Below, one piece after another: positions 1-64,000 of a stretch of 64,000 nucleotides of DNA. A program made the translations under genes and the position numbers. Source of the DNA: Desulfoarculaceae bacterium (GTDB lineage: Bacteria > Desulfobacterota > Desulfobulbia > Desulfobulbales > Desulfocapsaceae). Every line of letters begins with the position of its first letter. Within the stretch, counting starts at the first letter, position 1. The notes below the pieces were generated by a model, which made no database searches, was not told where the DNA came from, and saw only the letters and a list, made by a program, of their open reading frames with translations. The stretch covers positions 62,001 through 126,000 of the forward strand of contig JAHYIV010000004.1 in NCBI GenBank assembly GCA_019429465.1, in the 5' to 3' direction.

Positions 1-2
1 AC

Positions 3-380
3 GACATCAACAAGATCAGCGAGGCCATCCACAGCTGTCTTGACGCGGGTGCCGACCTGATCATCACCAGCGGCGGCATGTCTGTTGATCCCGACGATGT
101 AACACGCATGGGCATCAAAGAGGCCGGGGCCACTGATACGGTCTATGGCTCGCCGGTGCTGCCGGGTGCCATGTTTCTCAGCGGTCGGATAGGAGATACC
201 CCGGTCCTTGGCCTGCCTGCCTGCGGCATGTTTCACAAGATCACCATCTTTGATCTCATCCTGCCCCGGATTCTGACTGGTGAACGCTTTGGCCGGGAAG
301 AATTTGCCCGCATGGGTCATGGCGGACTTTGCCGCAATTGCAAGCATTGCCAGTACCCTGTCTGCAATTTTGGGAAATAA
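3..380 (+). CDS. molybdopterin-binding protein, C-terminal part (5' end outside window)
   Basis: The frame is open from the window edge and ends at TAA 378-380, giving 125 residues of a C-terminus. The stretch ITSGGMSVDPDD is the conserved glycine/aspartate signature of the MoaB/Mog/MoeA molybdopterin-binding fold. The protein ends in a Cys-rich tail (CRNCKHCQYPVCNFGK) that could bind a metal; I recall similar tails on MoeA-like molybdopterin-binding proteins of anaerobic proteobacteria. A role in molybdenum cofactor handling, or in sensing it, is inferred. The window also encodes a molybdopterin formate dehydrogenase, but far away and on the other strand, so no operon link can be claimed. 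Confidence 0.75.
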   Translation, partial: DINKISEAIHSCLDAGADLIITSGGMSVDPDDVTRMGIKEAGATDTVYGSPVLPGAMFLSGRIGDTPVLGLPACGMFHKITIFDLILPRILTGERFGREEFARMGHGGLCRNCKHCQYPVCNFGK

Positions 381-405
381 CAAAAAAAAGGTCAGTATAA
401 CATCT

Positions 406-2337
406 TCAGGGTAATGCTGGTCGGATCCTCTTGCGCCGCTGATCAGAATTCTCCTCCACTTTGTCTTCAGCAGCCTGTTTTACTGCCTCCGCTTCAGCGG
501 CCTGCTGTTGTTGCTGAAGACGCTTCAACTCCTCTTCCTTATCCACCACCGGTTGCCCAATAACAGGAACCAGGGCAGCAGGTACTGGAACTGGTGTCAG
601 TTGCGGCCTTACAGGTACAGACCTAATCGAGTCCCGACCGTTACCCCTGTTGTTCGTCGGCCTTTCTCTCAATTGTCCTGGTGAACCCTGCTCTTCCTGC
701 ACCTGCTGCCGGCCGCGACTGGCCGGCGCCGCTTCTTGTTCCTCCCTCAAGGCCGGTTGCTCCTTGGCAGGGACCGGCACAACAGGTACTGGCGCTGGTG
801 TCAGTTGCGGCCTTACAGGTACAGACCTGATCGAGTCCCGACCGTTACCCCTGTTGTTCGTCGGCCTTTCTCTCAATTGTCCTGGTGAACCCTGCTCTTC
901 CTGCACCTGCTGCCGACCGCCAGGCTCAGCTGTTCTTCGTGACTCACCCACGGCTTCAGGATTTATCCTGATTGCTGGAAACAATGATCGTGGTGCCTCC
1001 GTTGGCCTAAAAACCGAACGGTCACGCTCTCTAACAATACGTCTTTCTCCATTCACTGTCCGTTCCTGGATTGAGCGAGGCGGCTTGTGTTCCCTGGGAA
1101 TCTCTCTGACAATCGGCATCATGGTCGTTCGTTCCGGCTCTATCCTGGGCCGACCAATACTTACCCGCTCCCGTAAGAATGGATTTTCCCTCTGTCCAAT
1201 ATCCCGACGTTGGCCTCCCAGAAAGGTATCCCGGTGCACAACGGTTACCGCATCACGCACATGGACATTCCGATAATTTCTTCCCGGCACCACTATGGAG
1301 ATATTAATAGTTAGAATATTAATACTATGGGGTCCATAATAGCCATGACCGTAATAAATTTCGGCAGGTGCGAGAGGCACCCAGGCAATAGTATCTGCTG
1401 TGGCCACCCAGCTGACATAACCAGGTCCCCAATAGACTTCATTGCGCGGCGGCGGTACCCAGCACCAGCCATGAGAAGAGATATAAGACCATCGACCGTA
1501 ATGATACGGCGCCCATCCCCAAGGCTCTTGTGCGATCCAGACATAATCGTCACCGACCCACACCCACCGGCCATAACGATAAGGAGCCCAATCAACAGAT
1601 ATATGGGTGGTCGGAGTCCAGACATAGCCATACTCACTGGTCTGAACCCACCTGCCATTCCTGCTCAAATCCCGTCCATATCCTGTCAACTCTGGCGGCA
1701 GATACTGCTCGCTGTCCTCTGCATCGCTCAGCGAATCATCCCACTGCCTGTTCCATCTCTCCCAGTCGCTGGGGGGGCCCAAGGTCATAAGTGAGGGTAA
1801 GCCATCGTCCATAGAGAGCATCTTGCCGGCTGCGACCCGGACTTCTCCACTCCTGTTTTCTGCGTACACAGCGCCCCGAAAGACGGAAATTTCGGTATAC
1901 CCATTATCACCAATGGCGACGTTGAGAGTCGAACTGTCATACATCCTGATTGAGGAAACCGGGGTGTCTACCTGAATCATGGAATCCATCTCTTGCTTGA
2001 ATCTCAGATATGCCTGTCCCTGACTGAGGTACAACTGTAAAGAATCCTCCTCTACCTCCAGGATTTCCAATAAACTTCCGGCATCAAGCCTGACGACACT
2101 GCCCTCGCGCGTCTCCACCTGTACCCATGCGTTTTGTGGCACCCATAAGCGATCTCCTGCCCGCAGCGGAAGATTGATAGCAGCCGGATCCCACTCCGTC
2201 AGGCCAGTGAACTTGATCTGAACGTCACCCTCCATCTCACTCAAACGCAAGGCACCAAGATCTTCGGCTCCAGCCTGGAGAGGTAAGAAAACAGCGATCC
2301 AGAGCAACAGCATTTTCAACACATTTTTAGGTTTCAT
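406..2337 (-). CDS. secreted FecR-domain / DUF6600-type protein
   Basis: 643 residues with a clear signal peptide (about residues 1-24, ending QAGA). A FecR-like beta domain follows (about 30-175; phrases such as GDRLWVPQNAWVQVETREGS and VSVFRGAVY-like strands). Next is an aromatic-rich Trp/Tyr/Gly block (about 225-330, with repeated YGRW motifs) typical of DUF6600. The C-terminal third is low-complexity, Pro/Gln/Arg-rich and contains a near-exact internal duplication of about 44 residues (see repeat entries). It ends in a Gln/Ala/Glu helix. Function is unknown; an envelope or periplasmic location is inferred. It lies just downstream of lpxB on the same strand (27 bp gap), so it may be cotranscribed with it. 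Confidence 0.7.
   Translation of the reverse strand: MKPKNVLKMLLLWIAVFLPLQAGAEDLGALRLSEMEGDVQIKFTGLTEWDPAAINLPLRAGDRLWVPQNAWVQVETREGSVVRLDAGSLLEILEVEEDSLQLYLSQGQAYLRFKQEMDSMIQVDTPVSSIRMYDSSTLNVAIGDNGYTEISVFRGAVYAENRSGEVRVAAGKMLSMDDGLPSLMTLGPPSDWERWNRQWDDSLSDAEDSEQYLPPELTGYGRDLSRNGRWVQTSEYGYVWTPTTHISVDWAPYRYGRWVWVGDDYVWIAQEPWGWAPYHYGRWSYISSHGWCWVPPPRNEVYWGPGYVSWVATADTIAWVPLAPAEIYYGHGYYGPHSINILTINISIVVPGRNYRNVHVRDAVTVVHRDTFLGGQRRDIGQRENPFLRERVSIGRPRIEPERTTMMPIVREIPREHKPPRSIQERTVNGERRIVRERDRSVFRPTEAPRSLFPAIRINPEAVGESRRTAEPGGRQQVQEEQGSPGQLRERPTNNRGNGRDSIRSVPVRPQLTPAPVPVVPVPAKEQPALREEQEAAPASRGRQQVQEEQGSPGQLRERPTNNRGNGRDSIRSVPVRPQLTPVPVPAALVPVIGQPVVDKEEELKRLQQQQQAAEAEAVKQAAEDKVEENSDQRRKRIRPALP
581..713 (-). 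repeat. internal direct repeat, copy 1 (DUF6600 gene)
   Basis: A stretch of about 133 bp that is nearly identical to 785-917, offset by 204 bp (68 codons), so the duplication keeps frame. It encodes the segment beginning GRQQVQEEQGSPGQL and ending near RPQLTP. The few differences are silent or lie at the edges, which suggests recent duplication or gene conversion. Confidence 0.9.
785..917 (-). repeat. internal direct repeat, copy 2 (DUF6600 gene)
   Basis: Partner of 581-713. This copy is closer to the gene's 5' end (about codons 474-518). The 71-bp spacer between the copies encodes a Pro/Val/Glu-rich linker. Confidence 0.9.
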
Positions 2338-2364
2338 AGCGTTTCCATTTTCATCTACTGCTTT

Positions 2365-3567
2365 TCACTTATTTGGCATGAGGCATTCTTGTTTCTGGTC
2401 AAGGAGCTTCAAGGCAAGGCCGGCAGCCTTACTGGAAGCTCCGGGCTGACCGAGTTTGTCGAGCACCTCGGCCAGTCCCGTCAGCATCTCGTTTCGGGAA
2501 TTGTCATCAAAGAGGAGGCGGGCAAGTTCCGCCTCAATCTTCCCGGGCTTAACCTCTTCCTGTAAAAGTTCGGTCACCACCGATCGTTCAGCAATCAGAT
2601 TGACCAAGGAAAAAAATTGCATATGTTTGGCAAGCAATCTTCCTAAGAAGTAAGTCTGAGGAGACAATCTGTAAACCACCACCATGGGAATACCAAGGAT
2701 GGCAAGCTCAAGAGTAACTGTACCTGAGGCCGCGACAACAACATCACAGGCAGCCATCATGTCATAGCGATCCTCGCGGATCAGTTTAATATTGATCAAT
2801 TCCGAATAACTACCCAGCCCATTATTCCAGAGTTCCTCTTCCGAGATGGTTGAGGCGACGGGCAGGAGAAAGACGAATTCATGTTCATATTTTCCCACCA
2901 GACGCTTGGCCGCGGCGAGAAGATCAGGGAGCAGTGCCGAGATCTCTTTCCTGCGACTGCCAGGGATAAGGCCTACCAGCTTATGCTCCGGGTTAATCGC
3001 ATGCTGTCGGCAGAAGGCCTCTCGGCCCGTTGTCACCTTGACCGAATCAAGAAGGGGGTGTCCGACGTAATGGGCCGTAACCCCGCGGCTTCGGTAAAAG
3101 GACTCTTCAAAGGGAAGAATCACTCCCATGCTATCAATAAGCTGACCAATGGTCTTCACCCGTCCGGTGCGCCAGGCCCAGACCTGTGGGCTGATATAGT
3201 AAAAAACAGGGATGCCCAGCTTTTTTGCCCTTTTGGCCAGCATCAGATTAAAATCAGGAAAATCTATGAGAATCAGTAGATCCGGGGGATCATCCCGCAT
3301 TCGTTTCTTCAGTATTCTCAAGGCCGTAACGATGTCAGGAAAATGGGCCAGCACCTCGACCAGGCCCACCACCGCAATCTTGCCGGCATCAAAAAGAATC
3401 TCGACGCCTGCGTCTGCCAGTTCCCATGAACCCATGCCGCAGAAGACAAGCCCTGGCTGCTGCTGATGCATGGCCTGGACCAGACGGGCACCATGGAGAT
3501 CGCCTGAGGCCTCTCCGGCAATAATCATTATTTTTTTGGGCAAAACATGAAGGTTTTCTGAGTTCAT
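2365..3567 (-). CDS. lpxB: lipid-A-disaccharide synthase
   Basis: 400 residues. LpxB is a GT19 glycosyltransferase that joins UDP-2,3-diacylglucosamine and lipid X to make the lipid A disaccharide at the inner membrane. Family motifs are in order: [10 protein letters not shown] (about 18-27), ISPQVWAW (125-132), GHPLLD (169-174), GSRRKEI (203-209) and a UDP-sugar site near AASGTVTLE. Length is close to the usual 380-400. The start lies 6 bp after the stop of the Gfo/Idh gene, so the two are translationally coupled or at least one transcript. lpxK and lpxC are 1.4-2.7 kb away on the other strand. Confidence 0.95.
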
Positions 3568-3573
3568 AGAAAC

Positions 3574-4560
3574 TTATTTCTTTTTCACGGCTGCGTTAAC
3601 CTGCTGGTACACCTCAAGATCCTGATTCTGCCGGATCTGCTCGATCACCTGGAGGGCCACCTCGAGCGCGCGGCGACCTGCCCGTCCGGAGACCAGGGGC
3701 TCACTTCTGTCCCTGACACTTTTGACGAAATGAACAATTTCATCCCTCAGGGCATCACTTGCCGGAAAGGAAGTGACCTGGGTATCCTGCCCGGGGGCGC
3801 CATTTTCCTGAATATCGCCAGTCAGGTGGATAGTCATCACCTTTCTACTGGCAAAATCAACATTGATATAAGAACCGGGTTGATAGATCCGCATATTGCG
3901 GATATTGGTTCGGGCAATCCGGCTTGCCGTCACATTGGCGGTAGCCCCATTCTCAAAAACAAGATGGACATTGGCAATATCAGTGGTAGCGGTCACCACC
4001 GGAGCACCTACAGCCTGGATGGATTTCAGGGGTGAATGGACAATACTGAGAATAATATCAATATCATGGATCATGAGGTCAAGCACAACATCCACGTCGA
4101 CACCACGATTTTTGAAGGTTGACACCCGGCTGCTCTCAATAAAGACGGGGATGGTCAAGAATTTCTCCATGGCCAGAACCGCCGGATTAAAACGTTCAAG
4201 ATGCCCTACCTGGAAAATCAGTTTTTTGGCATCTGCCCGCTGAATCAGATCATCGGCCTGAGCCAGGGTTGTGGTCATCGGTTTTTCCAACAGGATATCA
4301 ACGTCTGCCTCAATGCAGTCAAGTGCCACCTGATGATGATAGCTCGTGGGGACGACCACAGAGACGGCATCAACCTGCGGCAGGAGCTCCCGGTAATCGG
4401 TAAAGGCTCCACAAGAACAATCCGCGGCCACCTTTCCGGCAATAACAGGATTCGTATCGACAACGCCGACAAGCTCAACCCCTTCCATCTCTGCGTATTT
4501 CTGGGCATGAAATTTTCCCAGATATCCTACACCAATCACTCCAGTCTTCACTGTCTTCAT
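3574..4560 (-). CDS. Gfo/Idh/MocA-family NAD(P)-dependent sugar oxidoreductase
   Basis: 328 residues with an N-terminal Rossmann fold (VIGVGYLGKFHAQKY, about 8-22). The family's catalytic Lys is in EKP (K93), and an HDID motif near residue 165 matches the substrate-binding domain. It is directly upstream of lpxB with a 6 bp gap. Oxidoreductases of this family (GnnA) oxidise UDP-GlcNAc so that a 3-amino sugar, and hence amide-linked acyl chains, can be built into lipid A. The lpxB linkage makes a GnnA-like role plausible, but no GnnB-type aminotransferase is visible here, so the substrate stays open. An AAGGA ribosome site precedes the ATG. Confidence 0.85.
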   Translation of the reverse strand: MKTVKTGVIGVGYLGKFHAQKYAEMEGVELVGVVDTNPVIAGKVAADCSCGAFTDYRELLPQVDAVSVVVPTSYHHQVALDCIEADVDILLEKPMTTTLAQADDLIQRADAKKLIFQVGHLERFNPAVLAMEKFLTIPVFIESSRVSTFKNRGVDVDVVLDLMIHDIDIILSIVHSPLKSIQAVGAPVVTATTDIANVHLVFENGATANVTASRIARTNIRNMRIYQPGSYINVDFASRKVMTIHLTGDIQENGAPGQDTQVTSFPASDALRDEIVHFVKSVRDRSEPLVSGRAGRRALEVALQVIEQIRQNQDLEVYQQVNAAVKKK

Positions 4561-4766
4561 CGCTCAATCCTTGATGACTTTTTGCAAGATCAAAACAGGC
4601 GTCTTCAATCATTGCAATACTATTAAATTTCGGGATATGCCTTGGGCACATCAGAAGTGCTCGGAAGAATCAGGGCGCGCTCCGTCAGAATAATCCGGCC
4701 ATGCTTTATAGTAGAGCCCGGATCAGACCACAGCAACAGAGTTCAATAAGATTTTCCAAACAAAAG

Positions 4767-4801
4767 AGCCTGAAACAGAGAAGTTCTCTCTGTTTCAGGC
4801 T
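4767..4801. terminator. hairpin between the lpxB and lpxK transcripts
   Basis: A perfect 14-bp inverted repeat (AGCCTGAAACAGAG and its complement) around a 7-nt loop, flanked by weaker A/T pairing. There is no long T tract. It lies in the 406-bp gap between two divergent genes (Gfo/Idh on minus, lpxK on plus), which is an unusual place for a terminator; it could instead be an RNA processing or protein-binding site. The rest of the gap shows no gene. Confidence 0.5.
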
Positions 4802-4966
4802 GAAACTCTTTCCAAAAGAGAGTATCATCTATTAAGATATTTATAAAAAAAAATTATATTAATACCATTCGATGAAAAAAACACCTTTTTTCAATATTCC
4901 AGCGCTACTCACCCAAGATATTGACAGAAAATAAAAACCTCTTGAGCTGTTCACGGAAGCTACCCC

Positions 4967-6031
4967 ATGTCTGACTCCAAAAGAAACCTGTATTTCCTGG
5001 GACGCCCATTCAGTCCACTCTACAGTGCGGCGATGAAGCTCCGTTCTTTCCTGTACAGCCAAAAGGTCTTCCGCCAGTACAAAATGGAGGTTCCCGTTAT
5101 CTCAGTCGGCAATCTGACTATGGGCGGCACCGGCAAGACCCCCATCGTCAGTTACCTGGCCACCTTTTTACAAAGCCAGGGCTACAGGCCAGCCATCATC
5201 AGCCGTGGCTATGGCGGCGCCGTCGACAACAAGGTCAATGTGGTATCAGACGGAAAAGAGCTCTACCTTGATGCCGGACAGGCAGGCGACGAACCGCGAC
5301 TCCTGGCCGAGACTCTGCCGGGCGTCCCTGTTCTCACCGGTATTGTCCGCGCCCTGCCCTGTAACTACGCCATTGACACCCTTGGCTGCGACATTCTGCT
5401 GCTTGACGATGGCTTTCAGCATCTGGCCGTTGACCGGAATATTAATTTGGTACTGTTCAGCGCCGAATCACTGGCCGGCAACAGCCGGGTCTTTCCCGGT
5501 GGTGATCTGCGGGAACCAGTTTCCGCGCTCATGCGCGGTGACGCCTTTCTGCTTACCGGCACAACGGCCGGCAACAAGGAGAGGGCAAACCGCTTTGCCG
5601 CCCTTCTGCAAAGTCGCTGGCCTCACAAACCTGTTTTTTTCAGTTCCTACACAGCTGCAGCCGCAAAAAATGAAAAAGAGGACAAAACTCTCCCCCTCAC
5701 GGCCCTGCCGACGCCGCTCTTTGGTTTTTGCGGAATTGCCAGGCCAGAGGCTTTCCGACAGAGCCTGATCGAGCAGGGCATTTCCCTTGGCGGTTTTACC
5801 GGCCTCAGGGATCATCAACCTTATACTCCCCGTCTCCTGCGACAGCTCCAGAAAGAAGCCCTTGCCAGCGGGGCCAAGGGGATCATCACCACCGCCAAGG
5901 ACATGGTCAAACTGAAGGACCACACCTTTCCACTTCCCATTTTCAGCCTGCAGATGCTGACCCATATTGATGACGGCCTGAAATCCTTTATCCTGGAACG
6001 GCTCAAACCACTCCAACACACCAGCCAATGA
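4967..6031 (+). CDS. lpxK: tetraacyldisaccharide 4'-kinase
   Basis: 354 residues. LpxK phosphorylates the 4' position of the lipid A disaccharide using ATP at the inner-membrane face. The P-loop GGTGKTP (about 53-59) follows the typical SVGNLTMGG lead-in, and the family signature DDGFQH is present near residue 148. The C-terminal end has the usual TTAKDMVKL motif. Start chosen at the ATG preceded by a GGAAG site. This is the enzyme directly after LpxB in the pathway. Confidence 0.95.
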   Translation: MSDSKRNLYFLGRPFSPLYSAAMKLRSFLYSQKVFRQYKMEVPVISVGNLTMGGTGKTPIVSYLATFLQSQGYRPAIISRGYGGAVDNKVNVVSDGKELYLDAGQAGDEPRLLAETLPGVPVLTGIVRALPCNYAIDTLGCDILLLDDGFQHLAVDRNINLVLFSAESLAGNSRVFPGGDLREPVSALMRGDAFLLTGTTAGNKERANRFAALLQSRWPHKPVFFSSYTAAAAKNEKEDKTLPLTALPTPLFGFCGIARPEAFRQSLIEQGISLGGFTGLRDHQPYTPRLLRQLQKEALASGAKGIITTAKDMVKLKDHTFPLPIFSLQMLTHIDDGLKSFILERLKPLQHTSQ

Positions 6032-6111
6032 TGTGCTTTCCCCCAGCCCTTGTCCCTATTGTGTTTTTTTCCCCACAACAAATCGACCAGCAGACTCAGC
6101 ATAAAACACAA

Positions 6112-6156
6112 GCTAACATATTAAATAGACTAAATAAGTTTATTTAATATGTTAGC
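6112..6156. repeat. perfect 16-bp inverted repeat, AT-rich
   Basis: GCTAACATATTAAATA at 6112-6127 is perfectly complementary to 6141-6156 across a 13-nt loop. It lies between lpxK and lpxC, 80 bp before the lpxC start. It has no T tract, so it may be an operator or RNA control element rather than a classical terminator. Confidence 0.7.
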
Positions 6157-6236
6157 ATCAAAGCAGTGGCTTGATTTTTGCACATACATAATTAATGTAA
6201 CGCTATTCTTATTCCTGAACACCAAGGTTTTCTTAT

Positions 6237-7238
6237 ATGTCATCTCAAAAAGAATTCTATCAGCACACCGTGCGCAAGACCATCCGCTGTTGTGGAATTG
6301 GTCTGCACTCAGGCGCACCTGTCAATCTTGCTATTAAACCGGCCCCTGCAAACAACGGCATTCGTTTTTTTCGTTGCGATCTGCCCTCGGATCAGTATGT
6401 CCAGGCCCTCATGGATAATGTCATCGACACCCGTCTTGCCACCACCCTGAGCGACAACTCCATAACGGTCTCCACCACGGAACACCTCATGGCAGCCCTC
6501 TACGGATCCGGCATTGATAACGCCGACATCGAACTTGACGGCATAGAAGTTCCGATTATGGACGGCAGCGCCGGCCCTTTTATGCACCTCCTCAAGCAGG
6601 CAGGAAAAAGAAAACAGGAAGGGCTGCGTAAGGCCTTACGGATCACTAAAGAGATTATATACCAGGACGGTGACAGCCTTATCCGCATCCTCCCCTATAA
6701 CGGTTTCAAGGTAAGCGGCAAGATCAGTTTTAATGACGAGCTCATCCAGACCCAGCGTTATTCCATCAATCTGACAGGCGACCGCTTTGCCAAAGAGATA
6801 TCCATGGCCAGAACCTTTGGCTATGTAGAGCACGTTGAAGAATTATGGGAAAAAGGACTGGCCCTCGGCGTCAACCTGAGCAATGTCATAGCCATTCACT
6901 GGAACAGAAAGACGGTCTTAAATGAGGAAGGATTACGGTTTAGCGATGAATTTATCCGGCATAAAGTTCTTGATCTGGTCGGTGATCTTGCCCTCCTTGG
7001 CTGCCCTGTCTTTGGTCACGTTATAGCCCATCGCACCGGTCACACCCAGCACCTTGCCTTCATGCAAGCCATCGCCAAGGCGACGGACTGCTGGGAACTG
7101 ATTGAGATGAGCCAGAATGGCAACCACTCCGCGCTTGAACAAGTTATCTCCAGCACGAAAACAGCTGGCGACATCCTCATCCCTTTTTTCAGACCACATC
7201 CACCTCAAACAGCTATCGCTACATCACCATCCTGCTGA
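6237..7238 (+). CDS. lpxC: UDP-3-O-acyl-N-acetylglucosamine deacetylase
   Basis: 333 residues. LpxC is the zinc hydrolase that commits UDP-3-acyl-GlcNAc to lipid A. Zinc ligands are recognisable as His83 (in TTEHLMAAL), His242 and Asp246 (in RHKVLDLVGD). The catalytic C-terminal His lies in RTGHTQH near residue 269. IPIMDGSAG-type and GLRFSDEF motifs are also present. The last ~40 residues after WELIEM are a non-conserved tail. The ATG follows TTCTTAT with only weak ribosome-site complementarity. Confidence 0.95.
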   Translation: MSSQKEFYQHTVRKTIRCCGIGLHSGAPVNLAIKPAPANNGIRFFRCDLPSDQYVQALMDNVIDTRLATTLSDNSITVSTTEHLMAALYGSGIDNADIELDGIEVPIMDGSAGPFMHLLKQAGKRKQEGLRKALRITKEIIYQDGDSLIRILPYNGFKVSGKISFNDELIQTQRYSINLTGDRFAKEISMARTFGYVEHVEELWEKGLALGVNLSNVIAIHWNRKTVLNEEGLRFSDEFIRHKVLDLVGDLALLGCPVFGHVIAHRTGHTQHLAFMQAIAKATDCWELIEMSQNGNHSALEQVISSTKTAGDILIPFFRPHPPQTAIATSPSC

Positions 7239-7257
7239 CCTTGTGAGTCGTTCAAAC

Positions 7258-7440
7258 TTGATGGTTTCGTAAAAACTCAATTTCTGGGATGGCTAAGTAA
7301 AAAGCGTCAAATGCGAGGCGCGCAAATTTCGAGGAATGAGGCGTACTTGAGTACGCCGCAATGACGAGATAATTCGGAGTCTCACAAGCTCGCTTACCTG
7401 CAGCAACGAAGCAGTTGGCGACTTTTTTCGACGCCATCAA
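7258..7440 (+). repeat. foldback (MITE-like) repeat family A, copy 1
   Basis: A 183-bp copy bounded by TTGATGGTTTCGTAAAAA and an inverted partner ending CGACGCCATCAA. It differs from copies at 35964-36122 (inverted) and 63413-63571 by a 24-bp insertion near the right third (CGGAGTCTCACAAGCTCGCT region). The centre is a palindrome around GGCGTACTTGAGTACGCC. It starts 20 bp after the lpxC stop. Confidence 0.9.
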
Positions 7441-7710
7441 ACTTCTCAAGTTTACTCACCTCTTCTTCAGGCAGGGCCAAGCCCTGCTCCCATTCGATAG
7501 ATTCCGGCGAAGAGAGGAGGCAGAAAGGTGCCGGAACCAACAGCAGACCTTTCTGGGCCGTCAGCCCTATGACGAAACGTCGGGCCCAGGATCTCAAACC
7601 TGCCGCCAACAGTCAGACGCCATATTCCAGGCATTAAATCCTGCTCAGCAGCAGGAATTGGCCCCGCCCAAAAGCTGAGCCTTGTCCAACCCTACCTGCC
7701 CCATGAGCCA
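7441..7710. other. 270-bp stretch with no supportable gene
   Basis: Between the foldback repeat and the aldolase stop I see no RNA gene. A short minus-strand frame exists (up to about 7609) but its end is encoded by the repeat and it has no ribosome site. It may be a degraded gene remnant that the repeat truncated. Confidence 0.4.
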
Positions 7711-8991
7711 TTAATCATCAAAATCGCCTCCCGGCCCCTTGTTCACATCAAGCGTTCTCGCCCGTTCAATAATCATTTCCCGGGTCCATTGCGCCGGGTC
7801 TTCAATCCGCCCAACCTTGGGGCCAAGGTCATAGGAACCGGCCTCAAGAATCACCTCCCGGGCTAGAGTGGCGCTGCCTCCGGCATAAAAGACATCCATC
7901 AGCATGGAAAAAACAAAATCCTCCACCCGCCTGGCCATCCGCTCCCGAATCTTGCGGGGCTGGCCCAGGAGTCGGGGTTCAAAGGGCAGATTAAGTTTTT
8001 TATAATCACCACTGTTCCAGCCCTTGCCCTCGGCATAGGTCGTCATCTGCTGCCACATCTCTTCCGTGACCCCTTCACCCTTGACCTTCTTCAGATTGCC
8101 GCTGTCATCGAGGATGGCATTGCCATACTCATTGACTTCCACCCCCCAGGAGACCATCTGCAGGGCCGTGGCCACATTGGCCTTGGTAGTGTGGGTCTGT
8201 GTGGCTATAGCCCGTAGGCGCTCAAAGCTGTTACCGGAGGTCCCGTGCTGGGCACCGGAGGTGCCATAGGGGATAAGAGCCTTGTGAATATCCGCGGTCA
8301 GCATAACCTGAATCCCCAGACTGCTCGCTTCAAGACCATGGGTGGTGCCATTATTCAAGGCAATCCAGTCGGCACAGATCCCGTGGGCGTTCAGCCCCTT
8401 GATAAGAAAAGAGGCGTCATCAACAGTGGAGAGTCCCTGCGAACCTTTGATCTCGCCCACCTCGGTCTCAAGCCCTGCCCAGGAAGGAATCAGGGAGTTT
8501 AGTTCAATATTGGCCAGCAGGTTCAGATCATCAGCCATATGCGAGGCGTCTATGGCTATCGAGGTGATACCCGCCTCAAAAATCGTCGGGATCTCGACCC
8601 GGGCCATGGGCAGATCTTCGATCTTTTTGATCCCGTAATGATCGGCGTGGATGGCAACCGGCACGGTAATCCCCAGCTCATTACACATGGCATCCACCTG
8701 CCGGGCGATATTCCAGTAATTGACGGCACAGTAGGCTTGCGCCCCGCCCTCGGAACGGGCAATCTCAATGATCAGGGCGGCATCAGCCCGCTGAGCTGCT
8801 TGAAGGGCGCCGCGGATAATAAAAATATTCCGGCCATTGGCAGCCATGGTCATAGCCCCGCCCTTGGCCTGCAGGGCGCGGTCAATCACCTTGCCGCTGA
8901 CCAGCAGGGCACGGGAATGAGGAAACAACTGTCTAATAGCAGGGGGACGTCCAATCTCCAAGACCTTTGCAAAATCTCCGGCAACACTCAT
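7711..8991 (-). CDS. fba: class II fructose-bisphosphate aldolase family protein
   Basis: 426 residues from the ATG at 8991, which has a good GGAGG site; a GTG one codon upstream would sit too close to it. The TIM-barrel metal motif AIHADHYGIKK (about residue 115) and NNGTTHG (His ligand region) match class II aldolases, which cleave or form fructose-1,6-bisphosphate with Zn2+. The family also includes other ketose-bisphosphate aldolases, so the exact sugar is inferred. It is longer than the E. coli enzyme (~359) and matches a longer bacterial subgroup. A gluconeogenic role fits an autotroph. No operon partner is visible. Confidence 0.8.
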   Translation of the reverse strand: MSVAGDFAKVLEIGRPPAIRQLFPHSRALLVSGKVIDRALQAKGGAMTMAANGRNIFIIRGALQAAQRADAALIIEIARSEGGAQAYCAVNYWNIARQVDAMCNELGITVPVAIHADHYGIKKIEDLPMARVEIPTIFEAGITSIAIDASHMADDLNLLANIELNSLIPSWAGLETEVGEIKGSQGLSTVDDASFLIKGLNAHGICADWIALNNGTTHGLEASSLGIQVMLTADIHKALIPYGTSGAQHGTSGNSFERLRAIATQTHTTKANVATALQMVSWGVEVNEYGNAILDDSGNLKKVKGEGVTEEMWQQMTTYAEGKGWNSGDYKKLNLPFEPRLLGQPRKIRERMARRVEDFVFSMLMDVFYAGGSATLAREVILEAGSYDLGPKVGRIEDPAQWTREMIIERARTLDVNKGPGGDFDD

Positions 8992-9254
8992 CACAACCTC
9001 CAGTTAATGTAATCAAGGAAAAATTTACTGCTTCTACTTAAGGATGCGGAAAATAGTAATATACCATCTTGCTTCCCGTCTGCGGGCCATCTTTGACCGC
9101 ACCTCAATCGCAAAATCCCCTGGGCAGCCAAATCCGGCCAAAAACACAGTCGCTATTCAGGTACATCAATATTTTCCAAGTCCTTATAACGTGCACCAAA
9201 AAAAAAAGAATCCAGAAGATGAAATGAAAAAGCCAGCTTTTTCAGATAAGAGTA

Positions 9255-10093
9255 TCATCCTTCCGCAACATCGCTTTTCTGTTCACCTGCTGCCGGCTGA
9301 AAACTGGCAAAACTCTTTTTACCAAAAATCCATACGGCCACGATACTTATCTCGTACAGTACCATCAACGGTACCGCCATCATCAACTGATTCACCACAT
9401 CAGGGGTTGGAGTCAGGATAGCGGCAATAATAAAATTGACAAGGATAGCATACTTGCGGTGACGATTCAAAAAGGCAAGACTGACGACACCTATCTTGGC
9501 CAGAAAAACCATCAACACCGGCATTTCAAAAATCAGCCCAAAAGCGATAAGCAAACGAATGGCCAGGGAAAAATATTCACTGACCGCTGGGAGTGAAATC
9601 AAAAACTCATTGCTGTAGCCGACAAGAAAACGAAAGGCGGGCGGAAAGACGACCAGATAGCCAAAGGTGGCGCCACTCAGGAAACAGAGAGTAGAAAGGA
9701 AGGAAAAAGGCAACAGTACGCGCTTCTCATGTTTGTACAAACCAGGGGCCAGAAAACGCCAGATCTGATAAAAGATGACCGGACTGGCCACAAACAGACC
9801 ACAGACCAGGGCGAGCTTCAGATAAAAAAAAACCCTTCCTGATAAGAGGTAAAGATCAACGATGAACCCTCGGGCAGGACATCGGTAAGCGGCTTGAAAA
9901 ACCAGACCCCGATGGATTCAATAAAACCATAGGAGCCGGCGAAACCAACAACGATGGCAGCCAGAGAGACAATAAGACAGGAACGCAGATCACGCAGATG
10001 ATCGGTCAAGGTTTGAGGGTTGAACTCATCATGAACCCCGCTCGCCTGCTCAGGGCCTTCTACCTGTTCTGGTCTATTATTTTGTTCCATCAT
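9255..10093 (-). CDS. tatC: twin-arginine translocase subunit TatC, frameshifted at a T9 tract
   Basis: TatC is the six-helix receptor of the Tat export pathway. The first part (10093 to about 9824) gives an N-terminal region with TDHLRDLRSCL and FTSYQEGFFF, then stops. The second part continues as ASPVIFYQIWRFLAPGLYKHEKR and the remaining helices to 9255. The break is at nine T's on the coding strand (A's at 9824-9832). Inserting one T restores GFFFYLKLALVCGLFVASPV, a normal TatC continuation. So the copy is broken by one base, misassembled, or expressed by slippage on the homopolymer. Total length would be about 280 residues. No tatA or tatB is in the window. Confidence 0.85.
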
Positions 10094-10262
10094 GGCTCTT
10101 CTTGCTATTATTTTCCTGAAATGCTATTATAATGCGCTAATTTTGGCTGATTCTTTACAGGATGGATGTGGATCCTGAAAAAAGTGATGTCAAGAGTTCC
10201 TCTGCCTGAACTACATACCATCCACAACCCCTCTTGGCAACTCATTCGATAAAGGCTCAACA

Positions 10263-11906
10263 TTGCAGAAGACACTGTTATCCATTCCATTCCTGCTCTG
10301 CGCCCTCCTTCTCTATCCCGGAACAAGTAATGCCCTGACCCCCGAAAAGCTGAATCTCGCTCTCTATGATCAACTCGGACAGAACACTGCTGATTTTTCC
10401 GATCCCCGGACTGACAATAGGCCCAGTAACATGCAGCGCTGGCTGGCTGTCATCTACGGCCAAACGGGCCTGCAACCTCTCTGGGTCACCCAGGACGGCC
10501 CCGGGGGGAAAGCGGAAGTACTTTTCTCGGTTTTAAAAGATTCAGGAAGTGAGGGTTTGGTTCCCGAACAGTATTATACCGGCCGGATCGCCTCTCTCTG
10601 GGATGGCAAGATGCCTGAAACATTAGTTGAACTGGACACCTTGCTGACCCTTGCCTTTATCAAATACGCCCACGACGCCCGGGGAGGACGCGCTCTTTTC
10701 ACAACAGACACATCCCCTCTGGCGGTGAAAGATGGAAACATTCCTGCCTTTGACGCGCTGGCACTTGTAAAATCAGCCCTCTCTTCTCCAGATCTGAATC
10801 AATTTCTGGCTGGCCTGTTGCCACCACACAGATACTATAGAAATCTGCGTGCTGCCTTGCCAAATTATCAAAATCTGGCTGCAGCCGGCGGCTGGCCTCC
10901 TGTCGATTCCGGCAAGACCATCCATCCAGGCGCACGGGATTCAAGAATCTCGACGATACGGACAAGGTTGCAGATTGAAGGCTTTCTTCAATCCGCAGCA
11001 ACAAATGCCACCGTCTATGATGAGATGCTTGTCCAGGCCGTTACCCTGTTCCAGCTTCGCCATGGCCTGACCATTGATGGAGTGATTGGCAAATCAACCA
11101 TCGCTGCCATGAACATACCCGCCGAGAAAAAAATCAGACAGATCCTTATAAATCTTGAACGTTGGCGCTGGGAGGGTCATGACCTGGGCAAAAAATATGT
11201 GCTGGTAGATATCGCCGGTTTTACCCTCGAAGGAATAGCAGACGACACCGTTGCCCTGGAAATGCCCGTTATTGTCGGCACCCAGCAACATGAGACGCCG
11301 GTATTCAGCGACCAGATCCGATATATAGAAATCAACCCCTTCTGGAACATTCCACCCAGCATTGCCCGGAATGAAATGCTGGGTGAAGTAAGAAAGAATC
11401 CCCGCTACCTGAGCGACAATGATATCCGCCTCTTCAGTGACTGGACCTCCGAGGCCAGAGAGATCAGCCCTTTGTCCATTGACTGGCAGCAGATAAGCCC
11501 CAAACAAATGGGCCAACTCAAATTACGACAAGAGCCTGGAAAGAAAAACGCCCTCGGCTCCATAAAATTCGTCTTTCCAAATACTTATAATGTTTATATG
11601 CATGACACTCCTGCCAAGGCCCTTTTCCAACATTCCAGCAGGGCCTTCAGCCATGGTTGCATTCGTCTCGAAAAACCTGTAAAATTAGCAGATTTTATCA
11701 TGAGCGATTTCGAAAATGATTGGTCCATGGAACGACTCCATGAGATCATAGACACTGGTAAACGTACTATTATCCGCCTGCCTGAACCTCTGCCGGTACA
11801 TATCACCTACCAGACAGCCAGGAGCAACCAGGACGGTACTACCTCTTTCCATACCGACATCTATGATCGCGACCGGCAGTTTGAACAGATCCTCTTCAAA
11901 GAATAA
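10263..11906 (+). CDS. L,D-transpeptidase, YcbB/LdtD type
   Basis: 547 residues with a TTG start preceded by AAAGG, chosen because it supplies a full signal peptide (about 1-24). Domain order: N-terminal scaffold domain (LQPLWV and EGLVPEQYY motifs), a peptidoglycan-binding domain (about 235-285, FQLRHGLTIDGVIGKST), then a YkuD catalytic domain with the active-site motif SHGCIR (Cys466). The family forms 3-3 cross-links in peptidoglycan in the periplasm. Length and order fit the large LdtD/YcbB class. The next gene, an M15-like peptidase 43 bp on, is the usual partner (ycbB-ycbK arrangement). Confidence 0.9.
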   Translation: MQKTLLSIPFLLCALLLYPGTSNALTPEKLNLALYDQLGQNTADFSDPRTDNRPSNMQRWLAVIYGQTGLQPLWVTQDGPGGKAEVLFSVLKDSGSEGLVPEQYYTGRIASLWDGKMPETLVELDTLLTLAFIKYAHDARGGRALFTTDTSPLAVKDGNIPAFDALALVKSALSSPDLNQFLAGLLPPHRYYRNLRAALPNYQNLAAAGGWPPVDSGKTIHPGARDSRISTIRTRLQIEGFLQSAATNATVYDEMLVQAVTLFQLRHGLTIDGVIGKSTIAAMNIPAEKKIRQILINLERWRWEGHDLGKKYVLVDIAGFTLEGIADDTVALEMPVIVGTQQHETPVFSDQIRYIEINPFWNIPPSIARNEMLGEVRKNPRYLSDNDIRLFSDWTSEAREISPLSIDWQQISPKQMGQLKLRQEPGKKNALGSIKFVFPNTYNVYMHDTPAKALFQHSSRAFSHGCIRLEKPVKLADFIMSDFENDWSMERLHEIIDTGKRTIIRLPEPLPVHITYQTARSNQDGTTSFHTDIYDRDRQFEQILFKE

Positions 11907-11949
11907 CCCTTGATTAAAAGATCAACTTCAAAGATACAGGGAAAAAGCA

Positions 11950-12480
11950 ATGAATCGACGAAAATTTCTTACCCGGGCCATGGCCCTGGCCCCCCTTCTG
12001 TTACTCTCTTCCCCCACTGCCTTACTGGCCCGGTTTGAAGAGCGGAGCCTCTCTTTGTATCACACCCACACCTCGAAAAAGCTGTCTCTTGTCTATTTCA
12101 AAAATGGCCGTCATATCCCCAGCGCCTTGACCAAGATCAACCATTTTCTCAAAGATTTCAGGACAGGAGAAATCCATCCCATTGACCCAACCCTTCTTGA
12201 CGTCCTCCATGACCTGCGCCAGGCCACCGGTTCCAAAGATTTTTTTGAGGTGATCTCAGGATACCGATCACCTCAGACTAACACCATGCTGAAGGGCAAC
12301 AGCGGCGGCGTTGCCAGCCACAGCCTGCACATGAGCGGCAAGGCCATAGATATCCGCCTCCCCGCTTTTAATACCGGTCGCCTGCACCGCATCGCCATGG
12401 CGCTTAAGCAAGGCGGGGTTGGTTATTATCCTCAATCTGACTTTATCCATCTGGACACAGGCCGTGTCCGCACCTGGTAG
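11950..12480 (+). CDS. Tat-signal M15-like (DUF882/MepK) peptidoglycan endopeptidase
   Basis: 176 residues. The N-terminus MNRRKFLTRAMALAP is a twin-arginine signal (RRKFL). Zinc-site residues are His127 and Asp134 (in SLHMSGKAIDI) and His167 (DFIHLDTG), as in DUF882/YcbK. E. coli YcbK (MepK) cleaves 3-3 cross-links, matching the L,D-transpeptidase just upstream. Export would depend on Tat, whose tatC gene 1.9 kb away looks frameshifted. Confidence 0.88.
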   Translation: MNRRKFLTRAMALAPLLLLSSPTALLARFEERSLSLYHTHTSKKLSLVYFKNGRHIPSALTKINHFLKDFRTGEIHPIDPTLLDVLHDLRQATGSKDFFEVISGYRSPQTNTMLKGNSGGVASHSLHMSGKAIDIRLPAFNTGRLHRIAMALKQGGVGYYPQSDFIHLDTGRVRTW

Positions 12481-12495
12481 CAGGTAACAACAGGC

Positions 12496-12771
12496 ATGAA
12501 TTCCTGGTATGTCTATATCGTCCGCTGCGGTGACAACAGCCTCTATACCGGTATCACCAAGGACCTGGCAAAACGGATACTGGAACATAACTCCGGACCA
12601 AAGGGCGCGAAATATACCAGATCACGCCGACCAGTCATGCTCGTCTATTGCGAAGAAGCAGCATCCAGATCTGCTGCCACCTGCCGTGAACGCCATATCA
12701 AAAAACTCAAAAAATCCCGGAAAGGCCAACTGGTGGCACAAGGTAACAACCAGGGCCGGGATCAGCCATGA
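12496..12771 (+). CDS. GIY-YIG nuclease family protein (UPF0213/YhbQ-like)
   Basis: 91 residues. The motif pair WYVYIVRCGD ... SLYTGIT with a downstream Arg (AKRILEHN) is the compact GIY-YIG fold, and KGAKYTRSRRPV is typical of the UPF0213 group. Members are small DNA-binding/nuclease-like proteins of uncertain role. Its stop overlaps the start of the downstream response regulator by 4 bp (ATGA), so the two are translationally coupled. Confidence 0.88.
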   Translation: MNSWYVYIVRCGDNSLYTGITKDLAKRILEHNSGPKGAKYTRSRRPVMLVYCEEAASRSAATCRERHIKKLKKSRKGQLVAQGNNQGRDQP

Positions 12772-14147
12772 TATCAATCCTGATTGTTGATGATGAACAG
12801 AGCATGCGGGATTTTCTCGAGATCCTGCTGCAGAAAGAAGGCTACCAGGTCGAAACGAGAGATAATGGCGCGGGTGCCCTCCGCTGTCTGGAGGACAGCA
12901 GTTTCGATCTGGTCATCAGCGATATCCGCATGCCCGGTATCGGCGGCCTTGACCTCCTGCACTCCATCAAAGGAAAATACCCGACCCTGCCGGTGATCCT
13001 GATCACGGCCTTTGTCTCCCCGGATGATGCTGTCTCCGCCATGAAAGACGGGGCCTTTGACTATATCAGCAAACCGTTCGATGTGGCCGAGATCAAGAGC
13101 GTTATCCGGGCAGCCACTGCCCGCAGCAGGGCCGAGACCCCTGGCCCATCTGCTGCCGACAGCTTTCCCGGGATCATTGGCAAGAGTCAGGAGATGGTCA
13201 AAATTTTCGACCTGATCCAGCGCGTTGCCCCGACACCTGCCAATGTCATTATTTATGGTGAGTCAGGCACCGGCAAGGAACTTGTGGCCCAGGCAATCCA
13301 TCAGCACAGCAAGGTGGCCGGGCAGCCTTTTGTGCCGATAACCTGCAGCGCCATCCCAGAAGACCTTATGGAAAGTGAGCTCTTTGGCCATGTCAAGGGC
13401 GCCTTCACCGGGGCCATTAACGACAAGCCCGGTCTTTTTCAACTGGCCAATAACGGCACAGCCTTTCTCGATGAAATCGGCGAACTGACCCCTATCATCC
13501 AGACCAAGCTGCTCAGAGTTCTCCAGGAAAGGGAGGTCAAGCCCGTGGGCTCAACCCGGATTGAACGGGTGAATGTCCGCATTATCGCCGCCACCAACCG
13601 CGTCCTTGAAGAAGAGATCATTGCCGGCCGCTTCCGCGAAGATCTCTTTTACCGTCTGGCGGTAGTACCCATTCGCATGCCCCCTTTACGGGAACGCAAG
13701 GGCGACGTGCCGCTGCTGGTGAACCATTTTCTGCGGAAGCATTCAAGACTGCTGGGGAAAGAGGTCCAGGGAATCTCCTCGTACGGAATGCAGGTTCTTA
13801 TGGACTATGATTTCCCCGGCAATGTCCGGGAATTGGAGAACATCATTGAACGGGGGGTGGCACTTGAGAACTCCAACATTATCCTGCCGGAAAGCCTGAC
13901 CCTTTCGGCGCACCGCTCAGAGAAGAGAAACAGGAGCGGGACCGACCCCCTGTTTCAGGCCGTGGCCAGCAAGGAAGAGCTCTTTGAACGCGGCCTGGAA
14001 GAGGTTATCAATAACCTGGAAAAAAGAATTATCTGTTTTGCTCTCGAAAAAAGCAACCATTCCAAGATGCGGGCAGCAGAACTGCTGCACATCAGTTTTC
14101 GCTCCTTACGCTACAAGATCACAAAGTACGGCATTGAAAACGCCTAG
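12768..14147 (+). CDS. sigma-54-dependent response regulator (NtrC/PilR type)
   Basis: 459 residues. The receiver domain has acidic residues D8-D9, phosphorylatable Asp52 and a C-terminal K102-type Lys (SKPF). The AAA+ domain has Walker A GESGTGK (164-170) and the sigma-54 contact loop GAFTGA (211-216). A Fis-type helix-turn-helix ends the protein (MRAAELLHISFRSLRYKITKYG). It activates RNA polymerase-sigma54 promoters on phosphorylation by a partner kinase, almost certainly the histidine kinase 54 bp downstream. Targets cannot be told from this window. Confidence 0.95.
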   Translation: MISILIVDDEQSMRDFLEILLQKEGYQVETRDNGAGALRCLEDSSFDLVISDIRMPGIGGLDLLHSIKGKYPTLPVILITAFVSPDDAVSAMKDGAFDYISKPFDVAEIKSVIRAATARSRAETPGPSAADSFPGIIGKSQEMVKIFDLIQRVAPTPANVIIYGESGTGKELVAQAIHQHSKVAGQPFVPITCSAIPEDLMESELFGHVKGAFTGAINDKPGLFQLANNGTAFLDEIGELTPIIQTKLLRVLQEREVKPVGSTRIERVNVRIIAATNRVLEEEIIAGRFREDLFYRLAVVPIRMPPLRERKGDVPLLVNHFLRKHSRLLGKEVQGISSYGMQVLMDYDFPGNVRELENIIERGVALENSNIILPESLTLSAHRSEKRNRSGTDPLFQAVASKEELFERGLEEVINNLEKRIICFALEKSNHSKMRAAELLHISFRSLRYKITKYGIENA

Positions 14148-14201
14148 AAACTCGGAATATCAATACATGCTGCGCCCGTAGACAGCATCCAGGCAGGTAT
14201 C

Positions 14202-15917
14202 ATGGATTTCAAGACCTTCATCGCCCGGGCCCACCAGACAGAGATATCCCCGGACAAACTGCTGAGAGACCAGCTGTTGTGGATGCTTCTGCTGCGGGTC
14301 ATTCTCTACACCATGCTCCTTGGGATCAGTGCCTTTCTCCAGAGCGGTCAACTTGAGATCATTCTTCCACCCTACTACTGGCTCCTTTTCTTTATCTGCT
14401 GTGTCTATCTTTTAACCATCGGCTCAGCCTTTTTCCTGCTGGCCGGCAAGGGAGATCCCCGCCATTTTGCTTTCATCCAGAATCAACTTGACATCTTTCT
14501 GGTCACCCTTCTGGTTTATGCCACTGGCTCCTCACACTCCACATTCTCTCCTCTCTACTTTTTCCCCATTATCGCCGGGGGCCTGCTTCTTCCCGGAAAA
14601 GGCGGTCTGGTAGCGGCAGCTGCGGCAAGCCTGCAATACGGCCTGGCCCTTGGGCTTGAGCAGATGAGAATCTATCCTGCCTTTCTCAACCGCTACGAGT
14701 TTTTCAAAGAGCAGAATCTGTTCACCAGTATCAACCATTTTGCCGTGCTGGGACTGACCTTTTTCCTGGCCGCTATCCTCAGTGCCATCTTCGCGCGCCG
14801 ACTGCTCAAGACCGAGGCCGCTCTGTCCGATACGGTCAGAAGCTTTGACAGCCTCTCCCTTCTCTACAAGCAGATCTTTGACGATATCGCCACCGGCATT
14901 ATCACCATCGATGACGACAACCGGATCACCTCGGCCAACAATGCTATCGGCCGCATCACCGGTTACTCGCCCACTGTTCTTCCCGGGCAGCTCCTTTTTC
15001 AGGTATTTCCTACCCTGGATCTGCACAAAAAAGGATCACGCCTCGCCGCCAGTCTGGTGCGCCAGGATGGCGTAGAGATCAGAGTGGGGTACTCCTGCGC
15101 CAGACTGCAATTCCCGACAGAGTCAACAGCGCATGAGCAGGAAAAACACCAGTGCCAGAATTGCAAGGTCCTGACCATTCAGGATATCAGTGAAATAGAA
15201 CGGCTGGAACAGCAGATGCGCCAGGCGGAGAAGCTGGCCGCCATAGGAAGGATCAGCGCCGGCATTGCCCATGATTTCAGAAATCCGCTCACCGCCATCT
15301 CCGGATCCGCCCAGATCCTCGCCAATGAGTTTTCCCTGCCCGATTCCCCCGAGCAAAGAACCAACCGGGCGCTCATCAATATCATCCTCCGCGAATCCAA
15401 CCGCCTGACCCGCACCATCTCCGATTTTCTTAAATTCGCTAAACCGGAAACCACAGAGCGGGAATGGTTTTCCCTGAAAAAATGTCTGGATGAAGTCATT
15501 CAGGTCAGCCAGGCAGATCCCTTATGGCCTGCCAGCTGCACCCTCGAGATCAAAATAGATCCCAGCTATTCTCTGTGGGCAGACCAGCACCAGATCTTCA
15601 CCGTTCTCAATCATCTTATTCAGAACGCCCTGCCCTTCTGTCCACAAGGCGCGGAACGTATTAAGATAGAAGCGGAAGAGCTGAATATCTCAGACAACCA
15701 GGGGAAAATCATCTTGCGGGTGGGTGATAACGGCACAGGCATTGAAGAACAGTACAGGGAGAAGATCTTTGAGCCATTTTTCACCAGACGTGTCGATGGA
15801 ACCGGGCTGGGTCTGGCCATTGTCAAGCAGATCGTCATGGCCCATCATGGCACCATTGCGGTAGGCAGCTCCGATCTGGGCGGTGCCCTGTTCACCGTCC
15901 ACCTGCCCCTGCCATGA
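14202..15917 (+). CDS. PAS-domain membrane histidine kinase (PilS/NtrB-like)
   Basis: 571 residues. About six hydrophobic helices occupy residues 28-200, as in PilS. A PAS domain follows (about 220-330; IFDDIATGIITIDDDNRI). The dimerisation/phosphoacceptor box AHDFRNPLTAISG has His357. The ATPase domain has an N box (HLIQNALPF), GDNGTGI and GTGLGLAIVKQ. A CX2C-like pair (HQCQNCKVLTIQDISE) sits in the PAS C-terminal flank, which is conspicuous and could be redox-active. It is paired with the NtrC-type regulator just upstream. Confidence 0.93.
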   Translation: MDFKTFIARAHQTEISPDKLLRDQLLWMLLLRVILYTMLLGISAFLQSGQLEIILPPYYWLLFFICCVYLLTIGSAFFLLAGKGDPRHFAFIQNQLDIFLVTLLVYATGSSHSTFSPLYFFPIIAGGLLLPGKGGLVAAAAASLQYGLALGLEQMRIYPAFLNRYEFFKEQNLFTSINHFAVLGLTFFLAAILSAIFARRLLKTEAALSDTVRSFDSLSLLYKQIFDDIATGIITIDDDNRITSANNAIGRITGYSPTVLPGQLLFQVFPTLDLHKKGSRLAASLVRQDGVEIRVGYSCARLQFPTESTAHEQEKHQCQNCKVLTIQDISEIERLEQQMRQAEKLAAIGRISAGIAHDFRNPLTAISGSAQILANEFSLPDSPEQRTNRALINIILRESNRLTRTISDFLKFAKPETTEREWFSLKKCLDEVIQVSQADPLWPASCTLEIKIDPSYSLWADQHQIFTVLNHLIQNALPFCPQGAERIKIEAEELNISDNQGKIILRVGDNGTGIEEQYREKIFEPFFTRRVDGTGLGLAIVKQIVMAHHGTIAVGSSDLGGALFTVHLPLP

Positions 15918-15997
15918 TCGTATCCCTTTACTATTGCCGGTCAGGATCTCTGACCCTCAATAAAATACCAGGGGTTTAGACATAATGGCTGTCAGTT

Positions 15998-16379
15998 AAA
16001 CGAAAAAGACCTGCCCCTTACAAACATGGGTATGCTGTAGAGAACAATTCACTACGGCGCAGAGCCATAACCAAGGAGGCAGGTCATGAAAAAGAATACC
16101 ATATTTGTCGGGCTGGATGTACATAAAGATGCCAATGATATTGCATTGGCCAACGAGGGCCGTGATGGCGATGTCCGGTTTTACGGGACAATTGACGGAG
16201 ACCTTGATTCGCTGCACAAGGCGATCCGTAAAATACAGGGAGCAAACCGCGGAGCTGAACTCCGATTTGTCTATGAGGCCGGTCCGTGCGGTTATGAAAT
16301 ATACCGATTCTTGAAAGGCAACGGTTTTGATTGTGTGGTTGTAGCGCCATCAAAGATTCCCCGTAAAAGCGGCGATTGA
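15998..16379 (+). mobile_element. IS110-family element, 5' remnant
   Basis: The 5' non-coding end (about 15998-16085) plus the first ~97 codons of an IS110 transposase. In IS110 elements this flank encodes the bridge RNA; here GACCTGCC near 16004 and GGCAGGTC before the ATG form an inverted pair enclosing it. The coding part is cut at codon 97 and no 3' part is found within the window. Confidence 0.75.
16086..16379 (+). pseudogene. IS110-family transposase, truncated (DEDD domain N-terminus)
   Basis: 97 residues beginning MKKNTIFVGLDVHKD, the DEDD motif I start of IS110 transposases, with EAGPCGYEIYRFL and VVAPSKIPRKSGD. Intact relatives continue RxKTDRRDA right there. Instead a TGA arises from unrelated sequence, so the gene is cut by another insertion or deletion. 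A strong GGAGG site precedes the ATG. It cannot be active: motifs beyond the first acidic residue and the Tnp20 domain are lost. Confidence 0.88.
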
Positions 16380-16385
16380 CTAAAC

Positions 16386-16411
16386 AACCACCGACTTGAA
16401 GTCGGTGGGTT
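16386..16411. repeat. 8-bp GC hairpin, possible IS200/IS605-type end remnant
   Basis: CCACCGAC (16388-16395), loop TTGAA, GTCGGTGG (16401-16408), then GGTTT-type sequence. Hairpins with this 'accgacTTnAAgtcgg' form are common at ends of IS200/IS605 elements. It abuts the point where the IS110 gene is cut. It could also simply be a terminator (T-poor). Confidence 0.4.
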
Positions 16412-16591
16412 TAAAAAGATAAAGCAACATCTTTTCTGTAAATTCAAAATCCTTTCGTTTCGTTTTCTATTTTCATTGGCAGCTGTGTGGTAGCGCTGTT
16501 AAGTGAAAATATCAAAGCCAAGCCCTTCGGGTGCTCGTGCCTCGCAGCCTTGACATTTTGACCTGCCAGCGCTGTACCTGAGGTTGGTGAT

Positions 16592-16619
16592 GGCGGAAGA
16601 GCGGTGCCGCTCTTCCGCC
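16592..16619 (-). terminator. hairpin after the IS256 transposase gene
   Basis: A perfect 13-bp stem (GGCGGAAGAGCGG / CCGCTCTTCCGCC) with a 2-nt loop, 24 bp beyond the transposase stop on the minus strand. It probably ends transposase transcription or blocks read-in. Confidence 0.55.
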
Positions 16620-16642
16620 CCGCAGGGGCTCCGACAAAAGAG

Positions 16643-17803
16643 CTATTTATCGATCACCAGGTATTTTTTGTCCGTCTGCCAATCCTCGGATATTTCCATG
16701 GTCACCGCACTTACCAGGCGAAGGCAAGAGGCGGTATTGGGGAACAGGGAAGCAACCCTGGTTCTCCGTCGTATTTCTTTATTGATCCGCTCCAGCATAT
16801 TGACTGTGCGGATTTTTTCCCGGTGCTCTTCTGGAAACAGAAAGATAACCAGTCCCTCAGGCAGAGCTGTCTCCGCCCATTCAGCGAGCTTGGGAGCGCT
16901 TTTCTCGTAATCTTTCTGGAAGATCTCAAGCAATCTCTTTGCCTCTGCGTCATTGGGCGCATTGAAGATGGCCCGGATACGCCCGGATACCTCGTCTTTC
17001 ATGTGCTGTTTCGGGACATATTTCTGCCCATTCTGCTGCAGGTGGAATTGACATCTCTGCCATGGAACTGTTGGAAATACAGCATTCCGAGCGGCCTTTA
17101 ACCCCTCATGGGCATCGGAGATAAAGAGTCTAACCCCATGAAGTCCACGGTCTTTTAAGCCGCTGAGGAAATGTCTCCAGTGCACCTCGTGCTCGGATAA
17201 CTCGACGGATACACCCAGAATATCACGATGACCGCTCAGGGAAACCCCAACCGCAACCAGTACGGCAACGGAGATCATGGCTCCCGCCTGCCGAACCTTT
17301 TCGTAGCGGGAATCGAGATACACATAGGGAAAGGACTCAAGTCTCCGCGAACGCCAGGATGAAGGCTGCTCGTCCAGTGTCGCACTGGCCCTGCTGACTT
17401 CGCTGGAGCTGACGGCAAATCCGCACATATCTTCCGTGATTTTCGCCATCTTACGGGTTGAAACCCCTTGGACATACATTTCAGCCAGGGCGATACTCAA
17501 AGCTCGTTCAGAGCGGAGTCCACGTTCCAGGCTGCTGGGGTAGAATTCACTATCCCTGGTTTGGGGTATGGACAACTGGAGTTCGCCGACTCTTGTCTTG
17601 ACACTCTTTGGCTGGAAGCCGTTTGCATAGCTCCGCCGCTGATCTGTCCGCTCTTATGGCGCGGCTTGCAGGTAGCGTGACCGCTCAATACACATGGCTT
17701 CATTCAGCATCAAAGTTATGGCCTCCGCCACCCCATTGAACCCATTGTCAATTAACAGTTCCATTGCCATTTCAAATTGGGTATTCTTTGCACTGCAGGT
17801 CAT
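16643..17803 (-). pseudogene. IS256-family transposase with one premature stop
   Basis: 386 codons starting at ATG 17803 (MTCSAKNTQFEMAMELL), with a TAA at 17656-17654 (codon 50) inside an otherwise continuous frame. Before the stop the frame reads ERSRYLQAAP; after it ERTDQRRSYANGFQPKSVK, exactly as in IS256 transposases where an aromatic residue, usually Tyr, stands at this spot. A single base change (TAT/TAC to TAA) explains it. The DDE residues survive (VYLDSRYEKVR, ISDAHEGLKAA, NMLERINKEIRRRTRV). TTG at 17575 could restart a truncated 310-residue product, which would lack the N-terminal DNA-binding region. Confidence 0.88.
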
Positions 17804-17991
17804 TGTGATCTCCTTTCGGTTGGTTGTGAATAATAAGTCCCGAAAGGATAAACCTTGGCCTGCTCTCTTGCTAAGGCCTTACATGAATTTACAGAAAGAA
17901 TGGTACACTAACTTAAAAAACGATATCGTTTTCTAGAACGGGACGAAAAGAGCATTTTTCAAGGCACCCTAATGGTAACTATTACAAGACA

Positions 17992-18633
17992 ATGAAAATA
18001 GCATTATTCAGCGATACCCATGCATTACATGGGCAAATCAACATTCCGGACGCAGATATTTTAATTTTTGCCGGTGACATGACCCATTGCCGAACCGCGA
18101 GCGATGTTTCGGATTTTAATAGTTTTCTAGGATCTTTGCCTCATAGACATAAAATCGTGGTTGGTGGCAACCACGATCATAGGCTTGCGCATGATCCGGT
18201 AAAAGCCAGACTGCAACTATCGGAAGCAATATATCTTCTGGATGAATTTGTGGTCATTGCCGGGACAACTATCTACGGAGCACCTTGGCAGCCGTTATTT
18301 AACGACCGTGCCTGTGATGCCTTTGCCTTACCGCGAGGAAAAGCGCTTCAAGAAAAATGGAATATGATCCCGCCTGATGTCGATATTTTAGTAACTCACA
18401 CTCCTCCGTCCGGCATTCTCGATCAAGACGGTCCCGTCTCCCATGGTTGTTCGGACCTCACTGCCGCTGTCGCCGCACTCAAACCAAAGTATCATATTTT
18501 CGGCCATATACACAGCAATCACGGAATGATTAAATGTGGCTCCACAATGTATATAAATTGCAACGTACAAGGAGAAAACGGCGCATTAAGATCAGCACTC
18601 CTGCTTGACTACAACGCAGGTAAACTCCTGTAA
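17992..18633 (+). CDS. calcineurin-like metallophosphoesterase
   Basis: 213 residues. The five metallophosphatase motifs are in order: FSDTH (D8, H10), AGDMTH, GGNHDH, THTPPSG and GHIHSNHG. The short form with THTPP places it near the MPPED1/2-like phosphodiesterase group. Two metal ions are expected; the substrate is unknown. It follows the IS elements and has lower GC than the flanking housekeeping genes, so it probably came with the mobile island. No clear ribosome site. Confidence 0.85.
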   Translation: MKIALFSDTHALHGQINIPDADILIFAGDMTHCRTASDVSDFNSFLGSLPHRHKIVVGGNHDHRLAHDPVKARLQLSEAIYLLDEFVVIAGTTIYGAPWQPLFNDRACDAFALPRGKALQEKWNMIPPDVDILVTHTPPSGILDQDGPVSHGCSDLTAAVAALKPKYHIFGHIHSNHGMIKCGSTMYINCNVQGENGALRSALLLDYNAGKLL

Positions 18634-18786
18634 GGTGGGAGTAAAAAAATGAAATAAAGCGGCTAAAATCGCCGATCAAGAACATCAAGAGGGACTGACG
18701 AGCACCGGCATTCATTCGAACAACGCCAAGGTTATTGTTGCCGTACAAAAATCACTCTGACCTTTTTTTCATGTCATCATCCCATC

Positions 18787-18832
18787 AACGAGAAAGGCCC
18801 TGCTTCACTGAAGAAGCAGGGCCTTTCTCGTT
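18787..18832. terminator. 20-bp hairpin at the end of the fdhA-hdrA-mvhD transcript
   Basis: A perfect stem (about 18787-18806 pairing with 18813-18832, core GAGAAAGGCCCTGCTTC) with a 6-nt loop, 20 bp after the mvhD stop on the minus strand. Strength without a long T run suggests it may act in both directions. The 150 bp between it and the metallophosphoesterase shows nothing else. Confidence 0.75.
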
Positions 18833-18852
18833 CAGAAATTTCCCGGAGCTGA

Positions 18853-19455
18853 TCAGCCGAGGGCCGTGGTCAGAGACTTCTCCATCTTCTCGTTCACGAT
18901 CCCACCGATATGCTCATCGGTCCAGATACCATCCTTGCGCACCGCCTTGGTGGCGTTGCCGAAGGCAATCCGCACCTTCTGATCGGAGACGACGGCCAGG
19001 GCCTTGTCGATCCTGGTCTTCAGTTCTTCTTTCGACAGTCCTTCGGCCTCGCCGATGGGTCCAAGCTCCTTGATCTGCGCCGTAAACTTGGTGATCAACT
19101 GGACAAAGCGCGGCGCCTCGGCCGCAGAAGCCCATTGCAGACTGTACCGCTCCTCGCGGATGCCGACGTCCTTCAACACCTTCCTGACCAGCGCACTCAC
19201 ACCCATTGCATCGTAATTACCAACCTGGTAATGGCATTCGCCGAGTTGTCAGCCGCCGGTAAAGATCCCGTCCGCCCCTTCCGCCAAGGCGCGGAGGACA
19301 AAGGCCGGATCTATGCGCCCGGTACACATCACCCGGACGGTCCGCATACTGGGCGGGTATTGAAACCGTGAGACACCGGCAGCGTCTGCCGCCGCGTAAC
19401 AGCACCAGTTGCATAAAAAGCCAAGGATACTGGGATTAAATTCCTGGTCAGCCAT
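18853..19455 (-). CDS. mvhD: MvhD-type hydrogenase/heterodisulfide reductase iron-sulfur protein, selenoprotein
   Basis: 200 residues read through TGA 19251-19249 as selenocysteine 69. The first part has FLCNWCCYAAADAAG and VMCTGRIDP; then ADGIFTGG-Sec-QLGECHYQVGNYDAMG. This is the conserved MvhD motif in which Cys or Sec precedes xLGECHY. MvhD carries a [2Fe-2S] cluster and passes electrons from a hydrogenase or formate dehydrogenase to HdrA. The frame is unbroken and the sequence is fully conserved on both sides of TGA. A SECIS-like hairpin follows (19216-19232). A GAGGAG ribosome site precedes the ATG. It follows hdrA by 132 bp. Confidence 0.93.
19216..19232 (-). promoter_or_regulatory. 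bacterial SECIS-like hairpin in mvhD
   Basis: On the mRNA: AUUACC, loop AGGUU, GGUAAU. The stem is a perfect 6 bp, begins 17 nt after the UGA, and the apical loop holds the GGU seen in E. coli fdhF SECIS. This is the spacing expected for SelB recruitment. Confidence 0.8.
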
Positions 19456-19513
19456 AAGACGTTCTCCTCAAATATAATAAACTTGGTCCAACTTGCCCTG
19501 ATAAACAGGATAA

Positions 19514-19570
19514 GTGTCTTTCACAGATTAATTTCTTGTAAAAAAAACAAGAAAATAATCTGTAAGACAC
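19514..19570. repeat. long imperfect hairpin between hdrA and mvhD
   Basis: A stem of about 24 bp with a few mismatches: GTGTCTT, CAGATTA and TTTCTTGT on one arm and their complements on the other, around an A7 (T7 on the minus strand) loop. It may attenuate or stabilise the 3' mvhD part of the transcript, so that hdrA and mvhD are made in different amounts. Confidence 0.65.
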
Positions 19571-19587
19571 TAAATTTAGAATGGAAA

Positions 19588-22500
19588 TTACCGGTCCCCT
19601 GTGGCCCCGAAGGCCACTATCTGGGAGATAATCTGCTCATTGGTGAACCCGCCCATGGAGATGGCAAAGGTCGGACAATGGGCGGCACAGATCCCGCAGG
19701 CCTTGCATGAGGCGGCAATGGTCTCCGCCTTCCGTTTGCCATCCACTTTCTGCATGACAATGGCGCCATAGGGACAGAGGCTGACGCAGAGGCCGCAGCC
19801 GATGCACTTGTCCTGCTGCACGCTCGATACTATCGGGTCAACCGTCACATGACCCATGACCAGCGGGATCGCAGCCTTGGCCGCTGCCGCCTGGGCCTGA
19901 ACAATAGTCTCATCGACAGGCTTGGGACCGTGGGCCAGCCCGCACACATAGACGCCGGAGACTGACAGCTCCACGGGACGCAGCTTGACATGGGCCTCAA
20001 GGAAGAACTTATTGGCCGTCACCGGCAGCTTCAGCAGCTTAGAGAGGGTATCGGTATCATCCGGCACGATCCCCACGGAGAGGGCCACCAGGTCAGGCGC
20101 CATGACCACCTCTTCCTGCATGATAGAGTCGAAGAAACGGACCTGCACCTTTTCGCCCTTCTCGGTCACCTCCGGCTTACGGTCCACCTCATAGGGGATG
20201 AAGACCACGCCCATCTTGCGGGCCTCCGTATACGCGTCCTCGGCAAAGCCGTAGGTGCGCATATCCCGGTAGAGGACAATGATCTGGGATCCAGGGTTGA
20301 TCTCCTTGACCTTGAGGATATTCTTCAAGGCGTGATTACAGCAGACCTTGGAGCAGTAGTTGAGATCATCACCGCGCGAACCGGCGCACTGGATCATGAC
20401 GATGGAACCGGGTGCCCGGGTCTTGGCCTTACCCGCCAGTTGTTTCTCCAGCTCCTGCTGAGTCACCACCTTTTTGGACTTGCCCAACAGATACTTGTCA
20501 GGTCGATGCTCGTGGCCGCCGGTGGCGACAATGATCACCCCATGGTCAAAAGTCTGCTCGACCTTGGTCTTGCCCATGCCGCTGGCAATCACCGAGGCAA
20601 AGTTGCCGATAAAGCCGGCGGTCTGCACCAGCTCCGCATTGCAGATTACATCTATCTTCTTGGATCCGGTAACCCTGGTGACCAGGGTCTTTAGATGCGA
20701 CTGCACCGCATCGCCTGCCAGGGTATGGTGCAGATTCTTGAGATTACCGCCGATACTGTCCCCTTTTTCAATGAGGACCGAATCAAATCCCTGCTCGGCC
20801 AGGTTCAGGGCGGCGGTCATTCCCGCCACTCCTGCCCCGATAACCAGGGCCTTCGCTGTTACCGGCACCGACTGTTCGGGCAGCGGCTGGATAATTCTGG
20901 CCTTGGCCACGGCCATACGCACCAGATCCTTGGACTTGATGGTGGCCAGCTCCGGTTCACCGGCATGGACCCAGGAACACTGATCGCGAATATTGACCAT
21001 CTCAAAGAGGTTCCGGTTCAGACCGGCATCGCGCATGGTCTCCTGGAACAGAGGCTCGTGGGTGCGCGGCGAACAGGCGGCAATCACCACCCGGTTCAGC
21101 TTGTGTTCCTTGATCTTCTTCTTGATAACCTCCTGGGCATCCTGGGAACAGGAGTAGAGGTTTTCGGTATAATAGGTGACATTCTTCATATCGCCGGCGT
21201 AGTTGGCCACCGCGGCCACATCCACGACCGAGCTGATATTGATGCCGCAATGGCAGACAAAGACCCCGATCCTGGCCTCTTCGTCTGCAGCAAGTTGCTG
21301 CTCCTCAGGATAGATCTTGAGCTCCACCCCTTTGCCCCGTACCTGTTTCAGGGACGCGGCGGCCAGTGAGGCGGCAGCCGATGCCTGGGTAACCGATTCC
21401 GGGATATCCTTGGGGCCCTGGAAGGCACCGGCCACCATAATTCCTTCCTGACTGGTCTGCAGGGGGTTGAAGCCATCCGTGGCGCAGAAATCATACTTGT
21501 TCAGAGCAACCCCGGTAATATCGGCTATCTTCTGCGCATCCTTGGGCGACTCAAGCCCCACGGACAGCACCACCAGATCAAAGGGATCGAACCTGTGCTG
21601 GCCGTCAAGTGTGGCATAGGTCAGCTGCAACCGGTTCTCCCAGGGGGTGACATCCGCCACCTTGGCCCGGACAAACTTGATGCCGATGGCCTCGGCCCGC
21701 TCGCGGGCGGCATCGAAATCCTTGCCCTGGGTGCGGATATCCAGATAGAAGATGGTGATATCCACTTCCGGGTCATGTTCCTTGGTCACCAGCGCCTCTT
21801 TGATGGCGTACATGCAGCAGACCGAAGAACAGTAGCCGTTATTGCAGCCTATGTCACGGGAGCCGACGCACTGGATAAAGGCCATGCGCTTGGGATGCCT
21901 GCCATCGGAGAAGCATTTGACCTCACCCATGAAGGGGCCGGAGGCGGTGGTCATCCGCTCAAACTCAAAGGCGGTTACCACATCCGGGTGCTTGCCGTAA
22001 CCGAAATTGGCCAGGGTTTCGGGAGCAATCTTGCCGAAACCGGGCGAGAGGATCACCGCCCCGATCCGCAGCTTCCGCTCTTCCGGCTGCTGCTTGAAAT
22101 TAATGGCATGACTCTGACAGACCGGCACACAGATCTGACAGGTCCCATGCTGCAGAAAGAGACAGGAGCTCGGATCGATGTAATAGGTGGCAGGCACCGC
22201 CTGGGCATAATCGATATGGATGGGCCTGGTAATGGCCAGCCCCTCATTATAGGGATCCACATGATGCTTGGGGCAATACTGGGTGCATAATCCGCAGGCG
22301 GTACAGGCATCGGCATCGATATAACGCGGCCGCAGATTGATCGTAGCCGTAAAATTTCCTGGAGTTCCTTCCAATGCCAGAAGATCAGCATTGGTCAACA
22401 TTTCAATATTGGGAGACCGACCGGCCTCTACCAGCTTTGGCGCCAGGATTCAGAGTGAACAGTCATTGGTCGGAAAGGTTTTGTCCAGCTGGGCCATGAC

Positions 22501-22638
22501 CCCGCCGACGGCCGGGGATTTCTCCACCAGATAGACATAAAAACCAAGATCCGTCAGATCCAGCGCGGCCTGGATCCCGGCGATTCCCCCGCCGACGACC
22601 ATGACTGCCCCTTCCCTGTGATTCATTGCTTTACCCAT
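19588..22638 (-). CDS. hdrA: HdrA-like flavin/iron-sulfur electron-bifurcating subunit, selenoprotein
   Basis: 1016 residues read through TGA 22452-22450 as selenocysteine 63. N-terminal FAD motif [15 protein letters not shown], then TFPTNDCSL[19 protein letters not shown]; in HdrA proteins this position is Cys, or Sec in some methanogens. Ferredoxin motifs follow ([20 protein letters not shown]). A second HdrA block ([12 protein letters not shown], about 380) has its own FAD motif ([15 protein letters not shown]), making this a long double-type HdrA. It ends with two [4Fe-4S] motifs ([24 protein letters not shown]). HdrA bifurcates or confurcates electrons through FAD. AGGAG lies 7 nt before the ATG. 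No hdrB or hdrC is present. Confidence 0.93.
22421..22449 (-). promoter_or_regulatory. possible SECIS region in hdrA
   Basis: The mRNA after UGA can form CUGGC/GCCGG (offset 4-8 with 25-29) enclosing a GGU-containing loop about 18 nt from the UGA. The stem is short, so this call rests mostly on the protein evidence for Sec. Confidence 0.4.
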
Positions 22639-22680
22639 AATGTTACTCCTGAAAAATTATCGTTTGGGTCTTCTGTTATA

Positions 22681-25600
22681 TTATGCTTCGACCTTTGTGG
22701 CCTTGATCGCACAGATTTTATACTGCGGGCTGCGCGACAGCCGGTCGAGACTGTTTAAGGTCAGGTTGTTCACTGGAACTTCTGCAAAGTGATACGGAAT
22801 AGCAATGGTGCCAAGCTGCGAACGATCGGATATTTTGGCACGTAACTGCACCGTGCCGCGCCTTGAGCTGACTTCAATTGTATCCAGATCATCAATACCC
22901 AGCCGGACTGCATCCTCATGATTGATCTCGGCAAATGGTTCAGGGCACAGGGCCTCAATCTCCGGGGTCTTGCGGGTCATGGAACCAAAGTTATACTGAG
23001 GTATTTCCCTGATGGTGGTCAGCATCAGCGGATATTCAGCATCTGGCATCTCGGTGGGAGGGGTATAGTCCTCGGGGATAAACAGACCCTTACCCTGGGT
23101 GAACCTGCCGATATGGAGCACCGGTGTTCCCGGATGGTCTTGAGTCGGCACCGGCCATTGCAGCCCCACCTTTTCAATACGTTCATAGGTAATGCCGGCA
23201 TATTGGGGCATAAGCTGCGTCACCTCGTTGAAGATCTCTTCCGGATGCGTGTAGGGCATGTCATAGCCCATGCGATGGGACAGCTCACAGAAGATCTGCC
23301 AGTCGGCCTTGGCCTCACCGGGTGGTTCCACTGCCTTGCGCACGCGCTGGACGCGACGCTCGGTACAGGTGAAGGTGCCGTCTTTTTCGGCATAGCAGGC
23401 CGCCGGAAAGACGATATCAGCCATCTTGGCGGTATCGGTGAGAAAGATATCCTGAACGATGAGAAAATCGAGTTTTTCCAGGGCCGCTACGGCATGATGG
23501 GCATTGGGATCGGCCAGCACCGGATCTTCACCGAAGACATAGATCCCTTTGATATCTCCCTCCAGGATGGCATCCCAGACCTCGGTGGCCGCCTTGCCCT
23601 TGCGACGGGGCAGCTTCACCTCCCATATCTTCTCATAGCGATCAAAGACATCATCATTATTCAGACCGGCATATCCGGGCAGGGTATTAAACAAAGCCCC
23701 CATATCACAGGCCCCCTGGACGTTATTCTGCCCGCGCAGGGGATTCACCCCGCCTCCTGCCACTCCCAGTTTACCGCAGAGCATGGCCAGATTGGCAACC
23801 GACTTGACATTATCCGTGCCGGTGGCGTGATGGGCCAGGCCCATTCCATAGAAAATGGCGCATTTTTTTCCCGGTGAGGCATAAAGACGAGCGGCCGCAC
23901 GGAGCTGGGCCTCGGCAATACCGGTAATCTTTTCGACATAGTCCGGGGTGTACTTGGCAGTGACAATCTCCAGTTCCTCGAAATTCTCGGTGCGTTCCTC
24001 GACAAACGTCTTATCCCAGATCCCCTCTTCGAGGATCACATGCACCATGCCATTGAGCAGAGCGACATCACTGCCGGGATTGGGCCGCAGCCAGAGATCC
24101 GCCTCATCGGCAAAACCGGTGCGCCTCGGGTCAATCACCAGCAGCTTGCTGCCGTTCTTCTTGGCCTGATGGATCCGCAGACCGATGGTGGGATGACTGG
24201 TATCGGCATTGGAACCGATCACCATGATCACATCCGCTTCTATAATATCGGCGATGGAGTTGGTCATCGCGCCGCTACCGAATGAAAGGGCCAAACTGGC
24301 CACAGTGGGAGCGTGTCAGAGGCGGGCGCAATGATCGATATTATTGGTACCGATCGAGGTGCGCATGAACTTCTGCATGAGGAAGTTTTCCTCATTGGTG
24401 GCCCGGGCGCAGGAAAATCCGGCGATGGAATCCGGACCGTACATAGCCTTGAGGTCAAACAGCTTCTTGGCCGTGTAATCCAGGGCCTCGTCCCAACTGG
24501 TCTCAACCAGCATCCCGTTCTTGCGGATCAGCGGTTTGGTCAGCCGCTCCTTGTGCTGGATAAACTCATGGCCGAATCGACCCTTGACGCACAAGGCCCC
24601 GTAGTTTGGCGCCTGCTCCGGATCGGCAGTGACCTCAATGATGGTTTTACCCTTGACCCGGAGGATGATCTGGCATCCCGCCCCGCAATAGGGACAGGTA
24701 CTGCGCACCTCTGTCACCGGTTCGGTATGGAGAGGGATAGTCTGGGCCTTCTTGTTCAAGGCGCCGGTGGAACAGCTATCAACACACTTGCCGCAGGAGA
24801 CACACTTGTCATTAAAGCCCAGAATCAGTCCCACGGGCCGGCCCTTGTCATCAAAGGAATCGGCACCCAGTTCCAGGGCATCATACTCACAGGCCCGCTC
24901 GCAGCGCCCGCAGAAGATACATTTATTTTTATCAACGATAATGGCGGGATGGGAATAATCCCTGGCATAAACCGGCGTGGTCCCCATGCCCGTCTTGTTG
25001 ATATTGAGATTATGATTGATGGCAAGTTCCTTGAGATCGCAGCGGTCATAGGCGGTACAGCCGCAGGACAGGCATCTCTCGGCCTCATGCAGGGCCATCT
25101 TCTCGGAAAATCCCAGTTTCACCTCATCAAAGTCCTGACTGCAGATCTCGGGCGGCCGGGTGGGCATCTTTTCCCGCAGTTTGACATTGATGCCGTCAAA
25201 ATTCTTCAGATCGACATCATCAAAACCCTTGCCGCGAGTAAAATTAAAGCGACTCTCTCCCTCTTCCTTCGGCACTCCCATGACATAGGCATGGATATTA
25301 TCAGCGGCTCGGCGGGCTGAAACCACGGCCTGGATCACTGATCTGGGGCCGCTGACCGCATCACCGCCGGCAAAAACTCCGTTGATATTAATCTGGGATG
25401 AACGGACATTGGCATCGATGGTCTTATTGGGAGAGAGGGCAATAGTCTTCTCCAGCTCTCCACCACTGAATGTGTCAGAAACGGCGCGCTGTCCCAGAGA
25501 TGAGACGATGGAATCCACCTGCAGGATATTGGACGAACCGGGCATGGGCTCCGGCTGTCTGACCCCTTTGGCATCGGGCTCACCCAGCTTCATGCGGATC

Positions 25601-26805
25601 AACTCCAGCTTCAGTCTGGATCCCTGTTCAACCGAGTCAGCGATCGTAACCGGTGAAGCCATGAGCAGAAACTGTGCCCCTTCCTTGTCGGCCTCACGAA
25701 TATTGCGCTGATGGGCCGGCATCTCCACGCGGGAACGGGGATAGATGACGGTTACCTCGGCCACCCCCTGCCTGATCAGGGTACGTGCCACCTCCATGGC
25801 AATATTATTGCCGCCGATCACCGCCGCCCGCTTCCCCATATCCGGCGCTTTTCCTTCCGCCATCCGACGCAGATATTTCATCGCCGAATAGGTGTGCGGA
25901 TTGACCGCCCCCGGGATTTCCAGAGGGATATCCACTCCTGTCCCTGTGGCAATGAAGATCGCATCATAGCCCTGATCTTTCAGACTCTGCAGGGTAAAAT
26001 CCTTGCCCCATTTCTGACTGAGCTTGACCGACACGCCCAGCCGGAGAATGGTGTTAATCTCGTAGTTGAGGACATCCCGGGGGATTCGATACTCCAGAAA
26101 TCCATAGCGCAAGGCCCCGCCCAGCATGGGAGAAGACTCGAAGATGGTCACATCATGCCCCTTTCTCGTCAGAAAATGGGCGGCGGTAAGGCCGGCCGGG
26201 CCACCGCCAATCACTGCAATCCGTTTGCCGGTAGGAGCATCCTTGGGGATCTCCAGATCGATCTCATGACTCATGCACCAATCAGCGACAAAGCGCTTCA
26301 GATGGTTGATGGAGACCGGTTCGTCCACCAGGATGCGACGGCAGCGTGTTTCACAGAAACGGGGACAGACCCTCCCCACGGAAAAGGGCAGCGGGTTGCG
26401 CTCCATGACCAGGCGCAGCGCCTCTTCATACTGTCCCTTGGCCACATGGGCGATATAGCCCTGGACATTGATCTGTCCGGGACAGGTGAGATTACAGGGG
26501 GCCTTGCAGTCACCAAAATGGGTCTCAGCCAGGATGGCCAGGCGCTCCAGGCGGTGGGCAGCTATCCTGTCGGAATCCGAGGTAATAACCATCCCCTCCT
26601 GAGCCGGACTGACACAGGAAAGAATGAGATCCTCCTGCCCTTCTATCTCCACCATGCACATCTGACAGGGATTCCCAGTAGGCTTCCCCTGCACATGACA
26701 CAAGGTGGGGATAATGATATCCGATCGCCTGGCAACCTCAAGGATGGTGAGGCCAGCCTCAGCCACGATCTCGGCGCCATTTATAGTAAGTGTTACAGTG
26801 GTCAT
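22681..26805 (-). CDS. fdhA: formate dehydrogenase fused to an NAD(P)H/FAD (GltD-like) module, selenoprotein
   Basis: 1374 residues read through TGA 24318-24316 as selenocysteine 830 (NNIDHCARL-Sec-HAPTVASLA, the classic FdhF/FdhA site). Domains: N-terminal [2Fe-2S] (C36, C47, C50, C64); Fer4 plus GltD-like oxidoreductase (about 95-540) with FAD motif VIGGGPAGLTAAH and NAD(P) motif VIGGNNIAMEVA; two [4Fe-4S] ferredoxin motifs (CIFCGRCERAC, CVSCGKCVDSC); then the molybdopterin enzyme (CPYCGAGCQI onward) with its C-terminal cap. It reversibly converts CO2 and formate. The fused module should pass electrons to NAD(P) and, with HdrA-MvhD next door, to ferredoxin. hdrA starts 42 bp after its stop. 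Confidence 0.93.
24289..24301 (-). promoter_or_regulatory. SECIS-like hairpin in fdhA
   Basis: On the mRNA: GGCC, loop AGUUU, GGCC, starting 15 nt after the UGA. The stem is only 4 GC pairs, but loop size and spacing fit a bacterial SECIS. Confidence 0.6.
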
Positions 26806-26835
26806 ACGCGTGTCCGCGGTGAGGGTTATAATTAT

Positions 26836-26999
26836 TTAGGAGCCGTTACGAAATAACATGGCCATTTATATCTATTTCGTTACGCAGGCCAGGGATGGCC
26901 CAGTGTCGCGAGCGCCATGGACGGCGTAGGAGCGACCGGCTCCTTATGCCGATCCGGTCACTTAGATGGCCATGTTCTTTTTTTACAGCGGCTTAGTGC
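26836..26999 (+). repeat. repeat family B, copy 1
   Basis: A 164-bp block beginning TTAGGAGCCGTTACGAAATA and ending CAGCGGCTTAGTGC. It is about 88-90% identical to 37257-37420 in the same orientation. Inside are GGCC-centred palindromes (GGCCAGGGATGGCC; GCCATGGACGGC; GGAGCGACCGGCTCC). It fills most of the gap between the fdhA and acsC genes. The rest of the gap holds nothing I can name. Confidence 0.85.
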
Positions 27000-27102
27000 A
27001 AAAAGTTACTTTCTGATATTTTTTCACGCACAGTCGCTGAGAAAAACTTTTTCTGTCCTTCTCAGCGGCTCAGCGGCTCTGCGGGAGTCAATACTTAAAA
27101 CA

Positions 27103-28458
27103 TTATTTCGATGGCTTCCATTCCTTCAGGAAGACCGGCAGATGGCCTGCCTCTCTCGGTCCGATAATGATATTCCAGTCTGGAAGCTCCTCTTCCAGCT
27201 CACCCTTCAACGAGGCAAGATAGCCGGGGATGATCAGGTCACGATGATTCACCTTCTCTTCTATGCCGCTCTTTTTGACAAACTGAGCGATCATATCAGC
27301 GCCGAATTTGCCGGCGGCCCAGGCCGTAAGGACGGAAAGGCCCTCGGTATCTTTAATAAGCAGCCAGGTGGGCACCTTGGATCCCTCTATCTCACCGGAA
27401 ACAATAAAATAGGTAAGCGAGAAGTTGCAGGTAATAACCACGGGAGAATCTGCGCCGGGACCGGTAAGAGGATAGACATCCTGGGTCACCACCATCGGCC
27501 GTTGCGGATCGGTATAAAGGTTCATCCGCTCAAGCAGCAGTGGAAAGAGGATATCACCCTGCAGGTCGGAGAGGACTATAATCCCCGCGTACTTGGCGAT
27601 CAGGATGGAGGCTATCATCGCCTCCATCATCGGATCATCACTCATCTCGCAGGGAAAGGTCAGGGTCGGGAATCCCAGAGGCTTGAATTTGGCCTTGACC
27701 GCCGACCGTCTAGCCACGACATTATCTTCAAAGGCAGCGCGCAAGCTCCGGGCGCCGGTATCAATAGCCAGGTCCTTCAGGCCTGCGGCCAGCAGAGTAT
27801 TGGTGATATCGATACAGGTATCAATGGAGGTTCCCTTGACGGCCAGGGGCGCCGAACAGTCTTTGGCCACCTGGGCCATGGCCTCTGCATTGTCGGCAGT
27901 GGCGCCATAGAGCAGCGGGATGCGTGGACCGCAGAGCTTGGCGGCTGCGGCCAGATGGGAGGGCGTGTCACTGATCAGGATAAGCGCGGCACGACTGGAG
28001 CCATCAAGCACCTTCTGCACCAGGGCGACGAAGGTGGCCTCGTCATTTTTACTGTCCTTGACGGCAATGAGTTCAGCCTTCATGATCACGCCGACACGTT
28101 CATAGACAAACTGGTTGAAACGCTCAATCCGGCCACTGACTGCAGCCTCATCCATCTCCGTTGTCACTAGCACACCAATACCCGTGGGATTGACGAAACG
28201 TTTTTCATGGCGGTACATACAGGTCTCGCCGCCCACGGTAAAGGCTTCGTCACCACTACCCAGCTTCAAGGTGCGAATGGGAGGAGCAGATGCCTCGCCG
28301 ATGGTGGCCTTGGCCTCATCACTGACATAAGGGCAGGTGTCAATTTCCATCTGACCAGCCGCCACCTTCATGGCAAAAGCCAGGCAGGTAGGGATGCCGC
28401 ATTCACCGCAGTTCTTTTTAGGCAGCATCTTGAGAATTTGAATGCCGGTTAAAGCCAT
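27103..28458 (-). CDS. acsC: corrinoid iron-sulfur protein large subunit (CFeSP gamma)
   Basis: 451 residues. The N-terminal [4Fe-4S] motif has C17, C20, C25 and C42 (NCGECGIPTCLAFA ... DTCP), as in AcsC/CdhE. A TIM-barrel (about 90-310) and a C-terminal B12-binding domain follow (ITCNFSLTYFIV to the end). It carries the methyl group on cobalamin between the methyltransferase and acetyl-CoA synthase. Length matches the family (~445). A GGAGGAGA ribosome site precedes the ATG. Its partner AcsD is encoded within the MetF fusion further upstream. Confidence 0.95.
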   Translation of the reverse strand: MALTGIQILKMLPKKNCGECGIPTCLAFAMKVAAGQMEIDTCPYVSDEAKATIGEASAPPIRTLKLGSGDEAFTVGGETCMYRHEKRFVNPTGIGVLVTTEMDEAAVSGRIERFNQFVYERVGVIMKAELIAVKDSKNDEATFVALVQKVLDGSSRAALILISDTPSHLAAAAKLCGPRIPLLYGATADNAEAMAQVAKDCSAPLAVKGTSIDTCIDITNTLLAAGLKDLAIDTGARSLRAAFEDNVVARRSAVKAKFKPLGFPTLTFPCEMSDDPMMEAMIASILIAKYAGIIVLSDLQGDILFPLLLERMNLYTDPQRPMVVTQDVYPLTGPGADSPVVITCNFSLTYFIVSGEIEGSKVPTWLLIKDTEGLSVLTAWAAGKFGADMIAQFVKKSGIEEKVNHRDLIIPGYLASLKGELEEELPDWNIIIGPREAGHLPVFLKEWKPSK

Positions 28459-28666
28459 GATAATCTCCTCCAGTTGTAACTACAAAAAATGAGTCATAGT
28501 GAGCTGTGCAACAGCAATACACTCGCCGCTCACTAATAAAAATTCAGTAATGAGTCTTTGTGCGTTATCAGCCAGACGCCACTCGTTTTTGCCAGACAGC
28601 CCGCTCGTTTTTGCCAGACGCCACTTCGAAGAAACAGCCGGAAAAGATTGGCAGTTTCTTCGAAGT

Positions 28667-28712
28667 GGCATAAGGTGCCGTAAACTCAGTAAGCAAGAAA
28701 GAGACCTTGCTT
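28667..28712 (+). repeat. 46-bp direct repeat, copy 1
   Basis: Identical over 46 bp to 28811-28856 (begins GGCATAAGGTGCCGTAAACT). It follows a 16-bp perfect hairpin stem at 28620-28635 with 28654-28669 (GCCACTTCGAAGAAAC and its complement). Confidence 0.9.
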
Positions 28713-28810
28713 GCTTGCTGATTAAATCCATCTTCTCCTATCTCCGGCTGACGTACATTGCCAGGCGCCGCACCATAAAACAGCTGAACAAATTGCTGTT
28801 TTATGGATGC

Positions 28811-28856
28811 GGCATAAGGTGCCGTAAACTCAGTAAGCAAGAAAGAGACCTTGCTT
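28811..28856 (+). repeat. 46-bp direct repeat, copy 2
   Basis: Second exact copy. It follows a 12-bp stem (CCATAAAACAGC, 28773-28784, with 28795-28806). This copy itself forms half of the hairpin at 28818-28872. Confidence 0.9.
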
Positions 28857-28872
28857 ACTGAGTAACGGCACC
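28818..28872 (-). terminator. strong hairpin directly after the acsB stop
   Basis: GGTGCCGT and ACTCAGTAAGCAAG pair with CTTGCTTACTGAGT and AACGGCACC across an 8-nt loop, with a 1-2 nt bulge. It touches the acsB stop codon. On the minus strand it could end or protect the cooS-acsB transcript before acsC. No T run follows, so processing or mRNA protection is as likely as termination. Confidence 0.6.
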
Positions 28873-31076
28873 TAAACAGCCGACTCCATCTCCAGCGCCG
28901 GATGTCCTTTTTCCTTGAGGAATTTGTAGATCTCCTCTTCGGTGGTCCCCTGCTCTTCGGTCGCAATCATGTCATAGAGCTCAGGCATGCCGATATTCTT
29001 ACAGACCTCTTGCAGTTTTTCACTGATCTCTTCCTTGAGCATCTTGGGCATCCATACCACCCGTTTGAGTCCGCCCTCGGCCTTGAACAGCTTATTGCTG
29101 GTCATATAATGCTTGCTGACGCCCATGAATCCAGGCGTCTGCATGCCGCCGCCGGCCATGCCGGCGAGACTGGTAAACTTCATGCCCGACGGGGTCATTC
29201 CCAAAAAGTCGCGACTTACCACCATGATGCCGTTACAGGTGGGCAGCATGGCGGCAATGGCCTCAAAACAGCCACAGGCGGTCATCGGGTTGTTCATCAG
29301 GGAATAGCAGCTGACCTCGGGAACTGCTCCACGGGAGGCCTGATTGACAAACTCGTTAATGCCGGCATAAAAGCCATTATCAGGGTCAATGCATTCACCC
29401 TTCTCCACAGGCTGGTTAGGGCCGGTGGGATTGATCTGATAGGAGGCCTTGCCGTCCAGCCAGTTGTAGGCACCACACATACCGATCCGTTCGGGGGTGA
29501 TAATACAGACATGACTCGGAGCAAAGGACTGACACAGGGTACAGGAATAGAACACATCCTCGGTCTCATCGGTCATGGCCCCCAGACGCAGATCACGCTC
29601 GGTATAGACAGAAGAAGCCAGATCCATGACCTCCCGTACCTTCTCCTCGACGGTGTAGAGTTTCACCTGGATCTTGTCGACAATGGCGCCAAACTCCTGA
29701 TGCAGCTTGCCATGGAGAACAACGCCGATATGTTTGAAGGAAAAGCCCTTTTCCACAGCCGACTTACTGATCCGTACCCACATGATATTGCGCTGGCCCA
29801 TGTGCATGATGCCCTGGATATAGTTGGTCAGATGATGAAACTGACGCTCCAGGATCGGCTCAAAATCGGACTGCATCTCCCGCCCGGCCACCTCGACCAG
29901 GATCCCTAATGGCAGATTCTGCCCCTGCTCGATATCACAGATATCAGGGCCTTCGAGGGTGACCAGGCCATCCTCAATCTCGTCCATATTTTTAGAGATA
30001 AGGACCTCAACGCCGGGAGTCCGGCCGCCGCCGCACTCCATGAACAGCTCATCCTTGCGCACCCGTTCACCCTCAAAGGCAGGACCAAAGGCCATGGGAA
30101 TATCGATTTTGGTAATATTCACCTTCAGGCCGCGCACCTCGATGGCCTTCTGGACGATCTCGTCATGGGGGATATTGGAGACCACATGCTCGTAGGTACA
30201 GATGCCGGATGGCAGCACTTCGGGGATATCATAATCGGAGATGGTCGGGAAGCCCCAGTTGATGGCGCCGGCGGCATTGGCATACCACTCGTCACTGACC
30301 GGGCCGAAGGCCATGACAAAGGCAAAGGTCCGGTCCTTATTGTAGAGCAGATTGCCCTTGTAATCACCGGGCTTGATGCCGCCAAAGGCCATGGCCACAC
30401 GGCAGGCAAAACCGATGGCAAAGACCGCCGTGGTATAGCTCTGGCCGAAGGGTACCAGTCGGGTATTCCAGCCCACCTGCACATTATTTTTCACCAGCAG
30501 ATCAGGCATGGTCAGACCACCCGTCTGATCATGCATGAAGATATAGAGATTCTTTTCCTGCAGCTCGAGGGCAATCCTGGAGGCCACTTCCGGGTCGGCC
30601 GGGGTTCCCATGATGGCGGCAAAGCCCGGGGCCGTGCCGTCAACAAACTCAACCCCGCGTTTCCGGAAGATGACGTCATCGGCCGCGCCCAGCCAGATGT
30701 TGTCGGCAGTGGGATCCTCGGTCTTGGTGTAATAGTCGGGCGTATTCAGATAACGGATGGCCTCATACATCTCCTCGGCAAAAAAGGTGGCCATACCAGC
30801 GTCAAGTGCCGGCGCCAGATAGGGCAGCCAGATATCACCGGTAACCACCGGCGGCATCAGCTTGTGGCACTCCTGAAAGATATCCTTCATATCCCCCAGT
30901 TTTTCCACCTTGGCGCCCAGCATGCTGTAAATAACCGGCAGATAATAGGCGGTGTTGGGAAAGGAAACCTCATGATCAGCGCCATATTTCTTCAGCGCCT
31001 CTTCATAGCTCTCCTCGGCCATATCTATAATTTTCCGGGCCCCACGAATGGCAGCGGAACAGATGATCTTCGACAT
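28872..31076 (-). CDS. acsB: acetyl-CoA synthase (CO-methylating) subunit
   Basis: 734 residues, near the 729 of Moorella AcsB. The A-cluster cysteines are in the right pattern: CTLCQSFAPSHVC then C after IGM (spacing 3, 9, 10) and the later CGC motif (MTACGCFEA). These bind the [4Fe-4S]-Ni-Ni centre that condenses CO, a methyl group from the corrinoid protein and CoA into acetyl-CoA. A GGGAG site precedes the ATG. The gene lies between the MetF-AcsD fusion (62 bp upstream) and acsC. Confidence 0.97.
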   Translation of the reverse strand: MSKIICSAAIRGARKIIDMAEESYEEALKKYGADHEVSFPNTAYYLPVIYSMLGAKVEKLGDMKDIFQECHKLMPPVVTGDIWLPYLAPALDAGMATFFAEEMYEAIRYLNTPDYYTKTEDPTADNIWLGAADDVIFRKRGVEFVDGTAPGFAAIMGTPADPEVASRIALELQEKNLYIFMHDQTGGLTMPDLLVKNNVQVGWNTRLVPFGQSYTTAVFAIGFACRVAMAFGGIKPGDYKGNLLYNKDRTFAFVMAFGPVSDEWYANAAGAINWGFPTISDYDIPEVLPSGICTYEHVVSNIPHDEIVQKAIEVRGLKVNITKIDIPMAFGPAFEGERVRKDELFMECGGGRTPGVEVLISKNMDEIEDGLVTLEGPDICDIEQGQNLPLGILVEVAGREMQSDFEPILERQFHHLTNYIQGIMHMGQRNIMWVRISKSAVEKGFSFKHIGVVLHGKLHQEFGAIVDKIQVKLYTVEEKVREVMDLASSVYTERDLRLGAMTDETEDVFYSCTLCQSFAPSHVCIITPERIGMCGAYNWLDGKASYQINPTGPNQPVEKGECIDPDNGFYAGINEFVNQASRGAVPEVSCYSLMNNPMTACGCFEAIAAMLPTCNGIMVVSRDFLGMTPSGMKFTSLAGMAGGGMQTPGFMGVSKHYMTSNKLFKAEGGLKRVVWMPKMLKEEISEKLQEVCKNIGMPELYDMIATEEQGTTEEEIYKFLKEKGHPALEMESAV

Positions 31077-31138
31077 AATATAAACTCCCTTAATTGTATC
31101 CCTGTTATCAGCTAGCAGCTCTCACGTATCAGCTGGAA

Positions 31139-33856
31139 TCAGCTCATCAAACCATTAATCAAGGCCTTGGTCATGGCCACCGCCTTGGGATGACGCATGA
31201 TCAGAACATCACCTCCGGCCATAAGCATACAGCTGGCAGTCAGCGCCTCCATCATGATCCCCCGGGTCTCCTGGTCGCCGATCATGGTATCTGTAGGCAG
31301 CTTGGTCTCTTTGGCCTTCCACACCTCACGACCGAGATTACAGATAAAGGGTACCTGCAGTTTTTCATCCTGCTGGATAAGGGCTGCCATACGGATACGT
31401 TCCATGACCGAATAACTATACTCAATTCCATAACCAAGGGCGCCGATAGAAGGATCCATCAGCACGGTATCAAGGGATACTCCAAGGTTCTGGAGGAGGA
31501 TATTCAACTGCTTGGCCAGGTTGACGTCAATGGGAGAGGCCGCGACAATACTATGCTGAAAGGCCATGGCCGTGGCGCCGACGGTTCGATAATTGGCATC
31601 CTCAAGTGGGGCAAGACACACCTTCTTGTTGCCGATAACAGAGGTCAGTCCGCGCAGTGTTTCGGTATCCTTTTCATTATTACCGCATCCCCAGACAATA
31701 ATCGGCACCTCGACCGCTTCGATGACCTGGGCGGCAATCTTGGCAGCATCGTCGGCAGATCGGTTCATGCCGTTGGGATCGGTGGAGACCAGTGAGATAT
31801 TGATGGCCTCGGCGCCATACTCCTTGATGCATTTCTGGGCCCAGGCCACCGGATTATCCATGACATCGGTGAAGTGGCGGGCCAGGGTCTCGGGCCAGTC
31901 ATCAGGACGGGAGTCAAGGACGTCCATGGCAATCAGGGCCTTATGGGGCTGATTGCCTTCAAAGAGATGGAACGGCATGGAGGCGGCGCCGCCGACGGTA
32001 ACGGTATGAACGCCATTACCGAGCACGGTCTCGCGGATGACCCCGGTATACTTTTCCTTATAGGATTTCTCATCAACCTTGCCGGCACGCTCGGCAAGGG
32101 TCGTCTTCTCAAGAGTCAAGGGGGCCACTCCAAAATCGGTGGAGGCGGCCGGGGTTGCGACCTGAGTTGTGACCTCGGCAGCGGCTTTTGCCTTTGCCTC
32201 TTCTTCGGCCCTGGCCTTGGTGGCTTCTGCGGCAGCCTTTGCCTCAACATCAGCCTTTATTTTTGCTTCTGCCGCAGCCTTTTCCCGGGCGGCCTGTTGG
32301 GCCGTTTCCTGCGCCTTGGCCTGTTCAGCAGCCTCTGCCGCGGCCTTGGCTTCAGCTTCCGCCTTTACCTTGGCTTCAGCCACTGCCCTGGCGGCATCTT
32401 CCGCTGCCGTATCAACTTTTACGGGAGGTGCAGGTGCAGCTAAAGGGGCAGAAGGCGTATCAACTTTCGTGGCAGGTGCAGTTACAGCTGCAGGCGCAGC
32501 AGCCACAGCTGCCTTTTGCGGCTCACGATTGAGAATGGCATGGGCACCGGCAAAACTGGTAATGGCCGCAAACTGCTCATCGGACAGGCCATAGGCCTTT
32601 TTCAGGGCGGACAGCCCTTGATTCATGGCCTCCAAGGCCATGATACGCTCTTTTTCATTCATCTCATGCTCTCCTGCGTCATCTATTGTGCCCGTAGGCC
32701 CAGTTGTTCCAGTCGTCTTCGTATCAGCCGCAACTACCTTATCGCCGGCAGCAGCAACCGGGGTTGCTGCCTGAGCCTTCACCATCAACGCTTCCGCCTC
32801 TCTGCGGGCAGTGGCCACAATCGCTTCCGCTTCCGCTCTGGCCTTGACAAGTACCTTCTCCATATCCACAGCCTGAACCTGGATGGATTCCCGAGTCTCT
32901 GCAACAGGAGCCAAAGTATCGGCCATAGCCTCGCCAAAGATAGAGGGACGAGGCAGCAGGTCGGCCCGTTTGAGGATCTCCGGCACCGCGCTTTCCCACT
33001 CAATGGCCATGACATGGACACCGGCCACGCCCTTTATCTCCTTGACCTGCCGGATGATATCAACACAGATGTTGATCCCTTCCTCCTGCTTGTCCCTGGC
33101 ATCCTGCATCCGCCGGATCACCTCGTCGGGCACATCCATGCCGGGCACGGAACTCTTCATATAGCGGGCCATGCCGAGCGACTTGGGGGGAGTGACGCCG
33201 GCCAGAATATAGACCTTTTCATCAAGGCCGAGATCCCGAACCATCTCCATGAAGCGGGCAAATCTTTCAACATTATAGATGATCTGGGTCTGGATAAAAT
33301 CGGCGCCGGCGCCCACCTTTTTCCCCAGACGTACCGCCCGGTATTCAAAGGGATTGGCAAAGGGGTTGGCGGCAGCGCCGAGGAAGAGACGGGGCTCATT
33401 GCCCTTGATCTCTTCTCCGCACTGAAATTGTTTCTCATCCCGCATGGTCTTGACCATGCCCAGCATCTGGATGGAGTCCATATCAAAGACCCCTTTTGAC
33501 CCGGGATGATTACCGAATTTCTGATGATCACCGGTCAGGCAGAGCAGATTCTTCAGCCCCAGGGCCTGGGCACCCAGGATATCCGACTGCATGGAGATCC
33601 GATTGCGGTCGCGGCAGGTCATCTGGATCACCGGCTCAACCCCTTCACCCAGGGTAATCAGACCCGCGGCAATGGAGGACATGCGGACGATTGCCGTCTG
33701 GCAGTCGGTGATATTGACCGCATCCACATGCCCCTTCAGCAGGCGCGCCTTTTCCCGCACCACTTCAGGGTTCCCGTTTTTAGGAGGCCCTAGTTCACCT
33801 GTGACCGCGAACTCGCCTGCCCTCAACACCCTTTCAAGATTACTCCCCGATTTCAT
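31139..33856 (-). CDS. fusion of methylenetetrahydrofolate reductase (MetF) and corrinoid protein small subunit (AcsD)
   Basis: 905 residues in one uninterrupted frame. Residues 1-311 are a MetF TIM barrel (ITDCQTA, CLTGDH, GAAANPFANP, FIQTQIIYN, ILAGVTP). Residues 312-575 are a linker rich in Ala/Lys/Glu with long helical runs, and a small helical island at about 399-447 (MNEKERIMALEAMNQGL...). Residues 576-905 are AcsD/CdhD (SMPFHLFEGNQP, WAQKCIKEYGAEAINI, STDPNG, MDPSIGALGYGIEYSYS). MetF makes methyl-THF and AcsD helps bind the methyl-corrinoid, so consecutive steps are tethered, missing only the AcsE methyltransferase. GAGGAG precedes the ATG. MetV is not present. Confidence 0.92.
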   Translation of the reverse strand: MKSGSNLERVLRAGEFAVTGELGPPKNGNPEVVREKARLLKGHVDAVNITDCQTAIVRMSSIAAGLITLGEGVEPVIQMTCRDRNRISMQSDILGAQALGLKNLLCLTGDHQKFGNHPGSKGVFDMDSIQMLGMVKTMRDEKQFQCGEEIKGNEPRLFLGAAANPFANPFEYRAVRLGKKVGAGADFIQTQIIYNVERFARFMEMVRDLGLDEKVYILAGVTPPKSLGMARYMKSSVPGMDVPDEVIRRMQDARDKQEEGINICVDIIRQVKEIKGVAGVHVMAIEWESAVPEILKRADLLPRPSIFGEAMADTLAPVAETRESIQVQAVDMEKVLVKARAEAEAIVATARREAEALMVKAQAATPVAAAGDKVVAADTKTTGTTGPTGTIDDAGEHEMNEKERIMALEAMNQGLSALKKAYGLSDEQFAAITSFAGAHAILNREPQKAAVAAAPAAVTAPATKVDTPSAPLAAPAPPVKVDTAAEDAARAVAEAKVKAEAEAKAAAEAAEQAKAQETAQQAAREKAAAEAKIKADVEAKAAAEATKARAEEEAKAKAAAEVTTQVATPAASTDFGVAPLTLEKTTLAERAGKVDEKSYKEKYTGVIRETVLGNGVHTVTVGGAASMPFHLFEGNQPHKALIAMDVLDSRPDDWPETLARHFTDVMDNPVAWAQKCIKEYGAEAINISLVSTDPNGMNRSADDAAKIAAQVIEAVEVPIIVWGCGNNEKDTETLRGLTSVIGNKKVCLAPLEDANYRTVGATAMAFQHSIVAASPIDVNLAKQLNILLQNLGVSLDTVLMDPSIGALGYGIEYSYSVMERIRMAALIQQDEKLQVPFICNLGREVWKAKETKLPTDTMIGDQETRGIMMEALTASCMLMAGGDVLIMRHPKAVAMTKALINGLMS

Positions 33857-33875
33857 CGGACGCGCTCCTCTTTCA

Positions 33876-33915
33876 TTCGTAATTCTTAATTCTTAATTCT
33901 TAATTCGTAATTCAA
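33876..33915. repeat. short tandem ATTCTTA/ATTCGTA repeat
   Basis: About five units of a 7-bp AT-rich repeat (AATTCTT/AATTCGT) in the 61-bp gap between cooS and the metF-acsD gene. It may affect translation spacing through AT-richness. No gene. Confidence 0.7.
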
Positions 33916-33917
33916 TA

Positions 33918-35909
33918 TTATTTCTGCCCGCAGCCAACGCCTGGAATACCAGCATGACCGGTGGTCAGGTCCCGCCGCATCCCCATATCAAAGAGGACAC
34001 GATCCTGTTTCTTGTTGATACCCAAGGCCTCACGCTTCTCATCAATGGCCTTGATCATCTTATGGGCCAATTTGACAGGGTCTTCTTCGTAATCCCAGCA
34101 GGCCCCATATTCTTCCTTCATTCCCTCAAGGAGATACTTGTTAAAGGCCTTGGCGCCGGTAACCGGCAGGTTCTGGAACACGACATTGGCGCCGCTGGCC
34201 ACAAAATACTGACCAATGGCCACCGCCTTTTCACTCATCCACAAAGGGGCCGTACCACAGGCCGGCAGATCCCCGATGGACTCACCCAGACCTCCCTCTT
34301 TCACCATCTCGGACAGGGCGATGAGCAGTCGGCTGTTATCAACGCATGATCCCACATGAAGCACCGGCGGCATACCAACGGTCTCGCAGACCTCGGCCAG
34401 ACCCGCCCCGCAGTACTCAGCCGCGGCCTCGGGCCGCATCAGCCCTCTTCTGCCCAGGGCCTGAGCCGCACAGCCGGTGGCCAGGATCAGGACATTATTC
34501 TTCAGCAGTTCAACGGCAATCTTGAAGTGAACGTCATCGGCATATTTATAATGCTCGCAACCGACCATCGCCGCCACGCCCTTGATCCGGCCATTGATAA
34601 TATTGTCGTTCAGCGGCCGGTAGCTCTGGCGGAAACGTCCACCCAGCATGTAGTTGATGGTTTCATGGCTGAAACCGACCACCACATCTATCTTCTGATC
34701 GACAGGGATATAATAGTCACCCCGTTTTTTAAAGTTATTGATGGCCTTGATCAGGATTTTTTTGGCCGAACCCATGGCATCATGTTCTTCAAACTGGATA
34801 TGAATGGCGTCAGGCATCTTGGCCCGATAATTGGTGGTGATAATATCCGTATGTTTGCCCTTGACGATCTGGGCCACAGACGGCATGACACACTGGACAT
34901 CAACCACCATGGCCTCGACCGCGCCGGTGGCCAGCACCATCTCCTGCTGGATAAAGCTGCCGGCGACAGGGATGCCGCGCCGCATGAGGATCTCATTGCC
35001 GGTACAACAGACCCCGGCCAGATTGAGTCCCTTGGCCCCCACCTTTTTGACCAGGGCCAGGATCTCCGCATCCTCGGCGGCCAGACAGAGCGCCTCGGCC
35101 AGCAGCGGCTCATGACCATGGACGGTGACATTGACATGATCACCCTTCAGCACCCCGAGGTCAACAATGGCGCGCCGGGGCACGGGGGTGCCGAACATGA
35201 TATCGGTGAGTTCCGTCGAGAGCATGGATGCACCCCAGCCGTCCGCCAAAGCGCAGCGGGAACTCTGGAGCATGATATTACGGTATTCCTGATCGACACC
35301 CATATGGGTCCGATGCATGGTCTCCACCACCTCGCGGTCAATGCCGCGCGGCTCAACACCCAGTTTTTCCCAGATCGCCTGCTGTTTTTTAGGCGCCCGT
35401 TTGATCATGGTCAGCAAACCATCCTGCTGACCAAACTCGGCCAGGGCCTTATTACCGAGTTCGAGGGCGATCTCGTTCTTGTCGCGTCCCTCCGTAACAA
35501 TGCCGAAGACCTCGGCCATGACATGCAGCTTCTGCACATCCTTGATCTCATGCGGCGTTTCACCCTTGGCCGTGGCGATAAAGCCACGCACCATCTCCCG
35601 GGCATGATCAGCATGGGCGGCAGTACCGGCCGCGATGATCCTGGCGAAATTCCTGGCGGTCACGGTATCAGCCGTGGCCCCGCAGACACCCACCATGGAG
35701 TCAACACCATCAATGATCTGACAGGGTCCCATATTGCACACCTTGCAGCAGGTGCCGCTGGAGCCGAAAAGGCAGGATGACATGCCCCGGCTGTCAATGC
35801 GGTCATAGGCAGTGCGTACCTGTTTGGCCAGATCCTGATTCAACAGATCCTTGGTCGAGGCGCCGGTAATCGTATTACAGGAGCTGCATCCGTTTCTCTC
35901 ATCACTCAT
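33918..35909 (-). CDS. cooS: anaerobic Ni-CO dehydrogenase catalytic subunit
   Basis: 663 residues. N-terminal Cys motifs for the D and B clusters (CSSCNT, CLFGSSGTCCKVCNMGPCQ) and C-cluster ligands are recognisable: HGHEPLL, GVCCTGNE, GCEHYK, ATGCAAQALGRRG and HVGSCVDNSR. It reduces CO2 to CO for acetyl-CoA synthase (AcsA/CooS beta subunit), or oxidises CO. Being in an operon with acsB, it is best read as the AcsA form. A GGAGGAAA ribosome site is present. No cooC Ni-insertion gene is found in the window. Confidence 0.96.
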   Translation of the reverse strand: MSDERNGCSSCNTITGASTKDLLNQDLAKQVRTAYDRIDSRGMSSCLFGSSGTCCKVCNMGPCQIIDGVDSMVGVCGATADTVTARNFARIIAAGTAAHADHAREMVRGFIATAKGETPHEIKDVQKLHVMAEVFGIVTEGRDKNEIALELGNKALAEFGQQDGLLTMIKRAPKKQQAIWEKLGVEPRGIDREVVETMHRTHMGVDQEYRNIMLQSSRCALADGWGASMLSTELTDIMFGTPVPRRAIVDLGVLKGDHVNVTVHGHEPLLAEALCLAAEDAEILALVKKVGAKGLNLAGVCCTGNEILMRRGIPVAGSFIQQEMVLATGAVEAMVVDVQCVMPSVAQIVKGKHTDIITTNYRAKMPDAIHIQFEEHDAMGSAKKILIKAINNFKKRGDYYIPVDQKIDVVVGFSHETINYMLGGRFRQSYRPLNDNIINGRIKGVAAMVGCEHYKYADDVHFKIAVELLKNNVLILATGCAAQALGRRGLMRPEAAAEYCGAGLAEVCETVGMPPVLHVGSCVDNSRLLIALSEMVKEGGLGESIGDLPACGTAPLWMSEKAVAIGQYFVASGANVVFQNLPVTGAKAFNKYLLEGMKEEYGACWDYEEDPVKLAHKMIKAIDEKREALGINKKQDRVLFDMGMRRDLTTGHAGIPGVGCGQK

Positions 35910-35963
35910 CGTGTTTCCTCCAGAATAAATCGTATGGGAACGATAACTCGTATTGTAACAATG

Positions 35964-36122
35964 TTGATGGCGTCGTAAAAAGTCGCCAACTGCTTCGTTG
36001 CTGCAAATTATCTCGTCACTGCGGCGTACTCAAGTACGCCTCATTCCTCGAAATTTGCGCGCCTCGCATTTGACGCTTTTTACTTAGCCATCCCAGAAAT
36101 TGAGTTTTTACGAAACCATCAA
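35964..36122 (-). repeat. foldback (MITE-like) repeat family A, copy 2 (inverted)
   Basis: A 159-bp copy in reverse orientation relative to 7258 and 63413, filling the gap between cooS and folD. Ends are TTGATGGCGTCGTAAAAA and its near-complement TTTTTACGAAACCATCAA. Confidence 0.95.
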
Positions 36123-36129
36123 TGTTGTA

Positions 36130-37017
36130 TCAGATAAGCCTTGCAGCTATCCTGGCCGCCTGCACCGTATTCTTCATCAGCATGGTAATGGTCATGGGAC
36201 CGACACCACCGGGAACCGGAGTAATGTAGGAGGCCTTCTCTTTCACCGCCTCAAAATCAACATCACCGGCCAGGATCGCCTTGCCGGACTCGGTCACGCC
36301 GATACGATTGACCCCGACATCGATGATGACCACCCCCTCTTTCACCATATCGGCGGTGATCATCTTGGGTACGCCGACCGCGGCAATGAGGATATCGGCA
36401 CGCCGACAATGGGCCGCCATGTCCTTGGTGCGGGTATGACAGAGGGTGACCGTGGCATTGCCGCCGGCACGTTTCTGCAGCATCAGGTTGGCAATAGGCT
36501 TGCCCACGATGTTACTGCGGCCGACCACCACCACCTCGGCGCCGCTGGTCTCCACCCCGCTGCGCACCAGGAGCTCGAGGATGCCATGGGGAGTGCAGGG
36601 CAGAAAGCACTGCTCGCCCAGCACCATCTTGCCGACGTTTACCGGATGAAAACCATCCACATCCTTGTCCGGGTTGATGGCATAAAGGACATTGGCCTCA
36701 TTGATGTGCTTGGGCAGGGGAAGCTGCACCAGGATGCCGTGGATCTTGGGATCGTTATTATATTTAGCAACCAGGGCCAGCAGATCGGCCTCACTGGTGT
36801 CCGCGGGAAGAGTGTCCTGCTCGGAATGGATTCCGAGGGCATGGGCCGTCTTGTTTTTGGCCGCCACATAGGACTGAGATGCGGGATCCTCGCCTACCAG
36901 AATAGTGACCAGGCCGGGGGTGATCCCGTGTTTCTCTACCAGCTCGGCCACCTCAACCTTCAACTCTTCACGGATCGCCTTGGCCACCTCAGTCCCGCTT
37001 ATGATCTTTGCACTCAT
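36130..37017 (-). CDS. folD: bifunctional methylene-THF dehydrogenase/methenyl-THF cyclohydrolase
   Basis: 295 residues. FolD motifs are clear: SYVAAKNKTAHALGI (catalytic Lys region), GRSNIVGKPIANLM (NADP site) and PVPGGVGPMT near the C-terminus. It links formyl/methenyl-THF to methylene-THF, feeding the MetF domain encoded two genes downstream. GAGG precedes the ATG. Placement at the head of the cooS cluster suggests a dedicated C1 role besides general biosynthesis. Confidence 0.97.
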   Translation of the reverse strand: MSAKIISGTEVAKAIREELKVEVAELVEKHGITPGLVTILVGEDPASQSYVAAKNKTAHALGIHSEQDTLPADTSEADLLALVAKYNNDPKIHGILVQLPLPKHINEANVLYAINPDKDVDGFHPVNVGKMVLGEQCFLPCTPHGILELLVRSGVETSGAEVVVVGRSNIVGKPIANLMLQKRAGGNATVTLCHTRTKDMAAHCRRADILIAAVGVPKMITADMVKEGVVIIDVGVNRIGVTESGKAILAGDVDFEAVKEKASYITPVPGGVGPMTITMLMKNTVQAARIAARLI

Positions 37018-37256
37018 CTCAATTCCTCATTGCTTAAAACACAGTCTTGTTTAATATATTTCCAAGTATTCTTTTGTCCAGTCTCACCACATTCTATTGA
37101 TGTAGTAAAATTCATGAAACTAACTGGTTTCATCTTTTTTTTCAAGAAAGTATTCCCTTGCTATTCATTTTTTTTTACCTATTTATCAATTATTTTGAAT
37201 TCAGGAGATACTCCCTCTCATTTTTTCCTTGATGGTCGGGGTCAAAACGATGATAC

Positions 37257-37420
37257 TTAGGAGCCGTTACGAAATAACATGGCCATTTATTTCGATTTCG
37301 TAACACAGGCCAGGGATGGCCCAGTGTCGCAAGCGCCATGGACGGCGTAGGAGCGACCGGCTCCTTATGCCGCTCCCGGCGCTTAGATGGCCACGTTATT
37401 TTTTTACAGCGGCTCAGTGC
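37257..37420 (+). repeat. repeat family B, copy 2
   Basis: Second 164-bp member (see 26836-26999), same strand, about 10.4 kb away. It lies between folD and the AI-2E transporter. The 5' extension of that transporter's frame runs into this repeat, which is why I start the gene further in. Confidence 0.85.
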
Positions 37421-37500
37421 TGCACATCAACTGCAAGTCACCTTTTTTTCTTTTGCTGTACCAGCGGCATAAAAACTCAACCATCCGCATCCCAGAGACC

Positions 37501-38646
37501 ATGGCCACTTCAAAATTTGCCAATAAAACCGTCCTGCTTCTCTTTGTCGTCGGGATCTCCGCCATTTTTCTGTCTATAGTGCATCAATTTCTCATAACTA
37601 TTTTCATGGCTTCGCTGTTTTCGGCACTGCTCAGCCCTCTCTATCACCGACTTCTTCTCATGCTGAAAGGAAGAGAAAACACGGCCTCGCTGCTGACCAT
37701 CCTCATCGTCGTCTGCCTGGTCCTTCTGCCTCTTGCTGCCCTTATGAGTATTGTCGTGTCTCAGGCCATCCATGTCAGTGAATCCGTCAGCCCCTGGATT
37801 GAGCAATTTATTGAGCAACCCACCCTTGCCTCTGATTTCCTGCGCCGGCTACCCTTCTACGAGCAGGTCATTCCCCATCGGGACATGATCTTCCAGAACA
37901 TAGGACGCCTGGTGGACAACACCACAACCCTGCTCATCAATTCGCTCTCTACGATCACCAAGGTGACATTAAACGCGGCCATCATGTCCATCATCATGCT
38001 CTACACCATGTTTTATTTTCTCATTGATGGGAAAAAGCTGCTGTACAAGATCCTCTACTACATCCCTCTGGAAAACAAAGATGAACAGCAGCTGCTGCAA
38101 CGCTTCACCTCTGTTACCAGGGCCACCATCAAGGGTACACTGATCATCGGCATCATCCAGGGCACCCTGTGCGGCCTGGGATTCGCCCTGGCCGGTATTC
38201 CCAGCCCGGTGTTCTGGGGCTGCCTCATGGCGGTTGCTTCCATTATCCCCAGCATAGGGACGGCCATTGTCTGGGGTCCGGCCCTCCTGATCCTGATCCT
38301 CAGCAAGGACATCGCCGGGGCCATCACCATTGGTGTCTCCTGCGGCCTGATCGCCGGCAATGCCGACAACCTGGTCCGCCCGAGACTGGTGGGAAAAGAC
38401 ACCGAAATGCACGACCTCTTCATCCTCTTTTCCACCTTTGGCGGCATCTCCATGTTCGGCATCATCGGCATCATCATCGGCCCGATCAGCGCTGCCCTCT
38501 TTGTCACCATCTGGGAGATCTACGGTGAATCCTTCAAGGAATACCTGCCCGCGGTCCGCTTCGAAATAAGAGCAGATCCCCGGCCAGCAGTCCCTGATGA
38601 AAAATCTACCAGCCCTGGCGGCGACAGCTCAGACCAGGACGCATAA
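37501..38646 (+). CDS. AI-2E family transporter (UPF0118/PerM-like)
   Basis: 381 residues from the ATG at 37501 (MATSKFANKTV). An upstream ATG at 37387 in the same frame lies in repeat B and lacks family likeness. About eight hydrophobic segments, with the family's conserved central motif (RATIKGTLIIGIIQGTLCGLGF) and GIIGIIIGPISAA near the C-terminus. Family members move small solutes or act as Na+/H+ antiporters; the substrate here is unknown. The acidic tail (residues 355-381) is unconserved. Confidence 0.88.
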   Translation: MATSKFANKTVLLLFVVGISAIFLSIVHQFLITIFMASLFSALLSPLYHRLLLMLKGRENTASLLTILIVVCLVLLPLAALMSIVVSQAIHVSESVSPWIEQFIEQPTLASDFLRRLPFYEQVIPHRDMIFQNIGRLVDNTTTLLINSLSTITKVTLNAAIMSIIMLYTMFYFLIDGKKLLYKILYYIPLENKDEQQLLQRFTSVTRATIKGTLIIGIIQGTLCGLGFALAGIPSPVFWGCLMAVASIIPSIGTAIVWGPALLILILSKDIAGAITIGVSCGLIAGNADNLVRPRLVGKDTEMHDLFILFSTFGGISMFGIIGIIIGPISAALFVTIWEIYGESFKEYLPAVRFEIRADPRPAVPDEKSTSPGGDSSDQDA

Positions 38647-38740
38647 CTGCCCATTGCCTTCAACCTTGACAAAGTTTTTTTTACCAAATAAAAATCAGGG
38701 CAATTATCGATAACCCGAGAAACCATCGAGAAAAAAAACC

Positions 38741-40051
38741 ATGCAGGAAGACCGCTTCAACCAGGATTTTTTCCAGTTTCTACAAGGATCGCCCACGCCT
38801 TTTCACGCGGTCTCGTTCATGGCCGGGAAATTACAGGCCGCAGGCTTCCGGCAGCTTTCCGAGACCGATCCCTGGGAGCTTGAACCCGGCAGTTCCTCCT
38901 TCATCATCCGCGACAACGGGGCGCTTGCCGCCTTCACCCTGGCCTCTAAGAATTACCAGGATGAGGGTTTCCGGATCATGGGCGCCCATACCGACAGCCC
39001 CTCACTGCAGATAAAACCGCTGGCCGGCAAGGTATCACACTCCTATTTTCAGCTTGGGGCCGAGGTCTACGGTGGACCGCTGCTGGCCCCGTGGTTTGAC
39101 CGCGATCTCTCCATTGCCGGGCGGGTGGTCTGTATGACCACAGAGGGCTTCCTCGCCACTCTGCCTGTCGATTTCAAACGGCCGGTGGCAATCATTCCCA
39201 ACCTTGCCATCCACCTGGATCGGGAGGCCAATAATGGTCGCACCATCAACAGACAGAAAGAGCTGGTACCTATTTTCGCGCAGACAGAAAGGAATGATTC
39301 ATTAAACTTCTCCTCGATTCTAGCTGACCAGCTCACCAAGGAACACCCGGATAAAAAGATCAAGACCATCATCGGTTTTGACCTCTTTTTTTACGACTGC
39401 CAGCCCCCCTCTTTTCTCGGCCTGAGCAATGAATTCATCTCTGCCGGCCGCCTGGATAATCTGCTCAGTTGCTTTGTCGGGTTCACCGCCATGACCGAGG
39501 CCAGAATGGACAACAATCGCCTGCTGATCTGCAATAATCATGAAGAGATCGGCTCCCTCACCGCTGCCGGCGCCAAGGGTTCCTTTCTCCGTTCGATACT
39601 GGAACACCTTCTCCCGGATCCAGTCACCCGTAATCGCGCCCTGCTGAACTCCCTGCTCCTTTCCATGGACAATGCCCACGGTGTCCACCCCAATTTCAGT
39701 GACAAGTCAGAGCCGGAACATCTGCCCCTGCTCAACCATGGCCCGGTAATCAAGACCAATGCCAATCAGAGCTATGCCACCACCAGCCTGAGCGCGGCCA
39801 TCTTTAAAACCATCGCCGCCGAGGCCGGGGTTCCCACCCAGGACTTTGTCATGCGCAGCGACATGGCCTGCGGCAGTACCATCGGCCCCCATACTGCCGC
39901 CACCTTGGGAATCCCTACCGTCGACATCGGCGCCCCGACGCTTGCCATGCACTCTATCCGGGAGCTGACCGGCAGCCGCGACCCCTTCCTGCTCTACCAG
40001 ACAATCAACCGCTTTGTCAGCCGGGATCGCCTGCCCCGGATCGAAGGATAG
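38741..40051 (+). CDS. apeB: M18-family aminopeptidase
   Basis: 436 residues. Motifs of the M18 dodecameric zinc aminopeptidases: GAHTDSPSLQ (metal His/Asp), GRLDNLLS, NNHEEIGS (catalytic Glu pair), MRSDMACGSTIGP and TLAMHSIREL. It trims N-terminal residues from peptides in the cytoplasm, so it is probably housekeeping. Its stop codon is directly followed by the next start (1-bp gap or less), implying one operon with the lytic transglycosylase. Confidence 0.93.
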   Translation: MQEDRFNQDFFQFLQGSPTPFHAVSFMAGKLQAAGFRQLSETDPWELEPGSSSFIIRDNGALAAFTLASKNYQDEGFRIMGAHTDSPSLQIKPLAGKVSHSYFQLGAEVYGGPLLAPWFDRDLSIAGRVVCMTTEGFLATLPVDFKRPVAIIPNLAIHLDREANNGRTINRQKELVPIFAQTERNDSLNFSSILADQLTKEHPDKKIKTIIGFDLFFYDCQPPSFLGLSNEFISAGRLDNLLSCFVGFTAMTEARMDNNRLLICNNHEEIGSLTAAGAKGSFLRSILEHLLPDPVTRNRALLNSLLLSMDNAHGVHPNFSDKSEPEHLPLLNHGPVIKTNANQSYATTSLSAAIFKTIAAEAGVPTQDFVMRSDMACGSTIGPHTAATLGIPTVDIGAPTLAMHSIRELTGSRDPFLLYQTINRFVSRDRLPRIEG

Positions 40052-40705
40052 ATGATAATGCCACGAACCATGAAAAGCTGCATTCTCCTGCTTTGCGCCT
40101 GTGCCATTCTGCTCTTGCCGGCCTCCGGCCACAGCCAGCTTGCCAATTCTATCAACAAGTACAAGGATGTTCGCCTCTCCACCGAACGGATGAACAAAAT
40201 AGGTCACTACCACGAACTTATCGACTACTTTGCTGGATTCACTTTTTTTCAAGCCCGCCACAAGGTCAACGCTGATTTCATCCGCGCTCTGATCCTGGCG
40301 GAATCTGATGCTGACACGGGTGCCGTTTCCAGCAAAAACGCCCGAGGGCTGGGCCAGATCATCCCCAGTACCGGGATAGAGGCAGGAATCGAACTGTCCA
40401 GGGGTACTGTTGATTTCCACAATGTCAGCCGCGAGAGACTGCGCAATCTCAGCGAAGAAGATCTGTTTGATCCGGCAGTCAATATCCTGCTCACCTGTTA
40501 TCTGATTGCCAAGTACAATTACAAATTTAACGGCCAGCTCCACCTTGTCCTCTCTGCCTGGAATGCCGGAGAGAACATCAAGGAGCTGAAATACGGCCAA
40601 CACGCCCCCTACCAGGAGACCATTGATCTCATCGGCAAGGTCAACGGCTATTACCTCTGCCTGCTCAAACAGAAAAAAACCCGCCTTGCCGATAATGGAG
40701 GCTGA
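40052..40705 (+). CDS. SLT-domain lytic transglycosylase
   Basis: 217 residues. Signal peptide (about 1-29, ending GHSQ). The lysozyme-like SLT domain has ESDADTGAVSSKNARGLGQIIP with the catalytic Glu in ALILAESDAD, and later SAWNAGENIKEL. It cleaves peptidoglycan between MurNAc and GlcNAc to give 1,6-anhydro ends. ATG chosen at 40052 directly after the apeB stop; in-frame ATGs at 40058 and 40070 are alternatives. Confidence 0.9.
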   Translation: MIMPRTMKSCILLLCACAILLLPASGHSQLANSINKYKDVRLSTERMNKIGHYHELIDYFAGFTFFQARHKVNADFIRALILAESDADTGAVSSKNARGLGQIIPSTGIEAGIELSRGTVDFHNVSRERLRNLSEEDLFDPAVNILLTCYLIAKYNYKFNGQLHLVLSAWNAGENIKELKYGQHAPYQETIDLIGKVNGYYLCLLKQKKTRLADNGG

Positions 40706-40801
40706 CCACAAGGCATTCCTGTTTTCACCCATTCATTCAACTTCCTGATCAAGCATATCTATCCGGTTTTCTCCATAACAACCTCAACACAACACCAGAC
40801 C

Positions 40802-41197
40802 ATGCCAAACGACGAACAACGCTTTTCTCTCCTGCTGAAGACCGTCAGCACCCTGCTTGGCCCTGCAGGCTGTCCATGGGATCAGAAACAATCAACGCTC
40901 AGCCTGAAAAAATATTTTATTGAAGAATCCTCAGAGATTATTGCCGCCATCGACAATAATGATCCGGAGAATCTCTGTGAAGAACTTGGCGACATGCTCT
41001 TTCTGCTGATCCTCATGGCTGAAATCAATAAAAAAGCTGGGACCTTTACTCTCAATGAGACCATCAGGCGCATTAATGAAAAGATGATCCGGAGACATCC
41101 CCACGTCTTTGGTGATGGCGAAAAAGGCACTGAAGAGGAGCTTGAAAAACAGTGGCGGGCGATAAAGTCTCAGGAAAAAGGGAAAAAAAGAAATTGA
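40802..41197 (+). CDS. MazG-type nucleotide pyrophosphohydrolase (single domain)
   Basis: 131 residues, half the length of E. coli MazG. The helical catalytic pattern EESSEIIAAI ... CEELGDML (EExxE and ExxD) binds Mg2+ and hydrolyses NTPs to NMP plus PPi. CPWDQKQS and RRHPHVFGDG are typical of MazG proper. The single-domain form is common in many bacteria. No ribosome site is obvious. Confidence 0.92.
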   Translation: MPNDEQRFSLLLKTVSTLLGPAGCPWDQKQSTLSLKKYFIEESSEIIAAIDNNDPENLCEELGDMLFLLILMAEINKKAGTFTLNETIRRINEKMIRRHPHVFGDGEKGTEEELEKQWRAIKSQEKGKKRN

Positions 41198-41385
41198 CAC
41201 AACAGACGAGCCGATGTATTTATATTCATTTTTCCACTTAATGTTGGATAATTCCAAGGCATTCAACATCCCCTGTCCGGCAATGGTGTCAGGCAGGTAC
41301 CTCTTCGCTCTCTGCCGCTTACTGGTGAGAGCCGAAAATCAGGGATAACAGATCCCGACAATCATGGGTCCACGAGGAGGAACAC

Positions 41386-41796
41386 ATGCGCAGGTACGAA
41401 ACGATCTTTATTCTTCGACCAAATCTCGGCGAAGAAGAGATCAACACTCTTATTGACAATACAAATGCGATTATCCTGAAAGAAGGCGGCACAATCATCA
41501 ATCTTGACCGCTGGGGTCTGCGAAAATTCGCCTACCCGATCAAAAAAGAGAGTCAGGGCACCTATATTTTGTGTGATTTCGCCACTGAACCAGCCGCTGT
41601 ATTTGAAATGGAGCGGAAATTCAGGATTGACGACTCTGTTCTCAAGTATATGACCGTTAAGCTTGCAGACGACATCACGGAAGAAAAGATCGAACAGGCC
41701 AAAATTGAGATAACAACACGCCAGGCCGCCAAAGAATCCGAGGAATCCACAGAAAACGACGACTCCGACGATTCCAATGCTTCTGACAATGAATAA
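41386..41796 (+). CDS. rpsF: 30S ribosomal protein S6
   Basis: 136 residues starting [18 protein letters not shown] with the [13 protein letters not shown] motif, and an acidic tail as usual. GAGGAGG ribosome site. First gene of the classical rpsF-rpsR-DUF2232-rplI-dnaB group. Confidence 0.98.
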
Positions 41797-41843
41797 GACA
41801 TTCTCACCCCATTCATAACCAAACAAATATACAGGAAACTCAA

Positions 41844-42086
41844 ATGCCTCCTATAAAACGCGTTTTTGCCCGAAAAAAGGTCTGCAGGTTCTGCACCACT
41901 GACCAGGAAACGATTATCAACTATAAGGATCTGAAGACAATCCGTTATTTCATTTCAGAGCGTGGCAAGATCATGCCTCGTCGTATCTCCGGAACCTGCG
42001 CCACCCACCAGCGTCAGTTGTGTGAAGCAATAAAGAAAGCACGTCATATTGCCTTGTTGCCATACACCGGTTCCACCCCGAGATAA
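41844..42086 (+). CDS. rpsR: 30S ribosomal protein S18
   Basis: 80 residues. Contains KVCRFC and the RNA-binding [16 protein letters not shown]-type stretch (here MPRRISGTC). The CxxC form (Cys-containing S18) suggests a zinc-type variant. AGGAAA ribosome site. Confidence 0.98.
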
Positions 42087-42112
42087 CAAAAGGAACACGG
42101 CGTATTACAACA

Positions 42113-43087
42113 GTGAATCTGCCAGCCGAAAATCCTGACGGGAAGGAGATAGCCAAAAACATCCTTATCATCTCAGGAACTCTTCTGCTGCCTGGTCTGC
42201 AGAGTGCTGTTTTTGGCTGGCTTTATGGTCTGATGCCATTGCTGGTTTTTTATTATTTTTGCAGGTACGGCAACCATGTCGGTGGCAGATACCTCCTGCA
42301 GGGAACACTGATCGCCCTGCTTGCAGGAGTGATTTTCCAGGTGGCAGGCCAGGTCATGCTCGCCGTGGTTCTTTTTCCGACCGGTTTCATTCTGGCCCGT
42401 TCGGTCGATCTGGGTGAGGCACCACCTCTTGCCGGACTCAAAGGGTTTGTCGTTTTAACCGTTTCATGGTTTCTCTTTTCCGGGATGATTGCCATCACAG
42501 ATGGCAGCCATCCCTATCCCATGCTCTTGCAGTCAATCAATCAGGGGATAGATGAAGCGCTGAAGCAGTATCAGCAAGATGAGCAGATCACACCTGAATC
42601 TTATTATGCGCTGACTCAGACCTTCCTGCAGATCAAAGAACGGCTGATCCAGGTAATGCCGGCAATCCTGGCCAGTATAGGCTTGATTATGGTGTGGCTG
42701 GCCATGGTTCTCGGCAACAGGTTGCTCCATAAAAATACCGGACAGAGACCCTGGCCTGAGTACCAGTACTGGCAACTACCGGAGAAAATTGTCTGGCTGG
42801 TCGTTACGGCTGCACTCCTGGCCATGACGCCCTTACCAATGGTCAGGACCATTGGTTTTAATCTGTTATTGATTGCCAGTCTTCTTTATTGTTTTCAGGG
42901 CCTTTCCATCTTCCTCTTTTTTTTAAACAAATGGAAAGTCCCTTTATTCATACGTTCACTTCTCTATGTGATTGTTGTTTTCCAGTCATTGGGAACCATT
43001 TTTTTATCAGTGATCGGACTCGCTGATGTCTGGTTTGATTTAAGACGTTTACGCAGTCAGGATCCGGATCAGAAAGATATCGTATAA
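42113..43087 (+). CDS. DUF2232-family membrane protein
   Basis: 324 residues starting at GTG 42113; no closer Met gives a full first helix. About eight hydrophobic segments. This predicted membrane protein is commonly encoded between rpsR and rplI in many bacteria, and context is my main evidence. Function unknown. Confidence 0.8.
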   Translation: MNLPAENPDGKEIAKNILIISGTLLLPGLQSAVFGWLYGLMPLLVFYYFCRYGNHVGGRYLLQGTLIALLAGVIFQVAGQVMLAVVLFPTGFILARSVDLGEAPPLAGLKGFVVLTVSWFLFSGMIAITDGSHPYPMLLQSINQGIDEALKQYQQDEQITPESYYALTQTFLQIKERLIQVMPAILASIGLIMVWLAMVLGNRLLHKNTGQRPWPEYQYWQLPEKIVWLVVTAALLAMTPLPMVRTIGFNLLLIASLLYCFQGLSIFLFFLNKWKVPLFIRSLLYVIVVFQSLGTIFLSVIGLADVWFDLRRLRSQDPDQKDIV

Positions 43088-43166
43088 GCTGAACCTTACT
43101 AATACAAACATCTTCGTGAATCGAATCCAGCTCATCCATACGCAACTAACTTTAAGGAGTAAGACC

Positions 43167-43622
43167 ATGGAACTTATATTGAAAGAAACCATAAGCACCC
43201 TCGGCCAGGAAGGTACCCTCGTCAACGTCAAGGCAGGATATGGCCGCAACTATCTTTTGCCACAGGGCAAGGCTGTCCAGGCCAACGCTCAGAACAAGGC
43301 CATCCTTGCCCGAAGCCTTGCCTCTATCAAGGCTAAACTTGAGACAGAGCGTCAGCAGGCCGAAACACTTTCCAAAAAACTGGCCGGAATCACCATTACC
43401 ATAGCCCAGCTCACAGGAGCTGATTCCAGACTTTTTGGTTCTGTCACCAGCACCGACATTCACCAGAAACTGACTGAGATGGATATTGATATCGACAAGA
43501 GACAGATCGTTCTTGCCGATCCCATTAAGACTCTGGGCGAGTATACGGTTCAGGTCAAGGTCGGTTTTCAAATGACCACAGATATCATTGTTAAAATTGT
43601 ACCAATCACTGACAAGGCCTGA
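43167..43622 (+). CDS. rplI: 50S ribosomal protein L9
   Basis: 151 residues from ATG 43167 (MELILKETI), with AAGGAGT 7-13 bp before. The frame opens earlier at 43116 but that lacks a ribosome site and family likeness. N-domain motif GTLVNVKAGYGRNYLLPQGKA is diagnostic. Confidence 0.98.
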   Translation: MELILKETISTLGQEGTLVNVKAGYGRNYLLPQGKAVQANAQNKAILARSLASIKAKLETERQQAETLSKKLAGITITIAQLTGADSRLFGSVTSTDIHQKLTEMDIDIDKRQIVLADPIKTLGEYTVQVKVGFQMTTDIIVKIVPITDKA

Positions 43623-43758
43623 TCTGCGCGGACAGTCAGGAAACAAACAGCACCAATGACGACTGTTTTCTGACAGCCAGGTATGGTCTGCCACCCAACA
43701 CACCGAAAAGGAGGAGGCTCTTCTTCGGTGTGTTGTCATTTGACATCCTTTTTCTTTC

Positions 43759-45159
43759 ATGGTCAGTTTCAAGATGAGTGAGTTCTTTGCCATGACCACA
43801 CCCGTACCAGCCGCATCTGGAGGCAGGGTTCCTCCCCAGAACCTGGAGGCTGAGCAATCGGTTCTCGGCACGATCCTGCTCAAGGATCAGTCGCTCGGTA
43901 CCGTTCTTGAAATCCTGCAGCCAGCCAATTTTTATCGTCCGGCCCATAAAGAGATCTTTGAGGCCATGATCCAGCTCTTTGAGAAAAATGAGCCTCAAGA
44001 TCTGATAACGGTTACCAATCAGCTGAAAAACAACAACAAGCTGGACGAAATAGGCGGTGCGGCTTACCTGGCCATGCTCACCTCCATGGTCCCCGTCACC
44101 TCCAATCTCGTCCATTACGCCAGGATCATCCATCAAAAGGCCATACTGAGGACCCTGATCCAGGTCAACACCGAGATCGCCACGCGCTGTTATGACGAAC
44201 AGGGCGATATCGACATCCTGGTGGATGAGGCCGAACAGGCTATTTTCGATATTGCCAGCTCCAAGGGCGGCCAGGGCTTTACCTCAATGAGCCAGGCCAT
44301 CCCCGCCGCCTTCAAGACCATTGAACAGCTCTATGAAAGAAAAGAGCTGATCACCGGCGCGGCCACCGGCTATGTGGAGATGGACAAGATGACAGCAGGT
44401 CTGCAACCTTCTGATCTCATTATCCTTGCCGCCCGTCCCTCCATGGGCAAGACCGCCTTGGCCATGAATATCGCCCAGCACGTGGCCCTGGTAGACAATA
44501 TTGGTGTCGGCATCTTCAGCCTGGAGATGTCCCATGAACAGCTGGTCATGCGCCTGCTCTGCTCTGTCGGCCGCATTGACTCCCAGCGGATTCGTACCGG
44601 CAAGCTGCTCCCCGAAGACTGGCCCAAACTGACAAGGGCCGTAGGCATGCTTGAACGGGCACCCATCTATATCGATGACACCCCTTCCATTTCCGTTCTT
44701 GAAATGCGGGCCAAGGTGCGCAGGCTGGTAGCCCAGCACAATATCGGCCTGATTGTTGTTGATTATCTGCAACTCATGCGCGGTCGCAACTCCACTGAAA
44801 ATCGAACCCAGGAGATCAGTGAGATCTCACGATCACTCAAGGGCATGGCCAAGGAACTCAAAATCCCGGTCCTGGCCTTGTCGCAGCTCAACCGTGGACT
44901 CGAAAGCCGCACCGACAAAAGGCCCATGATATCCGATCTTCGCGAATCCGGGGCGATTGAACAGGACGCCGACGTCATCTGTTTCATCTACCGTGATGAT
45001 GTGTACAACAAGGCGGAGGACAATCCGGAAAAAGGCAGCTCTGAGATCATCATCGGCAAGCAGCGAAATGGTCCGACAGGGACCTTCAAACTGGCCTTTC
45101 TCAAGGAGTTCACCCTCTTTGAGAACATGAGCAACTACGATAGTCCCGATCACTATTAG
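43759..45159 (+). CDS. dnaB: replicative DNA helicase
   Basis: 466 residues. N-terminal helical domain (PQNLEAEQSVLG), then RecA-like helicase with Walker A ARPSMGKTA and the motif VIVDYLQLM-type (here LIVVDYLQLM), SRSLKGMAKEL and QKRNGPTG-like arginine loop. It unwinds DNA ahead of the replisome. Start uncertain: ATG at 43759, 43774 or 43792 are all in frame, none with a strong ribosome site. It ends the ribosomal protein group as in many bacteria. Confidence 0.97.
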   Translation: MVSFKMSEFFAMTTPVPAASGGRVPPQNLEAEQSVLGTILLKDQSLGTVLEILQPANFYRPAHKEIFEAMIQLFEKNEPQDLITVTNQLKNNNKLDEIGGAAYLAMLTSMVPVTSNLVHYARIIHQKAILRTLIQVNTEIATRCYDEQGDIDILVDEAEQAIFDIASSKGGQGFTSMSQAIPAAFKTIEQLYERKELITGAATGYVEMDKMTAGLQPSDLIILAARPSMGKTALAMNIAQHVALVDNIGVGIFSLEMSHEQLVMRLLCSVGRIDSQRIRTGKLLPEDWPKLTRAVGMLERAPIYIDDTPSISVLEMRAKVRRLVAQHNIGLIVVDYLQLMRGRNSTENRTQEISEISRSLKGMAKELKIPVLALSQLNRGLESRTDKRPMISDLRESGAIEQDADVICFIYRDDVYNKAEDNPEKGSSEIIIGKQRNGPTGTFKLAFLKEFTLFENMSNYDSPDHY

Positions 45160-45234
45160 TGCCTTACAGCTCATTTTCTCGGAGTCTGCGCTTACCTGTT
45201 TTTTTTCACAAGAAAATGAGCTGCGAAAGGCACT
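45158..45234. terminator. 21-bp imperfect hairpin after dnaB
   Basis: AGTGCCTT plus CAGCTCATTTTCT pair with AGAAAATGAGCTG and AAGGCACT across a ~31-nt loop. It begins at the dnaB stop. It is long-stemmed and T-poor at its end, so it may be a transcript stabiliser or a mobile palindrome rather than a simple terminator. Confidence 0.55.
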
Positions 45235-45375
45235 TATCCCGTTCATTGGGGTTAGAGACACTGCCGTTTTGATAATTCAGCTGCTCATCTTCTTTTGTCC
45301 AGCGGCTTAAGGTACCCTGCACAGAGCCGGTTTCACCATTCTCCTTTCCATTTTTTTTTATACCGAGGATAAAAC

Positions 45376-47880
45376 ATGTCTACCACCGCAGAGCCAGATA
45401 ACAGATATGATTTCAAAACGATAGAGGCCCACTGGCAGGAGCTCTGGCAGAGAGAAGAAAGCTATAAAGCGTCTGAGGATGATGAACGGGAAAAGTACTA
45501 TGTCCTTGAGATGTTTCCCTATCCATCGGGACGCATCCACATGGGTCATGTCCGCAATTATTCCATCGGCGATGTCATCGCCCGCTATAAGCGACTGCGC
45601 GGATTCAATGTCCTCCATCCCATGGGTTGGGATGCCTTTGGGCTGCCGGCGGAAAATGCCGCCCAGAAGAACAATACCCAGCCGGCCCGCTGGACCTATG
45701 ACAACATCGATTATATGCGCGACCAATTGCGCAAGCTTGGCCTCTCCTATGACTGGGGCCGCGAGATTGCCACCTGCAACCCCGCCTATTATCGCTGGGA
45801 GCAGCTTCTTTTCCTCCAGATGTATGAGAAAGGGATCGTTTATCAGAAAAACACCACGGTCAACTGGTGCAATTCCTGCCAGACCGTGCTTGCCAATGAG
45901 CAGGTGATTAATGGAGCCTGCTGGCGTTGTGATGAGCCCGTTATCCCTCGAGAGATGAATGGCTGGTTTTTCAAGATCACTGATTATGCAGAGGAACTGC
46001 TTCGTGATCTTGACAAACTGAGTGGCTGGCCGGAGAAGGTTGTGACCATGCAGCGTAACTGGATCGGCAAGTCAGAAGGCCTCAGCTGTGATTTCCAGAT
46101 AGAAGGCAGCGATGAGCTCCTCTCCATTTTCACCACCCGTCCTGACACCATCTTCGGTGTGACCTTCATGTCCATTGCCCCAGAGCATCCACTGGTCGGG
46201 ACCCTGATCAAAGGATCTGAGCAGGAGACTGAGATCCGGGACTTTATTGACGTCATTATCAAGGAAAAGCAGCAACAGCAGCATGCTGAGGAACAGGAAA
46301 AAAAGGGCATCTTTACCGGACGCTACTGCATCAACCCCTTTAACGGTGACCAGATCCCGATCTATGTAGCCAATTTTGTCCTCATGGGCTATGGCACCGG
46401 AGCAGTGATGGCTGTGCCCGCCCATGACCAGCGCGACTTTGAATTTGCCCGCAAATATGACCTGGCCGTCAAGCCGGTTGTTTTTCCTGAAGGCGGCACC
46501 CTCGCCGGCGAGACGATGGAGGCAGCATTCACGGAAGCCGGTCTGCTTGCCGACTCAGGAACCTTCAGCGGCATGACCTCATCCGTGGCCGGACAGGCCA
46601 TTATCGATCATGCCAAAGCCCGGAGTTTTGGCGCACCCCAGACCACCTACCGGCTGCGCGACTGGGGGATTTCCAGGCAGCGCTACTGGGGGGCGCCGAT
46701 TCCCATGATTCACTGTGCCAAATGCGGGGTGCAGCCCGTGCCGGTGGACCAGCTGCCGCTCATCCTGCCGGAAGACGTCGATTCAGGCCAGAACACCTGT
46801 ACTCCACTGCATCAGCGCCAATCCTTCATCAAGACCATTTGCCCTGTCTGTGGTGGAGAGGCGCGGCGTGAGACCGATACCATGGACACCTTTGTTGAAT
46901 CCTCCTGGTATTTTGTCCGCTATACCTGCCCGCGTTTTACCGATGCCCCCATCGACCGGGCCAGGGCCTCGCACTGGCTGCCGGTGGATCAGTATATCGG
47001 CGGTGTTGAGCATGCTATCCTTCACCTGCTCTACTCCCGCTTTTTCACCAAGGTCCTCCGTGATCTCGGCTACATCGACATCGACGAGCCGTTCACCAAC
47101 CTCCTGACCCAGGGCATGGTGATCAAGGACGGCGCCAAGATGTCAAAGTCCAAGGGCAACGTTGTTGACCCCAATGATCTGATCAATGAATACGGGGCGG
47201 ATACCGTCCGCCTCTTCAGCCTCTTTGCCGCCCCTCCGGAAAAGGATCTGGAATGGAACCCCAAGGGCGTGGAAGGCGCCTTTCGCTTCCTCAACCGCAT
47301 CTACCGCTATGTCATGGGTCACCAGAAGCTCCTGAGCCTCACCGACGGCAAGATAGAGATCCGCTGCGAGGGAGACCAGGCCCTCCATCGCAAGACCCAC
47401 CAGACCATCCAGCGGGTGACCTTGAATATTGAAAGCAATTTCCACTTCAACACCGCCATCAGCGGGGTCATGGAACTGTTCAACACCCTGACCACCCTGG
47501 CTCCCCTGGAGGAGGATAAACGCCTGGACAAACTGACACCGGCCCTGATCCAGGAGGCGGTTCAGACTATTCTCCTCCTGCTCTCCCCCATGGTGCCCCA
47601 TTTCTGTGCCGAACTCTGGCAGCAGATCGGCAGTGCCCGTCCCCTTGCTCAGGAACAGTGGCCGGAGCTTGACAGCGAGGCAGCCAGGGAAGAAGAGATA
47701 ACCCTCGTCATTCAGGTCAACGGCAAGGTTCGTTCCCGTCTCCAGGTGTCTGTGGATATTGACGATGAAGTGATCAAGGAGATGGCGATAATGGACGAGA
47801 ATATTCAGAAAATCCTTCTCGGCAAGCCCGTCAAAAAAATTATTGTCGTGCAGAAGAAGCTTGTGAATATCGTTATTTAA
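45376..47880 (+). CDS. leuS: leucyl-tRNA synthetase
   Basis: 834 residues. Class I signatures: HMGHVR in MFPYPSGRIHMGH (HIGH motif) and KMSKSKGN (KMSKS). The editing (CP1) domain lies between, with TTRPDTIFG. Charges tRNA-Leu. GAGG precedes the ATG. Length slightly under the E. coli 860. Confidence 0.98.
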   Translation: MSTTAEPDNRYDFKTIEAHWQELWQREESYKASEDDEREKYYVLEMFPYPSGRIHMGHVRNYSIGDVIARYKRLRGFNVLHPMGWDAFGLPAENAAQKNNTQPARWTYDNIDYMRDQLRKLGLSYDWGREIATCNPAYYRWEQLLFLQMYEKGIVYQKNTTVNWCNSCQTVLANEQVINGACWRCDEPVIPREMNGWFFKITDYAEELLRDLDKLSGWPEKVVTMQRNWIGKSEGLSCDFQIEGSDELLSIFTTRPDTIFGVTFMSIAPEHPLVGTLIKGSEQETEIRDFIDVIIKEKQQQQHAEEQEKKGIFTGRYCINPFNGDQIPIYVANFVLMGYGTGAVMAVPAHDQRDFEFARKYDLAVKPVVFPEGGTLAGETMEAAFTEAGLLADSGTFSGMTSSVAGQAIIDHAKARSFGAPQTTYRLRDWGISRQRYWGAPIPMIHCAKCGVQPVPVDQLPLILPEDVDSGQNTCTPLHQRQSFIKTICPVCGGEARRETDTMDTFVESSWYFVRYTCPRFTDAPIDRARASHWLPVDQYIGGVEHAILHLLYSRFFTKVLRDLGYIDIDEPFTNLLTQGMVIKDGAKMSKSKGNVVDPNDLINEYGADTVRLFSLFAAPPEKDLEWNPKGVEGAFRFLNRIYRYVMGHQKLLSLTDGKIEIRCEGDQALHRKTHQTIQRVTLNIESNFHFNTAISGVMELFNTLTTLAPLEEDKRLDKLTPALIQEAVQTILLLLSPMVPHFCAELWQQIGSARPLAQEQWPELDSEAAREEEITLVIQVNGKVRSRLQVSVDIDDEVIKEMAIMDENIQKILLGKPVKKIIVVQKKLVNIVI

Positions 47881-47985
47881 AGGGTATCCTGCAGATATTT
47901 CAGTTGATTCAATACACCCTGAGTACTTACTATAAACAGAAGAGTGCACGCTTCTCTCTAAACGTCAGCATATCGGAGTAACCAG

Positions 47986-48513
47986 TTGAAAACAACACTT
48001 CGTCTCAGCTCGCTTTTTCTCCTTTCAGCCCTGATCCTTTCTGGTTGCGGGTATCACAATCCTTACGTCTATACGGGGCCTGAAAAATCCATCTATGTAA
48101 CACATTGGAATAACAAAACAAATGCCCTGCAGCTTGACAGCAGGATTTATCAGTCACTGACCCACTGGTTTCAAAAATCAAGTGCTCTGAAGGTAAGCAA
48201 GAAAAAGGCAGGGGCCGATCTTATCCTGGCCGGCGAGATTATCTCCATTGAGCTGCCGAGCCTCTCGTATGGAGCCGATTACAGCACCGCCGAGGTAAAA
48301 GTAATTCTCACCGTCCGCTACATCCTCAAAGAGATAAAAACCGACAAAGTGCTTCTGGAGGTGCCTAGCGAGTCATGGACAGAATACTCCAGGATCTCAA
48401 GCAGTTCAACCTCGACCCTGGACAATGAAGACCGGGCCTTGAAGACCATTATTGATAATCTTTCAGAAAAGATCTACATAAAGGCGCTGGGCCAGTTAAC
48501 ACAGTTGCAGTAA
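47986..48513 (+). CDS. lptE: LPS-assembly lipoprotein LptE
   Basis: 175 residues from a TTG start with GGAG 7 bp before. Lipoprotein signal: hydrophobic run then LILSGC (lipidated Cys21), then GCGYHNPYV, typical of LptE. LptE plugs the LptD barrel that places LPS in the outer membrane. Conserved leuS-lptE order supports the name. Confidence 0.9.
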   Translation: MKTTLRLSSLFLLSALILSGCGYHNPYVYTGPEKSIYVTHWNNKTNALQLDSRIYQSLTHWFQKSSALKVSKKKAGADLILAGEIISIELPSLSYGADYSTAEVKVILTVRYILKEIKTDKVLLEVPSESWTEYSRISSSSTSTLDNEDRALKTIIDNLSEKIYIKALGQLTQLQ

Positions 48514-48570
48514 CTGATGCGTACATGATTGCCGTTTGCCATGTCGATGGTAAAACATGAACCGTAAACA

Positions 48571-48606
48571 AAAAAGGCCGTCCCTGAAACCAGGGACGGC
48601 CTTTTT
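48571..48606. terminator. bidirectional terminator between lptE and tkt
   Basis: Perfect 16-bp stem (AAAAAGGCCGTCCCTG / CAGGGACGGCCTTTTT), 4-nt loop, with A's upstream and T's downstream. It serves convergent lptE (plus) and transketolase (minus) genes. Confidence 0.9.
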
Positions 48607-48631
48607 GCTTCTTCATTCCAAGGGTGCTTTT

Positions 48632-50566
48632 TTAGAGCAGCAAGCCTTTTACCGTCGCCGCGATGGAGCCGGCATCCAAACCCTGCTTGGCGTACAATTC
48701 CGCAGGCTTCCCAGAACCACCATATCGCTGCACCCCGCACCTCTTGAGGCGTGCGGTCTTGCCCGAATCGGCCAGTACCAACGCCACCATGGCCCCAAGT
48801 CCGGTGTCAACATGATGATCTTCCACCGTTACCACAGGCCCCTTTGCTGCAGCCTCAAGAATGGCCTCCTTGTCAAGTGGCACCAGGGAGGCCATGTTCA
48901 GCACGCCCACGGATTTTCCTTCCTTGGCCAGCAGGGCCCAGGCCTCCATGACCTTTGGGGTCAGCGCCCCATAGGTGATAATAGTAGCCTCAGAGCCCCG
49001 GCGCAGCCAGTCAGCCTTGCCTGCCTGAAAGGTGTAGTCGGCATCATAGAAGGGGGTTCCATCTTCTTTCAGGAGTACCGGGGTGATTGATCGCCCCATG
49101 CCGACAAAGACGTTCCCGGCATGGGCGGCGGCAAAACGGATAATACGGTCCGTCTGGTTGGGATCAGCCGGCATGAACACGGAAAAGCGAAAGAAATTGC
49201 GCGTCAGCCCCAGATAGTCAATACACTGATGCGTCGGGCCATCCTCACCCACATCCAGCCCTACATGGGTGGCTACCACCTTGACATTGGTATGATTAAA
49301 ATCATTGATGCGGGTCTGGTTATAAACCTCGGAGAGGGCAAAGACGCCGAAAGTGCTGAAGAAAGGCACCATGTCCACAGAACTCATGCCCCCGGCCATA
49401 CTGGCGGCATGATGCTCCTGGATGCCGGCCTCAATATAGGCGCCGGGGGAATGTTTGCGAAATCCTCCCATCTTCACCGACCCTTCCAGGTCGCAGGAGA
49501 TACCAGTTATTTTGATGACGCCGTCAACATTATTGGCCTCGGCCAGACCCTGCAGGGCATTGCCATAGGCGGACCGGTTATCGGTCTTGCTGTCAGGGCC
49601 ATAGAGTACGGGGGTTCCGGCGGCAATTGCCGGTGCCCTGGACACAAATTTTTGAATCGTATGAGTGGCCACAGGCTGAGTGCGCAGGGCCTCCCACTTC
49701 TCAAAATCATTATCAACTCCCAGTTCCTGCAGGGCATCGGCAAGCAGGCTGCTGTTCAGCGGTGAGCCGTGATATTTGGCCAGATTTTCCATGAAGGATA
49801 TTCCCTTGCCCATGGTGGTGCGGGCGACAATCACCGTCGGTTTGCCGCAAGGTTTGGTGTAGGCGTCGGCAAAGGCACGGAAATAGCCGTTGCAGTCATG
49901 ACCGTCTTCCAGATATTTGACATCCCAGTTATTGGTGGAATACATAGCCCTGACCGACTGGGGCATGATATCGTTGGTGTCGCCGCAGATCTGCAGATGA
50001 TTGCGGTCAATGACCACAATCAGATTATCGAGTTTATATTTATTAGCAAAACGGATGGCCTCAATGATCTGGCCCTTCTGCTGTTCTCCGTCCCCCATAA
50101 AGACCACAACCTTGTTCGGACGCCCATGGATCTTGAAGGCATGGGCAATGCCTACGGCAGTGGACAGCCCCTGGCCCAGATTGCCGGTATCCCATTCAAC
50201 CCCCGGGACAATGCGCTCGACGTGACCGGGAAATCCGGAATCAGTCCGGCGAAAGCCGCCAAGGAAATCCTCCTGACTGAAGTATCCATATTCAGCCAGG
50301 GTAGAATAGACACCTGGAGAGATATGGCCCATGCTGACAATCACCCGATCCCTCTCTTCCATGCCCGGATCTTTTGGGTCATGGTTGATACAGCCGTAGG
50401 TGACAAGCAGCATATCGAGCGAAGAGAGGGAGCCGCCGGGATGTCCGGAGGCGGCAAGGCTGGTGCACAGCAGGATGTTTTTGGCGCAACGGACACGCAT
50501 CTCGCGCAACCGCTGCAATTCTTGACTGGACAATTCACTTGATTGCATATTTAGCTGCAGTGTCAT
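48632..50566 (-). CDS. tkt: transketolase
   Basis: 644 residues from ATG 50566 (MTLQLNMQSS), chosen because GGAG lies 6 bp before it; an in-frame TTG at 50578 overlaps that site. Thiamine-diphosphate motif GDGEQQKGQIIEA (GDG...), N-terminal LAASGHPGGSLS (His for substrate), DGPTHQ in the pyrimidine domain and EDHHVDTGLG at the C-terminal domain. It transfers two-carbon ketol units in the pentose phosphate or sedoheptulose cycle. Single chain, full length. Confidence 0.93.
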   Translation of the reverse strand: MTLQLNMQSSELSSQELQRLREMRVRCAKNILLCTSLAASGHPGGSLSSLDMLLVTYGCINHDPKDPGMEERDRVIVSMGHISPGVYSTLAEYGYFSQEDFLGGFRRTDSGFPGHVERIVPGVEWDTGNLGQGLSTAVGIAHAFKIHGRPNKVVVFMGDGEQQKGQIIEAIRFANKYKLDNLIVVIDRNHLQICGDTNDIMPQSVRAMYSTNNWDVKYLEDGHDCNGYFRAFADAYTKPCGKPTVIVARTTMGKGISFMENLAKYHGSPLNSSLLADALQELGVDNDFEKWEALRTQPVATHTIQKFVSRAPAIAAGTPVLYGPDSKTDNRSAYGNALQGLAEANNVDGVIKITGISCDLEGSVKMGGFRKHSPGAYIEAGIQEHHAASMAGGMSSVDMVPFFSTFGVFALSEVYNQTRINDFNHTNVKVVATHVGLDVGEDGPTHQCIDYLGLTRNFFRFSVFMPADPNQTDRIIRFAAAHAGNVFVGMGRSITPVLLKEDGTPFYDADYTFQAGKADWLRRGSEATIITYGALTPKVMEAWALLAKEGKSVGVLNMASLVPLDKEAILEAAAKGPVVTVEDHHVDTGLGAMVALVLADSGKTARLKRCGVQRYGGSGKPAELYAKQGLDAGSIAATVKGLLL

Positions 50567-50729
50567 ATAGTTCTCCAAAAATAGTAATAAAAAAGACAGG
50601 AACGAACTTGCGGAACCGTTACAGAAGCATCAAAAAACCATTATTCTTGATAAAACGGCAAAGATACAACCTAAAAAATTAAATATTTCCTATATACTCT
50701 GTTTGTAAAAAAATATCAGCGGTAAAAAT

Positions 50730-51716
50730 ATGCTTCAGATCGCCCACCTGACTCTTGATTCCCCCTTTATTCTTGCCCCCCTGGCCGGATATACCGATCT
50801 CCCCTTTCGCCACCTCTGCCGCGAGTTCGGGGCAGCCCTTGTGGTCTCCGAGATGATCAGCTGTCACGGTCTGGTCTATAAACAGGCCCAGACAAGGGCC
50901 ATGCTGGCCTCAAACCCTGTGGAACGGCCCGTCTCCTTCCAGCTTTTTGGGGCCGATCCGGCCATAATGGGTCAGGCCGCAGCCATTCTCAGCACCTTTC
51001 AGCCCGATCTGATTGATATCAATATGGGCTGTCCCGTTAAAAAAGTGACCAAGCGGGGGGCAGGCGCCGCCCTGATGCAGAATCCACAACTGGCTGAGGC
51101 CATCCTGACCAGCGTCATCAAAAACAGCACCGTTCCCGTCACCGTCAAGACCAGGATCGGGGTGGATAATCTCCATATCTCGGCAATCTCCTTTGCCGGA
51201 ATGGTCGAAGACGCCGGGGCTGCCGCCATCACAGTTCATGGGCGCACCTGGGCCCAGGGGTTCGGTGGCAGCGCCGACTGGGATATCATCGCCCAGGTGA
51301 AAGAGGCTGTCTCCCTGCCGGTCATCGGCAATGGCGACATCCTCTCCCATGCCCAGGGGGTTGAAATGATGCGCCAGACCGGCTGCGACGGCATCATGAT
51401 CGGCCGGGCGGCACTCGGCAACCCCTGGGTCTTCTCTCCTGCCGGCAAACCCGACGACCTGTCCCAACTGCTGGATGGTGTCTTCCGCCACCTGGAGCTG
51501 ATCGAGGAATCGCTGGCGCCGGGTCACATGCCCGGCTGTATCAAGAATCATCTCGGCCGGTATTTTAAAGGGCTGCCCGAAAGCGCCAGATACCGGAAGA
51601 TGATCTATGACTGCAAAGACATGGAAGCCCTGCGGCAGGTACTGTCAGCCATCAGGCTTCAAGCCGAAACAATCAACAGGAACCGGGATGACTTCTTCAA
51701 AAAAGACCAGAGATAA
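50730..51716 (+). CDS. dusB: tRNA-dihydrouridine synthase
   Basis: 328 residues. FMN TIM-barrel with APLAGYTDLPFR, MGCPVKKVTKRGAGAAL (active-site Cys in MGCP), HGRTWAQGF and GNGDI, GRAALGNPW. It reduces uridine in tRNA D-loops. The closest family is DusB, though DusA/C cannot be wholly excluded. rarA starts inside its 3' end. Confidence 0.92.
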   Translation: MLQIAHLTLDSPFILAPLAGYTDLPFRHLCREFGAALVVSEMISCHGLVYKQAQTRAMLASNPVERPVSFQLFGADPAIMGQAAAILSTFQPDLIDINMGCPVKKVTKRGAGAALMQNPQLAEAILTSVIKNSTVPVTVKTRIGVDNLHISAISFAGMVEDAGAAAITVHGRTWAQGFGGSADWDIIAQVKEAVSLPVIGNGDILSHAQGVEMMRQTGCDGIMIGRAALGNPWVFSPAGKPDDLSQLLDGVFRHLELIEESLAPGHMPGCIKNHLGRYFKGLPESARYRKMIYDCKDMEALRQVLSAIRLQAETINRNRDDFFKKDQR

Positions 51717-53064
51717 ATCGCCACTCCACAGTTCATCTCCCCTGGCTGAACGTATGCGCCCCCGCACCCTTGACGGCTTCGCCGGCCAGGAGACCCTGCT
51801 GGGGCCGGGCAAGATGCTGAGTACCGTGATTGGCGCCGGCGCCCTGCCCTCGCTGATTCTCTGGGGGCCGCCGGGCACCGGCAAGACAACACTGGCCAGG
51901 ATCCTGGCGGATTCCACCTCCGCCTCTTTTGTTTATTTCTCGGCCGTCCTCTCCGGGGTGAAAGAGGTTCGGCAAATTGTCGATAAGGCCGAGGAGCTGC
52001 TCAAGACAGAACAGAGGGCCACTGTTTTTTTCATCGACGAGATCCACCGCTTCAACAAAAGTCAGCAGGATGCCTTTCTCCCCCATGTCGAGTCCGGCCT
52101 CTTTACCCTCATCGGCGCCACTACCGAGAATCCCTCTTTTCACGTTACCGCCCCCCTGCTTTCCCGCTGCCGGGTCCTGGTTCTCCACGCACTCGAACGT
52201 GAACACCTGCAGACCATCTTCCTCCGCGCCCTGACTGACCCTGAACATGGCCTGGGACAGTATCATCTCCAGTGCACCGATGACGCCCTGGCCCAGCTGA
52301 TTAGTCTGGCCGATGGTGACGCCAGGACGGGTCTCAATATCCTGGAGATCGCGGCAACCCTGGCCCTGCACCGTTTTCAACTGCAGCCGGACACAGAGGC
52401 CCCGACCATCAACACCGACGACATCGCCGAAGCGGGACAGCACAAGTCCCTGCGCTACGACAAGGATGGCGAGGAACACTACAACCTGATCTCGGCCCTG
52501 CACAAGTCCCTGCGGGATTCAGATCCGGACGGTGCCCTCTACTGGCTCTACCGGATGCTTGAAGCCGGTGAGGAACCGCTCTATATCAGCCGCCGCCTGA
52601 TCCGCTTTGCCTCGGAGGACATTGGTGTTGCCGACCCGCAGGCCCTCAGCCACACCATCAGCTGTCAACAGGCCTTCCAGACCCTTGGCAGCCCCGAAGG
52701 GACACTGGCCCTGGCCCAGGCCGTAGTCTATCTCGCCACTGCCCCCAAAAGCAACGCCCTGTACACGGCGGAATCTGACCTGCATCGTCATATCAGCCGC
52801 ACCGGTTCCCTGCCGGTGCCCATGCACCTGCGCAATGCCGCCACCAGCCTCATGAAAAAACTGGGCTACGGCAAGGGCTATCAGTACGCCCACAACCAGG
52901 ACCAGGGTTTGGTGGAACAGAATCATCTGCCACCGGAACTGGCCGGCACTTATTTTTACTCTCCCACCACCAGGGGCTATGAAGCGGTAATCAAAGACCG
53001 GCTCAGCAAATGGCGCCAGATTCTTCAACAGCGGAAACAGGAACACTATGCCTCTAAAAAATAA
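51688..53064 (+). CDS. rarA: replication-associated recombination protein A (AAA ATPase)
   Basis: 458 residues from ATG 51688, overlapping dus by 29 bp; an earlier in-frame Met at 51607 lies inside dus and lacks likeness. Walker A GPPGTGKTT, Walker B FIDEIHRFN, sensor FTLIGATTENPSF, and a C-terminal DUF4-like MgsA domain (GYGKGYQYAHNQDQ). Acts at stalled forks. Confidence 0.95.
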   Translation: MTSSKKTRDKSPLHSSSPLAERMRPRTLDGFAGQETLLGPGKMLSTVIGAGALPSLILWGPPGTGKTTLARILADSTSASFVYFSAVLSGVKEVRQIVDKAEELLKTEQRATVFFIDEIHRFNKSQQDAFLPHVESGLFTLIGATTENPSFHVTAPLLSRCRVLVLHALEREHLQTIFLRALTDPEHGLGQYHLQCTDDALAQLISLADGDARTGLNILEIAATLALHRFQLQPDTEAPTINTDDIAEAGQHKSLRYDKDGEEHYNLISALHKSLRDSDPDGALYWLYRMLEAGEEPLYISRRLIRFASEDIGVADPQALSHTISCQQAFQTLGSPEGTLALAQAVVYLATAPKSNALYTAESDLHRHISRTGSLPVPMHLRNAATSLMKKLGYGKGYQYAHNQDQGLVEQNHLPPELAGTYFYSPTTRGYEAVIKDRLSKWRQILQQRKQEHYASKK

Positions 53065-54661
53065 ATACCGTTCACCTGCCAACAGACTCGTCGGCAATGG
53101 CCTCTTTATTGTTATGCTCCTCGTAAACTTGCTGGCAGCGCCCACAGGAATCCACGCCGCTCCCCTGGAGTCCTTTCTCCTCTTTTACTCAAACAATATC
53201 CAGGGAGAGACCGAGCCCTGCGGCTGAAGCTCCAGTCAACTGGGCGGGCTGCCCAGAAAAGCATTCCAGATCAGGAATATCCCCACCAAACAACAGAAGC
53301 CCTATCTCTTTGTTGACTCCGGCAATCTGCTCTTCAAGCAGGCGCGGATAGCAGACGGGCCATCTCAGGAGCTCCTGACGGCAGAAGGAATCATCAGGAT
53401 TTACAGCACCATGAAGGTGGACGCTGTCGCGGTTGGTCCACTCGATCTGGCCTCTGGCCTGGCGTTGCTGACCAGCAGTCAGCAACAAGGATTCCCCTGG
53501 CTGTCCGCCAATCTCCTTGACCAGCAGGGCCTGCCACTGTTTCAGCCGCTGTACATCAAAAAAATCGGCAAGATAAAAGCCGGGATTATTGGCCTGACCG
53601 GTGCTGTTTCCCCCCTGCCGCCAGGCGTCACCCTGGCAGACTGGAGGGTGGTGTTTCCTGCCCTGATTGAAAAAATCAGACCCCAATGTGATATCCTGAT
53701 CCTGCTCTCCAGCCTCTCTCCTGCCGAAAATCAGGAAATAGCCCGGCAATTCCCCTCTCTCCACCTCATCCTTGCAGCTGGCAGGCAAAGCGGCAACATG
53801 ATCCCGCAGCAAGTCAACAATACCCTGATTACCCAGACAGCAGCCCAGGGAAAGTATCAGGGCATTCTCAGTATTGACTGGCATAAAAGCGGCAGATGGG
53901 AACAGGTAAAAGGAGAAGAACTGACCGAGCTGCGCAACAGGCTTGGCGCCCTCGACTGGCAACTCCTGCGGATGCGGAAAAGAGAAGATCTTCAGCAGCC
54001 GGAGTACCTTGACAAGATCAAGCTGGTTGAGAAGGATCGGGAAACGGTGACCCGACAAATTGAGACCATTGAAAAGGGTCTGACCACCGGCCTTTCCGGC
54101 GAGCAGGAAACTGCCTGCAGCCTCAACCATAACTTTCTGGCCCTGCAGCGATCCCTGCCCGAGGCACCCGAAATCACGGCCATCGTCACCGGGATCAAAC
54201 AGCAGATTCACGACCTGCACGCCAACAGGATCGGCAAAAAGGTGCAATTTCCCCTGGTTGGTCATGAGGGCTGCAAGAGTTGTCATCCGGCTCAAGGCAG
54301 CTTCTGGCAGGAAACGCGTCACGCCCGGGCCTATCAGACCCTGGTGGACCAAAAACAGGCGTTCAATCTGACATGCCTGCCCTGCCATGTTACCTCCAGC
54401 CCTGTCCTTGCCTTGAGCACGGATCAGCTCCTCTCCCTGCCTCCAACTCTTCAGGCAGTGGGCTGTGAAAACTGTCACACCGGCCCCGGCGGCTCCCACG
54501 CCGGTCAACCCGAACAGTTTCAGATGACAAAGCAGGTGGCGGAAAAGGTGTGCCTCTCCTGCCACACCCAAGAGAGGGACCACACTTTTGACTATCAGAA
54601 AAAATTAGCATTGATTGCCTGCCCGACAGGTCAGGCAGCGACCAAGGGTCGGAGACCGTAG
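53048..54661 (+). CDS. tetraheme c-type cytochrome with N-terminal UshA-like domain, candidate selenoprotein
   Basis: 537 residues read through TGA 53225-53227 as selenocysteine 60. ATG 53048 has AGGA 6 bp before and overlaps rarA by 17 bp. Signal peptide (1-37, ends GIHA), then FLLFYSNNIQGETEPCG-Sec-SSSQLGGLPRKA. In homologues of this type a Cys usually follows CG (CGC motif). The middle resembles a 5'-nucleotidase/metallophosphatase-like domain (DAVAVGPLDL, WLSANLLDQQG). Four CXXCH motifs follow at Cys409, 443, 473 and 502, then the FDYQKKLALIACP tail. A SECIS-like hairpin follows the TGA. Periplasmic electron carrier with unknown partner. Confidence 0.82.
53240..53256 (+). promoter_or_regulatory. 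SECIS-like hairpin in the cytochrome gene
   Basis: CUGGGC, loop GGGCU, GCCCAG: a perfect 6-bp stem starting 13 nt after the UGA with a GG in the apical loop. This is the best-formed SECIS-like hairpin in the window. Confidence 0.8.
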
Positions 54662-54996
54662 TCTGCCCGCAGTTACTCCAGGATCATGCCAATTGAAAAT
54701 CCGGAATTTGAGGCTTTATGAAATCGTTACAGGTTATGGCTGACTGGAGATGACTCAGTCATCAATATTCCGATATTTCTGCATTTTCTGACAACAGGAC
54801 AAGAAAAAAATTGAAGATTGTTACCACTATGTGATACAAAAATATTGATTTGAATAATTTAATAATGCAGCCATAAAAACCCTTGACTCTTCTGCAGGAA
54901 GCTCCTCATACAGTGTTTCACCATTTATTCTGCTGGCTTATGCTAATACCGTCTTGACCGGAGTTTGTTCCGCCTTAACCACTTGGAGTGATAACT
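54662..54996 (+). promoter_or_regulatory. AT-rich gap with a sigma-70-like promoter
   Basis: No gene seen in this 335-bp stretch. TTGACT at 54883-54888, 17-bp spacer, TCATAC at 54906-54911 is a reasonable -35/-10 pair about 85 bp before the membrane protein start. The upstream half is AT-rich. Confidence 0.5.
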
Positions 54997-56826
54997 ATGA
55001 CCGACAACGCAATTGAAGCAAAAGTTGATCAACTTGCTGCTCAAATCAAGACCCTGACCAACCAGCTTAACAAGCAGCATGAACGACTGACATCCCTTGA
55101 AAAGGCATGGCCCAACGGAACCGTGAAAAGTATTGCTGCCGTTCCTCCTGCTGTGGATAGCCGTCAGACGGTTGTTCAGGTTACCAGGACACAGGCAAAA
55201 CCCACAAGTTCGACCGCAACCACATCGTCATGGGCGGGTCGTGGATCTTTCCTGGCAAAGCTGTCAACAATCTGTTTTATTCTGGTTGTCGCCCTGATTT
55301 TGCGGACCCTGACAGATAACGGCTTGCTTGCTGCCAAGACAGGTTCAATTATCGGAGCAGCCTATGCTGCTTTTCTCATCGCCGCCGGCTGGAAGTTGGT
55401 CAACCAGAAACAGACGCTCGGACCGCTCTTTCCTATCTGCGGGGCCCTCTTGATGTACACCCTGGTTCTTGAAACCCATGCCCGTTTCGCAGCGTATACC
55501 TCAGTTACAGCCTACAGCATCCTTCTGCTGACCATGCTGTCGCTGGCGATAATGGGGAAGCGCTACCAACGGGTGCTGTTTTACGGTGTTGGGCTCCTGG
55601 GTGCAAGCTGTACCGCCTTAGCTATTGATTTCCCGACACCTTTCTTCCCGTACATTGCTTTATTTCTGTTTGCCGCCAATGTGATAGCATTTTCTTACGA
55701 GTACCAGAAGACCAGGAGGGTGCAGATTCTTCTCTATACAATGACTGTGCTGTTTTGGTTCTTCTGGGCCGTCAGATTGCATGCTCAGCTAGGCGCGGGA
55801 GGTGAGATCCTGCCAAGTCTCGCCCTGTCCTGGTTCTTGCCGGTGACCCTGCTGACTATCCTTACCCTCATGGGGTTTTCTATATATACCTCTTTTCGCA
55901 ATGGCGACTCATTGATAGCGTTTGATATCACCCTGCCTACGGTAAATGTCCTTTGGCTCTATCCTGTATGCAACCTGGTTGTGACTCCCTGGCTGGGGAA
56001 TGGTCACTTACTCGGTTATGCCGGCCTTGCTCTCTCATTGTTTCATTTTGTTGTTGCCTGGTCAATCTTCAAGTTCAGCCGACAGGGCGGAGCTGGTATC
56101 TGTGCCTACGTCGTTGCCGGTGCCGTTCTCATGGTAATGAGCACCCTTTCTGCAACGGACAATATTCTGCTGGTGTTGCCTTTCTGGAGTTTGGTGGCAG
56201 TGATGTTGACCCTGGCCTCACAGACCTGTGAGATAGGCGGTATTCGTCTCACTTCTTATTTATTGCAAGGTGTTGCCACTTTCCTCGGAATCACCTATGG
56301 CGTTTTTTTGCCAGGAACATCTACCCCTGTACTCTCTCTCCTGGTAGTCGGTTTCCTGGCCGTGATGAGCGCATTCCAGTACTACTGGAGCCGCAAACAT
56401 CGCGTTAACTGCAGCAAAGGTTTTTTCGCCCTGATGGATCCACGGGATATCTCTGCCGCCATCCTGTTGTTCGCGGCCCTGATTGATGGATTCTTCATGG
56501 TCCAGCTTGTTACCTACAAATTGCTTGCTGCCTTTATCGCCGATCCCGGTAATGCCCTGGTGGGAGCCCAGTCGATAGTTATTAATGTTGGGGCCATGGG
56601 CCTGATGATCTTCGGTCTGCTGAAAAAAAATCGGGAGATTCTCTACACGGCCATTGGTGTTGTCGTTATCGGGGGAGTTAAGACGATCGGGTATGACCTC
56701 TTTAAGGTACACAACATCCCCCTGGTCTTGAGTGTTTTCTCGTTTGCGGCTGCCGCTGCAGTAGGATCGGTGGTTTTCAGCCGCTGGTCACAAACAGGCC
56801 ATGTTGAGGAGATTTCCCGCGGGTAA
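54997..56826 (+). CDS. large polytopic membrane protein (DUF2339-like)
   Basis: 609 residues from ATG 54997, with GGAG 8 bp before (a GTG at 54988 overlaps the site). A short coiled-coil head (about 1-45, heptads of Leu/Ile), a Ser/Thr/Pro linker, then about 14 or more hydrophobic helices. Layout (coiled coil, linker, many helices) resembles DUF2339 proteins. Function unknown. It stands alone between a promoter and dsbB. Confidence 0.6.
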   Translation: MTDNAIEAKVDQLAAQIKTLTNQLNKQHERLTSLEKAWPNGTVKSIAAVPPAVDSRQTVVQVTRTQAKPTSSTATTSSWAGRGSFLAKLSTICFILVVALILRTLTDNGLLAAKTGSIIGAAYAAFLIAAGWKLVNQKQTLGPLFPICGALLMYTLVLETHARFAAYTSVTAYSILLLTMLSLAIMGKRYQRVLFYGVGLLGASCTALAIDFPTPFFPYIALFLFAANVIAFSYEYQKTRRVQILLYTMTVLFWFFWAVRLHAQLGAGGEILPSLALSWFLPVTLLTILTLMGFSIYTSFRNGDSLIAFDITLPTVNVLWLYPVCNLVVTPWLGNGHLLGYAGLALSLFHFVVAWSIFKFSRQGGAGICAYVVAGAVLMVMSTLSATDNILLVLPFWSLVAVMLTLASQTCEIGGIRLTSYLLQGVATFLGITYGVFLPGTSTPVLSLLVVGFLAVMSAFQYYWSRKHRVNCSKGFFALMDPRDISAAILLFAALIDGFFMVQLVTYKLLAAFIADPGNALVGAQSIVINVGAMGLMIFGLLKKNREILYTAIGVVVIGGVKTIGYDLFKVHNIPLVLSVFSFAAAAAVGSVVFSRWSQTGHVEEISRG

Positions 56827-57004
56827 CATCGTTCGGAATGTATATATCCTGTCAGGACAGATACGTTTTGAATCCTGCGATCATTCGTCCTGCGAGCGCC
56901 AATTTTTAATGACATTGCTTCCGCCTTTATGTTACATAATTACTCCTTAGTACCAGCCAGCCATCAAAAAACAACGTACTCACCCAACGGGGAGAAGCTC
57001 TCAT

Positions 57005-57442
57005 ATGCCAAGACCTGACCAAACGTCCAATGCCAATTGGAATATTCTTTTTGTCTGCTGGCTCATCGCCGCCACCTCAACCATGGGGAGTGTGTTTTTC
57101 AGTTATGTGATGGATTTTGCGCCCTGTGTCTTGTGCTGGTACCAGAGAATCTGCCTGTTTCCTTTAGTTATTTTGCTGGCCGTCGGACTTTTTTCTTTTG
57201 ATAAAAGCGTGGTCAAATATACCCTCCCCTTGGCCATAGCAGGCTGGTTGACAGCATTCTATCACACGCTGCTCTATGCCGGTATCATCCCGGAGAGCAT
57301 ACAGCCCTGCACCCAGGGCATTTCATGTACGGAAGAGTATATAAATCTGTTTGGTTTTATAACAATACCAATGCTTTCCCTACTGTCATTTTCAATGATC
57401 ATAGCCCTGTTAATTATCTTAAAGAGGAGAATGTCTCGATGA
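57005..57442 (+). CDS. DsbB-family disulfide bond formation membrane protein
   Basis: 145 residues, four hydrophobic helices. Redox pairs: Cys41-Cys44 (APCVLCWYQRI, the DsbB quinone-side motif) and Cys102/Cys108 (QPCTQGISC). It would reoxidise a DsbA-like partner and pass electrons to quinone. GGGGAG ribosome site. Overlaps the next gene by ATGA. Confidence 0.92.
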   Translation: MPRPDQTSNANWNILFVCWLIAATSTMGSVFFSYVMDFAPCVLCWYQRICLFPLVILLAVGLFSFDKSVVKYTLPLAIAGWLTAFYHTLLYAGIIPESIQPCTQGISCTEEYINLFGFITIPMLSLLSFSMIIALLIILKRRMSR

Positions 57443-58092
57443 AATATGTAATAATTGGGGTTTCATGTCTGGTGCTGATCCTGTTGTTTGTCTTCGGCAG
57501 CTCCTACTACCGAGGGCAACAGGCTGAAAAATTTGGTTTTATGGCCCAGGAGAATGCTTCAACATTTGTCCGTGAACATTCTCAGACCCTTGGCAGTGAT
57601 GAGGCGAAAGTCTACATTGTCGAGTTTATGGACCCTGCCTGTGAAACCTGTGCTGCCTTTTCTCCCTTTGTGAAGCAGATTATGGACGCCAATCCCGGCA
57701 AAATCAAACTTGTCCTTCGTTATGCGCCTTTTCATGATGGTGCTGATTATTTTGTAAAAATTCTGGAAGCAGCCAAATTACAGGGAAAATATTGGGAGAC
57801 TCTGGACATCATGTTTAAGTCTCAGCCCTATTGGGCCAGCCACCATAGCCCGAAACCGCAACTGATCTGGCAATTTCTTCTTAACACAGATCTCGATGTG
57901 GAAAAAATCAGAAAAGATATGACTGACCCGGCCATTGTAAAAATCATCGAGCAGGATCTTGCCGATGCAAAGACGCTGGATGTTCGCAAAACACCAGGTT
58001 TTTTTGTCAACGGTAAGCCTCTGCAAATCTTTGGCTACCAGCAATTACAAGAGTTGATTGAGTCTGAAATCAAGGCAAATTATCCGAATTGA
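57439..58092 (+). CDS. DsbA-like thioredoxin-fold oxidoreductase
   Basis: 217 residues from ATG 57439, overlapping dsbB's stop by 4 bp; AAGAGGAG lies upstream. Membrane-anchored N-terminus (about 1-25). Active site DPACETC (Cys68, Cys71) and cis-Pro loop KTPGFFVNG. Similar to the BdbD/DsbA partners of short DsbB proteins. Translational overlap supports a redox pair in the periplasm. Confidence 0.9.
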   Translation: MKYVIIGVSCLVLILLFVFGSSYYRGQQAEKFGFMAQENASTFVREHSQTLGSDEAKVYIVEFMDPACETCAAFSPFVKQIMDANPGKIKLVLRYAPFHDGADYFVKILEAAKLQGKYWETLDIMFKSQPYWASHHSPKPQLIWQFLLNTDLDVEKIRKDMTDPAIVKIIEQDLADAKTLDVRKTPGFFVNGKPLQIFGYQQLQELIESEIKANYPN

Positions 58093-58172
58093 CCAACCAG
58101 ACAGGAGCCCTGCAGGGTGATGCCATCACGATCATCAATCGAACCTGTCTTCCCTAAACTATACAAAATATC

Positions 58173-58679
58173 ATGAAAAAATTATCCTTTTTAATTTTGC
58201 TGTGCTGTCTATCCTTGGTTATTACTGCCTGCGGACAAGGGCCAAAGAAAGTTGAGATTGGCGAGCCAGCCCCGGACTTTACCCTTGTGGACCTACAAGG
58301 TAAGAAATGGACTCTCTCCGAACTTAAGGGGCAGGTGGTTTTTGTTAATTTTTGGGCAACCTGGTGCCCTCCCTGCCGTGAAGAGATGCCATCAATGCAA
58401 AAACTTTACAACATGCTGCCGAAAGAGAAATTTAAAATGCTGGCTATACTCAGTGGAGATGACCCGGCACTTGCCGATAGTTTTGCCAAAAAACTTGACC
58501 TGACCATGCCAATCCTCAATGATCAGGACAATACTGTTGGTGCGGCCTACAGATTGACCGGAGTGCCTGAGACTTTTATCATTGATAAACAGGGCATTCT
58601 CCGAGAGAAGTTTATTGGGTCTGCCCAATGGAACGCCCCTGTCCACGTCCAAATGCTGATGAAATACATCGACCAATGA
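58173..58679 (+). CDS. TlpA-type thioredoxin lipoprotein
   Basis: 168 residues. Lipoprotein signal (LVITAC, lipidated Cys20). Thioredoxin/AhpC-TSA domain with active site WCPPC (Cys65, Cys68) and GVPETFIID. Reduces disulfides in the periplasm. Ends in ATGA overlap with the next gene, so it is in one transcript with the small CXXC protein. Confidence 0.92.
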   Translation: MKKLSFLILLCCLSLVITACGQGPKKVEIGEPAPDFTLVDLQGKKWTLSELKGQVVFVNFWATWCPPCREEMPSMQKLYNMLPKEKFKMLAILSGDDPALADSFAKKLDLTMPILNDQDNTVGAAYRLTGVPETFIIDKQGILREKFIGSAQWNAPVHVQMLMKYIDQ

Positions 58680-58846
58680 TGAGCACGAAAAAAAACAATA
58701 TGGCCAAACAAAAAATCAGGAAGGCCCCCTTCCTGATAATATTTATCTTTCTCGTCCTGGGGATTATCGGAATCACCGTGAATGAGCCATCACGAGTCCT
58801 TGAACAGGCAACACAAATCTGCCTGTCCTGTATCGGTATCGGCTAA
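58676..58846 (+). CDS. small CXXC-motif membrane protein (CD1871A-like)
   Basis: 56 residues, ATG overlapping the TlpA stop. A basic N-terminus, one transmembrane helix, then NEPSRVLEQATQICLSCIGIG at the C-terminus. The ICxxCIGIG ending is the hallmark of the CD1871A family, usually found beside a TlpA-like and a NapH-like protein, as here. Presumably passes electrons between them; this is inferred. Confidence 0.85.
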   Translation: MMSTKKNNMAKQKIRKAPFLIIFIFLVLGIIGITVNEPSRVLEQATQICLSCIGIG

Positions 58847-58849
58847 CAG

Positions 58850-59767
58850 ATGGATCTCATTCGCAAATGGGTTCAGGCCCTTTTTTTCCTGCTCACCAAT
58901 GGGTTCTGGAATTTTCCGATCACCAGGGGAATCTACAAGGGTCCTCTAAAAATAGTCTGTTCGCCAGGGCTTAATTGTTATTCCTGCCCGGCTGCTACAA
59001 CCTATTGCCCGCTCGGTTCGCTGCAGCAGCTCCTCGGCGGGATCAGGATGGCCATTGAAAACGGGCAGTTTTTTTTCGGTTTTTATGTTGTTGGCACCAT
59101 GGGCGTAATCGGCGGCTTTGTGGGCCGGATGGTTTGCGGTTGGGCCTGTCCGTTTGGCCTCTTCCAGGAGCTGCTCCACAAAATTCCTTCACCTAAATTT
59201 GGCATCTGGCCACACCTGCGCTATGTCAAATACGTCCTTCTGGCCTTCATGGTCGTACTGCTGCCACTCTTTGTTCTTGATGAATTTGGCTTTGGCAGCA
59301 CGTGGTTCTGCAAATATTTATGTCCAGCCGGTACATTAGAGGCCGGCCTGCCCCTCCTTTATATGCAGCCAAGTCTTCGCGCGAACATCGGCCCTCTCTT
59401 CTATAATAAACTCTTTTTTCTCATTCTTTTTGTTGGCTGGGCTGTGCTGGCCAGCCGACCTTTTTGCCGAACAGCCTGCCCCCTGGGGGCTTTTTATGCC
59501 CTGTTCAGTAAAATAAAATTGGTCAAGCTCCACCTTGATCCCGCAAAATGTACTCACTGCGAAGCCTGCCATGCAGTCTGTCCCATGGGTGTTCGCTTTA
59601 ATGAGTCACCTGACGACATGGAATGCATATCGTGTCTTGCCTGCAGCAAGGCCTGCAAATTCAATGCGATCAGTCTTGAAATTGGCGGTGTATCTGCTGT
59701 AAACCAGCCAAAACAGAGTGCCCCCCGACTGAAAAAACCCACGCCAGCCCCTGATACTGCCCATTAA
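58850..59767 (+). CDS. NapH/CcoG-like membrane polyferredoxin
   Basis: 305 residues. About four to five membrane helices with Cys motifs at the faces (NCYSCPAA, CGWACPFG, CKYLCPAG, CRTACPLG) and two C-terminal [4Fe-4S] motifs (CTHCEACHAVCP, CISCLACSKACK). It moves electrons across the membrane, probably from quinol or ferredoxin to the periplasmic thiol partners encoded upstream. It starts 3 bp after the small CXXC gene. Confidence 0.88.
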   Translation: MDLIRKWVQALFFLLTNGFWNFPITRGIYKGPLKIVCSPGLNCYSCPAATTYCPLGSLQQLLGGIRMAIENGQFFFGFYVVGTMGVIGGFVGRMVCGWACPFGLFQELLHKIPSPKFGIWPHLRYVKYVLLAFMVVLLPLFVLDEFGFGSTWFCKYLCPAGTLEAGLPLLYMQPSLRANIGPLFYNKLFFLILFVGWAVLASRPFCRTACPLGAFYALFSKIKLVKLHLDPAKCTHCEACHAVCPMGVRFNESPDDMECISCLACSKACKFNAISLEIGGVSAVNQPKQSAPRLKKPTPAPDTAH

Positions 59768-59850
59768 TAACCCGTTGGGCGGATACATCACAGGATGCAC
59801 CGCATCCAGGATGGATTCCCATGCGGCGCATGGAAACCAGCAAAAAAACG

Positions 59851-60289
59851 ATGCCCTTTTCACCTTTCGCCGCCCGCCCACCCGTCACTGCGAGGCGCGC
59901 AGCAACGTGGCAGTCCAGAGAGGTGTGAGGCTACGGTCGCTAAAACCTCCTGCGTTACTTCACCCCCATTCACATGGGCCTGGTTCTCTGGATTGCTTCG
60001 CTGCCGCTCGCAAAGACGATGCCCCTTGCACCCTTCGCCGCCCGCCCACCCGTCACTGCGAGGCGCGCAGCAACGTGGCAGTCCAGGGAGGTGTGAGGCC
60101 ACGGTCACCAAGACCTCCTGCGTTACTTCACCCCCCTTTGCACAAACACGCCGCATCCTCTGGATTGCTTCGCTGCCGCTCGCAAAGACGGCCAGGCCAC
60201 GGTCGCTAAAACCTCCTGCGTTACTTCACCCCCCTTTGCACAAACACGCCGCATCCTCTGGATTGCTTTGCTGGCGCTCGCAAAGTCGC
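59851..60289 (+). repeat. ~168-bp tandem repeat, two full units and one partial
   Basis: Units begin near 59851 and 60018, with a partial third from about 60190. Each contains CGTCACTGCGAGGCGCGCAG, TGGATTGCTTCGCTGCCGCT and CTCCTGCGTTACTTCACCCC. The first and last belong to a common bacterial intergenic repeat type in which a TGCGAGG...CAATCC pair forms a hairpin. Unit 1 differs by an internal segment (ATGGGCCTGGTTCT). No gene here. Not a CRISPR: no spacer-repeat periodicity. Confidence 0.85.
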
Positions 60290-60317
60290 GTCAGGCGCCC
60301 TCTTCCGCCGGTAAAAT

Positions 60318-60357
60318 AAAAAAATCCTGCTCCGGTAAACCGGAGCAGGATTTTTTT
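60318..60357 (-). terminator. terminator of ppaC
   Basis: Perfect 18-bp stem (core ATCCTGCTCCGG) with TAAA loop, followed on the minus strand by a U run. About 60 bp past the ppaC stop; also suited to plus-strand use. Confidence 0.9.
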
Positions 60358-60415
60358 TACTGCACAATTTTTTCTTAGCCTTCAAGGCTTAGAAAAAATT
60401 TCTTTTGTTTTTAAA

Positions 60416-61345
60416 TCATGCACCAAAGGCATTCTGCAAGGGTGGTACGGTCTGTTTCTTGCGGCTCATCATGCCGCCTACCCACATAACTCCACCATCG
60501 ATCTTGCCCCCAAAGGCCTTCTCAATCATGGCCGGGTCATCGGAAAGGACAATCAGTTCGGTGCCTTCCTTGACAACATCGGTAAGCATGAACAGCACGG
60601 TATGACGTCCGTCCTTCTTGACATTCTCCAGGGCCTTCAGCAGGTCAGCACGGATACCGGCAACCTGATCGAGTGCGGCAAGCTCAAGCTGACCAATACC
60701 CACTTTCTTGCCGTTCATATCAAAGTCTTTGTAGTCACGGAAGACGAGATCTTTCATGGCATAGCCATCAATGGATGATTTGGCGCGAAGCATCTCCATG
60801 AACAGACCATCGGTATCCTCAACTCCGGCAACCTTCTTCAACTCGGCCACTGCGGCCTTGTCATCAGGGGTGCAGGTTGGGGATTTGAAATTAACGGTAT
60901 CGCTGAGAATAGCGGCCAGCATGCCACCGGCAATATCCTTGGGAATGGTCACACCGGCATCCTTGAACATCTTGTTGAGGACGGTGCCACTACAGCCCAC
61001 AGGCTCGGCACGGAACAGAATCGGCTGATTAGTGGTGATATCCCCAATCTTATGATGGTCAACAATGGCAACGATTTCAGCTGAAGTTATGTTGGCTGGA
61101 GCCTGTCCGATATCGCTGAAGTCCACCAGGGCAACTTTCTTGCCGGCAGCATCCATCATGGTCTCGGGAACAGCCAGACCAAAACGCTTCAGAACCACTG
61201 TCGACTCAGGATTGAGTTTATCGGACTCGATCTGCATGCAGGCTTTGGCGGGTTGGCCCTGGGCATTGAGAAGGGCAGCAAAGGCAATGGCTCCGGTTAC
61301 TGAATCGGTATCCGGGTTAGAGTGTCCTACTACACAAATTGTCAT
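60416..61345 (-). CDS. ppaC: manganese-dependent inorganic pyrophosphatase
   Basis: 309 residues from ATG 61345; the ATG 15 bp upstream overlaps the GGAGG site and is rejected. DHH-family motifs VVGHSNPDTDSV and IVDHHKIGD, and the C-terminal SRKKQ substrate loop (MMSRKKQTVPP). Hydrolyses PPi to phosphate using Mn2+ or Co2+; likely pulls biosynthesis forward in an energy-limited anaerobe. Length matches family II PPases (~310). Confidence 0.95.
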   Translation of the reverse strand: MTICVVGHSNPDTDSVTGAIAFAALLNAQGQPAKACMQIESDKLNPESTVVLKRFGLAVPETMMDAAGKKVALVDFSDIGQAPANITSAEIVAIVDHHKIGDITTNQPILFRAEPVGCSGTVLNKMFKDAGVTIPKDIAGGMLAAILSDTVNFKSPTCTPDDKAAVAELKKVAGVEDTDGLFMEMLRAKSSIDGYAMKDLVFRDYKDFDMNGKKVGIGQLELAALDQVAGIRADLLKALENVKKDGRHTVLFMLTDVVKEGTELIVLSDDPAMIEKAFGGKIDGGVMWVGGMMSRKKQTVPPLQNAFGA

Positions 61346-61703
61346 CGGGAATTCCTCCATACATAATGAATTATTTTAATCGACCAGAACGGACGATTTC
61401 CTAGACTGCTTATTATTTACATATACAAAATTCATATTTTGTTTTTATTCGCTATTTTTCCGCCACAATAGTGCCTTCATTATAGACAGTCAAGCAGAAA
61501 AGAGATACAAAAACTCTCCTACAATGCCACCTAACAGGAGTCCTGTCAACAAAAGCTTCGTGACTTTACCCTGCCCCTCAAGTATATTTCAGTTGTAAAA
61601 TTTAGAGGCCGTCACCAAAGCACATCTGCTTCTCTGATCTTTTCCACCTTGTTACAAACGGCTTCGCAAATACCCCTCTCTCCTTCAAAAAAGAGGTCTC
61701 TGT
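61346..61703. other. 358-bp gap, nothing recognised
   Basis: No RNA gene, repeat or strong hairpin seen between the divergent ppaC and the hypothetical protein gene. It must hold the promoters of both. Confidence 0.5.
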
Positions 61704-62618
61704 ATGATTCCACAGCCCAAACGATCCCGGTCTTTTCTTTTTCCTGCTTTTGTCCTGATATTCCTGGCAGCAGGCTCTTTCTTGTTCTTCTTCAACAGAG
61801 ACCGCTCACAGCCTCCGCCGCAGTTTTCTGCCACTTCTGAAGAATCACAGATTGATCCGGCATCCCTTTTTTCTCCTGACCGTGCAGGAACAGCCGATCC
61901 ATCGTCTCTTGCCGGGGAGGGATTAGATTACGAACCATCCGGCGACCGCAACAATCAAGTCGAATCCAGCCTTCTGCCCACCCTGCCGGATAAGGAACAA
62001 CTGCCCTTGGCCGCCCGGAAGATCCATGAATTTTACCAGTATCTCGATCAACAGGAATACATCCTGGCCGCTCATCTGGATGCTCCAAGCCATATCTACT
62101 TTACCAGACTGATTCAGAAATTACTCGATAGCCCGCCAATTGTTATCCGGGAAACGGATGACCTCTACACCATTCTCAAAAATAGAGCCCATTTATTTCG
62201 AGTTCTCGGCAAAGACGACACCCTGCTCCTCAAAGAAATCCTGCGTCGTGAAAAAGACAAGATTGAAGAGGTCGTGGCCAACTACGCCCTCCTGGCCGAA
62301 CATACAGATTCGCTGGACAACGACTTATCTCTCAAGATCTCTGACAACGCCATGTACGAATATTCCTGTTTCTTTCTCAACACCATGGGAGGAACGCTCT
62401 ACCTCGCCAGAAGAGATTCTCTGTCACGAATGCTTGTCAGTTACTATGCCCTCCTGATCGTCGACCAGGCCAATAAAAATGAAAAAAATATTCACGGCCT
62501 CAACCTCCAGCCCTCAATAGACCTGTTGACCGCGGAAATGGAAACCGGCGGCAATCAACTGTACTATAAAGAAGCATACCTCGACACCCTGTACAACCTG
62601 AAAGAAATATACCAATAG
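61704..62618 (+). CDS. hypothetical membrane-anchored protein
   Basis: 304 residues, not recognised. An N-terminal membrane helix (about 10-30), a Ser/Pro-rich linker (30-90), then an alpha-helical periplasmic domain rich in Leu/Glu/Lys. No catalytic motif found. It stands alone, reading away from ppaC. Confidence 0.6.
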   Translation: MIPQPKRSRSFLFPAFVLIFLAAGSFLFFFNRDRSQPPPQFSATSEESQIDPASLFSPDRAGTADPSSLAGEGLDYEPSGDRNNQVESSLLPTLPDKEQLPLAARKIHEFYQYLDQQEYILAAHLDAPSHIYFTRLIQKLLDSPPIVIRETDDLYTILKNRAHLFRVLGKDDTLLLKEILRREKDKIEEVVANYALLAEHTDSLDNDLSLKISDNAMYEYSCFFLNTMGGTLYLARRDSLSRMLVSYYALLIVDQANKNEKNIHGLNLQPSIDLLTAEMETGGNQLYYKEAYLDTLYNLKEIYQ

Positions 62619-62815
62619 ACACCTTCCCGTTAGCGCCTCACACCGCCTGCTGCGGCGATTGCCGGCGACACCCGGCGTTGATACCGATGGGGTTTTTCAG
62701 GGCACCGCGGGCGAGCCAACGGCGTCGCCCCTACGGATTTATCATGGCTGGCGGGTGATGTATATCCGCCCAACGGGGTATGTCGGGGGCTGAGTTCGTG
62801 ATTCTAAAAGTTTCA

Positions 62816-63382
62816 TCATTTGCGGCCCTGCTTCCATTTCCATGGGGGAACTGGATTTTTACTTTGCCATAACCCACGCCTGGCCGTTCTTGCCTCTTTT
62901 TCCAACTGCCTCCAGCCTCGACAGATCGGTTCCTGGCAATAGTAGATATGCACCCAGGCCAGCCCTTCTCTGAGCAGCTCTTCGTTGAGGGTACTCCCTT
63001 CCACTTTGACCACTGCTACCAGGCGACCATATTTATCCCAGGCCTTGGGCTGCAGCTCTACCCACCGTCCCTGGACACGATTTTTGGTAAAGGCCTTGGC
63101 CTTATGAGAAAATTCCTGCTGCCACTCCGGGGTGTCAATCCCCCAGAGACGGACTCGCAGTTTCTTCCCCTGGTAATTCACCTCCAGACTATCACCATCA
63201 ACGACCTTCATGACCCGGGCGGAGAAGACCTCATGAGAAAGTGTGGCCGCCGGGCATGACCCGTATCCAAGAATCAGAAAAAGACACAAGAATAGAGAGA
63301 AAAGGCCGGGAAGCCACAGGCACTGACGCTGAACCTTACGCCCCACCGCCAGCTCGTTATCAGGACAGAAGAAAGGTGGCAT
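62816..63382 (-). CDS. thermonuclease-like (SNase) secreted nuclease
   Basis: 188 residues from ATG 63382 (MPPFFCPDN), preceded by an AGAG-type weak site; a TTG at 63409 is an alternative start. A hydrophobic signal/anchor (about 30-48), then an SNase fold: ARVMKVVDGDSLEV, RVRLWGIDTPE (Asp and Arg catalytic region) and DKYGRLVAVV. Calcium-dependent hydrolysis of nucleic acids is the family activity. Foldback repeat copy 3 begins 4 bp beyond 63409. Confidence 0.88.
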   Translation of the reverse strand: MPPFFCPDNELAVGRKVQRQCLWLPGLFSLFLCLFLILGYGSCPAATLSHEVFSARVMKVVDGDSLEVNYQGKKLRVRLWGIDTPEWQQEFSHKAKAFTKNRVQGRWVELQPKAWDKYGRLVAVVKVEGSTLNEELLREGLAWVHIYYCQEPICRGWRQLEKEARTARRGLWQSKNPVPPWKWKQGRK

Positions 63383-63412
63383 CTTGTTTCTCTTTTTGCT
63401 ATGGTGCAAAGA

Positions 63413-63571
63413 TTGATGGTTTCGTAAAAACTCAATTTCTGGGATGGCTAAGTAAAAAGCGTCAAATGCGAGGCGCGCAAATTTCGAGGAATGAGGCGTA
63501 CTTGAGTACGCCGCAGTGACGAGATAATTTGCAGCAACGAAGCAGTTGGCGACTTTTTACGACGCCATCAA
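63413..63571 (+). repeat. foldback (MITE-like) repeat family A, copy 3
   Basis: 159-bp copy, same strand as copy 1, matching the inverted copy at 35964-36122 almost exactly. Its right end abuts the 5' end of a truncated PAS gene (63572 onward), suggesting that it inserted into, or deleted part of, that gene. Confidence 0.95.
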
Positions 63572-64000
63572 GATTAGAGGCCAGCGAAGAACGGATGCGC
63601 CTCTTTTTTGAGCGGCAGATCGTGGGCATGGATGGCCATCACCTCGCCGAAGAAAGGCTGGCTGCAGGTAAATGACAGGCTGTGCCGGATGCTGGGTTAT
63701 TCCCGCGAAGAGCTGCTGGGATTAAGCTGGGAGCAGCTCACCCAGTCCGATGACCTGCAAGCCGACCTCGCCCAGTTCGAGCGACTGCTCTCCGGCGCCA
63801 TTGATGAATATTCCCTGAAAAAGCGTCTTCTCCACAAGGACGGAGCCATCGTCTGGACGGAACTGTCCATCGGTTGCGTGCGCCTTGCTGACGGGACGGT
63901 GGATTATGTCCTGGCCCTGGCAGTGGATATCACCGAGGGCCAACGGGCCGTGGAAGATCTGCAGCTCACCCAGTCCTGCATCGACCGCCTGGCCATGGGA
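63572..64000 (+). pseudogene. PAS-domain sensor gene fragment, frameshifted, runs off the window
   Basis: Two frames read as one PAS domain. Frame one (from 63571): RLEASEERMRLFFERQIVGM. Frame two (from 63635): AITSPKKGWLQVNDRLCRMLGY, SREELLGLSWEQLTQ and so on to the window end. The junction GGC-ATGG-ATGG-CC holds a 4-bp tandem duplication; removing one ATGG joins VGM to AIT. The 5' part of the gene is missing, replaced by the foldback repeat. What follows (histidine kinase or other output) is outside the window. Confidence 0.8.

Follow-up and report, generated by a model that had tools for sequence, protein, structure and literature searches.

A gene in the window (the whole 64,000-nucleotide stretch of DNA analysed here) encodes, with a probability of about 0.85, an exported UshA-like (PCGU) selenoprotein, in which a ligand-depleted fold carries a Cys-Gly-Sec redox site coupled to a tetraheme cytochrome module. 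The likeliest reading of its sequence and structural model is that a former phosphatase fold has turned into a redox domain and is joined to a tetraheme relay. The signal peptide would take the protein to the periplasm, the 5'-nucleotidase fold appears to be retained with most of its metal ligands lost, and the Cys-Gly-Sec motif would act as a selenenylsulfide/dithiol redox site. Full-length members would use their C-terminal tetraheme to relay electrons to or from this site; in heme-less relatives, electrons would pass via another cytochrome or donor. Judged by its sequence, the gene is a member of an already named selenoprotein family and not of a new one, and it is ordinary within that family except for its relatives without the heme-binding half.

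The gene and its family

A single frame of 537 residues is obtained once the TGA at codon 60 is read as a residue (Table 1). This is the only in-frame TGA, and the terminal stop lies at 54659–54661. Translation thus confirms the first-pass annotation, which had described an uninterrupted frame of 537 codons with one TGA and four CXXCH motifs. The sequence around the TGA is GETEPCGU SSSQLGGL, giving the motif Cys58-Gly-Sec60. A gene caller unaware of Sec would end or split the gene at the TGA; the Sec reading is well supported here. The earlier description of a multiheme protein with a signal peptide is also supported, the signal peptide being probable from the sequence and from a helix at residues 10–29 of an AlphaFold model (in which confidence is low at residues 1–14 and 30–37). 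The Pfam Cytochrome_C554 match covers residues 409–478.

Table 1. Features of the UshA-like selenoprotein gene and of the gene just upstream (positions in the window)
Feature	Position	Strand	Basis or remark
UshA-like multiheme selenoprotein gene, 537 residues	53048..54661	+	Translation with TGA as Sec; family profile match
Hydrophobic N-terminal helix, probable signal peptide, ~residues 1–38	53048..53161	+	Sequence; model helix 10–29
Sec codon TGA, codon 60 of Cys-Gly-Sec	53225..53227	+	Translation; homologue alignments
SECIS hairpin CTGGGC-GGGCT-GCCCAG	53240..53256	+	Folding; pairing in homologues; bSECIS constraints
UshA/5'-nucleotidase-like domain and helical linker, degenerate metal ligands, ~residues 39–395	53162..54232	+	Profile, model, structure matches, ligand columns
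Tetraheme cytochrome c554-like module, residues 401 to ~531	54248..54640	+	Pfam PF13435; profile comparison
Heme motif 1 CKSCH, residues 409–413	54272..54286	+	Sequence
Heme motif 2 CLPCH, residues 443–447	54374..54388	+	Sequence
Heme motif 3 CENCH, residues 473–477	54464..54478	+	Sequence
Heme motif 4 CLSCH, residues 502–506	54551..54565	+	Sequence
rarA/mgsA-like AAA ATPase gene, just upstream	51607..53064	+	Overlaps selenoprotein start by 17 nt

The protein matches the NCBIfam model NF041198 (UshA_like_PCGU, 'UshA-like (seleno)protein') with 589.3 bits against a cutoff of 275, and its residues 21–517 align with profile positions 2–519 of 519. This near full-profile alignment implies that the model covers the heme region. 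A new selenoprotein family was rejected on the strength of this match, and the earlier view that the gene belonged to no described selenoprotein family was wrong, given the full-length match and the presence in print of both this family and the Sec cytochrome ExtKL.

Probable selenocysteine at the in-frame TGA

The in-frame TGA very probably encodes selenocysteine, as judged from homologues and from the genes of the host. Across the phylum, 395 genomes were sampled, and 69 of them have a match above the family cutoff. Of 41 loci examined (L001, L010–L019 and L023–L052), 40 carry the motif, in each case with TGA, and 37 of these are distinct; the exception is L040, in which Ser-Gly-Arg replaces Cys-Gly-Sec. 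Among the 30 loci listed, the match contained one TGA in 28, two in one (L050) and none in one (L040). The matches listed include 18 TGA-free stretches that reach the Sec column, the last of which (L070) is the same gene as L040: seven have CGC aligned with CGU, four a GCGC motif, six another Cys-rich motif and one Ser-Gly-Arg. Cysteine is, therefore, usual where TGA is absent, and the earlier expectation of a cysteine at this column was borne out by the alignments. UshA-like relatives with no TGA in the match and an alternative Cys-rich loop (e.g. C-x-TCPEG) are found at L059, L060, L062, L063, L065 and L066. The L040 gene (61–140) is a full-length tetraheme homologue in which, with Ser-Gly-Arg, both redox residues are gone.

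The machinery for Sec insertion, which the first-pass annotation had supposed to be present in the host, was found in full in the genome: tRNA-Sec (69.1 bits, gathering score 47), SelB (387.7, cutoff 242.25), SelA (623.7, cutoff 267.9) and SelD (373.9, cutoff 125), each the sole match over its cutoff, with SelD carrying a TGA of its own. The suggestion that the window holds further Sec genes also looks right, as two other frames each contain an in-frame TGA. An HdrA2-like frame (19588–22653, minus strand; NF040770, 962.5 bits, under the cutoff of 1100) continues through a TGA at 22450–22452 (minus strand), after Cys-Ser-Leu, and is probably a Sec-containing HdrA on the basis of its sequence. 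A formate dehydrogenase alpha frame (22681–26805, minus strand), with a part resembling the glutamate synthase small subunit in front, is split by a TGA at 24316–24318 (ARLUHAP).

The SECIS hairpin

The hairpin has arms CTGGGC (53240–53245) and GCCCAG (53251–53256), which form a perfect 6-bp stem around the loop GGGCT, and begins at the 13th nucleotide after the TGA, as had been noted at first pass. The bSECIS constraints given in a 2026 review are a loop of 3–9 nt, an upper stem of 4–16 bp, a G within the loop's first two positions, a spacing of 16–37 nt and a minimum free energy of −7.5 kcal/mol or below. The window hairpin lies within these limits, with a loop of 5 nt, a stem of 6 bp, GG and a TGA-to-loop distance of 18 nt, and has an energy of −11.1 kcal/mol when a 28-nt stretch is folded. 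Taken alone, it says little: a fold as good or better is reached by 6.4% of synonymous recodings (p 0.064), and against dinucleotide shuffles of 48 nt, a test in which many relatives are weak too, it has a z of −0.5, neither value being significant.

The comparison of homologues is stronger evidence. It was based on 37 distinct Sec genes, obtained from the 40 loci by dropping L025, L042 and L045 (copies of L001, L018 and L015); these genes are related and include near-duplicates. All six pairs are kept in 27 of them and five of six in the other 10, with compensatory changes: the outer pair alternates between C-G and T-A in close relatives, and in distant relatives the third pair changes from G-C to T-A and the 3' arm has slid by one base. 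Part of this conservation is due to that of the protein sequence (LGGL), for which the recoding test allows. In this test, the mean z was −1.46 in the 37 Sec genes versus −0.18 in 11 Cys genes, with a p of 0.0003 that overstates the significance because the rows are related. The energy of the same 28-nt stretch was weaker than −7.5 kcal/mol in 13 of the 37 Sec homologues. The SECIS-like hairpin proposed earlier thus has the expected geometry and a pairing that is kept in homologues, although it is not significant in the window alone.

It might be argued that the TGA arose by an error in sequencing or assembly or by a nonsense mutation, and that the gene encodes a cysteine protein or is a pseudogene. 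Any of these could leave a lone TGA of this kind in a single draft contig, and the unexceptional hairpin of the window would fit. However, TGA recurs at the same column across independent genomes, and dN/dS is 0.12–0.27 in ten pairs of close relatives; this explanation was rejected on these grounds, and its probability is close to negligible.

The UshA-like domain

A profile of 32 family members has both 5'-nucleotidases (3ivd, E 4e-29) and cytochrome c554 among its matches. The AlphaFold model has a mean pLDDT of 79.9 and a pTM of 0.77, with low confidence at residues 61–63, and its best PDB matches are CD73 and E. coli UshA (E about 1e-17), with a query TM of 0.39–0.47 for the whole two-part model. 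The dinuclear metal site of UshA is formed by the motifs DxH, GD, NHE, H and GHxH. In the columns aligned with these ligands, the Asn and His of NHE are each found in 0 of 32 members. Single ligands are kept in some: the Asp of DxH in 17 of 32, its His in two (L024 and L026, which have both D and H), the Asp of GD in four, and the later His residues in four, five and two. The window protein has N50, Q52, N93, P131, L132, S222, G245 and Q247 at the ligand columns, and the UshA site is not found in it. By contrast, C58, residue 60 and D133 are present in 32 of 32. From the sequence and the model, the Cys-Gly-Sec motif seems to sit in the loop past the first strand (41–48), in the place of DxH. 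An active nucleotidase of the UshA pattern was rejected, given the missing NHE residues and the degeneracy of the ligands.

Because the metallophosphatase ligands are degenerate, we read the domain as a redox domain and not as a nucleotidase. The protein could instead still be a metal-dependent phosphatase or nucleotidase, in which Sec is a metal ligand or a regulator. The 5'-nucleotidase fold, the Asp of DxH in about half of the members, the complete DxH pair in two and the invariant D133 are consistent with this, and the sequences of some members suggest that there may be a residual metal site in places. Nevertheless, both NHE residues are missing throughout, the other His residues are mostly missing, and the fused tetraheme and the Cys-Gly-Sec motif suggest redox chemistry, making a phosphatase improbable. 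Some points also count against the main reading: among the 18 TGA-free relatives in the matches listed, the six with another Cys-rich loop and the one with neither Cys nor Sec.

Within the redox reading, the protein may more narrowly be a reductase of selenium or sulfur oxyanions (e.g. selenite, sulfite or thiosulfate), with Sec binding the substrate and the hemes supplying electrons. The hemes are c554-like, there is a weak similarity to SoxB (27.5 bits versus a cutoff of 550), and for ExtKL, a predicted five-heme Sec cytochrome of Geobacter, the authors suspect an involvement in selenite reduction (PMC5877670, in the part of the paper available). However, the likeness to SoxB is a general property of the fold, and forms without hemes would depend on a donor from outside; the reading seems unlikely, if less so than a retained phosphatase activity.

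Presence and probable loss of the heme module

Four CXXCH motifs were found in 30 of the 40 loci, which were chosen as the best or closest matches and are therefore biased towards long forms. In the genus to which the window belongs, 16 of 17 genomes have a family match: seven of these matches run through the tetraheme (including that of the genome studied here), eight end at residues 400–437, and one (G474) was assigned to neither class. L013–L019 and L077 are relatives without the tetraheme half in which Cys-Gly-Sec is kept. Remnants of the heme region follow the stop codon in L013 (66% over 47 residues) and L014 (38% over 78), none were found at E 0.01 in L015–L019, and G471 has heme-region fragments about 2.4 kb downstream.

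The Sec-domain tree was built from 27 rows, after omission of L085, L093 and L097, which did not fit the motif pattern, and removal of 10 identical rows from the 40. The minimum number of changes of heme state on this tree is three, a count that gives in itself no direction (loss versus gain). A single heme-less clade was rejected (AU p 0.0007, an optimistic value, as the group was named after viewing the tree). Loss is favoured over gain by the remnants and by the presence of hemes in the 12 outer rows. TGA is kept in 15 of 15 genus rows of the tree, and dN/dS is 0.12–0.23 in five heme-less pairs, implying purifying selection on the shortened gene. From these sequences, at least three losses of the tetraheme half seem to have occurred within the genus, with Cys-Gly-Sec kept, so that the core of the protein would seem to be the Sec domain. 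A broader and more tentative proposal, to which we give slightly less than even odds, is that PCGU is a dead metallophosphatase that is now a seleno-redox enzyme with or without a tetraheme of its own, the hemes having been lost at least three times in one genus, with remnants left in some cases, and the Sec site being under purifying selection. The occurrence of heme-bearing and heme-less versions in one genus provides a lead on the role of the Sec site and on the source of its electrons.

Gene neighbourhood

Immediately before the selenoprotein gene lies rarA, in the window as in 10 of 10 close loci (with L019 at a contig edge), and also in six of 20 further loci (L100–L104 and L109), where a manganese pyrophosphatase is also nearby. 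Loci without rarA have aldehyde ferredoxin oxidoreductase (AOR), cytochrome, TPR or UvrD proteins as neighbours. In five distant relatives (L107, L108 and L110–L112), the gene adjoins one for a shared protein of 654–663 residues, of which the copy scanned (L111) has cytochrome c3 and b561 domains, and L105, L106 and L113 have AOR as a common neighbour (L106 copy scanned). No conserved operon partner pointing to a substrate was found in the close and 20 further loci, the neighbours varying between lineages, and a promoter and terminator scan gave nothing beyond its shuffles. Downstream in the window are a 612-residue ORF (54988–56826, plus strand), for which neither Pfam nor NCBIfam gave a match at the thresholds applied, and a Thioredoxin_4/DsbA-like gene (57325–58092, plus strand), which has a sub-cutoff match (30.2 bits versus 190) to NF041057, a thioredoxin-like (seleno)lipoprotein.

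Comparison with known systems

The gene resembles NF041198 members in its full-length match, heme region included, and in Cys-Gly-Sec with an in-frame TGA, and no substantive difference was found. In the parts of these sources available, the family is tabled in the 2008 Global Ocean Sampling selenoproteome as 'COG0737, UshA-like' with the motif CxU (PMC2398784), and UshA-like is included in reviews of 2022 and 2026, the latter giving the accession NF041198 and CxU; no functional test was found in the portions of the literature on the family at hand. The CxU motif in an UshA-like protein is shared with the 2008 entry. However, the available text of that paper has no mention of 'cytochrome', and its discussion excepts UshA-like, SelD and FdhA from the families having conserved Cys-based redox motifs; because of this separation, despite the tabled CxU, confidence in the main reading was reduced from 0.90 to 0.85.

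NF049981 (UshA-like (seleno)protein family 2) is similar in an N-terminal stretch (residues 45–133, 43.9 bits), but this match is below its own cutoff of 140 bits and its motif is CxxU, according to the accessible part of the 2026 review. The same part of that review also has ExtKL, as a multiheme cytochrome, and a family of octaheme cytochromes of the tetrathionate reductase type. ExtKL (NF040886) is, like the protein studied here, a multiheme c-type cytochrome with a predicted Sec, but it has five hemes and belongs to another gene cluster (PMC5877670, in the part available); NF040886 was absent from the 14 NCBIfam families matching the window protein at E up to 1. The fold of the N-terminal domain is that of the 5'-nucleotidases E. 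coli UshA and human CD73, with a profile alignment that spans only about residues 38–298, whereas the metal ligands are degenerate here and Sec and hemes have been added.
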